Positions 1-64,000 of a stretch of 64,000 bases of DNA are shown piece after piece (positions within the stretch are counted from its first letter, which is position 1; the number at the start of each line of letters is the position of its first letter). The stretch is from a candidate division TA06 bacterium (lineage in GTDB: Bacteria; Edwardsbacteria; AC1; EtOH8), in the NCBI GenBank assembly GCA_016235665.1, contig JACRJI010000008.1, positions 372,001 to 436,000 of the forward strand, given 5' to 3'. A model generated the notes under the pieces. It was not told where the DNA came from. It made no database searches and was given only the letters and a program-made list of their open reading frames with translations. The position numbers were made by a program, and so were the translations under genes.

Positions 1-1
1 C

Positions 2-331
2 CCCTACGGGGCCGTCAGCTGGGAGGGCTCGCTGCCCAAGATCGACTACCAGCGCTGCCGCTCCTGCTCCATCTGCGTCATCAAGTGCCCTCCCAAGAGC
101 TACATCGACCGGATACCCATCCGGCCCACCGCCTTCATCGGACTGCAGTGCGACGGCTGCGGACAATGCAAACCGGTCTGCCCCACCGACTGCATCATCG
201 GCAAAAAGAACGAGCACCACAAGGTGATCCGGGGCCAGTGCATCGGCTGCGGGCTGTGCTTCGAGGTCTGCCCCCAGAAGGCGGTGACCATGCTGGGAGC
301 CTTGGGACACGTGGACCTGACCAGGTTCTAA
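2..331 (+). CDS. RnfB-like polyferredoxin, C-terminal part (5' end outside window)
   Basis: The open frame enters from the window edge and ends at TAA 329-331, so only about 109 residues are visible. They hold three 4Fe-4S binding motifs of the CxxCxxCxxxCP type: CRSCSICVIKCP, CDGCGQCKPVCP and CIGCGLCFEVCP. The spacing, with IDYQRC before the first motif and a GKKNEHHKVI stretch before the last, resembles the C-terminal half of RnfB, the cytosolic electron-entry subunit of the Rnf ion-pumping ferredoxin:NAD oxidoreductase. Genes for RnfC-like and RnfD-like subunits lie at the other end of the window on the opposite strand, which supports an Rnf role. Other multi-cluster ferredoxin subunits, such as hydrogenase-associated ones, cannot be excluded without the N-terminus. 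Confidence 0.6.
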   Translation, partial: PYGAVSWEGSLPKIDYQRCRSCSICVIKCPPKSYIDRIPIRPTAFIGLQCDGCGQCKPVCPTDCIIGKKNEHHKVIRGQCIGCGLCFEVCPQKAVTMLGALGHVDLTRF

Positions 332-341
332 AAGATAAAAA

Positions 342-992
342 ATGAAAAATAAAAAATCAAAGATAACAACAGTATCATTTTGCTTGTTGTTATTGCTTGT
401 TTCTTCTGACCCCGGCATCGCCCAGAGCATAGACCAGAGGCTGTTCACCCAGATCCATGAACGCTGGCAGCGGGATTGGCTGGACAAACCGATGGAACTG
501 TTGACCGATGCCGGCGAGGCCGAGATCGGCATTGCCCTCTGCGCCGGGGTGGGCCTGTTCGGCGGTGAGAAGGTCCGGCAGAGCGCCAAGCTGGCCCTGA
601 CCGCTGACCTGGCCTCGGCCCTGCTAGTATATGGCATGAAGAACGCAGTCAACCGGCCGCGGCCCGAAGGGCCTACCGAGCGCTCCAATTCCTCCTTCCC
701 CTCCGGACACTCCACCGGGGCCTTTGCCCTGGCCACGGTCTTTGCCCACCAGTATCCCAGGATAGCCATACCCTGTTACACTGCGGCCGCGGGAGTAGCC
801 TTGTCCCGGGTTTATTTGGGAAGACACTATCCGTCTGATGTCCTGGCCGGCGCGGCCATAGGCTTTGCCACGGCCAAGCTGGTGCTGCATTTCAGGAAGG
901 GGATATTGGATTTCGAGTTTGACACCTGGCTGCAAAAGAAGTTTAATAAGGATGAAAGTCCCGCCCCGCCCGACAGCAATACTGCACAGTAA
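342..992 (+). CDS. PAP2-family membrane-associated phosphatase
   Basis: This 216-residue protein has an N-terminal signal peptide ending near SSDPGIAQS, so the mature enzyme is probably periplasmic. The three-part PAP2 phosphatase signature is complete: KNAVNRPRP (motif 1), PSGHST (motif 2) and SRVYLGRHYPSD (motif 3, SRx5Hx3D). PAP2 enzymes dephosphorylate lipid phosphates such as undecaprenyl pyrophosphate, phosphatidic acid or phosphatidylglycerophosphate; the substrate here cannot be told. The C-terminus is polar and Pro/Ser-rich. The gene starts 10 bp after the RnfB-like gene. The Shine-Dalgarno is poor, but this ATG is the one that gives the signal peptide. Confidence 0.85.
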   Translation: MKNKKSKITTVSFCLLLLLVSSDPGIAQSIDQRLFTQIHERWQRDWLDKPMELLTDAGEAEIGIALCAGVGLFGGEKVRQSAKLALTADLASALLVYGMKNAVNRPRPEGPTERSNSSFPSGHSTGAFALATVFAHQYPRIAIPCYTAAAGVALSRVYLGRHYPSDVLAGAAIGFATAKLVLHFRKGILDFEFDTWLQKKFNKDESPAPPDSNTAQ

Positions 993-1030
993 TTCTAAAC
1001 TCAACCAATAACAGAACGCGGGTGTTTGGA

Positions 1031-2095
1031 ATGAAAAAATTGATTTATATAACGTCAGCAATATTGCTGCTTATTATTACATATTTTCTATATAAAACGA
1101 TTAAACCTGAAGAAAACTTTACACCGTATGTTTTCCAACCAGTTAAAAGGTTGACTTCGAATACAGGTACCTCAAATCAAAACTTGCCGTCAAATAATAC
1201 TGATTCAGATAACATCATATTTATTAGTGGAGGGAACAACAACTGGATTGGTAGTTTGCACATTGGTAAGCTATATTTCAGAGCTTCGGCATACATACCA
1301 TCCGATAAAATACCTTTAGATACAAACACTGCTGTTTTCTACCCCAATTTAATTGAACAATCACCCCTTTCAATTGGTGACACCGTGTGGACTTGTTTGC
1401 CTGAAGGATATTTTATCACCTCAATTGTTGATTCAATAATTTTCGTATTAAATGATGGTGACCCGGAAAGAAACTTTATTGAATATTCTGCGAAACCAGT
1501 AAACTTACCGGATAACTTTTCTAAAAAACAATATACCCCCGTTTTGATTTACAATACTCCACCAATAAAGAATATATACGCAATTCTATCTCAAGACTCT
1601 ATTAGCAATAGTGATTCTTTATTATTTGAGAATATTTCTAATGATCTATACCCGCGAATGAGTAAAATATGGATTGATACATTTCGTGTAAACCTTGATG
1701 AAGAATCCAAGCAACATTACCCTGATACTTTCAAGTTTACCTTTAACAAAGAAATTAATTATTATAAAATAAAAAATAGTAGCACAAACACCCAATTGAT
1801 ATTAGCTGATATGGCCTGGTTTTTTACTGTTTCAGGTATAAGATCTTTTGGTATGTTAATGTTTGGCAAAAATACTAATGGTAAGTATACCTCTCTATGG
1901 CTAAACGAGTGGTATAGCAAACCAGAAATGATGGGACACAATATTGAATGTGAAGGCCTTTATTACGATAATGCTGGGCATTTGGTGATGTTACTAACTC
2001 ATACTGGATGGGAGTGGAGTCGCCGAGAAGTACTATACTTTGACGAACAAACGAACTGTTTCACAATTGATGATTCTTACATCGGTCTATACTAA
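1031..2095 (+). CDS. hypothetical membrane-anchored protein, AT-rich orphan
   Basis: This is a protein of about 354 residues that I do not recognise. The ATG at 1031 gives MKK followed by a single hydrophobic anchor (LIYITSAILLLIITYFLY), then a charged linker and a long soluble region rich in Asn, Ser, Tyr and Ile. A GTG nine bases upstream is in frame but less likely. Base composition is about one third G+C, strikingly lower than both neighbours. The gene breaks the PAP2/MlaD pair, so it looks like a late insertion. The C-terminal part (GLYYDNAGHLVMLLTH, EWSRREVLYFDEQ) is reminiscent of extracellular beta-structured proteins but carries no motif I can name. Confidence 0.75.
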   Translation: MKKLIYITSAILLLIITYFLYKTIKPEENFTPYVFQPVKRLTSNTGTSNQNLPSNNTDSDNIIFISGGNNNWIGSLHIGKLYFRASAYIPSDKIPLDTNTAVFYPNLIEQSPLSIGDTVWTCLPEGYFITSIVDSIIFVLNDGDPERNFIEYSAKPVNLPDNFSKKQYTPVLIYNTPPIKNIYAILSQDSISNSDSLLFENISNDLYPRMSKIWIDTFRVNLDEESKQHYPDTFKFTFNKEINYYKIKNSSTNTQLILADMAWFFTVSGIRSFGMLMFGKNTNGKYTSLWLNEWYSKPEMMGHNIECEGLYYDNAGHLVMLLTHTGWEWSRREVLYFDEQTNCFTIDDSYIGLY

Positions 2096-2141
2096 TTATT
2101 TTATTTTCTATTTTTAATTTTTGATTTTTAGGGGAAAGACA

Positions 2142-2981
2142 ATGTCCAATCGCCGTAACGAAATCATAGTAGGTGTGGTGGTCCTATCCGCCATCGCCCT
2201 ACTGATAGCCGCCCTGCTCTGGTTCAACCGCATTGACGTGGGCCGGAATAATTACCTGGTGAAGATCGCCTTTGAGGACGCCGGCGGCATGCGCAACGGC
2301 GACCCGGTGACCGTCTCCGGCTTCAGCAAGGGAAAGGTCAAGGATATCGCCCTCAACAAGGCCAAGCCCGGCATCATCGCCACATTGATGCTGGACAGCG
2401 ACGTAGAACTGAAGAAGGACGCCCAGTTCTGGCTGACCGACGCCAGCCTGATGGGTGACAAGCAGATCTCCATCTACCCCGGGACCTCGGACCAGCCCTA
2501 CGACATCACCCAGATCCACGACGGCTTCCGCAACCCCGGCCTGATGGAGACCATGGTCAAGATGGGCTACCTGGCCAACGAAGCCGCCCAGCTGATAGGC
2601 AGGATGAAAAACGACCTGGCCACTCCGGAGAACATCAAAAACGTTTCTTCCACCTTAAAGAATTTGGACCAGGCCTCCCAGCAGCTTAGCCTGATGGCTT
2701 CCCAGAACCGCCAGGCCCTTACCCAGACGGTACAGGACGTAAACAAGCTGATCTCGCCCAACAAGGCCAAGCTGGACAGCACCATCCAGAGCCTGTCCCG
2801 GGCCAGCGCCAACCTGGATTCCATTTCGTATAAGATAAACTCCGGCCAGGGCACCGCCGGACAGCTGGTGAATAATAAAGAGTTATACGAGGACATGAAG
2901 AAGACCAACAAGCAGCTGCAGGATCTGATAGCGGATATCAAGGCCAATCCCAAGAAGTATTTGACGGTGGAGATATTCTAA
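2142..2981 (+). CDS. MlaD/MCE-family lipid-transport substrate-binding protein
   Basis: This protein of about 279 residues begins with one N-terminal transmembrane helix (EIIVGVVVLSAIALLIAALLW) and continues with a single MCE domain (YLVKIAFEDAGGMRNGDPVTV, then GFSKGKVKDI). A long helical C-terminal region follows (about residues 140-270, Gln/Leu/Asn-rich). MCE proteins form periplasmic hexameric rings or tubes that ferry phospholipids between inner and outer membranes, with MlaE permease and MlaF ATPase in the inner membrane. No mlaE or mlaF lies in the window, so the partners are elsewhere. The start is fixed by AGGGGA about 7 bp upstream of ATG 2142; an in-frame TTG at 2121 lacks a ribosome site. 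Confidence 0.88.
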   Translation: MSNRRNEIIVGVVVLSAIALLIAALLWFNRIDVGRNNYLVKIAFEDAGGMRNGDPVTVSGFSKGKVKDIALNKAKPGIIATLMLDSDVELKKDAQFWLTDASLMGDKQISIYPGTSDQPYDITQIHDGFRNPGLMETMVKMGYLANEAAQLIGRMKNDLATPENIKNVSSTLKNLDQASQQLSLMASQNRQALTQTVQDVNKLISPNKAKLDSTIQSLSRASANLDSISYKINSGQGTAGQLVNNKELYEDMKKTNKQLQDLIADIKANPKKYLTVEIF

Positions 2982-2988
2982 ATAACGA

Positions 2989-3022
2989 TCCATAGCCCAG
3001 CCCTTAAGGGCTGGGCTATGGA
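2989..3022. repeat. 34-nt perfect palindrome (dispersed element, copy 1)
   Basis: The sequence reads the same on both strands, centred between 3005 and 3006. The core is AGCCCAGCCC-TTAA-GGGCTGGGCT and the outer arms are TCCAT/ATGGA. A second copy with the same core but different outer arms lies at 61313-61344. There is no T-run on either side, so it is not a standard intrinsic terminator, although it follows mlaD. It contains an ATG at 3018 that is in frame with the next gene but is unlikely to be its start. Confidence 0.9.
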
Positions 3023-3047
3023 AATATTATATCTAATGCAATGTAAG

Positions 3048-4706
3048 ATGAAATTATCTATCATCACGGCCATACACGATCAACTGGCATACAACAAACT
3101 GTTCTATGAATCGCTCATAAAAAACACCTTCCACCCCTTTGAGCTGATCATCATAAACAACAATTCCACCGACGGCTCCGGCAAGTATTTTAAAGATCAC
3201 AACGCCATAGTCATCGACAACCAGGAAAACGTGGCCTACTCCAAGGCGCAGAACATGGGCCTGGACGTATCCACCGGCCAGTATCTGGCCTTTCTGAACA
3301 ACGACCTGTATCTGTCAAAACACTGGGATAAAAAACTGATCGATTACCTGGAACAATACGGTTTGGACATCATCTCCCCGGTGGGGATCGAGAACATGGA
3401 GACCGCCAGGGCCACCAAAGCCTATATGCGGAAATGGCGGCGGGTAAATCTGATCCAGCGTTTTAAAACGCATTTGGGATTGGCCTACACAAAGAATGAC
3501 CTGCGGACCCTGATCCGGAATATGTACGGCGACTGGGACAAATTCACGGCCAGGCGGGCGCTTAAATTCAAACGTTTCATCTATCCCGGTATTGCCGGGA
3601 ATGCCATCCTTACCAACCGGAGGTTCTTTGACATCATCGGTAGGTGGAATGAGCAGGTCAGCTCCGCCGACTACGACCTGCTGATCCGTTCCGGCAAGAG
3701 CCAGGTTGAGACCGGCCGGGTGCAGGCCTCGGCGGTGGCGGGCGACGTGTTCATCCATCACTTCATCAAGGCCACCACCAGGGTCAAAGACAAGCAGGTT
3801 GAAACCTGGAACAGATTGGCTGACGTGGCCGAGCATTACACGGCCCCCGACCTGTATTACCTGAGGCGTCCCCTGGTGTCGGTCATAATTGCCGCCAAAG
3901 GCCGGCCCGGTTATTTTGAAAAGACCCTGCTGAGCCTTAAGGGTCAATCAGAACAGGATTTTGAGATCATATATTTCAGCGACGGAGCAGAACCGGGATA
4001 TCAAAGCTTGGCCGATCAATACCGCAGATCGTTCAAACACCCCATCCAAACCGTTCCCGGCATCCCCGGCAGCAATACCGGAGCTTTGGCCAACCAGGCG
4101 GCCAGAATGGCGCGCGGAGACTATCTGGTCTTTCTTAACGGGGACCGGATACTCCACCACCGTTTCATTGAGCGCCATCATGCCCGGCGCAAACCAGGCG
4201 TTTTTTTATGGAGCAGCCCCGTCGCCTTAACGGAAGAGGCGGCAAACAAATTAACCAATGAAGCCGTTATCTCCAGATCTTTGGAAAATGAGTGTTTCCG
4301 GCAGGGGCAATGCGATCCCTCCACGGTAAAATACGGTTCCTACAGCCCTTTTATAAACCGGTTGTTAAATTTAGCTCTTTCCTGCGGCGCCAATATCCTT
4401 GGAGCCGGCGATAAACCGCTTGCAAACGATCACGATTTTTCCCTGTTCAAAGGCGACTTCTACCGGGTCAATGGTTATGACCAGGGACTGGCCGGCCCCG
4501 GCCGGACATATTTCGACCTGCTCCGGCGGCTGCTAAAAGCCGGAATAAAGCCGCGGTCAGTCAATTACGAAGCCATACAATACAGCCTGAGCCGTTTGGA
4601 TGAAAAAGCAACAAACACGGCAGTGGATCCCGGCGGTACTGAAGACCCCGGTTCCTATTTTACCCTTAACGGTCTGGCCAAGCTAAAAAGCCTCTCAGAT
4701 CTATGA
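3048..4706 (+). CDS. two-domain family 2 glycosyltransferase
   Basis: The protein has about 552 residues with two GT-A-type glycosyltransferase modules in tandem. The first (residues 1-230) shows LSIITAIHDQ, IIINNNSTDGSG and the metal-binding-like FLNNDLYL. The second (from about residue 280) begins PLVSVIIAAKGRP and contains FEIIYFSDGAEP and FLNGDRIL, where the acidic motif is degenerate. Both resemble GT2 enzymes that build surface polysaccharide or glycosylate proteins; acceptor and donor are unknown. I chose ATG 3048 because the upstream in-frame ATG at 3018 lies inside a palindromic repeat; neither has a strong Shine-Dalgarno. The gene seems to stand alone rather than in a polysaccharide cluster. 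Confidence 0.82.
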   Translation: MKLSIITAIHDQLAYNKLFYESLIKNTFHPFELIIINNNSTDGSGKYFKDHNAIVIDNQENVAYSKAQNMGLDVSTGQYLAFLNNDLYLSKHWDKKLIDYLEQYGLDIISPVGIENMETARATKAYMRKWRRVNLIQRFKTHLGLAYTKNDLRTLIRNMYGDWDKFTARRALKFKRFIYPGIAGNAILTNRRFFDIIGRWNEQVSSADYDLLIRSGKSQVETGRVQASAVAGDVFIHHFIKATTRVKDKQVETWNRLADVAEHYTAPDLYYLRRPLVSVIIAAKGRPGYFEKTLLSLKGQSEQDFEIIYFSDGAEPGYQSLADQYRRSFKHPIQTVPGIPGSNTGALANQAARMARGDYLVFLNGDRILHHRFIERHHARRKPGVFLWSSPVALTEEAANKLTNEAVISRSLENECFRQGQCDPSTVKYGSYSPFINRLLNLALSCGANILGAGDKPLANDHDFSLFKGDFYRVNGYDQGLAGPGRTYFDLLRRLLKAGIKPRSVNYEAIQYSLSRLDEKATNTAVDPGGTEDPGSYFTLNGLAKLKSLSDL

Positions 4707-4763
4707 CCCCCGAAAAAGTAAGGGTGGGTCTAAGACCCGCCCCGATAAAAAGAAACACGATAA

Positions 4764-6140
4764 ATGAAAAACAAGCTCACCCCCAAAACCAATTTCGTCT
4801 GCCAGTCCTGCGGGTTCGAAAGCTCCAAATGGATCGGCAAGTGCCCGTCCTGCCAGGGCTGGAACACCTTTGTGGAAGAGCTCAAGCGGGCCGACCTCCG
4901 TCCTGCCAAGAACAAGGCTTTCCGGCAGCTGGCCCCTTCACTCCCCCAGACCCTGAGTCAGATCGAGCTGAAGGACGGCCAGCGCCTGCTCTCCGGCATC
5001 TCGGAATTCGACCGGGTCACCGGCGGCGGGCTGGTATCAGGCTCGTTGACCCTGATCGGCGGAGATCCCGGCATCGGCAAGTCCACCCTCACTTTACAAC
5101 TGGTGGACAAGTTGGCCGCTTCCGGCCAAAAAGTGCTTTACGTCTCCGGCGAGGAATCTTTGGCCCAGATCAAACTGAGGGCCCAGCGTTTGCAGGTCAA
5201 CTCGGACAATTTGTTATTGTTGTCCGAGACCGTTCTGGAGAACGTGCTGGAAACGGTCCGCAAGCTCTCCCCCGATATTTTGGTGATGGATTCCATCCAG
5301 ACCATCTACCGGACCGACCTGGATTCGGCTCCCGGTTCGGTGGGGCAGGTCCGGGAATGCGGGGCCGAGCTGATGAGGCTGGCCAAAACGGATAACGTGG
5401 CCACCATTCTGATCGGCCATGTCACCAAAGAGGGCGTCATCGCCGGGCCCCGGACCCTGGAGCACATGGTGGACACCGTGCTTTATCTGGAGGGCGAACG
5501 GCACCACGCCTACCGGATCCTGCGTTCGGTCAAGAACCGTTTTGGTTCCACCAACGAGATCGGAGTCTTCGAGATGCAGGAAACAGGAATGGTGGAAGTT
5601 TCCAATCCCTCAAAAGTATTTCTGTCGGAGCGCACCCGGGAAATACCGGGATCAACCGTGGTCTGCTCGCTGGAGGGCACCCGCCCCCTGCTGGTGGAGA
5701 TCCAGGCCCTGGTGTCTCCGGCCTCCTACGGCAATCCCCAGCGGGTTCCCACCGGATTCAATCATAGAAGACTGTCCATGCTTCTGGCGGTGCTGGAGCG
5801 CCGGGCCGGGTTGAATCTGGGAATGCACGATGTCTTTGCCAACATCGCCGGGGGCTTAAAACTGGAGGAGCCGGCCGTGGATCTGGGTATCGCCGCCGCC
5901 GTGGCCTCGGCCTTCAAGAACAAGAACGCCGACCCCGATACCGCGGTGGTCGGCGAGATAGGACTGGGCGGAGAGATCCGGAGCGTCAGCCAGCTGGGCA
6001 AAAGGATCAATGAAGCCCAGAAACTTGGTTTCAAAAGGATGATCATCCCGGCCCATAACCAGCGGGCCGCCGGAAATTCCAGGATCCAGCTGATCGAGGT
6101 CCGCTTTCTTTCCGAAGCCCTGCAGGCGCTGATAGCATAA
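4764..6140 (+). CDS. radA: DNA repair protein RadA (Sms)
   Basis: The 458-residue length is normal for the family. Domains in order: an N-terminal C4 zinc finger (CQSCG...CPSC, residues 13-30), a RecA-like ATPase with Walker A GGDPGIGKST and the RadA-specific KNRFGSTNE motif, and a C-terminal Lon-protease-like domain (GLKLEEPAVDLGIAAA). RadA is a branch-migration helicase acting in homologous recombination. It follows the glycosyltransferase by 57 bp and has only a weak ribosome site. There is nothing unusual in the sequence. Confidence 0.97.
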   Translation: MKNKLTPKTNFVCQSCGFESSKWIGKCPSCQGWNTFVEELKRADLRPAKNKAFRQLAPSLPQTLSQIELKDGQRLLSGISEFDRVTGGGLVSGSLTLIGGDPGIGKSTLTLQLVDKLAASGQKVLYVSGEESLAQIKLRAQRLQVNSDNLLLLSETVLENVLETVRKLSPDILVMDSIQTIYRTDLDSAPGSVGQVRECGAELMRLAKTDNVATILIGHVTKEGVIAGPRTLEHMVDTVLYLEGERHHAYRILRSVKNRFGSTNEIGVFEMQETGMVEVSNPSKVFLSERTREIPGSTVVCSLEGTRPLLVEIQALVSPASYGNPQRVPTGFNHRRLSMLLAVLERRAGLNLGMHDVFANIAGGLKLEEPAVDLGIAAAVASAFKNKNADPDTAVVGEIGLGGEIRSVSQLGKRINEAQKLGFKRMIIPAHNQRAAGNSRIQLIEVRFLSEALQALIA

Positions 6141-6271
6141 ACGCTGGCCTGACACTTATACAAATATTTCGTCCATGTTCTTAGCAAATAATTATTGACG
6201 TTGATTTTAGTTTTCCTCTGTGCCGCAATATCTCTGTGGCATAACAGAATGTTATTTAATGAGAGGACTGA

Positions 6272-6700
6272 ATGAAGATCAGAAAACTTACCATCAAAGA
6301 CTATCCCGAGCTGATCCGTCTTTGGGACCGGGCCAAACTGCCCGCCAAGCCCAAAGGCCGCGACAGCCGGGCCCATATCGCCAAAGAGATGGCCTGCAAC
6401 CCCGATTTTTTCATAGGAGCCTTTGAGCAGGACATGATGACCGGCGCCATCATCGCTTCCCATGACGGCCGCAAGGGCTGGCTGAACCGGATCGCGGTGG
6501 ATCCCGACTACCGCCGCCATGGCCTGGCCCAAAAACTGACCATGGCCGGAGAAAAGGCATTGAGAAAACGCGGCATCAAGATATTCGGACTGCTGATCCA
6601 CGAGTACAACACCGCTTCGCTGAAGCTGGCCCAGAAGATGGGATATAAGGTCCACAATGACATCTTGTATCTTACCAAAAGAAACGGAGATCACATCTAA
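6272..6700 (+). CDS. GNAT-family N-acetyltransferase
   Basis: This 142-residue protein is a single GNAT fold. The acetyl-CoA binding stretch is NRIAVDPDYRRHGLAQKL (R/Q-x-x-G-x-G/A type), and the C-terminal YNTASLKLAQKMGYK is the usual last helix and strand. The substrate is unknown. A good Shine-Dalgarno (GAGAGGA) sits just upstream of ATG 6272. The stop codon directly abuts the ispD start, so the gene leads a four-gene operon with ispD, ispF and a DedA gene. A short inverted repeat, ATAACA-GAA-TGTTAT, lies 17 bp before the start (6241-6255) and might be an operator, but evidence is thin. Confidence 0.88.
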   Translation: MKIRKLTIKDYPELIRLWDRAKLPAKPKGRDSRAHIAKEMACNPDFFIGAFEQDMMTGAIIASHDGRKGWLNRIAVDPDYRRHGLAQKLTMAGEKALRKRGIKIFGLLIHEYNTASLKLAQKMGYKVHNDILYLTKRNGDHI

Positions 6701-7375
6701 ATGCCTTATGTATCTGCCATCATCGTGGCCGCCGGCAGCGGAGTAAGGCTGGGGGCTGGGGTTCCCAAGGCTTTTGTCAGGTTGAACGGACAACCGATGG
6801 TGGAATATTCCCTGCAGGCCTTTCAGGAATGCCAAAGCGTTGCGGAGATCATTCTGGTGAAACCGGCCTTCTATCAGATCAACGGTTTGAGGTATTTCGG
6901 CAAATACTCCAAACTTTCGGCCATCGTATCCGGCGGCAAAGAACGGCTGGACTCGGTCCGGTCCGGTTTGAACATGGTTGCCCCGGGGTTAAGGGTCATT
7001 TTGATCCACGACGCCGCCCGGCCCCTTATCCGGGCGGAGCAGATAACAGCCGTGGCCAGGGCCGCCGAAAAGCACGGGGCCGCTATCCTGGCCGCCCCGG
7101 TCACCGACACCATCAAGAAAACCAGCGGCGGCAGGATCACCGGTACGGTGGACCGCTCCCAATTATGGCGGGCTCAGACCCCCCAGGGGTTTAAAATGCC
7201 GGTTCTGCAAAGATCCCATTTTAACCGGAAAAATATCCCCGCCACCGACGACAGTCAGTTGGTGGAAATGATCAAGGTAAAGGTCCGCATCGTCCCCGGA
7301 AACGATGGAAATATCAAAGTAACAACACCTTTAGACCTGGAGATCGCGTCATGGCTGTTAAAAAAGAAAAAATGA
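6701..7375 (+). CDS. ispD: 2-C-methyl-D-erythritol 4-phosphate cytidylyltransferase
   Basis: IspD activates MEP with CTP in the non-mevalonate isoprenoid pathway. The 224-residue protein shows the nucleotide-binding loop AAGSGVRLGAGVPKAF near the N-terminus and the conserved HDAARPLI segment. It ends in a Lys-rich tail. The start follows immediately on the preceding stop, and the last four bases overlap the ispF start (ATGA), implying translational coupling. An ispD-ispF neighbourhood is common in bacteria and supports both calls. Confidence 0.96.
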   Translation: MPYVSAIIVAAGSGVRLGAGVPKAFVRLNGQPMVEYSLQAFQECQSVAEIILVKPAFYQINGLRYFGKYSKLSAIVSGGKERLDSVRSGLNMVAPGLRVILIHDAARPLIRAEQITAVARAAEKHGAAILAAPVTDTIKKTSGGRITGTVDRSQLWRAQTPQGFKMPVLQRSHFNRKNIPATDDSQLVEMIKVKVRIVPGNDGNIKVTTPLDLEIASWLLKKKK

Positions 7376-7848
7376 GAATAGGACTTGGTTACGACATCCA
7401 CCGCCTGGTCAAAGGCCGCAAGCTGACCTTGGGCGGGGTAACCATCCCTTATCCCAAGGGGCTTTTGGGGCACTCCGACGCCGATTTGCTGTGCCATGCC
7501 ATTGCCGACAGCCTGCTGGGAGCAGCGGCCCTGGGCGACATCGGACAGCATTTCCCCAACACCGACAAGCGCTACAAGGATATCTCCAGCCTGATATTAT
7601 TAAAGTATGTTTTAATACTGACCCGAAAGGCAGGTTATACCATCAATAACATTGACTGCATGATCGCGGCCGAAGCGCCCAGGCTGGCTCCCCACATCAC
7701 GGCCATGCGGAGAAACCTTGCCTCCGCCCTGAAGCTAAGGTCATCGCAGGTCTCGGTAAAAGCCACTACCAACGAAGGACTGGACGACATCGGGAAAGGC
7801 CGGGGCATCTGGGCCCAGGCGGTCTGCCTGCTGGAGACGATCAAATGA
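7372..7848 (+). CDS. ispF: 2-C-methyl-D-erythritol 2,4-cyclodiphosphate synthase
   Basis: IspF closes the cyclic diphosphate in the MEP pathway. The protein is 158 residues with the metal-binding GYDIH near the N-terminus (Asp and His ligands), the GHSDADLLCHAIADSLLGAAALGDIG signature region (positions about 34-59) and the C-terminal KATTNEGLDDIGKG. I place the start at ATG 7372, which overlaps the ispD stop as ATGA and gives the canonical MRIGLGYDIH N-terminus; an ATG 21 bp upstream adds MAVKKEK and is less likely. The 3' end overlaps the DedA gene by 4 bp. Confidence 0.96.
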   Translation: MRIGLGYDIHRLVKGRKLTLGGVTIPYPKGLLGHSDADLLCHAIADSLLGAAALGDIGQHFPNTDKRYKDISSLILLKYVLILTRKAGYTINNIDCMIAAEAPRLAPHITAMRRNLASALKLRSSQVSVKATTNEGLDDIGKGRGIWAQAVCLLETIK

Positions 7849-8435
7849 GCATGGAGCAACTGGCCAATACTCTGGCCTCCCAGGGCGGCTGGTGGGCCTA
7901 TCTGACCATTTTTACTGCCACCTTTCTGGAAGGCGTTTTTCCTCCCGCCCCCAGCGATGTGGTGGTCATCTTTTGCGCCATACTGGTGGGCCAGAATCAG
8001 CTTCACTGGTTTCCCGGATTCCTGTCGGCTTTTCTGGGGGGATCGCTGGGCGCCCTTTTGGTTTATTGGATCGGAATTAAAAAAGGCCGGGACTATTTTC
8101 TATCCAAGCCCCGCCCCTTTCTTTCGCCCTCCAGGCTTATCCTGATGGAAGGTCATTTTGCCAGATACGGAAACCTGATCCTGGCTCTGAACCGGGCCGT
8201 GGTAGGCGGCCGCTCCTTCGGGTTTTTGATTGCTGGATTGACCGGCTACAGTTTTAAAAAGGTATTGCTTTACGGCCTGCCCGGGATCGCCCTGTGGTAT
8301 GGGCTGCTGTTCTGCCTGGGTATTTTCTTCGGCGCCCAGGCCAAGCAATTCGTCAACGTCATAATCATAGTGGTGATGTCCCTGCTGGCCTTGAGCCTGG
8401 TCTCGGCCCTGGTCACCAAAAAACTGATAAAATAG
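7845..8435 (+). CDS. DedA-family membrane protein
   Basis: This 196-residue integral membrane protein belongs to the DedA (SNARE-associated/VTT) family. It shows the early EGVFPPAPSD motif, the GGSLGALLVYWIGIKKGRDY segment and the arginine-containing NRAVVGGRSFGFLIAG motif typical of DedA half-transporters, some of which flip undecaprenyl phosphate or phosphatidylethanolamine. Its start overlaps the ispF stop by 4 bp. Linkage to isoprenoid genes makes a link to polyprenyl carrier recycling plausible but unproven. A strong terminator follows at 8464. Confidence 0.9.
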   Translation: MSMEQLANTLASQGGWWAYLTIFTATFLEGVFPPAPSDVVVIFCAILVGQNQLHWFPGFLSAFLGGSLGALLVYWIGIKKGRDYFLSKPRPFLSPSRLILMEGHFARYGNLILALNRAVVGGRSFGFLIAGLTGYSFKKVLLYGLPGIALWYGLLFCLGIFFGAQAKQFVNVIIIVVMSLLALSLVSALVTKKLIK

Positions 8436-8463
8436 AACTCTGCTGACGGCAGCATTGTAAAAT

Positions 8464-8497
8464 AAAAAGCCCTCCCGCCATTGCGGGAGGGCTTTTT
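8464..8497. terminator. bidirectional intrinsic terminator
   Basis: A perfect 15-bp stem (arms AAAAAGCCCTCCCGC and GCGGGAGGGCTTTTT) with a CATT loop has A-tracts on one side and T-tracts on the other. It sits between the convergent dedA (+) and HU (-) genes, so it can stop transcription from both directions. Confidence 0.95.
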
Positions 8498-8509
8498 ATT
8501 TTGGAGAAA

Positions 8510-8779
8510 TTATCTCACGGTGTCCTTTAGTTCTTTGCCGGCCTTGAAAGCCGGGACCTTCTTGGCAGCGATCTTGATCTCTTTGCCGGTCTGGGGATTG
8601 CGTCCGATCCTGGCCTTTCTTTTCTTGACCGAGAAAGTTCCGAATCCCACCAAAGTAACCGTGTCGCCTTTCTTCAAAGCTTTGGCGATGGCATCAAACA
8701 CGCCGCTGACGGCTTTGGCTGCCTCGACCTTGGTGCAAGTTTCTTTTGCGACAATCTCGATTAACTCCGATTTATTCAT
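8510..8779 (-). CDS. HU/IHF-family DNA-binding protein
   Basis: This 89-residue histone-like protein starts MNKSELIEIVA and carries the DNA-binding arm signature GFGTFSVKKRKARIGRNP with QTGKEI, and the C-terminal VPAFKAGKELK. HU bends and compacts DNA non-specifically as a dimer. The ribosome site AGGAGGG precedes ATG 8779 by about 9 bp, and a near-consensus sigma-70 promoter lies at 8839-8867, which fits a highly expressed monocistronic gene bounded by its own terminator. Confidence 0.97.
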   Translation of the reverse strand: MNKSELIEIVAKETCTKVEAAKAVSGVFDAIAKALKKGDTVTLVGFGTFSVKKRKARIGRNPQTGKEIKIAAKKVPAFKAGKELKDTVR

Positions 8780-8838
8780 TACTGATATCCCTCCTTTCGC
8801 TTTATAAAATTAGAACTGTTGTTTTCGTTAACGCTATT

Positions 8839-8867
8839 AGTATAGCATTTACGCCATTTGCCGTCAA
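8839..8867 (-). promoter_or_regulatory. sigma-70 promoter of the HU gene
   Basis: On the minus strand TTGACG (8862-8867) is followed after exactly 17 bp by TATACT (8839-8844). The predicted transcript would have a leader of about 50 nt with the strong AGGAGGG ribosome site of the HU gene. Confidence 0.88.
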
Positions 8868-8894
8868 GACTTTTTTTGAAATATTTTAAATATT

Positions 8895-11267
8895 TTAAAA
8901 CAACGACACTGGATCAATCTCTACGCTGATTCTGACGCCGGGGGGCAACGGGAGATCCAGGCACCTTATCGCAGACTGCAGGGCCGAGGGCCGGGGAGCT
9001 TTAATCAGAAGCTGCCAGCGGTACCTTCCCTTAAGGCGGAACACCGGGGAAGGGGCCGGTCCCAGCAATTCGGCCTCGCCTTTGAAGCCCTGCGCCTGCT
9101 TACCCATCTCACCGGCAAAGCTCATCCCCTGCTGTTCCTGGCCGGCCGAGACCGTTATCAAGGCCAGATGGGAGAACGGTGGATAGCAGTGTTCCATACG
9201 GTCCTTGGTCTCCTGTTTCCAAAATCCGAGATAGTCGTGATCTTTGGCCCAGACCATCACCGGATTATCGGGAAGCCTGGTCTGAACCATCACCAGCCCT
9301 GACTGTTCGCCCCGGCCGGCCCGGCCGGCCATCTGGGAGACCAGTTGAAAGGCCCTTTCCTGCGACCTGAAATCGGGCAGGCCCAATATGTCGTCCACGT
9401 TGATAATGCCCACCAGCGAGACCCCTGGAAAATCATGCCCCTTGGCTATCATCTGGGTTCCCAGCAGGATCATGGCTTCCTTATTGTAGAAGCTCTGCAG
9501 CAAACGTTGATGCGCCCCTCTGCGCACTGTGGTATCGGCGTCCATCCGCAGCACTCCGGCTTTGGGAAACTTTTTCTCAAGCTCCTCTTCCAGCCCCTGA
9601 ACCCCTTTGGCGTTGAAAACAAAATCACCAGAATGGCAGGCCGGACATGCATCCACTGGTCTACGGGTATATCCGCAGTAATGACAGAGCATCTTGGGAC
9701 CCTTAAGATGATAGGTCAGGCTGATGCTGCAATTGGGACAATTGACGATCTGCCCGCAGCGGCGGCACTGGACATAAGGAGCAAAACCCCTCCGGTTTAA
9801 AAGCAGCATCACCTGATTTTTATTATTTAAAGTCTCCCCGATGGCCTGTTCCAATTGAGCCGAAATAAGGCCCGACCCCGATAGCTGGGATTTCAGGTCT
9901 ACCAAGACAACTTGCGGCAGTTTTGACTTTCCCGCCCTCTTTTCCCAACTGAACAGTCTGAATTTTCCGGCTACTGCTTTGTGATAGCTTTCCACCGAGG
10001 GGGTGGCCGAGCCCAGTATTACCGTGGCCTCTTCGGCCTTGGCCCTTACAATGGCCAGGTCCCTGGCGTGATAATACGGCCGGGCGTCCGATTGTTTGTA
10101 CGAAGGATCGTGCTCCTCGTCCACCACTATCAGGCCCAGGTATTTTAGCGGGGCAAAGACCGCCGAACGTGTTCCCACCACCACCCGCACTTTTCCCTGC
10201 CTTACCATTTCCCAAGTATCCAGCCTTTCGCCCTGGCTCATCCCGCTGTGCCACAGAGCCACCTGCCCCAGCTTGGACTGGGCCCGGGATATCATCTGCG
10301 ATGTCAGCCCTATCTCCGGAACCAGTATCAGCACCGAAAGTCCCGATTTGATTGCCTGCCGGGCAGCCTGAAGGTAGAGTTCTGTCTTGCCGCTACCGGT
10401 AACGCCGTGAATCAGGTTCACCCTGAATTTTCTTTGTTCCAGATCCCGGCTGATCAGTTCCAGAGCCTGGGATTGTTCACCGGTCAGGACTGGTTCGGCT
10501 TTGGTTGTTTCAGCATAGTCAGTCAGGGGCAACCTGAACGACTGGCGGCTCTCCCAGCGGGCCAAACCTTTTTTTACCAATGCTGCGGCTGCGGTCTGGC
10601 CGTTTAAAATCCCGGCCGGGTGTATTTCCTTTTCCCGGCTTAACTTTTCCAGCAGCGCTCTTTGTTTGAGAGCCCGGGCCGGGAGTTCTGCCAGAGCGTT
10701 GAAAACCAGCCATCTTTGTTTTTTGGCCATAACTGTTTTTTGCCAGGCCAGCCTTTTTTCCAGAGTTCCTTTGGCCGCCAGCCGGTTGATCACCTGTTTG
10801 ATCCCGAAACCAAAACGCTGAAGGAGATAATATTCAGCAGTCTCTCCCCGTTCCTTTAGCAGATTCAACAGGCCCAAGTCTTCCAACTCTTCATCACCGC
10901 TCACTGCCTTTTCCCTAAGGGAGATCAGCGCCTTTTGCCTGGCAGCCAGCCCCGGAGGCAGGGCGGCCCGGATGGCCTCGCCCCAGGCGCAGCCGTAATA
11001 AGAAGCGGCCCAGCCGGTAAGTTCCAGCAGGCCTGGAGTTAATACTGGCTCCTGATCAGGGATTTCCAATATAAGTTTGGCTTTGTGATTGGTGTTTCCG
11101 GACAGAGCTACCACATAGCCCATCATCTCCCGGCTGCCCAAAGGAACCCGCACCCGCATCCCCGGGCAAATGCTGTCAGACATTTTCTCCGGGACCTCAT
11201 AAGTAAAGGGACGGCTTCCAGGCAGCGGCAGAGCCACTTCGGCGTATTTTAAATTGGCACTTGACAA
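8895..11267 (-). CDS. priA: primosomal replication-restart helicase PriA
   Basis: This 790-residue protein carries an N-terminal 3'-DNA-end binding region (YAEVALPLPGSRPFTYEVP), helicase core with Walker A GVTGSGKTELYLQ, DEEH box (VVDEEHDPSYKQ), and the PriA-specific zinc-binding insertion with eight cysteines (CRRCGQIVNCPNC and CHYCG...CPAC). PriA reloads the replisome at stalled forks. The frame starts at a TTG codon (11265-11267); no upstream ATG is in frame, and residues matching the family begin right after it. The TTG overlaps the -35 element of the divergent NHL gene, so initiation of the two genes may interfere. Confidence 0.96.
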   Translation of the reverse strand: MSSANLKYAEVALPLPGSRPFTYEVPEKMSDSICPGMRVRVPLGSREMMGYVVALSGNTNHKAKLILEIPDQEPVLTPGLLELTGWAASYYGCAWGEAIRAALPPGLAARQKALISLREKAVSGDEELEDLGLLNLLKERGETAEYYLLQRFGFGIKQVINRLAAKGTLEKRLAWQKTVMAKKQRWLVFNALAELPARALKQRALLEKLSREKEIHPAGILNGQTAAAALVKKGLARWESRQSFRLPLTDYAETTKAEPVLTGEQSQALELISRDLEQRKFRVNLIHGVTGSGKTELYLQAARQAIKSGLSVLILVPEIGLTSQMISRAQSKLGQVALWHSGMSQGERLDTWEMVRQGKVRVVVGTRSAVFAPLKYLGLIVVDEEHDPSYKQSDARPYYHARDLAIVRAKAEEATVILGSATPSVESYHKAVAGKFRLFSWEKRAGKSKLPQVVLVDLKSQLSGSGLISAQLEQAIGETLNNKNQVMLLLNRRGFAPYVQCRRCGQIVNCPNCSISLTYHLKGPKMLCHYCGYTRRPVDACPACHSGDFVFNAKGVQGLEEELEKKFPKAGVLRMDADTTVRRGAHQRLLQSFYNKEAMILLGTQMIAKGHDFPGVSLVGIINVDDILGLPDFRSQERAFQLVSQMAGRAGRGEQSGLVMVQTRLPDNPVMVWAKDHDYLGFWKQETKDRMEHCYPPFSHLALITVSAGQEQQGMSFAGEMGKQAQGFKGEAELLGPAPSPVFRLKGRYRWQLLIKAPRPSALQSAIRCLDLPLPPGVRISVEIDPVSLF

Positions 11268-11289
11268 AACGATGATTTTATTTTATGCT
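11261..11289 (+). promoter_or_regulatory. sigma-70 promoter for NHL gene, predicted leaderless
   Basis: TTGACA (11261-11266), a 17-bp spacer, then TATGCT (11284-11289). A start of transcription 7-8 bases after the -10 box would fall on or next to ATG 11298, giving a leaderless or near-leaderless mRNA. The -35 box overlaps the TTG start codon of the divergent priA gene. Confidence 0.65.
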
Positions 11290-11297
11290 TGGTAGTG

Positions 11298-12170
11298 ATG
11301 AATGACATATTGAAATATTATTTGGCCCTGCTGTTGTTGTTGCCGGTTTGGGCCCGAGCCGATTTCGGAGACAACCCCGGCGAATATTCCTTCCCCACCG
11401 GGGTGGCGCTGGACGGACAGGGCCACATCTATGTAACGGAGCTGGGCAATGACCGGATCCAAAAATTCAGCCCCGAGCTTGAGCCTCTGCAAAGCTGGGG
11501 CCGTTTTGGACAGGACTCGGCTGATTTTGACGACCCGGTCTCGCTGACCATTGCCCCCGACGGCAACATCTACACGGTGGACAGCGGCAACCGCCGGATA
11601 CTGGTATCCGGCCAGGAAGGCGGCCTATTGTACCAGCTGCCCCTCCCAGATTCATCCCGCTGTTACGGGATCGTCATCGCCGCCAACGGCAATATCTATC
11701 TCAGCGACCAAGCGCAGGACATGATCTACATCTTGAGCCCCGAAGGACTGCTGCTGGAAACGATCGGACAGCCAGGCAGCCAGCCCGGTCAGCTGCGCAA
11801 ACCCCGGGGCCTGGTCTTTGACGGTGAAGGCCGTCTTTATGTGGTTGACACCGGCAATAACCGGATTTGCGTCTTCTCTCCCCAGGGAGAATATCTTTCC
11901 AGCTGGGGGACCTACGGCGAAAATGAAGGAGAATTTGATTCGCCCTCCGGCATCGCCCTTAGTGCCAGCGGGCAGATCTTCGTCACCGATTCGGGCAATG
12001 ACCGTTTTCAGGAATTTTCGCTGGAAGGCGTTTTTCAAAGCACCGGCGGAGGCAGCGGCAGCGAACCCAATCAGTTCTATAATCCCCAGGGAATTACTTT
12101 AGACGATAGCGGGAACCTGTACATCGTAGATTGCGACAATCACCGGATACAGTTATTCAACACCCAGTAA
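11298..12170 (+). CDS. secreted NHL-repeat beta-propeller protein
   Basis: A signal peptide (DILKYYLALLLLLPVWARA) is followed by six NHL repeats that fill the whole 291-residue protein. Each has the pattern GxxxDxxGxxYVxDxGNxRI, for example GRLYVVDTGNNRICVF and GNLYIVDCDNHRIQLF. Six repeats form one closed propeller. NHL propellers bind proteins, RNA or ligands and some have lyase activity; no catalytic residues can be assigned here. The gene sits alone, convergent with lptE (4 bp between stops). No Shine-Dalgarno is visible, in keeping with the predicted leaderless transcript. Confidence 0.88.
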   Translation: MNDILKYYLALLLLLPVWARADFGDNPGEYSFPTGVALDGQGHIYVTELGNDRIQKFSPELEPLQSWGRFGQDSADFDDPVSLTIAPDGNIYTVDSGNRRILVSGQEGGLLYQLPLPDSSRCYGIVIAANGNIYLSDQAQDMIYILSPEGLLLETIGQPGSQPGQLRKPRGLVFDGEGRLYVVDTGNNRICVFSPQGEYLSSWGTYGENEGEFDSPSGIALSASGQIFVTDSGNDRFQEFSLEGVFQSTGGGSGSEPNQFYNPQGITLDDSGNLYIVDCDNHRIQLFNTQ

Positions 12171-12174
12171 ACAA

Positions 12175-12681
12175 TCACCAATTCTCAAAAGCCTGCCTGA
12201 TTATTTCCTCGGCCAGCTTATCCGAGGCCTTCCCGATCCCCACTCTTTCCTCTTCCTGATCCGGAAGGTAAGTGCTCCAGGCGCTTAAGGCAAGGTTCTC
12301 CCAGAGGACCTTGCCTTGGTCATTTTTAACGGTCACCGCCGCCGTAATGGTGATCTTGTATTCCGAGACCACTTCCTGGGCGCTGTATTTAAGGGGATCC
12401 CTGCTGTAGCTTTTGATTTCTATGTCCATCACCCCTTCGGACTTCTCGGGCTCCGCCAACTTCACCGATCCGTCCCTGGTAATGGCGGTCATCACCGACT
12501 TGGTTATCAGGTCCGGCAGCCGGTAATCTCCGGTGGCATTGGCGGCCACCGGCACCCCCATTGTTTTGAAGGGCAGCCGGCCGCTGTGAAAAGAGTAACA
12601 ACCGGACAAGCCAAGCAACAAAAGCCATCCCGGCCAAAACATCAGGCCGCGGGGTGGCGTTTTTTTATTTCCGACTTTCAT
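12175..12681 (-). CDS. LptE-like LPS-assembly lipoprotein
   Basis: The 168-residue protein has a lipoprotein signal peptide with lipobox LSGC (FWPGWLLLLGLSGC) and then the LptE-like pattern: YSF...LPFKTMGVPVAAN, DLITKSVMTAITRDGSV and a C-terminal KLAEEIIRQAFENW. LptE plugs the outer-membrane LptD barrel during lipopolysaccharide insertion. This is evidence for a diderm envelope. It is the last gene of the tsaE-tsaB-rimI-rlmD-lptE run, its start abutting the rlmD stop. An LptE call by pattern alone is moderately sure. Confidence 0.75.
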   Translation of the reverse strand: MKVGNKKTPPRGLMFWPGWLLLLGLSGCYSFHSGRLPFKTMGVPVAANATGDYRLPDLITKSVMTAITRDGSVKLAEPEKSEGVMDIEIKSYSRDPLKYSAQEVVSEYKITITAAVTVKNDQGKVLWENLALSAWSTYLPDQEEERVGIGKASDKLAEEIIRQAFENW

Positions 12682-14013
12682 CTATTTCCTTTGCAAAAAA
12701 GCCAAAGTTTCTATATGATAGGTCTGAGGAAACATATCGGCCAGACATATCCCGGTTAACAGATAATCCGATTTGATGATCTCCTTCAGATCACGGGCCA
12801 AAGTGGCCGGATCGCAGGAAAGATAAGCTATCTTTTGGGGCTTGAGCCTGGTCAGTTCCCGGATCACTTCCGGCCGCAGACCGCTGCGGGGCGGATCGCA
12901 GACCACTGCGTCGGCCTGCTGAACTTTTCCCAAAAGCACTTCGGCCGGGCCGGCCATGAACTCGGCATTGGTGATCCCGTTCATTCTGGCGCTGTCCCTG
13001 GCGTCATCCACCGCCTGGGTCGAAGACTCTATTCCCAGCACCTTGCCAGCCGCTGCAGCCAGCTGCAGGGAGATGGCTCCGGCCCCGCAATAAAGATCAA
13101 CCGCCTGCTGCCGGCCGGTCAACTGCAGTTCATCTTTTATCCGGCGGTACAGCACTCCGGCCGTAAGCTGGTTCACCTGCCAGAAAGATCCGGCCGAGAG
13201 CTTGTACCTGATCCCGTCCAGTTCTTCTTCCATCTGGTTTTCTCCGGACAACAGTTTCCATTTTTTTCCCAGGATGGTGTTGCCAGGCTCGGCATTCAGA
13301 TTCAACCATACCGAAACAACTCCGGAAATGGCGGACAACGATTCTATCACTTCCGGATATATTTTGTCCTTGGTACAGACCAGGGTCAATGATATTTTAT
13401 CCTGATACTGGCCGTAACGAAGGACCAAGTGCCTCAATATCCCATTGTTGGTCAGTTCATCATATCCCGGCACCTTTGCGGTCAACAGGATCTCCCGGGC
13501 TTGCTGGAAAACCCGGTTTAAACCGGGCTGGATGATGGGGCATTCGTCGATCGGAACCACCTGGTGGCTGCCCTGCCGGTAATAGCCGATGACTAGTTTG
13601 CCTTTGGACTGGGAAACCGGGTACTGGGCCTTGTTGCGGTAATGCCAGGGGGAGCCTTCTGACAGGACCTCGATCCCGGCATCCTTGATGCCGCCGATCC
13701 TGGCCAAGGTCTGTTCCAGGATTGTTTTTTTGTGCTCCAGCTGGCGGGGATGATCCATCATCTGCCACTGGCAGCTGCCACAGTCCCCGAAATAGAGGCA
13801 GGCTGGCTTGATCCGCTGGGGACTATGGTTGACGATGGATACTATCGCGGCCCGGCAGTATTTCTGGTGGGCGTCAAATACCCGGACCCGCACCTGGTCG
13901 CCGGGCAGCCCGTAGGGCACGAATACCGTTTGTCCCAGATGCCGCCCTACCGCATCCCCGCCGCAAGCCATGCTGTCCAGCCCCAGTTCAATGATATCCC
14001 CCTTTTTTAGCAT
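12682..14013 (-). CDS. 23S rRNA (uracil-5-)-methyltransferase, RlmD/RumA type
   Basis: This 443-residue protein has an N-terminal TRAM-like beta-barrel, a cysteine cluster that in this family holds a 4Fe-4S centre (CLYFGDCGSCQWQ plus a later CPII), a SAM-binding site (VDLYCGAGAISLQLA), the DPPRSGL motif, and the catalytic cysteine in AYLSCDPATLARDL. The family methylates C5 of uridines in 23S rRNA (U1939 or U747) or tRNA U54; which target applies is not decidable from sequence alone. The start overlaps the rimI stop by 7 bp. Confidence 0.93.
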   Translation of the reverse strand: MLKKGDIIELGLDSMACGGDAVGRHLGQTVFVPYGLPGDQVRVRVFDAHQKYCRAAIVSIVNHSPQRIKPACLYFGDCGSCQWQMMDHPRQLEHKKTILEQTLARIGGIKDAGIEVLSEGSPWHYRNKAQYPVSQSKGKLVIGYYRQGSHQVVPIDECPIIQPGLNRVFQQAREILLTAKVPGYDELTNNGILRHLVLRYGQYQDKISLTLVCTKDKIYPEVIESLSAISGVVSVWLNLNAEPGNTILGKKWKLLSGENQMEEELDGIRYKLSAGSFWQVNQLTAGVLYRRIKDELQLTGRQQAVDLYCGAGAISLQLAAAAGKVLGIESSTQAVDDARDSARMNGITNAEFMAGPAEVLLGKVQQADAVVCDPPRSGLRPEVIRELTRLKPQKIAYLSCDPATLARDLKEIIKSDYLLTGICLADMFPQTYHIETLAFLQRK

Positions 14014-14471
14014 GCTTTTTCCTCATCCAGCCGGGCCAGCAGCACCAGTGCATCTTCATCCTGATAATACTTTTTGCGGACGGCTATTTCTTTGAAATTG
14101 AATTTATGATAGAGGCTGATGGCGGTGACGTTGGAGGCCCAGACCTCCAGCGAAGCGGTCCGGCAGCCCTTGCTTTTAACCAGTTTGAGCATGCGGTCCA
14201 GTATCAGGCTTCCGTACCCCCGCCCCTTAAGGTCCGGCCGGACCGCCAGGTTGCCCAGATGAAACTCGTCCAGCACGATCCAGCCCAGGCCGTAGCCGAT
14301 CACCTGAGAATTCATGGTCAGGACAACCGGGTACTTTCCGGGGTCATCCTCCAGTTCCTGCCGGAACATCGCTTCGCTCCAGGGATCGGAAAAGCTGGCC
14401 TGCTCTATGGCCAATACTTCGGGCAGATGGCCTTCCGTCATTCTCTCTAATTCTACCCTGATCTCAGGCAT
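14007..14471 (-). CDS. rimI: ribosomal-protein-alanine N-acetyltransferase RimI
   Basis: This is a GNAT acetyltransferase of 154 residues with acetyl-CoA loop VRPDLKGRGYGSLIL and RimI-typical LEVWASNVTAISLYHKFNFKEIAVRKKYYQ. RimI acetylates the N-terminus of ribosomal protein S18. Placement next to tsaB and tsaE is the classic tsaE-tsaB-rimI arrangement. I start at ATG 14471, overlapping the tsaB stop by 8 bp; a longer frame adds 21 residues that are the out-of-frame reading of tsaB. Confidence 0.93.
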   Translation of the reverse strand: MPEIRVELERMTEGHLPEVLAIEQASFSDPWSEAMFRQELEDDPGKYPVVLTMNSQVIGYGLGWIVLDEFHLGNLAVRPDLKGRGYGSLILDRMLKLVKSKGCRTASLEVWASNVTAISLYHKFNFKEIAVRKKYYQDEDALVLLARLDEEKAC

Positions 14472-15144
14472 GCCGCTTGACCACAGCATCAGAGGGACGG
14501 ATGTAAAACGCATCCAGCTCTTCGGCCGGTACAAATTTGTTTTGATTCATTTCTTTTAAAGCCAGCCTGACCAGGCCGCTGATCTCAGGGCCGTTGACAT
14601 ATGCTTCATCCAGCATCAGTTCCGGGTATGATAGTGATATCATCTCCCGGTAGGCATAAGCTCCGCTGCCGAATACTTTTGTCCGGGGAGACAATTGGGA
14701 AAGCCAGGCTTGGGGTTCTATCACCTGGTATGCTGAGACCGGCTCGCTGGCCCCGTTTTCAGACCGGTATAAGGCCGTGTAGACCTGGCCCTTTTTGGCG
14801 TCCAGCAGCGGAGACAATTCACCGGAAAAACCCTCCGGCAGGCAGGCCATGGCATCCAGCGTGTTGAGAGGCAAAAGCCGGATGCCGGAACCCATGGCCA
14901 GACCCTGGGCAAAGGAGATCCCCACTCGCAGGCCGGTAAAGGATCCAGGTCCCACAGTGACCGCCAGCCAGTCCGTTTCAGATAGCTTCACCTTTGCCTT
15001 GGCCAGGATGTTGCCCAGTTCAAAAGAAAGCCTCTCGGCCTGCTGACTGCCAGCATCCTGTGATATCGAAGCCAAAATATCATCCTCCCGGCAAACGGCC
15101 ATGTTCAGCCAGGGGCCGCTGGTGTCAATTATTAAACCTGTCAT
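14464..15144 (-). CDS. tsaB: tRNA t6A biosynthesis protein TsaB
   Basis: This 226-residue protein of the ASKHA fold is the partner of TsaD in making N6-threonylcarbamoyladenosine on ANN-decoding tRNAs. Visible family features are the N-terminal LIIDTSGPWLNMAV, TVGPGSFTGLRVGISFAQGL in the middle and PLLDAKKGQVYTALY. The start MTGLIIDTSG at 15144 overlaps the tsaE 3' end by 20 bp. TsaE is adjacent and TsaD is at 44.6 kb in the same window; tsaC/sua5 is not in the window. Confidence 0.95.
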   Translation of the reverse strand: MTGLIIDTSGPWLNMAVCREDDILASISQDAGSQQAERLSFELGNILAKAKVKLSETDWLAVTVGPGSFTGLRVGISFAQGLAMGSGIRLLPLNTLDAMACLPEGFSGELSPLLDAKKGQVYTALYRSENGASEPVSAYQVIEPQAWLSQLSPRTKVFGSGAYAYREMISLSYPELMLDEAYVNGPEISGLVRLALKEMNQNKFVPAEELDAFYIRPSDAVVKRHA

Positions 15145-15589
15145 TCCAGTTATTTCCTGATATTTTGATCTCAATTTTCCGGGTCTGCTGGTCCAGCCTG
15201 GTCAAATGAATATCCAGCCGGTTTTCCGGCAGGATATCACGGATCCGCTCCGGCCATTCCAGGATGGATATTCCCCGGCCGTAAAGATATTCCGTGATGC
15301 CGATCTCCTCGGCTTGGGCTGAGTATTCCAGCCGGTACAGGTCCAGGTGATAGATATCGCAGATCCCCTGGTACTCGTGGATCAGACCGTAACTGGGGCT
15401 GACCGCGATCTCCTTTGACTGCAGGCCCCGGCAGATGCCCTGGGTCAGGGTGGTCTTGCCGCTGCCCAGATCGCCCCACAGGCAGACCACATCTCCGGGC
15501 AATAAATGGACGGCCAAGTTTTGACCAAAGGTTTGGGTCTGTTCGGCGGAGTTGGTGGTAATATTAAAAGGATGTTTCCCGGAAGTCAT
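15125..15589 (-). CDS. tsaE: tRNA t6A biosynthesis ATPase TsaE
   Basis: This 154-residue P-loop ATPase has Walker A GDLGSGKTTLTQG, the switch-like SPSYGLIHEYQG (usually SPTFxLVxEY) and YHLDLYRL with ILEWPERI. TsaE binds the TsaB-TsaD complex and resets it with ATP. The gene lies 25 bp downstream of the PorX-like regulator and overlaps tsaB, so it is probably in the same transcript as the two-component genes. Confidence 0.95.
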   Translation of the reverse strand: MTSGKHPFNITTNSAEQTQTFGQNLAVHLLPGDVVCLWGDLGSGKTTLTQGICRGLQSKEIAVSPSYGLIHEYQGICDIYHLDLYRLEYSAQAEEIGITEYLYGRGISILEWPERIRDILPENRLDIHLTRLDQQTRKIEIKISGNNWNDRFNN

Positions 15590-15614
15590 ATATGCTCTGA
15601 ATTTATTGCTGGCT

Positions 15615-17174
15615 TCATTTCGGGGTCAGCCGGCACACCGGCAGGATCATCTCTTCCATCGAAATCCCGCCGTGCTGGAATGTCCCCTCATACCGCTTGC
15701 GGTATTCTTCGTATTTGGTAGGATAGACCAGATAATAATCCTCCTTGGCCACCAGATACTGCAGGCCGGTAAAATCCTCGGGCAGCATGTATTCCAGCGG
15801 CTTCTTGATCCACAACACCTGGCGGGGATCGCATGAGATGTTGGTGCCCGACTTGTAGCGAAGATTGGCGCTGGTGTCCCGGCCGGCCTGAATGATGGTG
15901 GCCCGCCTGCCCTGCAGCGATCCGTGATCGGTGGTCACTATCACCTGCCTTTTTTGTTTGGCTGCCTGCTGCAGGATATTCAGCACGTCGGAATTGGCGA
16001 ACCAGGTGCGGGTCAGGGAACGGAAGGCCTTTTCGTCCGGGGCGATCTCCTGCAGTACCAGTGATTCGGCCCGGGAGTGAACCAGAATATCCATGAAATT
16101 TACCACCACTGCCGCCAACGAAACATTCTGCCAGGAGCCGAACACCTTTTTCAACTCCCGTCCTTCGTCAATATTGTATATTTTTGAATAGCGGAAATCC
16201 GCCGGGTGGGGAACCTTCAGTCTTTGCAGCTGCAGTTCCAAAAGCTGATGCTCATGCCGGTTCAGGCTGGCTTCGCCGGCGTGCCCGCCTTTTTCCCAGA
16301 ACTGGGGATAATTCCGGGCCAGCTGTGACGGGTACAACCCGCTGAAAATGGCGTTGCGGGAATACGGCGTGGCGGTGGGCAGGATGGAATAATAATGCTC
16401 CCGCTTGATATCGAACCACTCCTTTAAATAGGGTTCCAGCAGCAGCCACTGATCAAGCCTCATGCAGTCCAATACCAGTAATAGACATTTCTGGTTACTC
16501 TTCAAAGACGAAAGCAGATACCGCTCCACCAGGTCGGGGGATAGGATCGGACGGGAAGCACCGTGCATCCAATGAATGTAATTTTCTTCGATGAACCGGC
16601 CGAACTCCAGATTGGCCTCCTTCGTGATGTCTTCGTGACTCTGGTGCAGTCCCTGGTCGGGCAGTTCGGACAACCGCAGATCCCATTCGGTTAGCATCTG
16701 ATAATGCTGGCACCAGCCCTGCCAGTCCAGCGAAGGATAATCGAAATTTCGCAGGCCATTCAACTGGGAAAGATATTCTTTGCTGGCCTGCCCTTCCACC
16801 AAATGCCGTGATTCCAACACTCTCCGGCAGGAAGCCAGCACCTGGGCCGGATTCAGGGGCTTCAGCAAAAAGTCATCGATCTTCTGGCCCAGGGCCTGTT
16901 CCACCAGTTCTTCCTTTTCGTTCTTGGTAGCCATGATGGCCGGAAGCTCCGGCCACAGGTGGCGCAGAGCGTTTAAGGTGGCCAGTCCGTCCATTCCCGG
17001 CATCATCTCGTCCAGCAGCACCAGGTCAATATCATTTTCCTTGACCCGGACCAGCGCTTCCTCCCCCGAAGCTGCCGGGATCACAATAAAGCCCTTGTTC
17101 TGCAACAGCAGGATCTGGGATTTCAACAGCTCAATTTCATCGTCCACCCAAAGTATTTTATACGGTCGTTCCAT
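15615..17174 (-). CDS. PorX-like response regulator with PglZ phosphatase-fold output
   Basis: Residues 1-120 form a receiver domain: acidic pair WVDDE, phosphoacceptor Asp55 in LDEMMPGMDG, and lysine in LLKPLN. The remaining 400 residues are a PglZ/alkaline-phosphatase-like domain, with LVLDCMRLDQWLLL, the STAPSR-like ILPTATPYSRNAIFSG and the metal-site motif VTTDHGSL. This architecture matches PorX, which controls type IX secretion in Bacteroidetes and hydrolyses cyclic oligonucleotides in that group. The histidine kinase gene ends 9 bp upstream. AAGGG lies 6 bp before ATG 17174, better spaced than for ATG 17180. No type IX secretion genes are in the window. Confidence 0.88.
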   Translation of the reverse strand: MERPYKILWVDDEIELLKSQILLLQNKGFIVIPAASGEEALVRVKENDIDLVLLDEMMPGMDGLATLNALRHLWPELPAIMATKNEKEELVEQALGQKIDDFLLKPLNPAQVLASCRRVLESRHLVEGQASKEYLSQLNGLRNFDYPSLDWQGWCQHYQMLTEWDLRLSELPDQGLHQSHEDITKEANLEFGRFIEENYIHWMHGASRPILSPDLVERYLLSSLKSNQKCLLLVLDCMRLDQWLLLEPYLKEWFDIKREHYYSILPTATPYSRNAIFSGLYPSQLARNYPQFWEKGGHAGEASLNRHEHQLLELQLQRLKVPHPADFRYSKIYNIDEGRELKKVFGSWQNVSLAAVVVNFMDILVHSRAESLVLQEIAPDEKAFRSLTRTWFANSDVLNILQQAAKQKRQVIVTTDHGSLQGRRATIIQAGRDTSANLRYKSGTNISCDPRQVLWIKKPLEYMLPEDFTGLQYLVAKEDYYLVYPTKYEEYRKRYEGTFQHGGISMEEMILPVCRLTPK

Positions 17175-17183
17175 CACCATCCC

Positions 17184-18455
17184 TTAAAGCGATTTAGTAT
17201 TTGAGGGCAGGGGCAGGTTGATTACAAAAGCGGTGCCTGCTCCCGGCCGGCTGTACAGCAGTTTGATCCTTCCCCCGTGGTAATCCTCGATTATCCTTTT
17301 GACCAGGGAAAGCCCCAGCCCCCAGCCCACCGACTTGGTGGTGAACCCGGGCCGGAATATTTTGGGCTGGTTCTTGGGATTGATCCCCCGGCCGTTGTCT
17401 TCCACTGTGATCTCCAATTTTGAGCCGTTGCGGCTGACCTTGATCTTGATCAGGCCGCCAGGCCCTTCAATGGCATCAATTGCGTTCTTTACCAGGTTCT
17501 CCACCGCCCACAGGAAAAGCTCGTTGTTTAAGGCTGCTTCGCAGGTCTGCTGATAATCTTCCTCAAATGAAATATCCTTGCCCATGTTGGCCACCCGGCG
17601 CCGGAAATAATCCACCGCTTCTGTAGTCAACCTGGTAACTTCCACCGGCTGCAATTTGGGAATGGATCCGATCTGGTTGAAACGGGCCAGCACCTTGTTA
17701 AGGTGAGCCAGGTCCTTTTCCATCTCGGGAACCACATCGGCCGGCGGATGCCCTCCGTCTTTGAGCAGGGTCAGCCATCCCATCAGCGAGGAGATGGGCG
17801 TGCCAAGTTGGTGGGCTGCTTCCTTGGCCAGGCCCACCCACACCGCCCGCTCTTCATTGATCTTGATGGTGCGGAAGCCGATGAATCCGATCCAGACAAA
17901 AAGGGCTACCACCACCAGCTGAATAATGGGGATGAACCGCAGTTCCCTTAAAACGCCGGGTTTCCCGTAATGAACGGTGACCACGTTGCTGGAGTCCTGC
18001 CCCAGGGTCATGGTGATAGGCTGGTTCTGGTGATCCAGTTCCCCGATGGCCGTTTTCAGCTGATAAAAAGGCTCTTCCGGAACAAGTTTCTCCCAGCGTC
18101 CGGCCACTTCGGGTGGAATGACCTGCTGGTCGAACTCCATTCCCTTGACATCGATCCCCCGCCAGGCGATGGGCAGGCCCTGGCGGTCTGTCACGATCAC
18201 CGGGAAGTTGATGTTCTGGATGACCTCCTCAAATATTATTCCGGTCTCGGGCGATTCCCCGGCCGGTTCGGGCAGGGCGGCTGTCATGCAGAACCTGGCA
18301 AACACCCTGGACATGATCCTGGGCTCTGACTCCAGCCTTTTGATCAGCCCAACCGTGTAGACCAGAGACGCTGCCACCATCAGCAGCGCTCCAATAAAAA
18401 GATATGCCCGCCACACCTGGGACCAGCGGGAATGCGGTTTGATGAAAGAAGCCAT
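17184..18455 (-). CDS. membrane sensor histidine kinase (PorY-like)
   Basis: This 423-residue kinase has TM1 at about 17-38, a periplasmic-side sensor region of about 135 residues and TM2 at about 174-195. The H-box is GLAKEAAHQLGTPISSL with the phosphoacceptor His near 215, and the ATPase domain shows NLVKNAIDAI (N box), DNGRGINPKNQ and GWGLGLSLVKRI. The AHQLGTPISSL form of the H-box is characteristic of kinases paired with PorX-type regulators. Its regulator follows 9 bp downstream. The sensor region FPVIVTDRQGLPIAWRGID looks PAS-like. The signal is unknown. Confidence 0.9.
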   Translation of the reverse strand: MASFIKPHSRWSQVWRAYLFIGALLMVAASLVYTVGLIKRLESEPRIMSRVFARFCMTAALPEPAGESPETGIIFEEVIQNINFPVIVTDRQGLPIAWRGIDVKGMEFDQQVIPPEVAGRWEKLVPEEPFYQLKTAIGELDHQNQPITMTLGQDSSNVVTVHYGKPGVLRELRFIPIIQLVVVALFVWIGFIGFRTIKINEERAVWVGLAKEAAHQLGTPISSLMGWLTLLKDGGHPPADVVPEMEKDLAHLNKVLARFNQIGSIPKLQPVEVTRLTTEAVDYFRRRVANMGKDISFEEDYQQTCEAALNNELFLWAVENLVKNAIDAIEGPGGLIKIKVSRNGSKLEITVEDNGRGINPKNQPKIFRPGFTTKSVGWGLGLSLVKRIIEDYHGGRIKLLYSRPGAGTAFVINLPLPSNTKSL

Positions 18456-18526
18456 TGGGCAGTATCCTTATTTGGTTCTGTGTCTGGCCTGAAGGCTCTA
18501 AGATTGGCACTAAAGCAATTAAAACG

Positions 18527-18569
18527 GCTGAACTAATCCGGATCAGAGATACTATCTTAATTGTTCAGC
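18527..18569 (-). terminator. possible intrinsic terminator after the GGDEF gene
   Basis: On the minus strand GCTGAAC pairs with GTTCAGC around a 29-nt interior that can itself fold (GATAGTATC), followed by CGTTTTAATT. It lies between the end of the GAF/GGDEF gene and the histidine kinase, and would separate the two operons. The stem is short and the T-run imperfect. Confidence 0.4.
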
Positions 18570-18593
18570 GGACTGAGATCTGCGTGAAAAATT

Positions 18594-21500
18594 CTAATGC
18601 TTCACCAGATCGCGCCCGCCGGCTTTGGCCTTATACAGACACTTGTCAGCATAGTCTATCAACTGGTCCTTTTCCGAGCCGTTCTCGGGGTAGCTGGAGA
18701 CTCCCAAACTGACCGTAATGCCTGGTAAGGGATTTTTCTGAGCATCGATCAGCGCGTGTTTTTTAACGGCCAGCCGGATCCGTTCAGCCAGTAATACTGC
18801 ATCCTTTTTAAGAGTCTCCGGCAGTACCAGCATGAACTCCTCACCTCCGTAACGGGCCACCAGGTCCACTTCCCGGGCCTGCTGTTTAAGTATCTCGGTC
18901 ACAGTCTTCAATACCAGGTCTCCCACTGGATGCCCGAATTTGTCGTTGAACTTCTTGAAATGGTCTATGTCCAGCATAATCAGAGCCAGGGGATGCTTGT
19001 AACGCTTGGCCCGGTTGAGTTCCCGTTCAAAGAAGCTCTGGAAGTAACGGTGGTTGTTGATCCCTGTCAGACCGTCGGTCACCGCCAGCTGTTCGGTCTC
19101 CTGGTAAAGCCTGGCGTTTTCCACCGCCACCGATATCTGGGTGGCCAGAGTGGACAGCAGGTTCAGGTCTATCCGGTCGAAATCCCCTATGACATCGCTC
19201 TCCACATTGATCACACCGATCACCCGGCCCTTTAGTTTCAGGGGAACCGCCATCTCCGACCGGGTGCGCTGGTCAATGCAGATATAAGAAGGTTCTTTGC
19301 TGACGTCATTGACAATGATGGACTCTCCGGTCAACCCGGCCCGGCCGGTAATTCCTTCGCTGCCTATCTTCACCCGGCGGCCGGTCTCTTTTACGTTTTC
19401 GGGATAGCCCAGGCTGGCCATCAATTCCAGTTCACCCCGCAGGGAATCGCTCAACAAGATAGCGATCTTGGGATAGCTGAATGTGTCTTTAAGGATGGTG
19501 CAGACCTGGTTCAGCAGATCCTGAAGCTGCAGGGTGGAACTGACGGTAGTGCCCACGTTGTGCAGGGCCGAAAGGTCGCGGACGTTGCGCTGGGCTTCCT
19601 GATAGAGGTGCTTGGCCTGGCCGTAAAGACGGGCGTTGTCCATGGCCACGGCCACCTGGCTGGCCAGGGTGGACAACAGTTGGGCATCCGACTGGTCAAA
19701 AGCGTCAAGCTTGTCGTCCTCAATGCTCAGCACACCCAGTATCTGTTCCTCGCGTTTGATGGGGATGGCTATCTCCGAAAGAACCCGCTGATCGCCCACT
19801 ACGTAAAGCGGCTCCCGGCGGACATCCGGTATTATCAGGGGCTGGCCCTTTTCGGCCACCCATCCCACCACGCTGCTGCCTCCCACCGTAAAATGGACCT
19901 GCTCCAACTCGTGCTCGTAGCCGCTTTGCCCGCCCACAAACAGGCTGCCGGTGATGGGCTCCACTTCAAAGATGGCAACTTTCAAATAATGCAGTTTTTC
20001 CCTGATCAGGTTGACCACGCTTTCCAGCAGCTTTTGTTTTTCCAGCTCCGAGGAGATTATTGTGCCGATCTCGTAAAGCACTGAAAGTTCGGTGATCCGA
20101 TTCTGGGCGTCCAGATACAGTGTAGCGTTCTCGATGGCCAGCACCGCGGTATTGGCAAAGGCTTCCAAAGACCGGATCTTCTTCTTGTCGGGGATCTTTC
20201 CGTCTGAAGGCCGCTCGATCTGAATCAAGGCCAGCAGCCGGCGGCTCTTGGAATAAAGCGGGGTCAGGATCCGGCTTCCCTGCTGCCAAAGACCGGAATC
20301 TTCCGTGGTGCCTCCGGACCGGGGTTTGGCCTGATCCTGTCCTATAGCCGGGACCAGGAAGGAATTGCTGATCCGAAGGTCGGAACGCATCAGCGGAGAA
20401 ACCTCGGACAGGGGCATTTTCTTTAACTGCATTTCCTGAAATTCTTCCGGGGGGATCCCTGAAGCCGCTTGGTGGATCAGATTGAGACCGTCAGGCTCGG
20501 TGCTGCTGATCAGTACCCTGTCAAAACTTAAGCTGGTACGGATACCCTCTACTATCACCGAAAGGATCTCCTCCAGTTTAAGGGAAGAAAGGATAGTGCT
20601 GGATAGATACTGCAGGGTGGAAAGCTCCGTATTAACCTCGATCTGACGTTTCAGCGCCAGATTGAGCCGGCTGTTGGCTTCGGAAAGTTCTCCCTGATTG
20701 CGGTTGATCTCCTCAAACATGCTGGCGTTCTTCCAGGCCACCGCCGCCTGGTTGGCGAACAGGGAAGCTACCTCCAGTTCCCTGGAATAAAATCCCCTGG
20801 AAACCTTACGCCCGATGATCAGGACCGCTTCGCTGCGGCCGTCAATAACCAGGGGGGCCACCAGCACCGCCTCCGAATCATCGCTGGTGCCGGCCACGTG
20901 CACTGTTCTTGAATCGCAGGCGGTATCGGGTATTATCTCCGCCCGGCCGGTCTGGGCGATGCTGCCCACAATCCCTTCGTCCATGGAAAATGGGGGGTCG
21001 GCCATTATCTCATTCTGATAAGGGCCCAAGGCCAGCATCGGTGAAAGGCTCCTGGTTTTCCAGTCAACTTTGTAAATGGCCAGCCGGTGAAAAGGGATCA
21101 GGCTCTCTATCTCCTGCGAGATTTTAGCCAGAACATCTTCGATTTGCAGGGAGCCCAATAAAAGTCCGCTGGTTTCCAACAATGCTTTCTGGGCCGAGGA
21201 CCGGCTGTCCAACGCCAGCACCAGCTCGGTCCTTTCCAGAGCCATGGCAATGCTGCTAGCCAAAATCTGAGCCAGCTGTAATTGTTCGTTCGTGAATCTG
21301 CGGAAGTTGCCCCGAAAATTATTAATGTTTAAAACTCCCAGCAATTGGGCCTTGGCCTGCAGCGGAACCAGGATAGCCGCGCCCAGGTCCTCCTTCTGGG
21401 GCAAGGATGTAAACCTGGGGTCGTTTCCCAGGTCGGAGGTCAGCACTGGCTCCATGTATTCCGTAACCCAACCGGCCAGTCCCTGGCCCGGTTTGAACCT

Positions 21501-22829
21501 GGCCTGTTTTTCTGTTTCTTCGGAAAGGCCCAGGGACGCTTTTATAACCAGATCTCCGGTGGCCGGGTCGATCAGCATCAGGGATATGGCATCGGCGCTG
21601 ATGATATCACTGATGATCTTGAGACCCAGCGACATCACTTCATTTTCGTCGGTGGCATTGATCACGGCCTGGCTCATCTGATAAAGTGTGGAAAGTTCCT
21701 TGATCTTCTGCTGGGCCACCTGCTCCATCCTGATCTTCTGAATGACGGCCGCCGCCTGATTGGCAAAATTCTCCAAAAGCCTGATATCATATGGGCTGAA
21801 TCCGTCCAAACTGGAACTTTCGATATCCAGCACTCCTATCACCTTATCCCGGAACTTCAGCGGCAGGGCTGCTTCCGAACGACAGCCGCTCTCGGATTCC
21901 ACATAGCGTTTTTCCTTGCTGACGTCGGGGACATACAGGGTCTTCCCCTGGGCCGCCACCCAGCCGGTTATCCCCTCCCGGCCGATGGCCAAACGGGTAT
22001 CACGGATCACTTCGGCCCGGTATCCGACTGCAGCTTTAAGATAGAGATATTTGTTTTCCTGATCGGAAAGCAGAATGGCGCAATTCAAAAAACCAAAGGT
22101 CTCCTTGATCAACAAGGGTATCTTCTGGAGCAGTTTGTCCAGATCGGTCTCGGTCACTGCGGCTTCGCTCAATTGGTGAAGCGCTTCTGCTTCTTTGGTT
22201 TTTTGCAGGGCGGCCGCATGCAGCCGGGAATTCTCCAAAGCCACCGCCGCATATCCCGCTATGGAGACCAACAATTCCTGATGTTCTGAATCATAGGCCT
22301 CTGTCTTCCGGTAGCTCTGGACCGCAATCATTCCCAAAGTATTCTCCCTCAGCCGGATGGGTACACCCAGCCAGGAAAGAGCCGGCTTGCCTATCACCTT
22401 TACCGGCCGGCCTTTTAGATTTCTTTCCTTATTCTTCAACAGCAATGGTTTGCCTGATTCCAGCACCTGTTCGGTCAATCCCTGACCCCAGGGCTTTCTG
22501 GACCTTGGTTGTTTCCTGCCTTCCTCCACCTCGTAAATGAACTCCACCTCTTTTTCCTGACGGTGCCACAAAGCCACGTAAAAATTCCGGGCATCCAGCA
22601 AACGGCTGACCTCGCGGTGCAGCCGGGGCCAAAGCTCCTCCATGTCCATCACCCGGGCCATGGACTGGGCGATCTGGCTGAGCACCGAGATTTCTTCCAG
22701 TCTTTTCTCCAGGTTCTGGACCTGGGCAATGCTGGCCCTGACCGGCAGGCCTGAAGGCTGGTTCTTGGATCTTACGGCCGGCCCTGGCCGGGGGCCTGGG
22801 CCGGATATGTTCTTCTTGTTCTTATCCAT
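18594..22829 (-). CDS. giant multi-GAF diguanylate cyclase (7 GAF + GGDEF)
   Basis: This is a soluble protein of 1411 residues. After a short basic Pro-rich N-terminus I count seven successive GAF domains, each introduced by a helix of the LSxLYxIGTxISSxLxL type and ending with GxGITGWVA and VPDVSKExRY-like segments. A C-terminal GGDEF domain (last 170 residues) follows. The active loop is intact (ARYGGEEFMLVLPE) and an RxxD inhibitory site (REVD) lies five residues before it, so it should make c-di-GMP under product control. ATG 22829 follows AGGA and overlaps the stop of the upstream HD-GYP gene by 8 bp, so the two are probably translationally coupled. GAF ligands are unknown. Confidence 0.92.
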   Translation of the reverse strand: MDKNKKNISGPGPRPGPAVRSKNQPSGLPVRASIAQVQNLEKRLEEISVLSQIAQSMARVMDMEELWPRLHREVSRLLDARNFYVALWHRQEKEVEFIYEVEEGRKQPRSRKPWGQGLTEQVLESGKPLLLKNKERNLKGRPVKVIGKPALSWLGVPIRLRENTLGMIAVQSYRKTEAYDSEHQELLVSIAGYAAVALENSRLHAAALQKTKEAEALHQLSEAAVTETDLDKLLQKIPLLIKETFGFLNCAILLSDQENKYLYLKAAVGYRAEVIRDTRLAIGREGITGWVAAQGKTLYVPDVSKEKRYVESESGCRSEAALPLKFRDKVIGVLDIESSSLDGFSPYDIRLLENFANQAAAVIQKIRMEQVAQQKIKELSTLYQMSQAVINATDENEVMSLGLKIISDIISADAISLMLIDPATGDLVIKASLGLSEETEKQARFKPGQGLAGWVTEYMEPVLTSDLGNDPRFTSLPQKEDLGAAILVPLQAKAQLLGVLNINNFRGNFRRFTNEQLQLAQILASSIAMALERTELVLALDSRSSAQKALLETSGLLLGSLQIEDVLAKISQEIESLIPFHRLAIYKVDWKTRSLSPMLALGPYQNEIMADPPFSMDEGIVGSIAQTGRAEIIPDTACDSRTVHVAGTSDDSEAVLVAPLVIDGRSEAVLIIGRKVSRGFYSRELEVASLFANQAAVAWKNASMFEEINRNQGELSEANSRLNLALKRQIEVNTELSTLQYLSSTILSSLKLEEILSVIVEGIRTSLSFDRVLISSTEPDGLNLIHQAASGIPPEEFQEMQLKKMPLSEVSPLMRSDLRISNSFLVPAIGQDQAKPRSGGTTEDSGLWQQGSRILTPLYSKSRRLLALIQIERPSDGKIPDKKKIRSLEAFANTAVLAIENATLYLDAQNRITELSVLYEIGTIISSELEKQKLLESVVNLIREKLHYLKVAIFEVEPITGSLFVGGQSGYEHELEQVHFTVGGSSVVGWVAEKGQPLIIPDVRREPLYVVGDQRVLSEIAIPIKREEQILGVLSIEDDKLDAFDQSDAQLLSTLASQVAVAMDNARLYGQAKHLYQEAQRNVRDLSALHNVGTTVSSTLQLQDLLNQVCTILKDTFSYPKIAILLSDSLRGELELMASLGYPENVKETGRRVKIGSEGITGRAGLTGESIIVNDVSKEPSYICIDQRTRSEMAVPLKLKGRVIGVINVESDVIGDFDRIDLNLLSTLATQISVAVENARLYQETEQLAVTDGLTGINNHRYFQSFFERELNRAKRYKHPLALIMLDIDHFKKFNDKFGHPVGDLVLKTVTEILKQQAREVDLVARYGGEEFMLVLPETLKKDAVLLAERIRLAVKKHALIDAQKNPLPGITVSLGVSSYPENGSEKDQLIDYADKCLYKAKAGGRDLVKH

Positions 22830-25800
22830 GGGTTTCCTGGTGAAGTTTAATGAATACCCTGACGATCTCTTTGTCAAACTGGGTTCCGGCCGCCTCCTGC
22901 AGCCGGTTGACGGCCACTTTCAGGTCAAAAGCCTTGCGGTAGGGACGGTCCGAGGTCATGGCCTCAAAGGCATCGGCCACGGCGATGATCCTGGCCTCCA
23001 GCGGGATCTCATCGCCCTTGATGCCCTGGGGATATCCCGATCCATCGAAATGTTCATGATGACTGTGGATGATGGGGGCCACTTTCAGCAGTGACTCCAC
23101 CTCGGACACCAGGTGACTGCCGATAACCGGATGCAGTTTGACTTCCTGATATTCGTGGTCGGAAAGCAGGCTGGGCTTGGTCAGTATCTCGTCCCTGATG
23201 GCCAGCTTGCCTATGTCGTGCAGCAGCGAACTGAAATCTATCAGCTTCACCTGCTCCTCCGGCAGTTTAAGCTGGCGGGCTATGTTCAAAGCATGAAAAC
23301 GGACATTCTCGGAATGACCCTTGGTATATGGATCTTTTGCGTCCATGGCCGCCACGAAGGCTTTGAGCGTCCCGTAATAACTTTGTTCCAGATCATTGTA
23401 CAGCCTCAGATTGTCTATGGCCACCGCCACCTGATAACAGAACAACTCCAGCAGCCGGACCGTTTCCAGGCTGGGGATCCTACCGTCCACAGGTTCATCC
23501 ACCGTTAAATAACCGATATGCTTGTCCTTGACCATCAACGGAACAAGCAGAACATCGTCCGAATGCCAGTCGCCGGTGGGCTGATACTGCTTGTTTATCA
23601 ATTTGATGGAAAAATCTACCCCCGGAGCATCATGAGGGATGAAATATGAACTGCTGTAACGGTATTTTTTGTTGAATATCTTCTCCAGTTTTTCGGCCTG
23701 GGCCGGACCGGCCTTGAGGATGGCTGCGATCTCCTTTGAGGTCATGCCAAAATGGGCGATATGACTGTTACGTCCCTCCTCATTTTTAAGCACCAGCACC
23801 GCCCGGGAGAACAGCCCGGTGCCTGCTATTCCCTCCATGGTCAGGTCCAGCTTTTTCTGAATATCGCCGGCCCGGGCCACCTGCAGGCTCACCCGGAACA
23901 GATCGGACAGTTTGTTCTTTTCGTTCAACAGATCTTCTTCGGCTTTTTGCCTCTCGGTGATGTCCTCAATGGTCCCTTCGTAATATTGAACTTTGCCCTG
24001 CTGGTCCCTGACCGCCCTGGCGTTTTCGCTGATCATCAGTATCTTGCCGTCGGGACGTCTCCAACGGGCCTCAAACCCAAGCACCTGGCCGTCCCGCTCC
24101 ATCAGTTCTTTGAAACGGTTCCGGCTGCTGATATCCATATATCCTGATTTGTTCAGATCCAATGATATCAACTGTTCCAGATTTTCAAAACCCAGCATTC
24201 TTACCAGGGCCGGATTGGCCAGCAAAACCTGCCCGGAAGGCGTGGTGCGGTAAATGCCCTCTACGATGTCTTCAAATATCTGGCTGTACTTGCGCTCCGA
24301 CTCCGCCAGCTTCCGCTCTGATTCCTTTTCCTCCGTAATGTCCCGGATCACCGTGATGACCCTGCTTACCTTGGTGCCTTCAAATATGGGAATTTTCCTG
24401 GTCTCCGTGATCAGCACTTTTCCCGAAACGGTGTTTTCATCCTGGGTGGTCACCGGCTGGCCGGTCTCGAACACTTGCTGGTATTCCTGCCGCACCTGGG
24501 GACTTAGGAAAGGACAGACTTCAAATACATTTCGCCCGGCCGGATCTTCGGCCAGATCCAGGCGACGGCACCATGCTTTGAATACGGCATTGGCCAGCAG
24601 TATGTTCAGTCCGCTGTCTACCACATGGATGGCGTCGCCGATGGAATCTATGGTGGTGCGGTACTGGGCTTCGGAAGCCTGGAGTATCTCTTCCATGGAC
24701 TTCCGTTCGGTTATGTCCAAAATCATCCCCAGGCCGGACTGCCGGCCGTCAAACTGGGTCAGGGTCCCAGCAAAATCCACCCAGCGCAGTTGTCCGTCCT
24801 TGCGGATAATCTTAAATTCGTAATTGGCCGGAACATTCACCCCCTTTTGCCGGGCTAGGCCTCTTTTTTTAACCATTTCCCTGTGTTCTGGGTGGACCAG
24901 TTCCCAGAAATTCATCTTCAACAATTCTTCCGGGCTGTACCCGGTAAGAACCTGGCAGGCTGGATTGGCATAGATGAATTTTTCCAGATAGGCAAAGATC
25001 CCGGCCGGGCTGGCCTCGGCCAGCGCCCTGAACCTGGTCTCGCTTTCCTTCAGAGTCTGTTCGCCCTTCTTTCTTTCGCTGATGTCAACTATCACGCCCC
25101 TTAAACCACTTATCTGCCCTTCTTCTAACACCGGGCTGGCATAGATGCTGATGGGGAATGTGCTGCCGTCCTTGCGTAAAGCCAGGTATTCCTGATTCTC
25201 GGCTGGGTTGCCTTTCAATCTTCGGACTATGTTCTGGCCGGCCCGCTCCCGATCCTGGGGCGCCAGCATGGATAGAACCTTAAGGCCGCTTCTTGATTCT
25301 TCCTGGGTATAGCCGAACTGACTGAGGCCCGTGTTATTGACATATACCAAAATGCCCTGATCGTCCATCTCGAACACAGTCTGGGGCAGGGTATCGGCCA
25401 GTTCCCGGTATTTTTGTTCGGAGATCTTCAGTTTTTGTTCATTCAGCTTACGTTCATTGATATCAATGTTGAATTCAGCCACCAGCCACTGGCCGGACGA
25501 GTTTTGGTAGGGAATGGTGTGAACCTCCACCCAGCGCTTTTCCTTTACCAGATATTCTTCGGTCACCACGCTCTGTTTATCGCGAAGAGCCTTGGTAATG
25601 CCGCAAGCAGGACAAATTTCTTTCCGGTCCATAAAATATTCATAGCACTTGCGCCCGGCCGGCTCGCCATAAGATTTTTTCCATTCCGGATCAATGTACT
25701 GGATATTGTATTCAGTGTCTATGATGTCGTATCCTGTCTTGGTGGCCCCCAGGGCGTACTCAAACCGCTGGTTCACATCCCGTACCGCCAGCTCCGCCTG

Positions 25801-27660
25801 TCGGCGTTCGGTCAGGTCGCGGCAAAGCCCCATCACCTCGGCCACGGTTCCGTCCTGGCCGGTCAGCGGGACCAGCCAGGTCTCCAGCCACAGTTCCCTC
25901 CCCCTGATGGGCGTCGGCAGTTCATAGTGGGCGGTGCGGCCGGTCTGAAATACGCTGAGCAATTGTTCCTTTTGTTTTTCGTTGATGCATTGATCAAAGA
26001 ATTCGGTGATATTGCGGCCATTGGCCTGGCCCTCCGCCAGACCGGCGATGGACGCGGCTTTAGAGTTGGCATATTTTATTGTTCCTTCCCGGTTCACCAC
26101 GAATATGATGTCCGGAGAAGACTCGGCCAGAGCGCGGTAACGCTGTTCGCTCTCGGCCAGGGCCAGTTCAGATCGTTTGCGAAGGATGATGTTTCGCCCC
26201 ACCGACACAATATGGGTTGGCCTCCCTTCAATGCTGTGCAGCAGGCTGGTGGAATATTCCAGCGGGAATTGGCCGTTCCTGGCGGTCATCACATTCACCT
26301 GGACATTGTTGACTCCCCCGTAATCCAAGGTCTTTTGGAAATTATGCAGAGCCAGGCCCCGGTCATCTGGGGCGATGAAAAGGGAAAAATTCTTGCCCAT
26401 CAGTTCGTCCCGGGAATCAAGCTCCAGCAATTCGATGGCTTTGTCATTGGCTTCGGTAAATTTGCCGCTGAGATCGGTGATGATTACGGCATCCGGGGTG
26501 GCGGCAAAGATGCTTTTGATGACATCCCTTTCCTTTTTCAGATCCTCCTGGGCTTTCTTCTGTCCGGTGATATCCCTGGCCACCCCGATGAAACCGACTG
26601 CTTCCCCGTCGGCATTTTTTAAGATGGTAGTGGTCGTTTCAGCGTAAAATACTGTACGATCCTTTTTGATATGACCCACCACCCCGGCATTGAGACCCTG
26701 GGCAATGACTTTTTGGTTAAAAGGCAGCAGTTCCCTCTCCAGCTGGGAGTGAGAATGAAATATGCTGATGTGCTTGCCCACTAATTGCTCCGGGGTATAA
26801 CCGTGCATAGCGGCCCATGAATGATTGACAAAGGTCAATATCCCTTCCAAATCGCAGACCGCCACTCCTTCGCCCACCTGCTCGGCAATCCGGGCCAGCC
26901 ACACCTGACGTTCCTGGGCCTTCAGCAGCTGGCGGTTCTTTGATCCCAGTTCCACCATGTCCTGCCTGATGGTGCCGGCCATGGTGTTAAAGGCCGAAAC
27001 CAGACGCCCCAGTTCATCTTTTCGTGTTATGTTTATCCGGTGGTCGTAATTGTTTTTGACCAGTTGGTCGGTGCCCTCTATCAGGGCCTCGATCGGTTTT
27101 CCCAGGTACCTGGCCACCAGCCAGCCGGCGGTTAAACTGACTCCCAAACCCAGCAGCAGGATCAGATAATTGAACACGTTGGTCCGGTGGTAGATCGCCA
27201 GTATTTTGTTCTCAAAAAAACCCACCTGCAACATACCCCAATCCCTGCCGTCAATGCTGACCGGGATCAGAAGCTCGTAAATATCCTGACCCTCAATTAC
27301 GTGTTTGTGAATGTCCTTTTGATGTTTTTTGGGGTTTTCCTGATACAATTCTATGGCCTGCCGCCCTGCCTGACTGCCGGTAGCAGCCAAAGGAGTGGCG
27401 GCGTTGTCGTATACCACCGCATAAGCAATTTCCGGACGCTGGCTGAACCTGATGACATTCTGTTCCAGCGCCAAAAAATCGTTCTTCAGCACCGACTCCT
27501 GAACGGTGACTGCCAGCATGTCGGCCACAGTGGCGGCGTGGGACCTGAGCTCGGTCCGCCAGGCCTGCCCCTCCCAAAAGGTATGATTAAGGGAGATGGA
27601 CACGGCAATGGATCCGGCCACCGCGGCAGTGATCAAGCCTATTTTAAGTGATAGTTTCAT
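22822..27660 (-). CDS. giant membrane multi-PAS HD-GYP phosphodiesterase
   Basis: The protein is 1612 residues. Order: N-terminal TM helix, periplasmic region, second TM (residues about 165-185), HAMP (LGKPIEALIEGTDQLVKNNY), about eight PAS domains with PAC tails (for example GILTFVNHSWAAMHGYTPEQL), a GAF domain, and a C-terminal HD-GYP domain. The HD-GYP hallmark residues are intact: HDIGKLAI and HHEHFDGSGYPQG. This predicts c-di-GMP (or cGAMP) hydrolysis. The fourth PAS has a cysteine motif (EICPACGI) that might bind metal or sense redox. A solute-binding-protein gene ends 10 bp upstream and the diguanylate cyclase overlaps downstream. Confidence 0.92.
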   Translation of the reverse strand: MKLSLKIGLITAAVAGSIAVSISLNHTFWEGQAWRTELRSHAATVADMLAVTVQESVLKNDFLALEQNVIRFSQRPEIAYAVVYDNAATPLAATGSQAGRQAIELYQENPKKHQKDIHKHVIEGQDIYELLIPVSIDGRDWGMLQVGFFENKILAIYHRTNVFNYLILLLGLGVSLTAGWLVARYLGKPIEALIEGTDQLVKNNYDHRINITRKDELGRLVSAFNTMAGTIRQDMVELGSKNRQLLKAQERQVWLARIAEQVGEGVAVCDLEGILTFVNHSWAAMHGYTPEQLVGKHISIFHSHSQLERELLPFNQKVIAQGLNAGVVGHIKKDRTVFYAETTTTILKNADGEAVGFIGVARDITGQKKAQEDLKKERDVIKSIFAATPDAVIITDLSGKFTEANDKAIELLELDSRDELMGKNFSLFIAPDDRGLALHNFQKTLDYGGVNNVQVNVMTARNGQFPLEYSTSLLHSIEGRPTHIVSVGRNIILRKRSELALAESEQRYRALAESSPDIIFVVNREGTIKYANSKAASIAGLAEGQANGRNITEFFDQCINEKQKEQLLSVFQTGRTAHYELPTPIRGRELWLETWLVPLTGQDGTVAEVMGLCRDLTERRQAELAVRDVNQRFEYALGATKTGYDIIDTEYNIQYIDPEWKKSYGEPAGRKCYEYFMDRKEICPACGITKALRDKQSVVTEEYLVKEKRWVEVHTIPYQNSSGQWLVAEFNIDINERKLNEQKLKISEQKYRELADTLPQTVFEMDDQGILVYVNNTGLSQFGYTQEESRSGLKVLSMLAPQDRERAGQNIVRRLKGNPAENQEYLALRKDGSTFPISIYASPVLEEGQISGLRGVIVDISERKKGEQTLKESETRFRALAEASPAGIFAYLEKFIYANPACQVLTGYSPEELLKMNFWELVHPEHREMVKKRGLARQKGVNVPANYEFKIIRKDGQLRWVDFAGTLTQFDGRQSGLGMILDITERKSMEEILQASEAQYRTTIDSIGDAIHVVDSGLNILLANAVFKAWCRRLDLAEDPAGRNVFEVCPFLSPQVRQEYQQVFETGQPVTTQDENTVSGKVLITETRKIPIFEGTKVSRVITVIRDITEEKESERKLAESERKYSQIFEDIVEGIYRTTPSGQVLLANPALVRMLGFENLEQLISLDLNKSGYMDISSRNRFKELMERDGQVLGFEARWRRPDGKILMISENARAVRDQQGKVQYYEGTIEDITERQKAEEDLLNEKNKLSDLFRVSLQVARAGDIQKKLDLTMEGIAGTGLFSRAVLVLKNEEGRNSHIAHFGMTSKEIAAILKAGPAQAEKLEKIFNKKYRYSSSYFIPHDAPGVDFSIKLINKQYQPTGDWHSDDVLLVPLMVKDKHIGYLTVDEPVDGRIPSLETVRLLELFCYQVAVAIDNLRLYNDLEQSYYGTLKAFVAAMDAKDPYTKGHSENVRFHALNIARQLKLPEEQVKLIDFSSLLHDIGKLAIRDEILTKPSLLSDHEYQEVKLHPVIGSHLVSEVESLLKVAPIIHSHHEHFDGSGYPQGIKGDEIPLEARIIAVADAFEAMTSDRPYRKAFDLKVAVNRLQEAAGTQFDKEIVRVFIKLHQETHG

Positions 27661-27670
27661 GCTTGATATT

Positions 27671-28399
27671 TTATAACAGCCATTTTTGATATAATTGTTT
27701 CAAGAAACCCGTGCGTTCCAACTCGTCCAATATCTGGTTGACCTGCATGATCAACGACTTCCTGCCCTTGGCGGCGGCTACCGCCATTCCGCAGGGGGTA
27801 AAGGGAACAATGGGTATCTTGTATTCAGGGTTTTGTTTGATGAAAAACCGCGAAGATAAATAATCGTTGAAAACCGCATCCACTTCCCCCCGGTGCAGGG
27901 CGGCAAAGCTTTGATCGGTGGTGGAAAAACTCTTAAACTCAAAACCCAGCTGGGCGGCATTTTCCCGGGCATACTTTTCCCCGGTGGCCCGTTGCTTGAC
28001 CGCCACCCGGCAGCCCTTTAATTGGCTTAAAGAATTTATTTTTTTATTCCCTTTTTTCACCACCATCACCAGACCCGAATTCACGTATTTCCGGCTCATC
28101 TCGTAACGCTGACGGCGTTCTTCAGTAGCATGGACGGCCGCTATCACCAGATCGGCTTGTCCGGCATCCAGGGCCGGCAGAAGTTTGCTGAAATCCATCT
28201 GGACCCATTTGATTCTTACCTCCATCCGGCGGGCTATCTCCTGGCCCAGCTCAATATCGTAACCGGCCAGTTCCCCTTTTTCATCCCTGAACTCAAAGGG
28301 CGGATAATCTCCGGTGGCCACCACCATGGTTTTGGTTTGGGCTCCGATGTTCAAGCAAAGCAAAGCCAGGACGGCGGGAAGCAGAAAGAACTTTTTCAT
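27671..28399 (-). CDS. periplasmic amino-acid-type solute-binding protein (SBP family 3)
   Basis: This 242-residue protein has a signal peptide (FFLLPAVLALLCLNIGAQT) and one SBP_bac_3 domain: VVATGDYPPFEFRDEKGELAGYD at the start, LPALDAGQADLVIAA and GEVDAVFNDYLSS. Such proteins deliver polar amino acids to ABC permeases, but no permease or ATPase gene adjoins. Instead the gene is 10 bp upstream of a membrane PAS/HD-GYP protein with a periplasmic region, so it may act as its ligand-sensing partner (inference). The ribosome site GAGGTGAT is strong. Confidence 0.9.
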   Translation of the reverse strand: MKKFFLLPAVLALLCLNIGAQTKTMVVATGDYPPFEFRDEKGELAGYDIELGQEIARRMEVRIKWVQMDFSKLLPALDAGQADLVIAAVHATEERRQRYEMSRKYVNSGLVMVVKKGNKKINSLSQLKGCRVAVKQRATGEKYARENAAQLGFEFKSFSTTDQSFAALHRGEVDAVFNDYLSSRFFIKQNPEYKIPIVPFTPCGMAVAAAKGRKSLIMQVNQILDELERTGFLKQLYQKWLL

Positions 28400-28457
28400 T
28401 TTATCACCTCAGATAAAATTGAATCTCCCTTGCCGGATTTTTTGCCGCTACGAGAAC

Positions 28458-28476
28458 AGACAGGATTTACATGATT
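28458..28476 (+). repeat. dispersed repeat fragment (AGACAGGATTTACATGATT)
   Basis: Nineteen bases identical, in reverse orientation, to 47272-47290, where they form one end of a longer inverted-repeat element. Here it lies between the solute-binding-protein gene and purD. Confidence 0.85.
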
Positions 28477-28504
28477 TCATTTTCGGAGTTTGTTTGTGGA
28501 TGCC

Positions 28505-29776
28505 TTAGCGTTTTAGCCCCTTGGCGCCTATGTCCCGGCGGTATTGCATACCTTCAAATCTTATTTCAGAAACAGCTTGGTATCCCTTCTCCAATGTTTC
28601 TTTCAGGTTTGAAGCAACTGCCGTTACCCCCAGAACCCGGCCTCCGGCGGTGACAAGTTTGTTGTCTTTGAGCGCCGTCCCAGCCTGGAATACTTTGATA
28701 TCCAGATTTTGCAGAGATTTCTCCATCCCTGTTATTTCAAAACCTTTCTGGTAACTGCCGGGGTATCCGCCGGAAGCGGCCACGATGCAGGCGGCGCTTT
28801 GGGCGGACCATTCGATCTCATCAGGCTTTAGGCGTCCCTCGGCGCAGGACAACAGTATCTCTGCCAGGTCGGACTCCAAAAGCCGCATATAGCTCTGGGT
28901 CTCGGGGTCGCCAAAACGGGCGTTAAACTCCAGCACTTTGAAGCCCTGAGAGGTGCGGATCAACCCCGGGAAAAGACAGCCCTGGAACGGCGCACCAAGA
29001 TCGGAGAGAGTTTTCAAGACCGGCAGTACGATGGTATTATCTATCTCAGCCATCATCTCCGGGGTCACCCAGCCCACCGGGACATAGCTTCCCATGCCGC
29101 CGGTGTTTGGCCCCAGGTCGCCGTCTAAAGCCTGCTTGTGGTCCTGTGAGGCCGGGAACAATGCGGCCCTCTGGCCATCGCAGAAAGCATGGATGGAGAT
29201 CTCCTGCCCTTCCAGGAATTCTTCAATTATGATCTGGTTCCCGGAAGCCCCGAATGCTTTATCCACCATGGCCGTCTGCAAAGCGGCCTTGGCCTGTTCC
29301 TTATTTTGACAGATGATCACGCCCTTGCCCAGAGCCAGGCCGCTGGCCTTGATGACCAAAGGGTATTTTTGTCCGTTAAGATGATCCAGGGCCTTTTTAT
29401 GATCCTCAAAAACAGCGTAATCGGCGGTGGGTATACCGGCCTTCCGCATCAGGTCCTTGGAGAAGGCCTTGGAGGTCTCTATCTGGGCGGCTTTTTGGGT
29501 GGGTCCGAATATCTTCAAGCCTTTTTTTTGAAAGACATCAACCACTCCGGCGGCCAGACAGTCATCCGGACCGACCACTGTCAGGTCAATGCTGTGCTTC
29601 AGGGCGAAATCCGCCAGGCCGGTGTTGTCGCTGGCCTTAAAATCAATGCATTCGCCCAGTTCCGCCAGACCGGGATTCCCCGGGGCGCAGTATATTTTTT
29701 TTACCAAAGGGCTTTGGGTCAGCTTCCAGCCCAGGGCATGTTCCCGTCCGCCCGAACCGATCAACAGTATCTTCAT
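28505..29776 (-). CDS. purD: phosphoribosylamine-glycine ligase
   Basis: PurD is an ATP-grasp enzyme that joins glycine to phosphoribosylamine in the second step of purine synthesis. The 423-residue protein begins MKILLIGSGGREHALGWKL and carries the typical FGPTQKAAQIETSK, YPLVIKASGLALGKGV and GCLFPGLI segments. Length and motifs are normal. It is monocistronic here, with a good promoter at 29911-29939 and a leader of about 130 nt that carries a dispersed repeat. Confidence 0.97.
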   Translation of the reverse strand: MKILLIGSGGREHALGWKLTQSPLVKKIYCAPGNPGLAELGECIDFKASDNTGLADFALKHSIDLTVVGPDDCLAAGVVDVFQKKGLKIFGPTQKAAQIETSKAFSKDLMRKAGIPTADYAVFEDHKKALDHLNGQKYPLVIKASGLALGKGVIICQNKEQAKAALQTAMVDKAFGASGNQIIIEEFLEGQEISIHAFCDGQRAALFPASQDHKQALDGDLGPNTGGMGSYVPVGWVTPEMMAEIDNTIVLPVLKTLSDLGAPFQGCLFPGLIRTSQGFKVLEFNARFGDPETQSYMRLLESDLAEILLSCAEGRLKPDEIEWSAQSAACIVAASGGYPGSYQKGFEITGMEKSLQNLDIKVFQAGTALKDNKLVTAGGRVLGVTAVASNLKETLEKGYQAVSEIRFEGMQYRRDIGAKGLKR

Positions 29777-29814
29777 TGAATTTTAATATTTTTTCACCAC
29801 CAAGACACTAAGCC

Positions 29815-29843
29815 TGCACTGAGCGGTGCCGAAGTGGCACCAA
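29815..29843 (+). repeat. dispersed repeat, TGAGC..GAAGTGGCACC family (copy 1)
   Basis: The element contains a perfect small hairpin (GGTGCC-GAAGT-GGCACC, 29825-29841) and matches 39494-39521 in reverse orientation with a few changes; a weaker copy is at 32936-32964. It is flanked by an imperfect outer inverted repeat (CCAAGACACTAA near 29800 and TTAGTGCCTTGGTGTC near 29870-29884). It lies in the leader of purD. Confidence 0.75.
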
Positions 29844-29910
29844 ACCATTTGTAAATAGTTAATTGTATTTAGTGCCTTGGTGTCTTTGTGGCAGAATCGT
29901 TATAACTTTT

Positions 29911-29939
29911 ATATTAACACGAAAAAACGGCCCTGTCAA
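29911..29939 (-). promoter_or_regulatory. sigma-70 promoter upstream of purD
   Basis: On the minus strand TTGACA (29934-29939), 17 bp, TAATAT (29911-29916). It is the only strong promoter match between miaA and purD. Confidence 0.8.
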
Positions 29940-29981
29940 TATCAATAATCACAAGGCCGGTATAATGTTAGGGAACCATTG

Positions 29982-30905
29982 TTAAACCGATAATTTATTG
30001 ACAATATCTTCAGGGCCGTCATTTGGAGTGCAGTTTATCCATTGCTGATAATTCATCTTGCGGAACCAGGTAAGCTGTCGTTTGGCGTAATGCCTGGTGT
30101 TTCTTTTTATCAGCCGGACCGCCTCCGCCAGGTCTGTTTTCCCCGCCAGATGAGCCATCAGTTCCTGATATCCCACCGTCTGCATTCCTGGGGAATCGGG
30201 CCCGTACCCGCATTCCATAAGCTTTTTTACTTCATCCAGCAGGCCCTGGGCCATCATCGCTTCTACCCGGTCATCGATCCTTTGATAGAGGGTCTTCCGG
30301 TCCAGGTCCATCACAATCAGCTTATAGTTCCTGTTGTCTCCCCGGCGTTTTTCCCGGAACCATAGGCTTAACGGTTTTCCGGTCAGCATGAAGACCTCCA
30401 AAGCCCTGATGATCCGCACTTCGTCGTTTAACTTCAGCCTTTGGGCGGTCTCCGGGTCGCATTCGTCCAGCCTTTGCAGCAAAGCCTGATTGCCTTTGGC
30501 TTGGGAAAAGTCCTTTAGTTCCCGGCGGAGGCTGTGGTCAGCCGAAGGTATGTCAACCAGCCCTTCGGTCAGGGCCTTCAGGTAAAGGCCGGAGCCTCCG
30601 GCGATGATATAAGCCTGATCATTTTCATCCAACTCATCCATCACCCGCCGGGCCCCGGCGGCAAAGGTTGCGGCGCTGTAGGCCAGATCTGGCGTCAGGA
30701 TATCCGTCATGTGATGAGGCGCTGACTGCAGTTCCACTGCCGTGGGCTTGGCAGTGCCGATCTCCAAGCCTTTATATATCTGCCGGGAATCGGCCGAGAT
30801 AATGTGGGCCTTCAGCCTTTGAGCCAAGACAAGGCCGACAGCTGTTTTGCCCACAGCAGTCGGCCCGGCCAGCACCAGTACTTCATTGTTCTGGTCCTGC
30901 TTCAT
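29982..30905 (-). CDS. miaA: tRNA dimethylallyltransferase
   Basis: MiaA adds the dimethylallyl group to A37 of tRNAs that read U-initial codons. The 307-residue protein shows the P-loop LAGPTAVGKTAVGL, DSRQIYKGLEIGTAKP and HHMTDIL, then GGSGLYLKAL and the RNTRHYAKRQLTWFRK C-terminal motif. All are canonical. The start overlaps the mutL stop by 4 bp, the common mutL-miaA arrangement. Confidence 0.97.
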   Translation of the reverse strand: MKQDQNNEVLVLAGPTAVGKTAVGLVLAQRLKAHIISADSRQIYKGLEIGTAKPTAVELQSAPHHMTDILTPDLAYSAATFAAGARRVMDELDENDQAYIIAGGSGLYLKALTEGLVDIPSADHSLRRELKDFSQAKGNQALLQRLDECDPETAQRLKLNDEVRIIRALEVFMLTGKPLSLWFREKRRGDNRNYKLIVMDLDRKTLYQRIDDRVEAMMAQGLLDEVKKLMECGYGPDSPGMQTVGYQELMAHLAGKTDLAEAVRLIKRNTRHYAKRQLTWFRKMNYQQWINCTPNDGPEDIVNKLSV

Positions 30906-32608
30906 ATCCTGCCGAACCGGTGTTCCAGGTCTTCCAGGGTGAATTTTATCACCGACGGGCGTCCGTGGGGATCCAGATAGGGCGAGCTGGTGGCAAACAG
31001 CCGGTCCACCAGGTGGTTCATCTCCTCCTGGTTCAGCGCTTTTCCGGCCTTGACAGCGGCCCGGCAGGCGAATGAGCGGGCCAGCCTCTGGGCCGGCTCC
31101 AGGTTCACGTCCGAGGTATCGGCCAGATCGGCCAGAATGCCCCGCACCAGGGCCGCCTCGTCGCCGCTCTGCTCCCAGGAGACCGGCAGGCCTTCCATCA
31201 CCAGGGTCTGTCCGCTGAATTGCTTGACATCAAAGCCCAGCGAGCCGAAGACCTCGCGGTACTGCTGGTAGACCTGCATCTCACGGGAAGAGAGCTCCAC
31301 CGTCACCGGGAACAAAAGCTGCTGGGCCCGCCTGTGGTCCCGGGCGGCAAGCAGTTCCTCGTATAGTATCCGCTCGTGGGCCGCGTGCTGGTCTATCATC
31401 ACCAGGCCGTCGCGGATGGCGGCCAGAATGTAGCGCTGGTGCAGCTGCCAGTAGGCCACCACCGGCTGGATGGACATCAGATTCTTAAGGCCGGCCTGCT
31501 CCGGATTTCCGGAGGAGAACAGGGCCATGGCTTCCTGTATCTGCAGTTGGCCCGGCTTCTCCGGCCCGGTCCAGGGCTGGTAGCCCGTGTTTTGAGGGTT
31601 GAAACTCCCCGCCGTCTCCGGCCTCTGCTGTTCGGTGAACAGGGCCTTTTCCACCGCCGCCCGCACGGTGCGGAAGACGAAGGACTCGTCGCTGAAGCGC
31701 ACCTGCACCTTGGAGGGATGGACATTGACGTCCACCAGGGACGGGGATATTTCCAGGAAAAGCACATAGCTGGGATGCCTGCCGGCCAGGGCCGGGCCGA
31801 ATCCCTGGTAGACGGCGGCCGAGGCCAGCCGGTCGGACACCAGCCGCCCGTTGACGAAGAGGTACTGCTCCCGGCGTTTGGGCCAAAGGTTTTGGGGCCC
31901 GGAGAGATATCCGGATATCCGCAAAGGCTTTTGACCGTAGTCGATCTTCAGCAGCGTGCGGTATAGCTCTCCGCCCAGCACTTCCCTGATCCGGTCGTCC
32001 TGGCTGGCTGATTTGAGATCGTATGTTGCCCGGCCTTCGCTGATAAGCTTGAAGCCCGCTCCGGGATTGGCCAGGGCTAAAGACAAAAACAGTTCCGCGA
32101 TCTTGCGGGACTCGGTGGTCTGGCTCTTCAGGAATTTCCTTCTGGCCGGAACGCTGGCAAAAAGTTCCTCCACCATCACGGTGGTGCCCGGCTGGGCGGC
32201 CTGCTGTTTCCGGGATATTATTCCGCCCTCCCGGCATTCAATCTGCCAGGCGCTGTCCGATCCGGCCGGACGGGAGACCAGGGTGAACCGGGAGACCGAG
32301 GCGATGCTGGGCAGGGCTTCGCCCCGGAAGCCGAAACTTTGGATGTCCTGCAGGTCTTCGTAGCTGTTGATCTTGCTGGTGGCATGGCGCTGCAGGGCCA
32401 GTTCCATCTCCTCGCCGGTCATGCCGGCCCCGTCGTCGGAAACGCGCAGCAGCTCCAGGCCTCCGGCCTTCACCTCGACCTCGATGCTGCGGGCCCCGGC
32501 GTCCAGGCTGTTCTCCATCAGCTCCTTGGCGGCCGAGGCCGGGCGCTCCACCACCTCGCCGGCGGCGATCTTGTTGACTATTTCGGGGGATAGGACGATG
32601 ATCGGCAT
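30902..32608 (-). CDS. mutL: DNA mismatch repair protein MutL (endonuclease type)
   Basis: This 568-residue protein has a GHKL ATPase N-terminus (ELMENSLDAGA, DDGAGM, GFRGEALPSIASV) and a dimerisation domain at the C-terminus. The C-terminal domain contains DQHAAHERILYE, which matches the DQHA(x)2E(x)4E metal-binding endonuclease motif. So this MutL should nick DNA itself, as expected for organisms that do not use MutH. There is no mutS in the window. The upstream intergenic region is repeat-rich and shows no clear promoter. Confidence 0.97.
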   Translation of the reverse strand: MPIIVLSPEIVNKIAAGEVVERPASAAKELMENSLDAGARSIEVEVKAGGLELLRVSDDGAGMTGEEMELALQRHATSKINSYEDLQDIQSFGFRGEALPSIASVSRFTLVSRPAGSDSAWQIECREGGIISRKQQAAQPGTTVMVEELFASVPARRKFLKSQTTESRKIAELFLSLALANPGAGFKLISEGRATYDLKSASQDDRIREVLGGELYRTLLKIDYGQKPLRISGYLSGPQNLWPKRREQYLFVNGRLVSDRLASAAVYQGFGPALAGRHPSYVLFLEISPSLVDVNVHPSKVQVRFSDESFVFRTVRAAVEKALFTEQQRPETAGSFNPQNTGYQPWTGPEKPGQLQIQEAMALFSSGNPEQAGLKNLMSIQPVVAYWQLHQRYILAAIRDGLVMIDQHAAHERILYEELLAARDHRRAQQLLFPVTVELSSREMQVYQQYREVFGSLGFDVKQFSGQTLVMEGLPVSWEQSGDEAALVRGILADLADTSDVNLEPAQRLARSFACRAAVKAGKALNQEEMNHLVDRLFATSSPYLDPHGRPSVIKFTLEDLEHRFGRI

Positions 32609-33020
32609 GATTTACCTTTGCCCACTTAAGCTTGTCCTGAGCAAAGCCTAAGGAGGCACTAAAATATTCTAAATAAATTCTGATTAGAGATGGTTCGCAG
32701 TATTTCGTAGGTGGGTATACCGTGGATTTTACCTTTGCCCACTAAAGGACACGAAAAATAGTTTAAAATAGATTTCGCGTAGTTTCGTGTATTTCGTGGG
32801 GAAAGGTCCCCGGAATTCTGCCCGCTAAACACGCTAAAAAACGCTAAAACCAATAAATTATATAAGGTAATAATCTTTTGCGTTCCTTCGACTCGGATTT
32901 CGGCTGGGGCTCGGTCTGGCAGCTCAGGGCATGCCTTGGTGTCACTTCGATTAAACTCAGGGCATCGTTTAGTGTGAAAGGATATTTATTTCGCGCTATT
33001 TCGTGTATTTCGTGGGCGGG
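32609..33020. other. 412-bp gene-free region full of short repeats
   Basis: No credible gene is seen. The stretch carries two copies of TTTACCTTTGCCCACT (from 32611 and from 32730) and a 29-bp direct repeat at 32772-32800 and 32988-33016 that differs at three positions. It also holds a degenerate copy of the TGAGC/GAAG element at 32936-32964 and a related GCTTGTCCTGAGCAAAGCC segment at 32631-32649. A 64-codon minus-strand frame here is made of these repeats and is not called. Confidence 0.8.
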
Positions 33021-33209
33021 TTATTCCCCGGCGATGGAATCCAGTGTGTTGGAATGCTGCTGGGCCTTGGCTTGGATGGTGTCGGTGCGGTCCTTCAGCG
33101 TTTTGTAGGTCCCCACCGGACCGAGGTCTTCCCGGGTATGCTCGGTCTTTTGGGAACAGGAAAGGCTTAACGAAACGGCCAAAACAAAAACGAATAAAAA
33201 TATCTTCAT
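33021..33209 (-). CDS. small putative lipoprotein
   Basis: This is a 62-residue protein with a lipoprotein signal peptide (FLFVFVLAVSLSLSC, lipobox LSLSC) and a short polar mature part. I do not recognise it. The start ATG 33209 overlaps the stop of the upstream membrane gene by 4 bp (ATGA), so the two form a small operon. A longer frame to 33284 would read through that gene out of frame and is rejected. Confidence 0.7.
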   Translation of the reverse strand: MKIFLFVFVLAVSLSLSCSQKTEHTREDLGPVGTYKTLKDRTDTIQAKAQQHSNTLDSIAGE

Positions 33210-33415
33210 TCTTTGCCTCCGGCCTTTTCTTTGTTCTTTTCGTGGACCATCAGCGTGAACATGATGTTGGCGGAGACCATGCAAAGGATACAGGTGGTGG
33301 CAAAGATAAGTTCTTTATTATTGACCGAGGCCGGCAGGAACTTGAAGATAAAAAGGAAGGCGCTGATGACCATCAGTATCTGGCCGACCCAGTAGAACAA
33401 GGTGCTGTTTTTCAT
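33206..33415 (-). CDS. small two-helix membrane protein, hypothetical
   Basis: The protein is 69 residues with two predicted transmembrane helices (YWVGQILMVISAFLFIFKFL and ELIFATTCILCMVSANIMF) and a Lys/Glu-rich cytosolic tail. No family is recognised. A strong ribosome site (GGAGG, 5 bp spacing) precedes ATG 33415. It is coupled to the small lipoprotein gene downstream. Confidence 0.75.
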   Translation of the reverse strand: MKNSTLFYWVGQILMVISAFLFIFKFLPASVNNKELIFATTCILCMVSANIMFTLMVHEKNKEKAGGKE

Positions 33416-33445
33416 GCAACCTCCATTTTGATCATTTACTAAAGC

Positions 33446-33472
33446 ATAATAGACGCCTTTAGCGTCTATTAT
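33446..33472. terminator. hairpin between yajQ and the small membrane operon
   Basis: A perfect 11-bp stem (ATAATAGACGC and GCGTCTATTAT) with a five-base loop. The T-run after it on the minus strand is poor, so terminator function for yajQ is tentative. Confidence 0.45.
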
Positions 33473-33510
33473 TAATGGAACACCATCTCAATGTTTCTGG
33501 AATACTTTTT

Positions 33511-34005
33511 CTAAGTCGTCCTGTAATTGGTGAACTGCAAGGCCAGCCCCAGGTCATCCTGCCGGAAAAGCGCGATCACCTGCTGCAGGTCATCCTTGTC
33601 CTTGCCGCTTACCCGCACCTGCTGGTCCTGGATCTGGGCCTGGACCTTGATGCCCGAGGCCTTGATCCGTTTGACCATCTCCTTGGCCTTGTCCATGGGG
33701 ATCCCCTGCACGAACACCAGCTCCTGGCGCAGGTAGTTCTTGGCGGCCGGCTGGGGCTCCTTCTGCTCCAGCGCCTTGATGGATATCCCCCGTTTGACCA
33801 TCTTGCTGAATATGATGTCCAGCATGCTTTTGCGCTTGAACTCATCCGAGGCCGAGATCACCAGCTTGTCGTCAAGCAGTTCTATCTGGCAGTTGGTTCC
33901 CTTGAAATCAAAACGCCCGATGATCTCTTTCTGGGCCATCTGGACCGCATTCTTCATTTCCTGAAGGTCGATCTTGGAAATTATGTCGAAAGAACTCTGG
34001 CTCAT
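33511..34005 (-). CDS. yajQ: YajQ-family nucleotide-binding protein
   Basis: The 164-residue protein has the family opening SSFDIISKIDLQEMKNA and REIIGRFDFKGT-like EIIGRFDFKGTNCQI, with KEMVKRIKASGIKVQAQIQ in the second repeat. YajQ proteins bind nucleotides or nucleic acid; in Xanthomonas a member binds c-di-GMP, notable beside the c-di-GMP genes at 18-28 kb, but no such role can be claimed from sequence. It overlaps the lolA-like stop by 4 bp. Confidence 0.94.
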   Translation of the reverse strand: MSQSSFDIISKIDLQEMKNAVQMAQKEIIGRFDFKGTNCQIELLDDKLVISASDEFKRKSMLDIIFSKMVKRGISIKALEQKEPQPAAKNYLRQELVFVQGIPMDKAKEMVKRIKASGIKVQAQIQDQQVRVSGKDKDDLQQVIALFRQDDLGLALQFTNYRTT

Positions 34006-34631
34006 TGGTTTTCAATTATCTCCGCGTTTTTGGGCATGATAAAGTTAAATCGGGCGTCCTTGAGCCCGGGATTGGTCTTGATCTTGCTGAAACTGTATTC
34101 GGCGCTGTTGCCGTTGACATCCACCGCCTCTATCCCTGTGATCAGAAGGGTTTTCCTGTCCACCACGATCTTTACGGCTTTGATGATATCCTTCAGCTCG
34201 TCCGGCTCCATGAAGAACAGATAATCCCCGTTGTTGCGGCAGCCGTCCTTGGCCCGGCCGGAAAGGAGTTTGTCCAAGGGGTTGAGCCAGACCAGGAACT
34301 GGGGGGAGCTTTTAAGGTCGGACTTCATCACCTGTTTTTCGTTGATCAGGTGGAGCCAGATGGTATTGCCGTCGCAGACGATCTCCTGCTTGTCGGGCTT
34401 GGCGATGTCCAGCCGCAGTTTGTTGGGACGTTTGAGCTCCAGCTCACCCTCGTACCTGGTGCAGGTGCCGGAGGCCGCGCTGCATACCGTTTGCACCACA
34501 TGGGCCTTCAGATCGTTGATCTTCCGGTACTTGGCCCGGACCTGTTCCAGTAGTGAATCGCAGTTTTGGGCCAGGGCCAGAGAACTGAAAGCCAGCCCCA
34601 GCGCTACGGCCAGTTTAAAGGCTTTGATCAT
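34002..34631 (-). CDS. LolA-like outer-membrane lipoprotein carrier
   Basis: A 209-residue protein with signal peptide (LGLAFSSLALAQ) and LolA/LolB-type fold pattern: LLEQVRAKYRKINDLKAHV, GELELKRPNKLRLDI, ICDGNTIWLHL-like VCDGNTIWLHLINEKQV and FSKIKTNPGLKDARFNF. LolA carries lipoproteins across the periplasm. Extra cysteines in the first third (CSAASGTC) are unusual. The gene is overlapped on both sides by ftsK and yajQ, so it is translationally coupled. Confidence 0.8.
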   Translation of the reverse strand: MIKAFKLAVALGLAFSSLALAQNCDSLLEQVRAKYRKINDLKAHVVQTVCSAASGTCTRYEGELELKRPNKLRLDIAKPDKQEIVCDGNTIWLHLINEKQVMKSDLKSSPQFLVWLNPLDKLLSGRAKDGCRNNGDYLFFMEPDELKDIIKAVKIVVDRKTLLITGIEAVDVNGNSAEYSFSKIKTNPGLKDARFNFIMPKNAEIIENQ

Positions 34632-36895
34632 TCACCGTCCTCCTCGTTTTTGATTAAGACCTGGCGGGCCTTGCTGCCGTCGAACGGGCCCACCACCTGG
34701 GCCGCCTCCAACTGGTCTATCAGCCGGGCCGCCCGGGAATACCCGATCTTCAAACGGCGCTGAAGCAGGGACACCGAGCCCTGCTGGTGCCGGATCACCA
34801 GTGATCTGGCCTCGGCAAAAAGTTCATCCTGGCCGTCCTGATCCGCCCCCTCCTCCGGTGGCAGGTCCACCTCCATGGAATATCCGTTCTCCTGTTCCGG
34901 CGCGGCGGATGATTCCCTGTTCTCGGGCTGGCCTTCGGCCACCCCGTACCAAGACTTGACAAACTCCACGATCTGGTTGGTCTCCTTGGTGGAGATGAAC
35001 GGCCCATGAAGGCGTTCCGGCTCGGCCTTGCCCGGGGGCATGTACAGCATGTCGCCACGGCCCAGCAGGCTTTCGGCCCCATTGGCGTCCAGGATGGTGC
35101 GGGAATCGGTGCGGGAGGCCACCTGGAAGGCGATCCGTGAGGGGAAATTGGCCTTGATCACCCCGGTGATCACGTCCACCGAGGGCCGCTGGGTGGCCAG
35201 GATCAGGTGGATCCCCACGGCCCGGGACATCTGGGCCAGTTTGGCGATCCGGTTCTCGATCTCCCCGGCCTCGCGGGAGAGCATCAGGTCGGCCAGCTCG
35301 TCGATCACGATCACCAGGTAGGACATCTTGCGTTCGGACTTGTGGTTGTATTCCTCGATGTTGCGGCAGGTCTCCTTGGCCAGCATCTTGTATCGGGCGT
35401 CCATCTCGGTGACCGCCATCCGGAATATCTGGAGGGTCTCGTCGGAATCGGTGACCACTCCTTCCACCGTCCGGGTGATTGGTTCCTCCCCCTCCTTGAC
35501 GTGGACCCGGTACTGGAACTGCAGGTGGGGAATGCCCCGGTAGATGGAAAGCTCGATCCGCTTGGGATCGATCATGATGAAATGCAGTTCCTCCGGGGTG
35601 GCCCGGTACAGCAGGCTGGTGATGACGGTGTTCAGGCAGACGCTTTTACCGCTGCCGGTGGCCCCGGCTATCAGCAGGTGCGGCATGTTGCTTAGGTCGG
35701 CCGAAAACGATTCTCCGGTGATGGTCTTTCCCATTGCAAAGGCCAGGCAGCCTTCCTGGGCCTTGAAATTGTCCGAGGCCAGAAGCTCCTTCAGCATCAC
35801 CATCTGGCGGTGCTGGTTGGGGATCTCTATCCCCACCACCCCTTTGCCGGGAATGGGGGCGATGATCCGGATCCGGGTGGCCTGCATGGCCAGGGCCAGG
35901 TCGTCGGAAAGGTTTGCGATCTGGTTGACCTTGACCCCCGGGGCCGGCTTGAATTCATAGCTGGTGACCACCGGGCCGGAATAACGGTCGGTGATCTCTC
36001 CCTCGATCCCGAACTCCTTCAGTTTCTCCAGCAGAATGGTGGACTTGTCCTCCTCGTCTGCCTTGACCTGGTCCCGGTCGTCGTATAGAATGGACAGGAA
36101 TTTTTGCTGGTAATCCTCGGAGACCGTTCCCTCCCGGGCCGGGGTTTTGGGCTTGGCTTTCTTCTCGGTTTTGGCGGCCTTGGCCTCCGGTTTGGGTTTT
36201 TCCGGCGCCGGGACAGGTTCCGGTTCATCAGGCTGGGGCCGGGATTCCTTTTCCGGTTTTTCGGCCGCGGCCGGTTTCTTTTTAAAGGTGATCTCCTTTG
36301 GAGTTGCTTTGGCCTTCTCCAAACCGGCTTTAACCGGGGCCACAGCCAAAGTCAGCCAATGCTGGAAATTGATCTCGGTCCCGACCAAAAGCAGTATGAT
36401 GAACATCCCGGACAGCACCAGCCAAAAACCCACCGGCCCGAAAAGCCCGCCGATGAAGGAAGCCAGCAGCATCCCCCATTTTCCGGCCCCGCCCGGTTCG
36501 GCCAGATCGCCGGTGTAGTAAGGAACATTTAGTCTGGCGATCATGGCCAGCGCAAAGCTGACAAAGGCCAGGCTTAACAGGGTGTTCCAAAGAAGGCGGT
36601 AGAGTTTTTTATGCCGCAGGAAGAACCAGCCCCAGACCAAAACGTAGAAAGGCATCAGCAATGCGGCGTAGCCCAGCAGGCCTATCAGCCCGAAAGCCGC
36701 CATGTCCCCCAGCGGGCCTCCCCAATTCTGCCTAGGCCAGCCCTGGGACCAAAGATGGCCGTCCTGGCCGGAAAAAGAAACCAGGCTGACCAGCATAAAA
36801 AGCCCGGCTATCAGCACGGCCACCCCGAATATCTCCTGTCCCCGGCTGAATTCCGGGGAAGATTTTTTTTCTTTTTCTTTTTGGTCGGATTTCAT
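34628..36895 (-). CDS. ftsK: DNA translocase FtsK/SpoIIIE
   Basis: The protein is 755 residues: an N-terminal membrane part with four predicted helices, a Pro/Lys/Glu-rich linker (about 190-265), an alpha/beta motor with Walker A GATGSGKSVCLN and Walker B LVIVIDELADLM, and a C-terminal winged-helix gamma domain (QGSVSLLQRRLKIGYSRAARL) that reads orientation signals. FtsK pumps chromosome ends apart at the septum. It sits in the efp-pilT-comB-ftsK-lolA-yajQ run; its last bases overlap the lolA start by 4 bp. Confidence 0.96.
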   Translation of the reverse strand: MKSDQKEKEKKSSPEFSRGQEIFGVAVLIAGLFMLVSLVSFSGQDGHLWSQGWPRQNWGGPLGDMAAFGLIGLLGYAALLMPFYVLVWGWFFLRHKKLYRLLWNTLLSLAFVSFALAMIARLNVPYYTGDLAEPGGAGKWGMLLASFIGGLFGPVGFWLVLSGMFIILLLVGTEINFQHWLTLAVAPVKAGLEKAKATPKEITFKKKPAAAEKPEKESRPQPDEPEPVPAPEKPKPEAKAAKTEKKAKPKTPAREGTVSEDYQQKFLSILYDDRDQVKADEEDKSTILLEKLKEFGIEGEITDRYSGPVVTSYEFKPAPGVKVNQIANLSDDLALAMQATRIRIIAPIPGKGVVGIEIPNQHRQMVMLKELLASDNFKAQEGCLAFAMGKTITGESFSADLSNMPHLLIAGATGSGKSVCLNTVITSLLYRATPEELHFIMIDPKRIELSIYRGIPHLQFQYRVHVKEGEEPITRTVEGVVTDSDETLQIFRMAVTEMDARYKMLAKETCRNIEEYNHKSERKMSYLVIVIDELADLMLSREAGEIENRIAKLAQMSRAVGIHLILATQRPSVDVITGVIKANFPSRIAFQVASRTDSRTILDANGAESLLGRGDMLYMPPGKAEPERLHGPFISTKETNQIVEFVKSWYGVAEGQPENRESSAAPEQENGYSMEVDLPPEEGADQDGQDELFAEARSLVIRHQQGSVSLLQRRLKIGYSRAARLIDQLEAAQVVGPFDGSKARQVLIKNEEDGE

Positions 36896-36926
36896 TTATC
36901 TTATCTGTCTGTTTTTGTATCGCTGT

Positions 36927-37670
36927 TTAGCGGGGATCCCCGGCCTGGCAGGACACTATCCGCCCGTCCTTCATCACCGGCACGGTGCTGCTGGCGTCGG
37001 GCTGGGTGGCATATTCTATGTCAGTCAGGTAACCCAGGCCGGCCAGGTAACTGCCGTGGTCGCTTTCCCTGACGGCCTTGGTAAGGTGGCCCTTGTGTTT
37101 TTCGTAGATGTCCCGGGCCACCCTGGCACTGTCGTTGATCTCGGCCTCGGGAGACTGGTCCTTGATCAGCTTGGTCAGGTACCCGGCGCAGAGCAGGTCC
37201 TCCAGCGAGACCCGGCCCTGCTTGCCGGAGCATAACAGCACTATCTCGGCCTGGGTTTCGGTCAGCACCGGAACCAGGGCCTTGGCGTTTATCAGGCAGC
37301 CTACCGCTATCAGCGCCGCCCCCTTGGCCCGGGCCACGGCCACCGTTCCGTTGGTGGTGGCCATCAACAGGCTTTTGCCTTTGACGTTCTCCGGAGTGAA
37401 TTCCAGGGGGGAATTGCCCAGATCAAAGCCGTTGATCTTATTGCCGTCCCGCTCGCCGCACAGGACCACGGTCTCCCGGCCCATGGTCTCGGCCAACCGG
37501 GTGGCTTCCTCTATGCTGGCCAGGGGTATTATCTCCTTGGCCCCGGCCTCCAGCGCCGCCACCATGGAAGTGGAAGCCCGCAGTACGTCTATCACCGCCA
37601 CCGTCTTGCCGGCAAAACCCTGCTCCGGCATTTCGGACGGAACTATGACCACATCAATTTTAATGCTCAA
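36927..37670 (-). CDS. 2-phosphosulfolactate phosphatase family protein (ComB-like)
   Basis: The 247-residue protein matches the ComB family: VAVIDVLRASTSMVAALEAGA near the N-terminus, CGERDGNKINGFDLGNSP and MATTNGTVAVARAKGA. ComB makes sulfolactate in coenzyme M biosynthesis in methanogens, but homologues are frequent in bacteria where the substrate is often unknown. No comA or comC lies nearby. The frame begins with TTG (37668-37670), four bases after the pilT stop, and has no strong ribosome site. Confidence 0.87.
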   Translation of the reverse strand: MSIKIDVVIVPSEMPEQGFAGKTVAVIDVLRASTSMVAALEAGAKEIIPLASIEEATRLAETMGRETVVLCGERDGNKINGFDLGNSPLEFTPENVKGKSLLMATTNGTVAVARAKGAALIAVGCLINAKALVPVLTETQAEIVLLCSGKQGRVSLEDLLCAGYLTKLIKDQSPEAEINDSARVARDIYEKHKGHLTKAVRESDHGSYLAGLGYLTDIEYATQPDASSTVPVMKDGRIVSCQAGDPR

Positions 37671-37673
37671 ATC

Positions 37674-38792
37674 TTACTTTCTAGACGTTGTGTCAAATGA
37701 ATCCCACCCCCGTGAATCGGAGGCGTTCTCGATGCCCCTTAACCGGAGCTTGAATTCGTCCGGGTTGGTCACGCTCTGCAGGGCGGTCTCGTAGGAGATC
37801 ATCCCGTCGCGGTAATGCTTCATGATTGATTGGTCAAAGGACTGCATGCCGTACTGGGTGTTGCCTTCCGAGATCAGCTGGGGGATCATCAGGGTCTTGA
37901 CCGGATCCAGCAGGTGCTCCCTGACCGTGGCAGTGTTGATCATCACTTCCACTGCAGGCACCCGGCCCTTGCCGTCGGCCCGGGGCAGCAGGCGCAGGGA
38001 TACCACGCCTATCAGAGTGGCAGCCAAAAGGACCCGGACATGCTCGTGCTGGTGTGGCGGGAAGAAGGAGATCACCCGGTTGATGGTCTCCGCGGCGTTA
38101 AGGGTATGGAGGGTGCTCATAACCATGTGACCGGTGTCGGCAGCCTGGAGCGAGGTGGCCAGGGTGGTCTTGTCCCGGATCTCCCCTATCAGTATCACGT
38201 CCGGGTCCTGGCGAAGCACGTGCTTCAGGGCGGCGGCGAAGGACAGGGTGTCGGTGCCCACCTCCCGCTGGCTGATGATTGACTTCTTGTCGCGGAACAG
38301 GAACTCAATCGGGTCCTCCACCGTGATGATGTTCCGGCTCTCGGTCTCGTTGACATGCTCTATCATGGCGGCCATGGTGGTGGATTTTCCGGAACCGGTG
38401 GTGCCGGTCACCAGCAGCATCCCCCGGTGGCTGGTGGCCAGTTCCTTGATGATGGGCGGCAGAGCCAGCTCGTCGATCTTCTTGACCGAGACCGGAATGG
38501 CCCTCAGGGCCAGGGCTACGCTGCCACGCTGCATGTAGACGTTCACCCGGAACCTTCCCAGACCGGCCACCCCGATGGCGAAGTCCAGCTCCTTCTCCTC
38601 GGCAAATATCTGCTGCTGGTCCTTGGGCATCAGCTGCAGGGCCACCTGCCTCAGTTCTTCCGGGGACAGCGGGGCCTCATTCAGGGGTTTCAAGCTCCCG
38701 TCCACCCTGAAGACCGGAGGCATTCCCGCCTTTAAATGGAGATCGGAGGAATTTTCCTTGACCATCCGCTCCAGGGTTTGTTTTAGATCCAT
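37674..38792 (-). CDS. pilT: twitching motility / pilus retraction ATPase PilT
   Basis: This 372-residue secretion-superfamily ATPase has DLHLKAGMPPVFRVDG at the N-terminus, Walker A GTTGSGKSTTMAAMI, Asp box ITVEDPIEFLF, Walker B QDPDVILIGEIRD and His box TGHMVMSTLHTLNA. PilT depolymerises type IV pili. No other pil gene lies in the window. The start is preceded by GAGAGGGCC inside the end of efp, so the genes are coupled. The C-terminal AIRNRE-like retraction motif of classical PilT is not evident; the equivalent tail reads LRGIENASDS. Confidence 0.93.
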   Translation of the reverse strand: MDLKQTLERMVKENSSDLHLKAGMPPVFRVDGSLKPLNEAPLSPEELRQVALQLMPKDQQQIFAEEKELDFAIGVAGLGRFRVNVYMQRGSVALALRAIPVSVKKIDELALPPIIKELATSHRGMLLVTGTTGSGKSTTMAAMIEHVNETESRNIITVEDPIEFLFRDKKSIISQREVGTDTLSFAAALKHVLRQDPDVILIGEIRDKTTLATSLQAADTGHMVMSTLHTLNAAETINRVISFFPPHQHEHVRVLLAATLIGVVSLRLLPRADGKGRVPAVEVMINTATVREHLLDPVKTLMIPQLISEGNTQYGMQSFDQSIMKHYRDGMISYETALQSVTNPDEFKLRLRGIENASDSRGWDSFDTTSRK

Positions 38793-38793
38793 C

Positions 38794-39351
38794 TCAGGCC
38801 CTCTCTAAATACTTTCCGGTTCTGGTGTCTATCTTCAGCAGGTCGTTCTCGTTTATGAACAGCGGCACCTGGACCACCAGCCCGCTCTCCAAAGTGGCCG
38901 GTTTGGTGACCGAGGAAGCGGTATCCCCCTTAAAGCCAGGCTCGGTATGGGCCACCTTAAGAATGACAAAGGTCGGAATATCTATCCCTATGGCATTCTC
39001 ATCGTGCATCAGCACCTGGATTTCTGTGTTTTCCTTCAGAAAATCCTTGATATCCTTGAAGAGTCCTCCGGGCAGGCTGATCTGTTCGTAGGTTTCGCTG
39101 TCCATCAGCATGTACATATCGTCGCTGTTATACAGGTACTGCATCTTGCGGCGCTCCAGCCTGACCTCGGTGATCGATTCGCCGGAGCGGAAGGTCCGCT
39201 CTATCACCGCGCCGGTCTTGACGTTCTTCAGTTTGGTGCGGACAAAAGCCCCGCCCTTGCCCGGCTTGACGTGCTGGAATTCAACCGTGTAAAAAAGCTG
39301 TCCCTCGTAATTCAGGACCATTCCGTTTCTAAGATCCGCAGTGCTGGCCAA
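38794..39351 (-). CDS. efp: translation elongation factor P
   Basis: EF-P rescues ribosomes stalled at polyproline. The 185-residue length and three-domain pattern are normal; the tip loop is HVKPGKGGAF with Lys at about position 32, the residue that is post-translationally modified in many bacteria. The start is a TTG at 39349-39351, chosen because a near-perfect AGGAGGAG lies 3-5 bp upstream and no ATG fits. It heads the efp-pilT-comB-ftsK operon. A weak promoter-like pair (TTGAAT...TAATAT) lies just upstream. Confidence 0.96.
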   Translation of the reverse strand: MASTADLRNGMVLNYEGQLFYTVEFQHVKPGKGGAFVRTKLKNVKTGAVIERTFRSGESITEVRLERRKMQYLYNSDDMYMLMDSETYEQISLPGGLFKDIKDFLKENTEIQVLMHDENAIGIDIPTFVILKVAHTEPGFKGDTASSVTKPATLESGLVVQVPLFINENDLLKIDTRTGKYLERA

Positions 39352-39493
39352 TTTCTCCTCCTAAAAGTTTGGGTATATTATTTGATGATTAAATTATTCA
39401 AGTACTGCCTTTTTTTCACACAATACCACAGAGCATATCCTTCTCCAACCAAAGGAGACACAAGATATATGTCCTCTCGATGGTATTTGTGTC

Positions 39494-39521
39494 TTGGTGC
39501 CACTTCGACAAGCTCAGTGCA
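39494..39521 (-). repeat. dispersed repeat, TGAGC..GAAGTGGCACC family (copy 2)
   Basis: On the minus strand this reads TGCACTGAGCTTGTCGAAG followed by TGGCACCAA, nearly the same as 29815-29843. It lies in the 189-bp gap between pepQ and efp. Confidence 0.75.
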
Positions 39522-39540
39522 CCGTTTGGTGGCAAAGTAA

Positions 39541-40623
39541 CTACTTGATGACTATCAGTTCCTTGGGCGATCTGCTCAGTATCCGGCAGCCCGTGGCGGT
39601 GACCACCACCAGATCCTCGATCCGCACCCCGCCCCAGCCCGGCAGATAGACCCCCGGCTCCACCGTCACCACCGAATTGACCGGCAGCAGGTTCTCGGAC
39701 TTGCTGCCCACTCCCGGGGCCTCGTGCACTTCAAGGCCCACCCCGTGGCCCAGCCCGTGCCCGAAATACTTGGCATAACCGGCTTTGTCAATGACCGCCC
39801 GGGCGGCAGCGTCTGCATCCTTGCCCTTGACCCCGGCCTTGACGGCCTTCAGCCCGGCCAGCTGGGCCTTAAGCACGGTGTCATAGACCTTCAAGTGCTT
39901 GGGACTTGGTTCTCCAATGCACACGGTCCGGGTCATGTCGGAATGATAGCCCCGGTAGACGGCCCCGAAATCAAAGACGATGAAATCGCCCTTCCTGATC
40001 TTCCGGTCCGAAGGCTGGGCGTGGGGCAGGGCGCTGTTGGACCCGGAGCCCACTATGGTGTCGAACGAGGGAGCGCTCGCCCCCAGGGTCTTCATGATCG
40101 ATTCCAGCCTGAAAGTTATCTCCAGCTCGGTCATTCCCGGTTTTACTATTTTGACTATCTTGCTGAAAGCCTGGTCGGCGATGGCGGCTGCCCGGGAGAT
40201 GTTCCTTATTTCTTCCGCGACCTTGACCTTGCGGAGTTCCTCGGTCAGGCCCGTCAACGGCAGCAGTTTTTTCTTCTTCAGTTCTTTCTGCAGCAATTCG
40301 TACTGGTGGTATTTCAGATCATTCTTTTCAAATCCGATCCTTTGGGCCTTCTTAAAATCGGGATTAAGGAAAAGCTCCTCCCAGAGCCCTTTTTTGATGA
40401 TGACGCACCTGGCCCCCTTCACCTCCCGTTTTACCTGTTCCTGATAGCGGAAATCGGTAAAGAACACCGACTCCTTCTTTGATATCCAAAGCAAGCCCGA
40501 ACTGCCGGTGTAACCGGCCAGATACCTGATGTTGATCAAGTTGGTGATGATGATGCCGTCCGCCTTGTTTGAGGCCAGGGCCTTTCTGATGCCGTTGATC
40601 CTTTGACGGTTGATATCTGGCAT
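39541..40623 (-). CDS. M24 Xaa-Pro aminopeptidase/dipeptidase
   Basis: The 360-residue protein has a creatinase-like N-terminal domain (NKADGIIITNLINIRYLAGYTG) and a pita-bread metallopeptidase domain with the dinuclear-metal ligands in FDFGAVYRGYHSDMTR, the GHGLGHGVGLEVHEAP histidines, and glutamates in VTVEPGVYLPGWGGVRIED. Such enzymes cleave X-Pro bonds in peptides. GGAG lies five bases before ATG 40623. It lies immediately upstream of efp, a common neighbour pair (pepP/pepQ-efp). Confidence 0.94.
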   Translation of the reverse strand: MPDINRQRINGIRKALASNKADGIIITNLINIRYLAGYTGSSGLLWISKKESVFFTDFRYQEQVKREVKGARCVIIKKGLWEELFLNPDFKKAQRIGFEKNDLKYHQYELLQKELKKKKLLPLTGLTEELRKVKVAEEIRNISRAAAIADQAFSKIVKIVKPGMTELEITFRLESIMKTLGASAPSFDTIVGSGSNSALPHAQPSDRKIRKGDFIVFDFGAVYRGYHSDMTRTVCIGEPSPKHLKVYDTVLKAQLAGLKAVKAGVKGKDADAAARAVIDKAGYAKYFGHGLGHGVGLEVHEAPGVGSKSENLLPVNSVVTVEPGVYLPGWGGVRIEDLVVVTATGCRILSRSPKELIVIK

Positions 40624-40681
40624 AATAACTCCGGGGTTTAAAGTGAAATGTGGTATTTGTGGTCCCGGGTGTCCCTTAAAG

Positions 40682-40705
40682 GCATACCGCCCTGAGGCGG
40701 TATGC
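40682..40705. terminator. hairpin after the TPR gene
   Basis: A 10-bp perfect stem (GCATACCGCC and GGCGGTATGC) with a four-base loop sits 39 bp past the TPR-gene stop. A weak T-containing stretch (CTTTAAGG) follows on the minus strand. It is a likely terminator, though not a textbook one. Confidence 0.5.
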
Positions 40706-40743
40706 AGCAGTGAATACCAATTTTGCCCGGGAAATTTTTAGTT

Positions 40744-42333
40744 CTATTTTTGCAAAGACGACAGCCATGACTGAAAACTGCTGACGGTGTTCTCGCCCTC
40801 GGCCTTTTTCTCGCCTTCTGTCTCCGGTTTGGGCGGCTCGGCTGCAGCAGGTTGTTCACCTGAGGTTTTTGGGGCGTCTGAGAACAGGGCCGAAAAATCA
40901 ACCGCTGCTTCCTTGGCCGGTTCGGGCACCGGCTGGGGTTCGGGGGTTGCAGGCACTTCGGCTCTTTCAGTCATAGGCTCAGACACCGGTTTGGACTGTT
41001 CCTCCGGAGCAGATGTCCCGGCCAGGATATCATCAGGCTGAACTGCTTTTGGTTCTTCAGCCTTCACCTCTTCGGCCTTCTGTTCCGGTTTTTCAAACTT
41101 ATCGAACATTCCGCCGAAAATATCTACCGCCGGCGGCGCTTCTGGCAATGAAGAGGCCGGTGTTTCCAGTACCGGTTCTTTCTTGGATTCAGGCTCAGTG
41201 GCAGGGATCGAGTGGGCAGCCGGTTCTTGTTTGACCGGTGGCTCAGGCTCTTTTTTCTCTTCGGCCGTCTCTTCCGGTTTTTCTTCGGGATATGCCTTTT
41301 CCAGCAGTTCGTCCATCCTGGCCTTATAATCATCGTTCCCGGGGTCTGCGGAGATCAGTTCCCGGTAGACCTCGACGGCTTTTTCATAAAAACCCTGCTG
41401 GACGTATATCTCGGCCAAAGTTACCGTGGCTTCCGCCGGTTTGCCGGCATCATCTGCGGCTGCCGGCTTTTCTTCCGCCTTGGCCTCCGGTTCTTCGGCC
41501 TTGACCGATTCTTCTTTGGCTTCAGTGACGGCGGGTTCTTCCTTTGTCTCCAGCGATGAAGATTCCGGGGCCACAATTGATTCCTCTTTTGTGGCTGGAT
41601 TTTCTTCTTCGGACTTGTTTTCCGGCTCCGGAGATTCCAAAACCGGTTTCGCCTCCTGTTCCTCCGGCTTGACCGGTTCGGTTTTTGGAATGGCTTCCGC
41701 CAAAACATCAGGGAACGGGATCGGCTCAGGAGAGATGATTGCTTCTTTGGCCGGCTCTTCAGGTTTGAGGTCCACCGGTTTTTCTTCCGCCGCCATTGCC
41801 TGTTCTTCCTTGACCGGCTCAGGCTCGGTTTCTCCGCGGACGATCTCAACCACCGGAGCTGGCTGGGGGGCCGGTTCGGGCTCAGGCTCCGGAACGGCCT
41901 GGGGCTTTTCATCCTTTTTGGATTTCAGTAAGGCCACTTTCTCGCTTAGCTCTGCATCGCCCGGTTCCAGATCCAGCACCATCTGGTAAAACTTTACCGC
42001 TTCGGCAAACATATTTTGTTTTTCATAAGTGCCGGCCAGCAGTTTGTAGCCCACCATGTTCTGGGGATCGCTTTTGATGGTGGCCTCAAACTCCTCCCGG
42101 GCCAAGGCGTACATTTGTTTTTCCAGATAGCAGCGCCCCAGGATCAGATGTGCAGTGGCATAGGCCGGATGATGTTCCATACCCTTTTTGGCGGTCTCTA
42201 TGGCCTCGTCTATCATGCCGGCCTTGCGGTAGGCATCGGCCAGCTGGGCAAAGACCCGCGATTTGGGGTCTGCCACCAGTTTTTGGGTAAGCTGTTCGAT
42301 CTCCGGCGGTAATTTTAAATTTTCATCGGCCAT
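40744..42333 (-). CDS. TPR protein with long Pro/Glu/Lys-rich linkers
   Basis: The 529-residue protein opens with three to four tetratricopeptide repeats (residues 1-135, e.g. ARTHLILGRCYLEKQMYALA-like and YKLLAGTYEKQNMFAEAVKFY). These are followed by about 160 residues of low-complexity EPK sequence, another TPR pair (VTLAEIYVQQGFYEKAVEVY, about 290-340), a second acidic Pro-rich stretch and a short amphipathic tail (VSSFQSWLSSLQK). There is no signal peptide, so it is probably cytosolic. Its function is unknown; the design suggests a scaffold with a terminal docking peptide. A consensus promoter precedes it at 42421-42449 and GGAG precedes ATG. Confidence 0.88.
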   Translation of the reverse strand: MADENLKLPPEIEQLTQKLVADPKSRVFAQLADAYRKAGMIDEAIETAKKGMEHHPAYATAHLILGRCYLEKQMYALAREEFEATIKSDPQNMVGYKLLAGTYEKQNMFAEAVKFYQMVLDLEPGDAELSEKVALLKSKKDEKPQAVPEPEPEPAPQPAPVVEIVRGETEPEPVKEEQAMAAEEKPVDLKPEEPAKEAIISPEPIPFPDVLAEAIPKTEPVKPEEQEAKPVLESPEPENKSEEENPATKEESIVAPESSSLETKEEPAVTEAKEESVKAEEPEAKAEEKPAAADDAGKPAEATVTLAEIYVQQGFYEKAVEVYRELISADPGNDDYKARMDELLEKAYPEEKPEETAEEKKEPEPPVKQEPAAHSIPATEPESKKEPVLETPASSLPEAPPAVDIFGGMFDKFEKPEQKAEEVKAEEPKAVQPDDILAGTSAPEEQSKPVSEPMTERAEVPATPEPQPVPEPAKEAAVDFSALFSDAPKTSGEQPAAAEPPKPETEGEKKAEGENTVSSFQSWLSSLQK

Positions 42334-42420
42334 TTGGCTTCTCCATGAAAAATGAGTGTTTTTTAAGAACGGCAGAACTTGCCTAACGTATCATAACATT
42401 AAGCAATTAGGCTAAGTTAT

Positions 42421-42449
42421 ATTATATTCTGAAGCGTTGGATTTGTCAA
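42421..42449 (-). promoter_or_regulatory. perfect-consensus sigma-70 promoter of the TPR gene
   Basis: On the minus strand TTGACA (42444-42449), exactly 17 bp, TATAAT (42421-42426). The leader of about 80 nt includes an imperfect GCCTAA...TTAGGC inverted repeat. It is the closest match to consensus in the window. Confidence 0.9.
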
Positions 42450-42546
42450 TAGAAAATCGAGTCTCATGTGACTTTTACGGCCGGCAGACCCCACCATCGA
42501 AGTAAAAAAACAGAGATAACAGCTTTTTTACAATGAAACCGCGTAC

Positions 42547-43584
42547 CTATTTTTTACCTTCAAGTTGCGGGATTTTTATTACAAAAGGTTGTTTTACTAC
42601 TCCCTTTTCGGTGATAAAAGCCGTCACCAGACTCCCGGGAGTCACATCAAACGAAGGATTGTAGACCCCGATGTCCGCCGGGGCGGTGACCGACTGGCCA
42701 AAGGACCTGACCTCTTCCGGTTTTCTCTGTTCAATCGGTATCTGCTTCCCGGTCCTGATCTTGAAATCAAAGGTGGACAAAGGCGCCGCCACATAGAACG
42801 GCAGCCCGTGGTATTTGGCGGCCACCGCCACGTTGTATGTCCCTATCTTGTTGGCGAAATCGCCGTTCCGGGCGATCCGGTCGGCCCCCACTATCACGCA
42901 GTCGATCTTTTTCTGGGCCATCAAAAAAGCCGCCATGTTGTCGCAGATCAGGGTGGCCGGGACCTTCTCCTGTTTCAGTTCCCAGGCGGTCAGCCGGGAA
43001 CCCTGCAGCAGGGGCCGGGTCTCGTCGGCATAGACCATTTTGACCCTGCCCAGTTTGTGGGCGGTAAAGATCACCCCCAGGGCGGTTCCGATGCCCCCGG
43101 TGGCCAACGCCCCGCTGTTGCAGTGGGTCAGGATGCTGGATCCCGGCTTTATCAAAACGCTTCCGTATTTCCCGATCCGGGCGCAGGTGGCGGCGTCTTC
43201 GGCCTGGATCGTTCTCGCTTCAGCCAGCAGCCCTTCTTTGATCTCCGGCAGGGCGGCGCCTTTTTTGTTCAGGGCATCAAATACCTGCCGCATCCTTCCC
43301 AGCGCCCAGAACAGGTTGACGGCAGTGGGGCGGGTGATCCTGATCCGTTGAAAGGCGGCCTCAAAATCCTTTGGCAGGCTGTTTCTGGAAGAAGACCTGA
43401 TCCCCAGCGCCAGGCCGTAGGCCCCGGCGATGCCGATCAGCGGAGCGCCGCGCACCGCCAGGGTCTCGATGGCCCAGGCCAGCTTTTCCACCGTATTGCA
43501 GTTCAGGTATTTGAGCCGCCCCGGCAGCTCCCGCTGGTCTATCAACGTGATGCCTTCGTTCTTCCATTCAATGGGTTTAATCAT
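42547..43584 (-). CDS. mtnA: S-methyl-5-thioribose-1-phosphate isomerase
   Basis: MtnA isomerises methylthioribose-1-phosphate in methionine salvage. The 345-residue protein belongs to the eIF2B-like family with active-site segments VRGAPLIGIAGAYG, THCNSGALATGGIGTALG (catalytic Cys) and GADRIARNGDFANKIGTY (catalytic Asp). All key residues are present. No other methionine-salvage gene is in the window; in such genomes MtnA can also serve other ribose-1-phosphate routes. The ribosome site is weak. Confidence 0.95.
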   Translation of the reverse strand: MIKPIEWKNEGITLIDQRELPGRLKYLNCNTVEKLAWAIETLAVRGAPLIGIAGAYGLALGIRSSSRNSLPKDFEAAFQRIRITRPTAVNLFWALGRMRQVFDALNKKGAALPEIKEGLLAEARTIQAEDAATCARIGKYGSVLIKPGSSILTHCNSGALATGGIGTALGVIFTAHKLGRVKMVYADETRPLLQGSRLTAWELKQEKVPATLICDNMAAFLMAQKKIDCVIVGADRIARNGDFANKIGTYNVAVAAKYHGLPFYVAAPLSTFDFKIRTGKQIPIEQRKPEEVRSFGQSVTAPADIGVYNPSFDVTPGSLVTAFITEKGVVKQPFVIKIPQLEGKK

Positions 43585-43605
43585 AATAGCACTTATTTTT
43601 GTTAT

Positions 43606-43983
43606 CTAAAGTTTTATTGAATCAAGGACAGATAGAATTGTATCTCGGTTAAAACTTACTGCTATTTTGCCTGAATAATTATGTTCAAGATAACAGTCGA
43701 CAATCAACTGTTTGGATTTTCCATCTTTTTTTAATCCAATTTCGATATGACTATCAAATTTAGGATTAACTATTACTTCCTTCGTCTGAGATTTATTGAT
43801 ATTACCAACAAAATATGATTGTCCTGAGACGTATACGGTTACAGAGTCAATTGAAACAGTATCGTTATTACAAAGACCTACTGTTACACCACTTTGTTTT
43901 GTGCTACTACATCCGAGTGCTATTATTACACTAACAACTATTGTAATTATTATGCGTATATTTTCATAAATAAATTTGGGCAT
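43606..43983 (-). CDS. AT-rich putative lipoprotein, hypothetical
   Basis: This is a protein of about 125 residues with a hydrophobic signal and lipobox-like IIALGC followed by Ser-Ser. The mature part is small and beta-rich (TVYVSGQSYFVGNI, KIAVSFNRDTILSV). No known family is recognised. The gene is about one third G+C, unlike the GC-rich maf and mtnA on either side, and resembles other AT-rich single-gene insertions in this window. The start could be ATG 43983 or an in-frame GTG at 43992. Confidence 0.7.
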   Translation of the reverse strand: MPKFIYENIRIIITIVVSVIIALGCSSTKQSGVTVGLCNNDTVSIDSVTVYVSGQSYFVGNINKSQTKEVIVNPKFDSHIEIGLKKDGKSKQLIVDCYLEHNYSGKIAVSFNRDTILSVLDSIKL

Positions 43984-43994
43984 AACTTTCACTT

Positions 43995-44606
43995 TTACTT
44001 TCTTAGACCGATTAGTTTTATCATCTTGTCCAGTTTCACCAGCGGCAGGCCCACCACGTTGAAATAACAGCCGTCCACTTTTTCCACGATCAGGGCCCCC
44101 AGTTCCTGGATGCCGTAGGCCCCTGCCTTGTCCAGCGGCTCGCCCGAGGCCACGTAATTGTTGATATAAGCCGGGGACAAACGGCGGAATTTGACCTTGG
44201 TGACCTCGTAGCCGGTGATGATCCTGCCGTCAAACGGGGAGATCAGGCACAGTCCGGTAAAGACCTGGTGCCAGCGGCCGGAAAGCATCCTCAGCATCCT
44301 TGCCGCCCCGGCCCCGTTCTCCGGCTTGCCCAGCACGTGATGCCTATAGGCTACCACCGTGTCGGCGGCTATTATAAGACGCTTCTTATCCCGCTGGGAA
44401 AGGCGGGACCTGACCTCTATTGCTTTATCCCGGGCCAGCTTTTTGACCGCGGTCTCAGGCGCAAGATTTTCTATCCCGTCCTCATCCACCAGGGGTATGA
44501 CAACCTTGAAATCAGCCCCCACCCCCTGAAGCAGGCTTTTGCGCCGGGGCGAGCCCGAGGCCAGGACGAGTTTGGGCCAGTTCAGGTATTTTGATATTTC
44601 GGCCAT
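43995..44606 (-). CDS. maf: Maf-family nucleoside triphosphate pyrophosphatase
   Basis: The 203-residue protein has the Maf signature LVLASGSPRRKSLLQGVG, the AADTVVAYRHHVLGKP acidic segment and FSDxxEAYI-like AGAYGIQELGALIVEKVDG. Maf proteins hydrolyse modified or canonical (d)NTPs such as dTTP or m5UTP. The start overlaps the tsaD 3' end by 25 bp, so the two are co-transcribed. Confidence 0.94.
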   Translation of the reverse strand: MAEISKYLNWPKLVLASGSPRRKSLLQGVGADFKVVIPLVDEDGIENLAPETAVKKLARDKAIEVRSRLSQRDKKRLIIAADTVVAYRHHVLGKPENGAGAARMLRMLSGRWHQVFTGLCLISPFDGRIITGYEVTKVKFRRLSPAYINNYVASGEPLDKAGAYGIQELGALIVEKVDGCYFNVVGLPLVKLDKMIKLIGLRK

Positions 44607-45607
44607 GTGACCCTTGCTTGTACGGTATTGTCGGATATTTTTTGGCCTTGGTCCAGCATCCTGGAAGCGCAGGCCGACACCATGGCCGCATTATCGGTAC
44701 AGAGCCTGATGCCGGGGATCGCTATTTTCAGGCCTTCCCTCCGCTCCAGCTCGGCCAGGCTCTGGCGCAGAAAGCCGTTGGCGGCCACCCCGCCGGCCAC
44801 CGCGGCGTTTTGGCAGCCGGCCAGGTCGCAGGCCCTTTTAAGTTTTTCCACCAGCACCGTACAGGCCGCCGTTTGAAAGCCCCGGCAGACATCGTTGATC
44901 ATTTCTTCCGATAAATTCTCCCGTCCGCCGTTCTTGGGATCCAGCACGTAATTCAGGACCGCCGTCTTGAGCCCCGAAAAGGAAAAATCCAGGCTTTGGG
45001 ACCCCAGCATGGCTTTGGGGAAAACGACCCTGTCTGATGATGACAATTTAGCCCGTTGTTCGATGGCCGGACCGCCGGGATAACCCAGCCCCAGCAGTTT
45101 GGCTACTTTGTCAAAAGCCTCGCCGGCGGCGTCGTCCAGGGTCTGGCCCATCAGGGAGAACCGGAACCCGGCATCGATGTAAAAAAGCGAAGTATGGCCG
45201 CCAGAGACCACCAGGGCCACGGCGGGGGCCTTCAGTTCCGGGTCATTCAGAAAAGCGGCCTGAGCGTGGGCCTCCACGTGGTTGACCGAAACGAAGGGAA
45301 CGTCCAGGCTTTGGGCCAGTCCCCGGGCAAAACAAAAGCCCACTAACAGGGCTCCGGCTAAGCCGGGCCGGCTGGTGGCGGCCACGGCGTCTATTTGGCT
45401 GGGAGATATTCCGGCCTGGGTCAAAGCCTCCCTGACCACCGGAACGATCTTCTTCAGGTGGTCGCGCGAAGCCAGCTCCGGTACCACTCCGCCGTACTGC
45501 CGGTGCACCGTCTGGGAATAGATGACGTCGGACATTATCTTTTTGCCGTCCAGCACCACCGCGGCGGCCGTCTCATCGCAGGATGTTTCAATGCCCAGTA
45601 TCTTCAT
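44582..45607 (-). CDS. tsaD: tRNA N6-adenosine threonylcarbamoyltransferase TsaD
   Basis: TsaD transfers threonylcarbamoyl to A37 of tRNA. The 341-residue protein starts MKILGIETSCDETAAAVV and has the metal-binding HVEAHAQAAFL, GGHTSLFYI and the GGVAANGFLRQSL motif. It completes a TsaB/TsaD/TsaE set within the window. Its start overlaps the YbbR-gene stop by 4 bp (ATGA). Confidence 0.97.
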   Translation of the reverse strand: MKILGIETSCDETAAAVVLDGKKIMSDVIYSQTVHRQYGGVVPELASRDHLKKIVPVVREALTQAGISPSQIDAVAATSRPGLAGALLVGFCFARGLAQSLDVPFVSVNHVEAHAQAAFLNDPELKAPAVALVVSGGHTSLFYIDAGFRFSLMGQTLDDAAGEAFDKVAKLLGLGYPGGPAIEQRAKLSSSDRVVFPKAMLGSQSLDFSFSGLKTAVLNYVLDPKNGGRENLSEEMINDVCRGFQTAACTVLVEKLKRACDLAGCQNAAVAGGVAANGFLRQSLAELERREGLKIAIPGIRLCTDNAAMVSACASRMLDQGQKISDNTVQARVTWPKYQNT

Positions 45608-46524
45608 TTGATGTCCACCTCAAAGTCGCGGGGATCGGCGGCTATCAGCTCCAGCTTGTCCGGCAGCTCGATCACTGCCTGAAGGCGGTGATGGCCCGGG
45701 GCCAGCCCCTTCAGGTCCAGGGTGATCTTGAACTGCCCGGGCTCGGCCTGCTGCAGCACCTGCTGGGGCCCGGATACCGCCAGGTCGATGGTCCCCGGGG
45801 AAAAGCTGACCAGGTACCCCTGGCCCCGGTTCAAAAGCGCCACCGGCACGTTTTTATACAATCTCTCCTGGGTCTTTTCAAAACAAAGTTTCACCCAGAC
45901 TGATTCCGGGTCGGCCTTGAACAGCAGGGTGTCGGGAGGGGCCACTCGGCAGCGGACCCGCTGGTTCTCTGACCTGCCGTCCACTTTCACCGGCCAGGTA
46001 TAAACACTGTCAATTTTTTCCAGCAGCCGCTGGGGTCCGGAGATGATGACCAGCGAAGGCTCGGCGGCCGTGCTGTCGCAGACGATGTAGCCGCTGGCCG
46101 GAATGCCGGATACATCAGGCAGCACCCGCACCTCCTTCTGCCCCAGGCGGTCCAGGTTGACCGTGATCTCGTTGATCACGAAAGCTGCCTCCACCGCCTT
46201 CAGGTTGAAGGGGTACCGAAGCAGTTCCGGCGACAGATCGAAGGTCAGTTTTTTGACCTGACGGTTGGCCATATCCGCCAGTACTTTTGGGGGATTAAGT
46301 TTGAAGACCAGCATGTCCTTGCCCCGGGCCCTTATCTGGCAGGGTACCAGGGGGGGCGTGGCTGCCAGCACAAAACCGGCCGGAATGTTGGCCACCAGCA
46401 CCGGGCAGTATATCTTCTGCTGATACTCCCGCTCGGTGGCGGCATGAAACCACATCAGCAGGGCCAGCACCAGCGAGGCCAGGCGGATGTCGAGATTATG
46501 GAATATCTTCCAGCGGTTTTTCAT
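45604..46524 (-). CDS. YbbR/CdaR-domain protein
   Basis: The 306-residue protein has one N-terminal TM helix (IRLASLVLALLMWFHAA) and three to four YbbR repeats with the pattern VxVxLxG...I, e.g. PVLVANIPAGFVLAA and GPQRLLEKIDSVYTWPV. In many bacteria such proteins (CdaR) regulate the c-di-AMP cyclase CdaA and lie beside it, but no cdaA is adjacent here; the upstream gene is gmhA. Its function here is therefore open. It is translationally coupled to tsaD downstream. Confidence 0.88.
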   Translation of the reverse strand: MKNRWKIFHNLDIRLASLVLALLMWFHAATEREYQQKIYCPVLVANIPAGFVLAATPPLVPCQIRARGKDMLVFKLNPPKVLADMANRQVKKLTFDLSPELLRYPFNLKAVEAAFVINEITVNLDRLGQKEVRVLPDVSGIPASGYIVCDSTAAEPSLVIISGPQRLLEKIDSVYTWPVKVDGRSENQRVRCRVAPPDTLLFKADPESVWVKLCFEKTQERLYKNVPVALLNRGQGYLVSFSPGTIDLAVSGPQQVLQQAEPGQFKITLDLKGLAPGHHRLQAVIELPDKLELIAADPRDFEVDIK

Positions 46525-46586
46525 GGGATTATTTGTGCTACGATTTTAAATTTCGTGCTACGGGTTGAAACGGAGTCTCTGCTGAT

Positions 46587-47174
46587 TTATTTCTTCCCCA
46601 TCCAGCCTTCCACCAGGTCGCAGATCACGTGCTCCATGGCCAGATGGCATTCCTGTATCCGGCAGGTGGCGTCGCCCGGGGCCAACAGGCACAGGTGGCA
46701 GGCTTTCTTCAGTTTCCCCCCGGTTCCTCCGGACAGGCCTATTGTTGCCAGGCCCAGTTTTCTGGCGGACTGCACCGCCTTCAGCACGTTATTGGAATTA
46801 CCGCTGGTGCTGATGGCTAAAAGCACGTCGCCCTTTTTCCCCAAGGCCTCCACCTGGCGGGAAAAGATGGTGTCGAAGCCGTGGTCGTTGGCCTCGGCGG
46901 TCAAAAGCGAGGTGTCGGTTGTCAACGCCAAAGCGGCCAGGGCTTTCCTTTCCTTCTGAAAGCGGACCACCAGCTCGGTGGCCACATGCTGGCTGTCGGC
47001 GGCGCTGCCCCCGTTGCCGCAGATCAAAAGTTTTCCTCCGGTCTTTAAGGCCCGATGGATCATTTCAGCAGTCTTGTGGATATTGGCAGCTTGCAGTACC
47101 GCGGTCTGCTGCAGGGCGAACGAGCTTTTGTAGAGCTCGGCCTTGACGGCCTGGATTTCCTTATTCATTTTCAT
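46587..47174 (-). CDS. gmhA: phosphoheptose isomerase (sedoheptulose-7-phosphate isomerase)
   Basis: GmhA makes D-glycero-D-manno-heptose 7-phosphate for LPS inner core or glycoprotein heptose. The 195-residue SIS-domain protein shows [36 protein letters not shown] and the C-terminal [14 protein letters not shown]. Other heptose genes (hldE, gmhB) are not in the window. The neighbouring rfbD and rfbA suggest a scattered surface-sugar locus. The start may be ATG 47174 or ATG 47168. Confidence 0.94.
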
Positions 47175-47222
47175 TTTGGTGAATTATAAACTTTAGGTGT
47201 TTTCTATAGGATGGTATTTTTT

Positions 47223-47290
47223 GACAGGATTAACAGGATTTTATATATCTTGATTTTTAAAGAATCCCGTAAATCATGTAAATCCTGTCT
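47223..47290. repeat. imperfect terminal-inverted-repeat element (GACAGGATT family)
   Basis: The left end GACAGGATTAACAGGATT and the right end, read in reverse, GACAGGATTTACATGATT form an imperfect inverted repeat around an AT-rich middle. The right 19 bases are identical to 28458-28476. It occupies the 140-bp gap between gmhA and rfbD. Confidence 0.8.
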
Positions 47291-47314
47291 ACCCCTTGAA
47301 AGTTCATTGAGCTT

Positions 47315-48160
47315 TTAACACTGCACATGCATGGTTTCGCGGATGTAATCCTTTAATCCCTCTTCCCAGTGCCTTAAAGGCGTCTTGAATTCCTTGTTCC
47401 AGGCGAAATTGTTCAGCACCGAATAGGCCGGCCGTTTGGTGGGAGTGGGATATTCGTGAGACTTGATGGGAATGATATTGGTTTTGACCCCGGCGTGCTT
47501 CATGGCGGCTTTGGCGAACTGATGCCAACTGCAGGTGCCGGAATTGCTGAGATGATAGACCCCGTAAAGGTTGCTCTGACCCAGCATTGACAGGGCATTG
47601 CACAGGTCGCGGGTGTAGGTGGGCGAGCCGGTCTGGTCGTCAACCACTTTGACCGTGCCTTCCTCCCGGGCCTTTTTAAGGATGCTGGCCACAAAGTTCT
47701 TGCCGTTGGGGCCGTAGAGCCAGGATGTGCGGACGATGTAATACCTGTTCAGGAGAGATCGCACCTCCGCCTCCCCCGCCAGCTTGGATCGGCCGTAGTG
47801 CCCCAGGGGATTGGGGCTGTCCCACTCGTAATAAGGTTCCCGCTTGGTCCCGTCGAACACGAAGTCGGTGCTGATGTACAACATCGGAATGTCCAGTTTT
47901 TGGCAGGCCAGGGCCGCGTGCCTGGTTCCCAGCCCGTTGACCAGGTAGGCCCGGTCGGGATCTGTCTCGCAGCCGTCCACGTTGGTCATGGCCGCGCAGT
48001 GCACCACCAGTTGGGGGTTAAGGTCGGCGATGGCCTCCACCGCCTCCTTGTGCGACAGGTCAAAATCGCCCAGGTCCACCCCGGTCACCTGGTGCTGGGA
48101 GCTGAGCTCGGCGCAGAGGTCGGTGCCCAGCATCCCCTTGGCCCCGGTCACTAAGATCAT
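47315..48160 (-). CDS. rfbD: dTDP-4-dehydrorhamnose reductase
   Basis: RfbD (RmlD) performs the last step of dTDP-L-rhamnose synthesis. The 281-residue SDR-type enzyme has MILVTGAKGMLGTDL (NADPH loop), CAAMTNVDGCETD, YISTDFVFDG and the catalytic HYGRSKLAGE. The start at ATG 48160 overlaps the rfbA stop by 4 bp; a longer frame upstream is a shadow of rfbA. rfbB and rfbC, needed for the middle steps, are not in the window. Confidence 0.95.
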   Translation of the reverse strand: MILVTGAKGMLGTDLCAELSSQHQVTGVDLGDFDLSHKEAVEAIADLNPQLVVHCAAMTNVDGCETDPDRAYLVNGLGTRHAALACQKLDIPMLYISTDFVFDGTKREPYYEWDSPNPLGHYGRSKLAGEAEVRSLLNRYYIVRTSWLYGPNGKNFVASILKKAREEGTVKVVDDQTGSPTYTRDLCNALSMLGQSNLYGVYHLSNSGTCSWHQFAKAAMKHAGVKTNIIPIKSHEYPTPTKRPAYSVLNNFAWNKEFKTPLRHWEEGLKDYIRETMHVQC

Positions 48161-48891
48161 CGCTTGGCCCGTTCCGCCTTCTGGCCGATGTAGTGGTTGA
48201 CCCGCCACAGGTCCTCGATGGATGACCCGGCGTCGCCCCACCAGCCCTTGATGATCTCGTAAGTCATGTGGCCTTTCTGGATGAAGGCATTGTTGACGTC
48301 GGTGATCTCCAGTTCCCCCCGGCCCGAAGGCTTCAGCGTTTTCAGGATGTTCCAGACCTGGGCGTCATACATGTAGATGCCGATGACGGCATAATTGCTC
48401 TTGGGATTTTTGGGTTTCTCTATGATGTTCTTAACCAGCGGGCCTTTGAGCTCGGCCACCCCGTATTCCTTGGGATTATCCACGGTCTTCAGGAAGATCT
48501 TGGCTCCCGATTCCTGTTTGTCAAAATCGCTGACCGCCTTTTTGATGGATCCGTCCAGGATGTTGTCGCCCAGCATCACCACCACCTTGTCATTGCCCAC
48601 GAAGTGGCGGCACAGCCCCAGGGCTTCCGCTATCCCTCCCTCGCGCCGTTGGTAGGTGTAGTTTATGTGCTGGAGGCCAAATTCTTCGCCGTTGCCCAAA
48701 AGCCTTAAGAAATCTCCGGCAGCGTTGCCGCCGGTCACCAGCATGATGTCCTTGATCCCGGCCTCCACCAGTGTCTGGATGGGATAGTAGATCATGGGCC
48801 TGTCGTACACCGGCAGCAGGTGCTTGTTGGTGATGCTGGTTAGCGGGCGCAGCCTGGTGCCCAGTCCGCCGGCTAAGATGACTCCCTTCAT
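48157..48891 (-). CDS. rfbA: glucose-1-phosphate thymidylyltransferase (short type)
   Basis: RfbA (RmlA) joins dTTP and glucose-1-phosphate. The 244-residue protein has GVILAGGLGTRLRPLT, MLGDNILDG and NIIEKPKNPKSNYAV and ends soon after the nucleotidyltransferase fold. It is shorter than the roughly 290-residue E. coli type; such short RmlA forms are found in archaea and Gram-positives and lack the C-terminal allosteric helices. It is coupled to rfbD. Confidence 0.93.
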   Translation of the reverse strand: MKGVILAGGLGTRLRPLTSITNKHLLPVYDRPMIYYPIQTLVEAGIKDIMLVTGGNAAGDFLRLLGNGEEFGLQHINYTYQRREGGIAEALGLCRHFVGNDKVVVMLGDNILDGSIKKAVSDFDKQESGAKIFLKTVDNPKEYGVAELKGPLVKNIIEKPKNPKSNYAVIGIYMYDAQVWNILKTLKPSGRGELEITDVNNAFIQKGHMTYEIIKGWWGDAGSSIEDLWRVNHYIGQKAERAKR

Positions 48892-48947
48892 TGAAGACTC
48901 CTATATTTGTATTTATTACTTTACCACGGAAACACGGAGAGTTAAAC

Positions 48948-49796
48948 TTACAGACCGGTTTTAGCATTCTCTTTAATTGGTTCTATACCTAAATATTCAC
49001 GATATATTCTATCTTTGTATTCTGCCCCAATTTCATTTACGGCTTGTATAAAAGCATTATATGTCCCAACCCCCCCAATCTTTTCCCAAAACTCATCACC
49101 AATTAACACAACTTCGTCATTTTGCATGTCAAACCACCTTGCAGGAAAGGGCCATGAATAATCGCTTCTTTTGCCATATGGGTTATATGGTAAAGCATAA
49201 AATGCACCATCTATTTGCATAGGCGACATGCTATATAATTTTAGAATTTTCTCTTTACTCACTTTAGTTTGATCGCTATTAGGCAACGGAGCTTTTAACT
49301 CAAAAGCATATTTTTTGTTTTTTATAGTATCTTCTGCATACACATCACAAAGAACCGTTGTGGGTATTATTTTTTTGTTTTTCCCAGCCAAGACATATTC
49401 TAACTCTTTATCCCAATCAGGCCTAACTTTTTGTTTCCCCTTTTCTGAGTGCTCCAATTTATTTAGAACTTCTTGTATCCTTCGCAACCTTTCTGAGTTT
49501 ACTTTACCGGTTATACTATGCGTTTGCAGACCAAGACCCAAGCCTTTATTCGCTGCAACTATTGCCAACTTTTCCCAAGCACTACCAAAGGGTGTTACAA
49601 AACGCCTTTCAAAATGCGAACCTTTAAATATTTCATCTGGCACTAAAGCGGCATACAACGGTTTGTCAGCTTTATGTTTTTCACTAACAAAAGGATCTTC
49701 TACTAATACTTTGTGCATGATTCTGTCCATCATTTCTTTAATGACGGCTTGAATTGCATTTTTCATTTCTTGTACTTCTTTTACTTTTTTTGCCAT
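48948..49796 (-). CDS. type II restriction endonuclease, TdeIII-like
   Basis: The 282-residue protein shows TPFGSAWEKLAIVAA and a probable PD-(D/E)xK nuclease core with acidic residue in TTVLCDVYAED and YAFELKAPLPNSDQTKVSK (ExK). The pattern reminds me of the TdeIII-like restriction enzymes, but the recognition site cannot be read from sequence. The gene is AT-rich and starts inside the 3' end of the methyltransferase gene (16-bp overlap), the arrangement of a type II restriction-modification pair. It lies between rfbA and the GGGP-synthase gene. Confidence 0.72.
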   Translation of the reverse strand: MAKKVKEVQEMKNAIQAVIKEMMDRIMHKVLVEDPFVSEKHKADKPLYAALVPDEIFKGSHFERRFVTPFGSAWEKLAIVAANKGLGLGLQTHSITGKVNSERLRRIQEVLNKLEHSEKGKQKVRPDWDKELEYVLAGKNKKIIPTTVLCDVYAEDTIKNKKYAFELKAPLPNSDQTKVSKEKILKLYSMSPMQIDGAFYALPYNPYGKRSDYSWPFPARWFDMQNDEVVLIGDEFWEKIGGVGTYNAFIQAVNEIGAEYKDRIYREYLGIEPIKENAKTGL

Positions 49797-50974
49797 ATAA
49801 GTATACTTTCATAAAATGTTCCGTTTCTTCTACCGGTTCTTCTATTTACATGTCTTTCAATACGGCCTATAGCTTTAAAGCCTATATCTTCAGGTTTATA
49901 CAAACTATATTTATCATTTATAATAATAACGGCGACTCCATCTTTACTCATATGGTTTCTTGTGTGTGATAATACATCATTTATTCCTTTTATATACATT
50001 ATTTTGGCATTATTCGATTGACCGTTTTTTGCTGCCCCAATTTCACTTTTCTCATTATTTTTTAACCCCAGCAACTCATATGCATATTTATGTTGTTCGT
50101 GATAATCAATTAATCCTATATATGGTGGCGAAGTAATCACCATATCAATTCCTTTGGGGAGTTTTACCGTTCTAGAATCATCGTGACATACAGTTACCTT
50201 AGCATTTGTCCTAACTTTATCAAATTCTTTTATTCTTTGTATCGTATCAATGGTATAACGATCCAAAAACTTGTATGCTTCCTGCACTGGCTGGCAAGTT
50301 CTATCATGTTTATAGCAATAATAAGGTGTGGTCTGCGGTTTTTTAGGGAAATCCAAATCAAAATGCGTAACTAATCTTGCTGACCGGGCTGACCTGGATA
50401 ATATAACTTTTAACAAATCCTTGTATTTATATTTATTTATTAAATGTAAATAATATAATAATTCTTTCTGTGTGTTATGAGCAAACCATTTTGCAATATA
50501 CTCATTTTTAGAGTTTACAATATCATTCAAACTATTTGACTTATATTGATTGGTTTTATAATCATGTAAAAGCTTTATCAACTCGGTCGCTTCCTTTTCA
50601 AATAATGTGACATCATATTGGTCAGTTTTAGCCTTTGACAGAAGCACATTAAAAGCCGAGATGTCTGTGCCTATTGATTCAACACCTAACACGTTCGCTT
50701 CAACTAATGTTGTACCGGAACCACAAAATGGATCATACACAATATTTGGTTTATATTTTCTTAAAAATATTTCTACTAATTGTGGTATATATTTACCCAA
50801 ATAGGGATGCAACCGATGTACGTGTTTAGTACGTTCGTTTTCGGGCAAATCTCTTTCACGCCAATTTAGATTTAATTCCTCAATTTTCGTATTCATCTTA
50901 ATTGAAGAAAAATCAACAAACGGATTTTCTTTGTATTGCTTTGCAATTATTTTTGCAATTGTTTCGTCGTACAT
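49781..50974 (-). CDS. DNA (N4-cytosine or N6-adenine) methyltransferase
   Basis: The protein is 397 residues with motif I YDPFCGSGTTLVEANVLG near residue 95 and motif IV VITSPPYIGLIDYH near residue 285. The order I before IV differs from the beta-class order. TSPPY is most often seen in N4-cytosine enzymes, but N6-adenine cannot be excluded. The N-terminus has HRLHPYLGKYIPQLVE, common to this family. With the downstream nuclease it forms a restriction-modification system of low G+C, probably acquired horizontally. Confidence 0.9.
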   Translation of the reverse strand: MYDETIAKIIAKQYKENPFVDFSSIKMNTKIEELNLNWRERDLPENERTKHVHRLHPYLGKYIPQLVEIFLRKYKPNIVYDPFCGSGTTLVEANVLGVESIGTDISAFNVLLSKAKTDQYDVTLFEKEATELIKLLHDYKTNQYKSNSLNDIVNSKNEYIAKWFAHNTQKELLYYLHLINKYKYKDLLKVILSRSARSARLVTHFDLDFPKKPQTTPYYCYKHDRTCQPVQEAYKFLDRYTIDTIQRIKEFDKVRTNAKVTVCHDDSRTVKLPKGIDMVITSPPYIGLIDYHEQHKYAYELLGLKNNEKSEIGAAKNGQSNNAKIMYIKGINDVLSHTRNHMSKDGVAVIIINDKYSLYKPEDIGFKAIGRIERHVNRRTGRRNGTFYESILIWQKK

Positions 50975-50976
50975 CT

Positions 50977-51723
50977 TTATTTAATCCTATAATGAATTGC
51001 TTTGGCGAACTCCGCCGCCGTCTTGATGTTCCCCTTCTTCTCCAGAATATTCCCCACCACCACCGCGGCGGCTCCGGCCCGGGCCTTGGCCCCGGCGTCT
51101 TCGGGCGTTTTGATCCCGCCGCCCACAACGACCGGAAGTTCGGCATACTTGGCCACTCCGGAGATCATTTCTTCTGGAACGCTGCTCTGGGCCCCGCTGC
51201 CGGCGTCCATGTAGATCAGCTTCATCCCCAGCATCCGGGCGGCCAGGGCGTGGGCCATGGCGATATCGGACTTGTCACGGGGGATGGGCATGGTGTGGCT
51301 CATGTAATTCGCCGAGGTCAGTTTTCCGGATTCTATCAGCATGTAGCCGGTGGGAATCACCTCCAGGCCCGAGGCCTTGAGCATGGGAGCGGCCTTGACC
51401 TGCTCGCCGATCAAAAGCTCGGCGTTGCGGCCCGAGACCAAAGACAGGTACAGGATGGCGTCGGCGTGCTGTGAGACCTGGTAGGCGCTGCCGGGGAATA
51501 TGATCACCGGGTTCTTGAAATTCTGCTTTAGAGCCTTGATGGTATCGTCGATCTTATTTGACATCAGCAGGCTGGTGCCGAACAGGATGCCGTCGGCCCC
51601 GGCGTCGCTCAAGGCCTGGCCGATCTTGGCCGCGTCCTGTTTCTTGCACTTGTCCGGGTCCAGCAGGACCAGGAAATTGGAGCCCTTTTGTTTGGCGGTT
51701 TTCAGCAGTTGTTGGTAGATCAT
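50977..51723 (-). CDS. geranylgeranylglyceryl phosphate synthase family protein
   Basis: This is a TIM-barrel prenyltransferase of 248 residues with the family signatures FLVLLDPDKCKK, GADGILFGTS, VIPTGYMLIESGK, IYMDAGSGAQ and VVGGGIKTPEDA. It couples glycerol-1-phosphate to a polyprenyl diphosphate; in archaea this starts ether lipid synthesis and in Bacillus the homologue PcrB uses heptaprenyl diphosphate. Closeness to group II (archaeal and some FCB bacteria) is plausible by length and motifs. ATG 51723, preceded by AAAGGA, is preferred to an in-frame TTG at 51729. Confidence 0.92.
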   Translation of the reverse strand: MIYQQLLKTAKQKGSNFLVLLDPDKCKKQDAAKIGQALSDAGADGILFGTSLLMSNKIDDTIKALKQNFKNPVIIFPGSAYQVSQHADAILYLSLVSGRNAELLIGEQVKAAPMLKASGLEVIPTGYMLIESGKLTSANYMSHTMPIPRDKSDIAMAHALAARMLGMKLIYMDAGSGAQSSVPEEMISGVAKYAELPVVVGGGIKTPEDAGAKARAGAAAVVVGNILEKKGNIKTAAEFAKAIHYRIK

Positions 51724-51753
51724 TTTCAATCCTTTGACCCAATCCCTATGACT

Positions 51754-51776
51754 CCCCTTCCCGCAGCGGGAAGGGG
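51754..51776. repeat. 23-nt palindrome, CCCCTTC...GAAGGGG family (copy 1)
   Basis: CCCCTTCCCGC, one A, GCGGGAAGGGG, followed by GCGGGGGTTAGG. A second copy at 57782-57806 has the same outer CCCCTTC/GAAGGGG and same GGGGGTT tail but a different self-complementary interior. Confidence 0.8.
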
Positions 51777-51783
51777 GCGGGGG

Positions 51784-51957
51784 TTAGGTCTTTTTGGTTA
51801 AAGCCCCGGTGGGACACACTGTAACGCACTGCCCGCAACCGGTGCATTTTTTATTGTCGACCTCCAGGCCCCAGGCATGGAGTGCCAGGGCCTGCACCGG
51901 GCACATGCCCGAACATAGGCCGCACTGGCCGCAGGTTTGTTGTTGGATGGTGATCAT
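51784..51957 (-). CDS. small 2x[4Fe-4S] ferredoxin
   Basis: This is a 57-residue protein. Two complete 4Fe-4S motifs cover it: CGQCGLCSGMCP (residues 9-20) and CTGCGQCVTVCP (residues 38-49), each CxxCxxCxxxCP. This is a bacterial-type 2[4Fe-4S] ferredoxin, an electron carrier for enzymes such as pyruvate:ferredoxin oxidoreductase or Rnf. It ends 60 bp upstream of the GGGP synthase start, with a palindrome between. No clear Shine-Dalgarno is seen before ATG 51957. Confidence 0.9.
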   Translation of the reverse strand: MITIQQQTCGQCGLCSGMCPVQALALHAWGLEVDNKKCTGCGQCVTVCPTGALTKKT

Positions 51958-51972
51958 TCTAATCGTATTTTA

Positions 51973-52374
51973 TCAATCGTCTTTTATTTCAATATCAAGG
52001 GAGTTCACCTGACACCTCAACTGGAAACAAGGCAAACCTTGGTTCTCTTCGGCTGAACAAAGGTATATTTCATTCTGTGTAATCTTGAAACCAAAAATCA
52101 GTTGAACGATTTCCATCTCTTGATCTTTATGATTGATATCACATTCAATTACATTGCGGAATCTCACGTGACATCGCACTGCATTTTTCGTGTGACGTGT
52201 GCCGGTGAAAATCGATTTCCCTTTAATTGGAAAGCGATCAAGGGGAAACGAAACCGTTCTATCCACAGGGTCGTACTTTACATCAGCAACTCGTAGAACT
52301 GCATGGTTCGCTATGAACCCAACAGCCTCTTGTACCGTTATTGGCAGTTCATCTGCTTGAATTTTAAAATTCAT
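51973..52374 (-). CDS. hypothetical protein, 133 residues
   Basis: This is a soluble protein with no signal peptide and no motif I recognise. It has a mixed alpha/beta look with several conserved-looking segments (DVKYDPVDRTVSFPLDRF, RCHVRFRNVIECDINHKD, CFQLRCQVNSLDIEI). G+C is somewhat lower than that of alaS, which lies upstream. It ends 16 bp before the ferredoxin start on the same strand, so the two may be co-transcribed. Confidence 0.65.
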   Translation of the reverse strand: MNFKIQADELPITVQEAVGFIANHAVLRVADVKYDPVDRTVSFPLDRFPIKGKSIFTGTRHTKNAVRCHVRFRNVIECDINHKDQEMEIVQLIFGFKITQNEIYLCSAEENQGLPCFQLRCQVNSLDIEIKDD

Positions 52375-52476
52375 CTTCTTCTTTAAAAGCTACATAAAAC
52401 CATAACTTGACTTTAGGGCCACATCGATACGATCAAGGCAAATAATACTTTAATCAGAATGTCACTGGTATCCAGT

Positions 52477-55113
<2,637 letters not shown>

Positions 55114-55133
55114 GGTGATATATGATTTGATAT

Positions 55134-55904
55134 TTATTTGTCCCTGTATGATGGAACCATCACATGTTGCGGGTTTTTGTCATCCGATGCCCAATGCCAT
55201 GGATTGTTGCGGATGTATTCCCGGATTTTGTGCAATGATTTTTTGTTACGGATGACGTGTTCCCAATAATTACGTTGCCAGATTTTATTGCCCGGTGAAT
55301 TATATATTGCGTTAATTGATTTCGTCGTTTGGTATTTGTAAAATGCCAATATTTGCCCCAATGTGTGTTTGCCCGTCCCCCGTAGGGGCGAGGTCACCTC
55401 GCCCGGTTTTGTCATCCCGTCAACCGGGTTCATCACATCACCAACCGAACCACCCATGGGCGAGGTCACCTCGCCCGGTATTTCGATCCCAACGCCCGGG
55501 TTTGTCATCCCGCCAACCGATTCCCCCATGGACGAAATCGCCACGCCCGGCATTTCAACCCCATCGCCCGGTTTTGTTATACCATCAACCGTACCCCCCA
55601 GGGGCGAGGCGACCTCGCCCCTACAGATTGCATCGTCAATGACAACAATTATCGCATGCATATGGTTGGGCATTATCACATATTCATCCAATATCACGCC
55701 CGAATACCGTTCCGGCATACGTTGCCACCAATCATCAACGATCCTGCCGCATTCCGACAATGCAATTTTGCCGTTCCGTATTTCCCCGAACAAACATTTC
55801 CGGTCCTGGGCGCAGATGGTTATGTAATAGACCCCTTCCTGGGAATAATCGTATTCCGGCAGACGAATGGACCGGCGGTGGAATCTGGGGTTGTTGATAG
55901 ACAT
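55134..55904 (-). CDS. REP-associated tyrosine transposase (RAYT) with internal tandem repeat
   Basis: This 256-residue protein of the Y1/HUH transposase superfamily has an N-terminal RRSIRLPEYDYSQEGVYYITIC, HUH-type histidines in VIMPNHMHAIIVV (His81, His83) and C-terminal WEHVIRNKKSLHKIREYIRNNP with the catalytic-type Tyr near 230. RAYTs nick and mobilise REP palindromes and are often domesticated. Between the two halves (about residues 96-175) lies a Gly/Pro/Met-rich insert of three and a half 24-residue repeats (GEVTSPMGGSVGD type) made by a 72-bp DNA tandem repeat. Without it the protein would be about 175 residues, normal for the family. The frame is intact, so the gene may still be functional. 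Confidence 0.88.
   Translation of the reverse strand: MSINNPRFHRRSIRLPEYDYSQEGVYYITICAQDRKCLFGEIRNGKIALSECGRIVDDWWQRMPERYSGVILDEYVIMPNHMHAIIVVIDDAICRGEVASPLGGTVDGITKPGDGVEMPGVAISSMGESVGGMTNPGVGIEIPGEVTSPMGGSVGDVMNPVDGMTKPGEVTSPLRGTGKHTLGQILAFYKYQTTKSINAIYNSPGNKIWQRNYWEHVIRNKKSLHKIREYIRNNPWHWASDDKNPQHVMVPSYRDK
55386..55620. repeat. 72-bp in-frame minisatellite carrying REP-like palindromes
   Basis: Four palindromes start at 55386, 55458, 55530 and 55602, exactly 72 bp apart. Two read GGGCGAGGTCACCTCGCCC, the fourth GGGCGAGGCGACCTCGCCC, and the third is degenerate. Between them the sequence also repeats (GCCCGGTTTTGTCATCCCG and variants). The whole array is in frame within the RAYT gene. The fourth copy extends to ...CCCCTAC, like the palindrome at 55956. 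Confidence 0.92.
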
Positions 55905-55955
55905 AATTAAACGGATCGTAAATACACATTACATAATAAAACAAAATATTACCCT

Positions 55956-55984
55956 GTAGGGGGTAATTCATGAATTACCCCTAC
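55956..55984. repeat. REP-like palindrome upstream of the RAYT gene
   Basis: GTAGGGGGTAATTC / GAATTACCCCTAC is a near-perfect inverted repeat (one unpaired G). Its outer arms GTAGGGG/CCCCTAC match the ends of the palindromes inside the RAYT gene. It lies between the RAYT start and the hemolysin III stop. Confidence 0.85.
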
Positions 55985-56004
55985 GAAACCATTCAAAACC
56001 CAAT

Positions 56005-56706
56005 TCACCTCGGCAACATGAACAACACCGTGAAAAAATGACAGATGCTCCCGGCCAGCACGAACAGGTGCCAAACGGCGTGGTGGTATTTCAATTTGCG
56101 CCACAGGTAAAACACCGTTCCCAGCGTGTAGAACAACCCGCCCACCCCCAGGAACACCAGGCTGACCGTGTTCAGGTTCTCCAGCACCGGTTTTATCACC
56201 GCCACCACCAGCCAGCCCATGGCAATGTACAACAGGGTGGACATGAACACGAATTTGTGCGTCCAGAAGGCCTTGCCCACTATGCCCAAAACAGCGATAC
56301 CCCACACCACGCCGAATACCGTCCAGCCCAGCCGGCCCCGCAGGGCGATCAGGGTGATGGGCGTGTAGGTTCCGGCTATCAGCAGGAAGATGGACGAGTG
56401 GTCGAAGACCCTGAACAGCCGCTTGGCCCTGCCGGCGTAAAAGCTGTGGTACAGCGTGGAAGACAAATACAGCAGCACCAAGGTGGCGCCGTAGATGCTG
56501 AAGCTGACTATGTGCCAGGCGTTCCCGGAAAGACTGGCCATCACCACCAGCACCGCCAGGGCCGCCAGGGCCAGGCCCAGCCCCACCCCGTGCAGGATGG
56601 CGTTGGTGATCTCCTCGCCCGGAGTGTAGCGCTCGACAGAATCGGCGTCGGCGTCACGCGCTGTGGTAATTTTATTGAGCCAGTCTAAAATGGTAGTATG
56701 CATCAT
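56005..56706 (-). CDS. hemolysin III / PAQR-family membrane protein
   Basis: This 233-residue protein has seven predicted helices and the family residues GEEITNAILHGVG, SSTLYHSFY, RVFDHSSIFLLIAGTYTP and C-terminal HHAVWHLFVLAGSICHFF (metal-binding His). The PAQR/HlyIII superfamily contains likely zinc-dependent hydrolases and receptors; bacterial roles are poorly known. The start ATG 56706 directly follows the stop of the AT-rich OMP gene. Confidence 0.92.
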   Translation of the reverse strand: MMHTTILDWLNKITTARDADADSVERYTPGEEITNAILHGVGLGLALAALAVLVVMASLSGNAWHIVSFSIYGATLVLLYLSSTLYHSFYAGRAKRLFRVFDHSSIFLLIAGTYTPITLIALRGRLGWTVFGVVWGIAVLGIVGKAFWTHKFVFMSTLLYIAMGWLVVAVIKPVLENLNTVSLVFLGVGGLFYTLGTVFYLWRKLKYHHAVWHLFVLAGSICHFFTVLFMLPR

Positions 56707-57243
56707 TCAAAAGGCAACTTTTATGCCTAAAAATCCACAACCCATTATTTTAGCCGAATAGTTATCTTTATCGAGACCCGATAGAAAACGATTTTTAATT
56801 TCTACGCCCAAAGAAATATTTTTAATAAACCAATAATTTATTCCAAAGGAGAGTAACCCACCAATGTAATCAGAATTATGTATTGTTGGATTTATATGCA
56901 ATGTATCATCAATCGAATAACCAACTCCTTTTACTCTATAATACGACAAACCACTTCCCAAATAAAGATCAAATTTTCTCTTAGGGAAAAAGTGAAAATT
57001 TATATCTGAATCAAAAATATTGCTGCTATTATCGTAGCCCGGATTTTTCGCATAGCCAACACCCATTTCATATTTATTACTGACCGCATAGCTAGCTGAA
57101 TAATATGTCTCAGTACGAAAGTCATATACTTCTTTTACATTGAAAGCAAATTCATTTTTTTCAAAACCCTTATATGTGTTAGTAGCGTATGCCACAGCAG
57201 CAAACAATGTAAGGATTGTTAGGCAAGTTAGTGTTTTCTTCAT
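56707..57243 (-). CDS. putative outer-membrane beta-barrel protein, AT-rich
   Basis: The 178-residue protein has a signal peptide (LTCLTILTLFAAVAYA) and alternating aromatic beta strands (FDLYLGSGLSYYRV, GLLSFGINYWFI, MGCGFLGIKVAF). It ends in Phe, the usual last residue of outer-membrane barrels. No family is named. About one third G+C, it sits between GC-rich hlyIII and recX and is another AT-rich insertion candidate. Confidence 0.7.
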   Translation of the reverse strand: MKKTLTCLTILTLFAAVAYATNTYKGFEKNEFAFNVKEVYDFRTETYYSASYAVSNKYEMGVGYAKNPGYDNSSNIFDSDINFHFFPKRKFDLYLGSGLSYYRVKGVGYSIDDTLHINPTIHNSDYIGGLLSFGINYWFIKNISLGVEIKNRFLSGLDKDNYSAKIMGCGFLGIKVAF

Positions 57244-57289
57244 ATTACCTATTTTATTAAATCACGTGCGTCATTAGGATAGATTTTGT

Positions 57290-57772
57290 TCATTCTAAAA
57301 TATTTTCTTTCAGCAGTTCCTTCAGCACTTTTGACACTATCGAAACCTCGTACCCCCTCCGGGCCAGAAACCCCGCTAAACGGCGTTTGGCGGCCTCGGC
57401 GTCAAGCTTGCGGTACAGCTTCAGCTTTCTCCGGGCCAGGTTCAGGGCCGCAGGCAACTCGTCCGCGTTGCTTTTGTAATCAGAGATGGCCTGGTCAACG
57501 ATCTCCCGGTCTATCCCCTTGACAAAGAGCTCCTGCCGCAGGCGGATGACCCCCATGGGCCTAAAATGCTGGCGGTTCTCGATCCAGTCCCGGGCGAATT
57601 TCACGTCGTCCAAAAGGCCGATGGTTTCCATGTCCAAGATAACCGCTTCGATCTCGGCCTTATCTATGCCCTTCTTGGCCAGCTTGTCCCTGATCTCATG
57701 GACGCTGCGGGGCTTCAGCTCTATCAGCCGCAGGGCGTAGGCCTTGGGGTTAACATTTTCTTTGGAACTCAT
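57290..57772 (-). CDS. recX: regulatory protein RecX
   Basis: RecX inhibits or modulates RecA filaments. The 160-residue protein has the three helical repeats of the family: ALRLIELKPRSVHEIRDKLAKKG, LDDVKFARDWIENRQHFRPMG and RRLAGFLARRGYEVSIVSKVL. recA lies 2.3 kb upstream on the same strand, separated by five genes. I start at ATG 57772. An upstream in-frame ATG at 57850 would add 26 residues (GPFSLKEKGNKG) encoded by a dispersed palindromic repeat and is probably wrong. Confidence 0.92.
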   Translation of the reverse strand: MSSKENVNPKAYALRLIELKPRSVHEIRDKLAKKGIDKAEIEAVILDMETIGLLDDVKFARDWIENRQHFRPMGVIRLRQELFVKGIDREIVDQAISDYKSNADELPAALNLARRKLKLYRKLDAEAAKRRLAGFLARRGYEVSIVSKVLKELLKENILE

Positions 57773-57781
57773 CCCCTTGTT

Positions 57782-57806
57782 CCCCTTCTCTTTTAAAGAG
57801 AAGGGG
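57782..57806. repeat. 25-nt palindrome, CCCCTTC...GAAGGGG family (copy 2)
   Basis: CCCCTTCTCTTT, one T, AAAGAGAAGGGG, then CCGGGGGTTGAG. It pairs with 51754-51776 as a dispersed family and lies just before the recX start. Confidence 0.8.
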
Positions 57807-57905
57807 CCGGGGGTTGAGTTCACTGCTTTACTATATTTTCTAAACATCAAAGAGCTCCATCACCAAAGCACAATTCACAATTCACGTTTCACGATTGACA
57901 AGATC

Positions 57906-58301
57906 TCATTTCCCGTGCTTGGTCTTGATGATGGTCGTCCCGCCGGTGAAGACCCGGCCGGACCTGGTCTCGTCGTACTTGATGAAGATGTTCTCCGGGT
58001 CTATCTGCAGATGCTTGGCCAGTTCCTCGGCGATGGTCAGCATGGCCGTCTCTATCTCGCTGTCGCTTTTGCCCTCAAAGGCCAGCATGTTCACCAGCGG
58101 CGGATGGGTGCCGTAGGGCTGGACCCTGGCCTGGACCTCGCCTTCCAGATAGCAGCCGGGCTCGATGGTGGTCCAGGTGGCCCAGACCTGCTTGGGCTGC
58201 AGCCCCATCTTGTCGGCCAGCCGCACGCAGATGGTCTTCAGCGTATCGGAGATGTTGACCTCCGGCTTCTGGGGCAGGGCCTTTATTTCTATGATGGGCA
58301 T
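57906..58301 (-). CDS. tautomerase-superfamily-like protein
   Basis: The 131-residue protein begins MPIIEIKAL, so Pro follows the initiator Met, as in 4-oxalocrotonate tautomerase-like enzymes where N-terminal Pro is the catalytic base. A second half repeats beta-alpha features (EIETAMLTIAEELAKHLQIDPENIFIKYDE). The match is suggestive rather than decisive. The gene lies between recX and an AT-rich hypothetical gene on the same strand. Confidence 0.6.
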   Translation of the reverse strand: MPIIEIKALPQKPEVNISDTLKTICVRLADKMGLQPKQVWATWTTIEPGCYLEGEVQARVQPYGTHPPLVNMLAFEGKSDSEIETAMLTIAEELAKHLQIDPENIFIKYDETRSGRVFTGGTTIIKTKHGK

Positions 58302-58326
58302 GGTGACACCTATTACAATTACTGTT

Positions 58327-58995
58327 TTATTGTGACCCCTTTATTTGTTCACGAAACTCATCACGTATTTGATTAATTAATACTTCGTATCTATTTTTCA
58401 ATGCCTTATTACTTTCAATAAGACGCTCTATCTGATTTTTATTCAATGCTTTAATGAACCAACTATTTTTCGTATTTTCCTCTGTTAATGATGTAATAAG
58501 ATTTGTAGTTCTTATTTTAATTATTTGTCCTTTATTGTCACTATAATTTTGCAAATCATTTATTATACTAAACAGTTCATCGTAATGCTTATTCTCAATA
58601 AGTAGCGAATATTCTTCTAATTTATTCTTTGTATCCTCAATCTGTTTAATGAATTTTTCCAATACGTTTCTATCAGCATGTTCCCACAAACTATCAGCAC
58701 TACGCTTTAGTTTTAATAACTCAAGCCAGATTTCTTGATAAATCTTAAATTGATTTTCTGAGTATTTTGGGAAATATGCCTTTAACCTTTCCAAATTTGT
58801 TTTATATTCCTCAATTTCTTTTAAATAAATTTGTTTAACCTTTTCAAAATCCATTTCTATTTTATGTTTCTCTGTTGTTAATATTCTCTCTGCCCATACT
58901 TTACCCAACCAAGTAGCTAAACCAAAAACTACAGCGCTTACCCCACCAATTGTAATTAGTGTAGTGCTGACAAAATCCCCTAAAGAGAAATTCAT
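58327..58995 (-). CDS. AT-rich membrane-anchored coiled-coil protein, hypothetical
   Basis: The 222-residue protein has one N-terminal TM helix (TTLITIGGVSAVVFGLATWL), then a WAERILTTEKHKIEM juxtamembrane stretch, and a long all-helical cytosolic region rich in Lys and Glu. Proteins with this plan are frequent in mobile and defence regions, but no function is recognised. The gene is about 30% G+C, in contrast to its neighbours, which suggests horizontal gain. Confidence 0.75.
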   Translation of the reverse strand: MNFSLGDFVSTTLITIGGVSAVVFGLATWLGKVWAERILTTEKHKIEMDFEKVKQIYLKEIEEYKTNLERLKAYFPKYSENQFKIYQEIWLELLKLKRSADSLWEHADRNVLEKFIKQIEDTKNKLEEYSLLIENKHYDELFSIINDLQNYSDNKGQIIKIRTTNLITSLTEENTKNSWFIKALNKNQIERLIESNKALKNRYEVLINQIRDEFREQIKGSQ

Positions 58996-59013
58996 TTTGT
59001 CTACTCCGTCGTA

Positions 59014-59184
59014 TTAAGTAACTTGACTTAACAATGTTCTGTCCCTGATCCCTGCTTCATCCAGCAGGGCTTCGATCTTATCGTAATGGATCGCATTCTC
59101 CGTGACCAGCCGATCCTGGATAGTTTCCTTGGATACCAACCCTTCGCGGATCAGCCGGGCGTAAAGTTCCTGGCGCTCGGTCAT
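59014..59184 (-). CDS. small protein of 56 residues, hypothetical
   Basis: The frame from ATG 59184 to TAA 59014-59016 encodes a charged helical peptide (MTERQELYARLIREGLVSKE... ending LLSQVT). It starts 12 bp after the stop of the ATP-pyrophosphatase gene on the same strand, has normal local codon use and fills an otherwise gene-free gap, so it is likely real. Function unknown; it may be an accessory subunit of the upstream enzyme. Confidence 0.55.
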   Translation of the reverse strand: MTERQELYARLIREGLVSKETIQDRLVTENAIHYDKIEALLDEAGIRDRTLLSQVT

Positions 59185-59196
59185 GCCAATGGTCTT

Positions 59197-60087
59197 TTAG
59201 TACATCAGGTCCCGCAGGTGCGAGACCCGGCAGTCGAAGCGCCAGGTGTTGCCCTGCTCTTTGGGACTTTGCCATCCCAGTTCGTTCTGGATCCGGGACA
59301 TCACCTCGTTCTCGCTCCAGGGCAGGTAAAAGAACAGGTCAGCCATCTCGATACCGCGGCCGTAGATACTGGTACCCAAAGCATAGGGACTGCCGAAGAA
59401 ATGCCCCTTGATCATCACCGGCAGGGTTTGGGGCGAAAAATAGGACAGGTTCTTGGCCGCCTCCTTGACGATCCCCCCGATGTTCTTGAGATAGACGTTC
59501 CTGATGTCCTCATCGGGGCTGACCCCCAGCAGGCGGCGCTTGAAAGAGACCTCTTCGTAGGGATTGCGCCCGGTTACTATGCAGTGGATGCCGTGTTTTT
59601 TGGCGATCCGCATGATCGGCAGCCACATGTTGTGGCAGGCGCTGCAGATGATGGGCACCAGCGCCGCGGAAGGCCTTTTGAGCCAGGCCTCCAGGTTCTT
59701 TTTAAGAGTCAGTTGGTGCAAACCCGGCTTTAGACCGAAGCTCACCAGCTCCACCCCCAACTTTTCGGTGGCCTGCCGGATGTTCCGGACGGCTTCGGGC
59801 GCTGTGAACGGGTTCTGGTAATTGACCGCCAGGACATTCAGTCCGTAGTCACAGGACATTTTCAACAGAGCAAAGGTGCTGTCGCGGCCTCCGCTCAAGG
59901 GCACCAGGCACTGGTACCTGCCGCCCCGATGGCGCTGGCGGTCAATTATCCTCAGCAGGGCTTCCTCGCCGTTAAGCTCTGTCTTCTTGTATGTCCGGCA
60001 GTAGTTGCAGACGCCAGAATAATCGAAGCTGATGCCCGGCGCGCTCTCCGGCAAAAGACACTGTATACAGGTTATCAGGTTTTGCAA
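59197..60087 (-). CDS. ATP-pyrophosphatase (N-acetyl sugar amidotransferase-like)
   Basis: The 296-residue protein has an N-terminal cysteine pattern CIQCLLPESAPGISFDYSGVCNYC (C-x2-C and C-x2-C, likely zinc), the PP-loop CLVPLSGGRDSTFALLKM and CSACHNMWLP. This matches the WbpG/PseA-like amidotransferases that modify surface sugars, or other PP-loop thiolases; the substrate is not known. The frame begins at TTG 60087; the 5' flank holds a duplicated AATTTAAATTGCAAA and no ribosome site, so the start is uncertain. recA ends 28 bp upstream. Confidence 0.82.
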   Translation of the reverse strand: MQNLITCIQCLLPESAPGISFDYSGVCNYCRTYKKTELNGEEALLRIIDRQRHRGGRYQCLVPLSGGRDSTFALLKMSCDYGLNVLAVNYQNPFTAPEAVRNIRQATEKLGVELVSFGLKPGLHQLTLKKNLEAWLKRPSAALVPIICSACHNMWLPIMRIAKKHGIHCIVTGRNPYEEVSFKRRLLGVSPDEDIRNVYLKNIGGIVKEAAKNLSYFSPQTLPVMIKGHFFGSPYALGTSIYGRGIEMADLFFYLPWSENEVMSRIQNELGWQSPKEQGNTWRFDCRVSHLRDLMY

Positions 60088-60115
60088 TTTAAATTTTGCA
60101 ATTTAAATTATGAAG

Positions 60116-61201
60116 TTACTTTCTCCCCCGTTTGCCCTTCTCCTTCTCCTCTTCCTTGGCCGGCTCCCGGGCTTCCTTGGGTCCCTCCGACTTGACGGCC
60201 TGGACGATCCCCAGCTTGGCCTTGACCTCCTGGTCCAGGCTGGCCAGAAGGTCGGCGTTGGTCTTCAGCATCTCCCGGACGTTCTCCCGGCCCTGTCCCA
60301 GCCGCTCGCCCCGGAAGGAGAACCAGGTGCCGCTCTTCTCGATGATGTTGTTCTCCACCGCCAGGTCAAGCAGGTCGCCGATGTAGCTGATGCCCTGGCC
60401 GAAGATGATCTCGAACTCGGCGTTGCGGAAGGGCGAGGCCATCTTGTTCTTGAGCACCTTCACCCGCACCCGGTTGCCGATGTTGACCTCGCCCTGCTTG
60501 ATGGCCTCGATCCGGCGGATGTCCATCCGCACCGAGGCATGGAACTTGAGGGCCAAGCCGCCGGGAGTGGTCTCGGGGTTGCCGAACATCACCCCGATCT
60601 TCATCCGGATCTGGTTGATGAAGATGATGCAGGTCTTGGAGCGGTTGGCCACCGCCGTGATCTTGCGCAAAGCCTGGGACATCAGCCGGGCCTGCAGGCC
60701 CATGTGGCTGTCGCCCATGTCACCCTCGATCTCGGCCTTGGGCACCAGGGCCGCCACCGAGTCAATGACTATCACGTCCATGGCGTTGGAGCGGATCAGG
60801 GTCTCGGTGATCTCCAAAGCCTCCTCGCCGGTGTCGGGCTGGGCCACCAGCAGATTGTCGATGTCCACGCCCAGAGCCTTGGCGTACTTGGGGTCCATGG
60901 CGTGCTCGGCGTCGATGTAGGCGGCGGTGCCGCCCAGCTTCTGGGCCTGGGCCACTATGGACAGCGCCAGGGTGGTCTTGCCCGAGGCCTCCGGGCCGTA
61001 TATCTCCACGATCCTGCCCCGGGGCACTCCGCCCACACCCAGGGCCGCGTCCAGCGAGATGGACCCTGTTGGTATCACCTCCACCGGCACCACCGCTGAG
61101 TTGGAGCCCAGTTTCATTATCGAGCCTTTTCCGAACTGCTTTTCTATCTGAGAAAGAGCCAGATCCAAAGCTTTTGATTTTTCTGCCGCTGTGTCTGCCA
61201 T
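60116..61201 (-). CDS. recA: recombinase RecA
   Basis: This 361-residue protein has RecA core motifs [15 protein letters not shown] (Walker A), [16 protein letters not shown] (Walker B and loop L1), [22 protein letters not shown] (loop L2 region) and a Lys/Glu-rich tail. GGAGGA precedes ATG 61201 and a consensus-like promoter lies at 61264-61292. No typical LexA box is evident next to that promoter. Confidence 0.98.
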
Positions 61202-61263
61202 TGATTTGTCCTCCGTGTAAACAATAATTTAATTTGTTGTTATATAAATAGTTATGGATTTTA

Positions 61264-61292
61264 ATTCTACCAATTTCCCCTGCGGTTGTCAA
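61264..61292 (-). promoter_or_regulatory. sigma-70 promoter of recA
   Basis: On the minus strand TTGACA (61287-61292), 17 bp, TAGAAT (61264-61269), giving a leader of about 55 nt that ends with GGAGGA. Confidence 0.85.
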
Positions 61293-61312
61293 TTCATAAT
61301 GCTGGATTTTTT

Positions 61313-61344
61313 CCTTAGCCCAGCCCTTAAGGGCTGGGCTAAGG
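61313..61344. repeat. 32-nt perfect palindrome (dispersed element, copy 2)
   Basis: It has the same core as 2989-3022 (AGCCCAGCCC-TTAA-GGGCTGGGCT) but outer arms CCTT/AAGG instead of TCCAT/ATGGA. It lies between rnfD and the recA promoter. There is no T-run, so it is not a standard terminator. Confidence 0.9.
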
Positions 61345-61404
61345 GTCGCAATTTCCCATTTCCTATTTATTTACTTTGTAATTTACCCCCCAGGCCCGAC
61401 AATT

Positions 61405-62268
61405 TTATGTCTTTGCCCTGCGATACCCCCCGGTGAACAGGCAGTCCAGGAAAGGAGTGAACAGGCTGGCGGTCAGCGCCGGGAATATCAGACCCTGGTA
61501 AAGCAGGCCTTTCATGGCGAACAGCGCAAAGACCGTCCCGGTCAAAAGCCCGTAGAGCGTCTGCCCCCAACCGGTAAGCGGCGTATGGTGATTGTCACTA
61601 GCCAGTATCCCGGACAGGAAAAGCAGGGCCTGCAGTCCGGCCAGGTTGATCGTTCCCATCGGGGGGACGCCGGTCATTTGGCTGTTCAATGATAACACCG
61701 CACCGGCCGACAGCAATGCCAGCAACAGGATTCTAACCTTGTAAAGCCTCCCGGTCAGCAACAGGAGCATAACCAGACTGAGGGCCAATGGCAGCCAGCC
61801 GGTCATGAAGTAAAAATTCCCCTTGGCCCAGCCTCCGCTGTTGGCGGACCAGTGATAGACCGGAGCCAGGCCTTCCGGGGTAGCCAGCACGAACAAAGCA
61901 AAGGTCAGGGCCATGAAATTCACCGGCGCCAGCCGGTCCTTTTCCGAAAGAAGGGCCCTGGCTCCCGAGATAACGATCCCGGCCAAAAGCGGATAATACC
62001 AATCAACACCGGCAGGCATCAGCAGGGCTATTATGGAAGCGGTAAAGGAAGCTTCGGCCAGGTCCAGAAAATTGCGGCGCCATTTTTTTACGATCAGCGG
62101 CAGGATCACTGAACCGGCCAGCCCGGCCAGCAGGCAATACAGGAAACCCGTCCCGAAAAGATAGAGGGCGGAGAAGACCAGGGGGGCTATGGCCGCCAGC
62201 CTGCGGATATTCAACGGTTTCAGACGATAGCGGCTGGTGATATGGGGAGGCATGGAAACATTCAGCAT
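61405..62268 (-). CDS. RnfD-like membrane subunit of Rnf complex
   Basis: The 287-residue membrane protein belongs to the NqrB/RnfD family by its start (NVSMPPHITSRYRLKPLNI), many TM helices and the C-terminal GYRRAKT-preceding FTPFLDCLF pattern. RnfD normally carries covalent FMN on a Thr in an (S/D)GAT motif; I find no GAT in the protein, and the corresponding stretch reads WSANSGGWAKGN. So flavinylation may be lost or shifted. ATG 62268 shares one base with the rnfC stop (TGATG). No rnfG, E or A follows; recA is next. Confidence 0.8.
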   Translation of the reverse strand: MLNVSMPPHITSRYRLKPLNIRRLAAIAPLVFSALYLFGTGFLYCLLAGLAGSVILPLIVKKWRRNFLDLAEASFTASIIALLMPAGVDWYYPLLAGIVISGARALLSEKDRLAPVNFMALTFALFVLATPEGLAPVYHWSANSGGWAKGNFYFMTGWLPLALSLVMLLLLTGRLYKVRILLLALLSAGAVLSLNSQMTGVPPMGTINLAGLQALLFLSGILASDNHHTPLTGWGQTLYGLLTGTVFALFAMKGLLYQGLIFPALTASLFTPFLDCLFTGGYRRAKT

Positions 62269-63500
62269 CACAGTTTGCCCTCCAGTATCATTTTTCCCAC
62301 TTTGATCTGATGAGACAGCAGCAGCCCGCTGGGGCAGATAAAGGTGCAGAGTCCGCATTCCAGGCAGTTCTCCGGTTTTTGCCGGGCCAGTTCCTGGTTC
62401 TGTCCGTCGCGGACCAGGGGAAATATCCGGGCCGGGGCCAGCCTCGCCGGACAGATGGACAGGCACTGCCCGCAGTTGATGCAGGGATGGTTTTCCCTGG
62501 GAGCCTGGTTGCGGTAGAACATCAGTCCGGCAGTGTTCCGGTCCACCGGCAGCTGGATGCTGTAATGGCAGGTCCCGCTCAGCAGGCCGCCGGTTATAAG
62601 CTTCAGGCTGGAGTAATCCTGGGGCCTTAAGTTTAGCGTTTCGGCGGCGCTGGCTCCGATGTAAACCTCGGCCAAGCTTTTTTTGCCTTTGGTGTCATCG
62701 CACAGTGTGCAGAACTTGGTGGCCAGCGGCTGGCCCAGCACCACCGCCTGCCTGACATTAAGCAGGGCCTCCATCCCGTAAACGGCCGCGGATTGGCTCC
62801 CATAGACGGTCTGCCTGACAAGTTTTCCGTTCTGCTGGGGATATTTCGGTTCGACCTTTTCGATGGAGATGTTGACCGCGCTGGCCAGCAGAGACTTGAG
62901 ATCGGCGTTCAGCGCCTTCATCCGGGATGACAGCACCAGTCTGGCCCGGGTGGAGCCGTGTATCTGCATCACGATCCGCATGCCTTCGATCAATTGCTCC
63001 GGCCTTTCCTTAAGCAGCCGGACATTGGTTGACAGCGGCGGCTCCAGGTCCAGCCCGTCGAAGATCAGATACTTCTCCAGGTCATCATTGCGCAGATCGG
63101 CCACCCCGGCCTTAAAGACCCGGTCGGACAGTTCGGCCTGGGAAAGTTTCCAGAACCGGGGGCAGGGTTCGAAGGCCGGCTCCCGGGCGGGCTGCTCCGG
63201 CTCGGTCTCTATGAACACCGTGGTCCGGGGGAAATCAAAGTTCTTGGGCCGGGCCACCAGGTCCGGAAAATCAGCCACGCCGGTCACCCTGCCGGCCAGC
63301 CCGGTGAACACCGGCAGTCCGGTATTATCGAAGCCCACCTGCGCATTGGCCTCGAGCTGGTCGCCCTTGACCACGATTGCCCGCCCCCCATGCCATAATG
63401 TGATGGCCAGGGACTTGGGGGCCGTCAATGCTTCGATCGGCTGGTCAAAGAGAAAATGTTTGTGCGGCCAGGATTTGCCGCCTTTGATGCTTTTGATCAT
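62268..63500 (-). CDS. RnfC-like NADH-side subunit of Rnf complex
   Basis: The 410-residue protein has an N-terminal RnfC-type domain (GGKSWPHKHFLFDQPIEAL), a central NuoF-like region with SLBB features and two 4Fe-4S motifs at the C-terminus (CINCGQCLSICPARLAP and CLECGLCTFICPSG). RnfC accepts electrons for NAD in the Rnf pump. The Rossmann loop GGGxGxxxG of NADH-binding RnfC is not apparent, so this may be a shortened or diverged form. The gene is coupled to the RnfD-like gene. Confidence 0.82.
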   Translation of the reverse strand: MIKSIKGGKSWPHKHFLFDQPIEALTAPKSLAITLWHGGRAIVVKGDQLEANAQVGFDNTGLPVFTGLAGRVTGVADFPDLVARPKNFDFPRTTVFIETEPEQPAREPAFEPCPRFWKLSQAELSDRVFKAGVADLRNDDLEKYLIFDGLDLEPPLSTNVRLLKERPEQLIEGMRIVMQIHGSTRARLVLSSRMKALNADLKSLLASAVNISIEKVEPKYPQQNGKLVRQTVYGSQSAAVYGMEALLNVRQAVVLGQPLATKFCTLCDDTKGKKSLAEVYIGASAAETLNLRPQDYSSLKLITGGLLSGTCHYSIQLPVDRNTAGLMFYRNQAPRENHPCINCGQCLSICPARLAPARIFPLVRDGQNQELARQKPENCLECGLCTFICPSGLLLSHQIKVGKMILEGKL

Positions 63501-63504
63501 GGCC

Positions 63505-64000
63505 CTAAAATAACAGTTTATCGTGTATTGCTGTATTCAATTCATTCATTTCTTTCAGGCTAATATACAACTCATCAACGACAGCCGTCATCCTTTTTAT
63601 ATCAAGTGTTTCCAATGCATCAGTGCTTTCATGATAGTTTCGATTCCGGTAAAAAGCCGTGTTTGTGATCATTACCGCATCAAAGCCCAGTTTCCAGTAA
63701 TTTAAATGGTCTGAGAAATCAACACCCGCAAGCTTTACAGGCCCTTTGAACGATCTGGTTTTAACAATACTATTTTTCTTCATCAACTTCGTTAACTGCT
63801 TTGCGAACTTGCCGCTTCCCGTTTTTCCGACCACTGTTATATAGTCGCCTTTCCCGCCGTAAAAAAGTTTCAGCAGCCCCAGCGGATATGTTTGTGATCC
63901 AGGGGCATCGCTAAAATATCCTATCATCTCAAGGCAGACCATGCCTTTCACTTGGACGTTAGAATCCCGAAGGGACTTGGCATGAACATAACTGCCCATG
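63505..64000 (-). CDS. M28-family metallopeptidase, C-terminal part (5' end outside window)
   Basis: About 165 residues are visible. Segments GMVCLEMIGYFS, GVDFSDHLNYWKLGFDAVMITNTAFYRNRNYHESTD (zinc ligands Asp/His) resemble M28 aminopeptidases such as bacterial leucyl aminopeptidase. The frame runs off the window edge, and the internal ATG at 63999 is not the real start. The stop lies 4 bp before the rnfC start. Localisation cannot be judged without the N-terminus. Confidence 0.82.
   Translation of the reverse strand, partial: MGSYVHAKSLRDSNVQVKGMVCLEMIGYFSDAPGSQTYPLGLLKLFYGGKGDYITVVGKTGSGKFAKQLTKLMKKNSIVKTRSFKGPVKLAGVDFSDHLNYWKLGFDAVMITNTAFYRNRNYHESTDALETLDIKRMTAVVDELYISLKEMNELNTAIHDKLLF

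Follow-up and report, generated by a model that had tools for sequence, protein, structure and literature searches.

Why should the gene for a REP transposase carry, inside its own reading frame, palindromes of the kind on which such enzymes act? The gene considered here lies in a 64,000-nucleotide stretch of the genome of a candidate division TA06 bacterium (the window). In a first-pass annotation, it was described as a RAYT gene that substrate-like hairpins had invaded and in which they had expanded as an in-frame 72-bp repeat, leaving either a tolerated linker or an array selected as a recognised site or a length-variable switch.

The gene, its loop and its array

The features of the locus are as follows.

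55134-55904, minus strand: RAYT/TnpAREP (subclass 2.4-like) coding sequence, 256 aa
55656-55673, minus strand: HUH motif MPNHMH, residues 78-83 (M78, P79, N80, H81, and H83 invariant in a 57-sequence alignment)
55374-55622, minus strand: variable loop, predicted disordered, about residues 95-177, between strand b3 (81-94) and helix aC (182-201)
55200-55223, minus strand: Tyr motif REYIRNNP with Y230 (Y230 and N234 invariant in the 57-sequence alignment)
55386-55620, minus strand: tandem array of 72-bp units, holding four REP palindromes (Tandem Repeats Finder and repeat spacing)
55602-55620, minus strand: REP palindrome copy 1 (the first to be read in the gene), 8 of 9 pairs
55530-55548, minus strand: REP palindrome copy 2, decayed, 4 of 9 pairs
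55458-55476, minus strand: REP palindrome copy 3, 9 of 9 pairs
55386-55404, minus strand: REP palindrome copy 4, 9 of 9 pairs
55621-55624, minus strand: coding-strand GTAG foot at the 5' array edge, with CT directly before it
55382-55385, plus strand: inverted GTAG foot at the opposite array edge (CTAC on the coding strand)
55956-55984, no strand: flanking double-foot palindrome ahead of the start codon; its core (ATTCATGAAT) is not that of the array

The open reading frame (55134-55904) is intact, with H81 and H83 in the HUH motif and Y230 in the Tyr motif, and the gene core is under purifying selection (dN/dS of about 0.22, with dN 0.235 and dS 1.06, in a comparison with the related gene L109). 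The best family match of the protein is the NCBIfam REP-associated tyrosine transposase model. The scores with Pfam Y1_Tnp (20.1, curated cut-off 23) and NCBIfam NF047646 (56.9, cut-off 80) are both below the thresholds, a shortfall that probably stems from the domain being split by the insert. A PDB sequence search returned E. coli TnpAREP (4ER8) as the only match, and Foldseek with the predicted model matched the IS200/IS605 transposases ISDra2 and IS608 as well as 4ER8. The identification of the gene as a RAYT is borne out by the two motifs and this predicted fold.

In the AlphaFold2 model of the window protein, the loop is without secondary structure and falls mostly in blocks with a pLDDT of 36-48 (residues 100-137 and 145-171 are below 50); the core blocks are mostly at 93-98. 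The insert is thus predicted to be a disordered loop outside the confident HUH core. The predicted model of L109, which has half the palindromes, shows the same layout with a shorter disordered stretch, its insert being 48 aa shorter.

Tandem Repeats Finder resolves the stretch from 55386 to 55620 into 3.3 copies of a 72-bp period (score 247). Coordinates and repeat analysis agree with the earlier description of REP-like palindromes located in frame, after the HUH and before the Tyr motif. That description also gave four palindromes 72 bp apart; the spacing stands, but not all four are intact, as the copy at 55530 pairs at just 4 of 9 positions and is therefore taken as decayed. The outer ends of the array (55382-55404 and 55602-55624) carry inverted GTAG feet and form 23-nt arms that are 96 % complementary. 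The array as a whole shows a "double foot" pattern, with GTAG at both edges in inverted orientation. It folds far more stably than shuffled sequences, with z = -7.4 for DNA and z = -6.9 (-131.9 kcal/mol) for RNA. Because the two inner palindromes are without GTAG feet and one of them is decayed, the extra copies may do nothing, the footless ones being more likely by-products of tandem duplication. Elsewhere in the window, two short tandem repeats with a 14-bp period were seen at 331-366 and 60080-60109; they are unrelated to the RAYT gene.

In-gene REPs in the family

The available text of Quentin et al. (2018; PMC6006769) describes REPs within tnpAREP genes, generally between HuH and Y and with the frame undisturbed, as a hallmark of TnpAREP subclass 2.4; some have a "double foot." The members of this subclass are scattered across many phyla and carry the motifs NH[IFV]H, WQ, and YIxNNP, and their insertion, located from b3 to aC, varies in length and sequence and holds short repeats (PMC6006769). 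The window gene resembles them in having the HUH/Tyr (Y1) core fold, WQRN and YIRNNP, an insertion of about residues 95-177 between b3 and aC, and REPs in frame inside the gene, the double foot being that of the array as a whole. Its HUH motif reads NHMH, one conservative difference from the subclass pattern. Unlike the described members, it repeats the palindrome four times at a regular 72-bp spacing; the inner copies are footless, one copy is decayed, and no cognate REP lies in the flanks of the gene. Judged by motifs, fold, and in-gene REP, the window gene belongs to TnpAREP subclass 2.4, and so to the class reported as RAYT group 4 by Bertels et al. (2017). It is a new example and not a new kind, because in-frame REPs were already reported in 2018, as the accessible part of that paper shows (PMC6006769). 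Four elements of the present analysis were not found in the available text of that study: the codon-level null, the measured agreement with REPs in the flanks, the co-variation of core and protein, and the series of copy numbers. A literature search turned up no later paper on internal REPs.

The genome encodes five RAYTs including the window gene, and all five have an in-frame palindrome at the same place, with differing cores. The wider sample consisted of 117 distinct homologous genes from many phyla, taken from whole-genome relatives and a species-genome scan. A palindrome score of at least 8 was reached in the HUH-Tyr linker of 97 of them (83 %, which is not an unbiased prevalence because the sample was picked with an alignment of the five palindrome-bearing paralogues), in the N-part of 9 and in the C-part of 9, and in 11.5 % of synonymous-codon shuffles of the linker. 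At a score of at least 14, the counts were 42 for the linker and 0 for either of the other parts, with 0.09 % of the synonymous shuffles. This null is conservative, since the protein that it keeps is itself the translation of the palindrome. Chance palindromes are ruled out by the shuffles and by the comparison with the other gene parts.

The earlier statement that RAYTs normally act on REPs outside their gene is wrong or incomplete for this subclass, which usually carries internal ones, as seen in the paralogues, in the homologues, and in the accessible part of PMC6006769. Comparison of homologues for the insert and its repeat number, proposed at the same time, found an in-gene palindrome in most of them. 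The initial interpretation was to fall if RAYTs from unrelated genomes without such repeats had a comparable linker; this has come about by half, in that such linkers are widespread but do contain palindromes. Most of the palindrome-less homologues have short linkers and may represent other subclasses. The E. coli RayT/TnpAREP (PDB 4ER8, subclass 2.2) shares the HUH/Tyr fold with the window protein, and the linker encoded by E. coli rayT is 32 aa long and without a palindrome (best score 6 in the gene and 4 in the linker).

Among the homologues, two reading frames run through the double-foot cores. The third frame, in which GTAG supplies a TAG stop, is unused, and the sole core found in it has GTGG instead of GTAG. 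As two frames are used and the stop frame is avoided, it is the DNA hairpin and not the peptide that recurs. A conserved linker peptide is ruled out, both frames and sequences being variable.

REPs outside the gene and growth of the array

Among 67 loci with flanks and a clear in-gene core, the same core was present in the flanks of the locus as an exact match in 13 and as a near match (at most 2 mismatches of 18) in 23, against a background of 0.05 % exact and 0.22 % near in the flanks of loci with other cores (Fisher p of about 1e-36). Genes with more distant REP cores also tended to encode more distant proteins (Mantel test, r = 0.48 with the C-part and 0.24 with the N-part, p = 0.001 for each). 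The flanks of the window gene held no match to its in-gene core; this does not exclude membership of subclass 2.4, because only 23 of the 67 members tested have such a REP. Genome-wide counts of palindromes and cores were obtained by pattern searches. The core of the window gene occurs three times in the gene and once outside genes in the 2.7-Mb genome, and invasion by an abundant REP family is rejected as unlikely for this gene. As there is no flank copy and only one extragenic copy, its REP shows little sign of current mobilisation.

The extragenic copy belongs to a group of three different palindromes clustered between genes (L016, about 1475-1550; G000:C13:56811). The ATTCATGAAT core of the palindrome upstream of the window gene matches the in-gene REPs of L116, L136, and L055, which are of other RAYT lineages, and not that of the window gene; a second copy of this palindrome is present at G000:C15:98617. 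Another genome contains doublets of 47-48 bp, in which two REP hairpins lie between GTAG feet in a REPIN-like manner (G018:C11:27014-27060 and G018:C60:30207-30254).

In-frame palindromes in protein genes are also known from Rickettsia, whose palindromic elements reside inside many unrelated genes. The window palindromes are like these in being in frame within a protein gene, and unlike them in occupying one place in their own transposase family, with a sole outside copy that lies between genes. The GTAG-tagged REPs and REPtrons surveyed by Di Nocera et al. (2013; PMC3733652) are numerous and mostly extragenic. The window REP shares with them the GTAG foot, the hairpin, and the association with a RAYT; unlike them, its family hardly occurs outside the RAYT gene.

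The palindrome occurs once in L135, twice in L109 (72 bp apart), twice in L134 (48 bp apart), and four times in the window gene. Since these relatives hold one, two, and two copies against four here, the array grew by tandem duplication. The proposed in-frame expansion of the hairpins is thus upheld; their origin from an abundant outside REP is unlikely in view of the single extragenic copy. Tandem arrays were seen in 30 of the 117 homologue linkers, with a period divisible by three in 29 of the 30. Silent codon differences between the window gene and L109 amount to 2 of 33 in the array and 30 of 83 in the N- and C-cores (p of about 0.001); over 55280-55624, they are strongly reduced across the array and less so across helix aC. 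From these sequence comparisons, either recombination or constraint at the DNA level could explain the low silent divergence over the array. The linker of the RAYT gene L083 carries a 198-bp duplication that also copied part of the downstream protein region.

Why the palindromes are kept

The palindromes are probably a cognate REP linked in cis to its enzyme inside the enzyme's own gene, one that is maintained as DNA and has been multiplied by tandem duplication. The cognate hairpin would be located in frame in the loop between b3 (HUH) and aC, where nearly any peptide may be tolerated, and would be retained for its DNA, a GTAG-tagged hairpin of the type that such enzymes bind and cut. Enzyme and substrate would thereby travel together on one piece of DNA. 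Slippage or unequal recombination would have duplicated the REP-containing stretch in frame-neutral steps of 72 bp, and one of the four copies would now be decaying. RAYTs of groups 2 and 3, the only groups for which binding and cleavage of the single-stranded cognate REP were shown, depend for both on GTAG and the hairpin and cut at CT, the dinucleotide cleaved in the REPs of E. coli and Stenotrophomonas maltophilia (PMC8266576). By analogy with these, the window enzyme may bind or nick its internal hairpins, and such a linkage would explain their persistence. The edge of the array could be a substrate because CT directly precedes the GTAG foot.

It is unlikely that the position and the repeats of the array reflect tolerance only, with selfish REPs landing randomly in genes and surviving where a floppy loop accommodates them, in the manner of the Rickettsia palindromic elements. 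In its favour, many species have REPs within genes (PMC3733652), the loop is predicted to be disordered, one copy in the window has decayed, and the insertion was suggested to have little effect on activity and was placed away from the active site in a model (PMC6006769, available text). Random landing would, however, make the REP common elsewhere, and the genome holds that one extragenic copy; three of its five GTAGGGG-N-CCCCTAC palindromes lie within RAYT genes. Moreover, nearly every member of the family has an in-gene palindrome, and these palindromes follow both the protein and the flanking REPs.

Very unlikely is a role of the hairpins in the mRNA, by which slower translation or altered stability would limit transposase output. 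The stability of the array as RNA speaks for it, as does the finding that structure in the mRNA limits expression of ISPpu9. In the accessible part of that work (PMC8450116), however, the control is situated in the 5' untranslated region, whereas the window hairpin is in mid-gene, and a function in the mRNA would need neither GTAG feet nor a match to REPs outside the gene. Selection on the peptide that the repeats encode, or on its length, whether as a linker or a length-variable switch, is highly improbable. Copy number varies among the relatives and tandem arrays recur, but the peptide is not conserved and is read in two frames, the loop is predicted to be disordered, and periods that preserve the frame cannot turn the gene off. 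The frameshift form of such a phase-variation switch is disfavoured by the array periods, and all copy numbers seen keep the frame.

It is conceivable, though doubtful, that the internal REP of RAYT group 4 enzymes is a near-obligatory cis element and not a passenger, the carried substrate re-seeding or holding together the specificity of enzyme and REP during horizontal transfer, with the array of the window gene as a multiplied version. A substrate written into the gene of its enzyme bears on how REPs stay matched to their transposase. With cores that vary from one paralogue to another and change together with the protein, this family provides natural enzyme-substrate pairs for testing the rules of RAYT recognition, and the window gene adds a clear series of one, two, and four copies for the study of in-frame hairpin multiplication.
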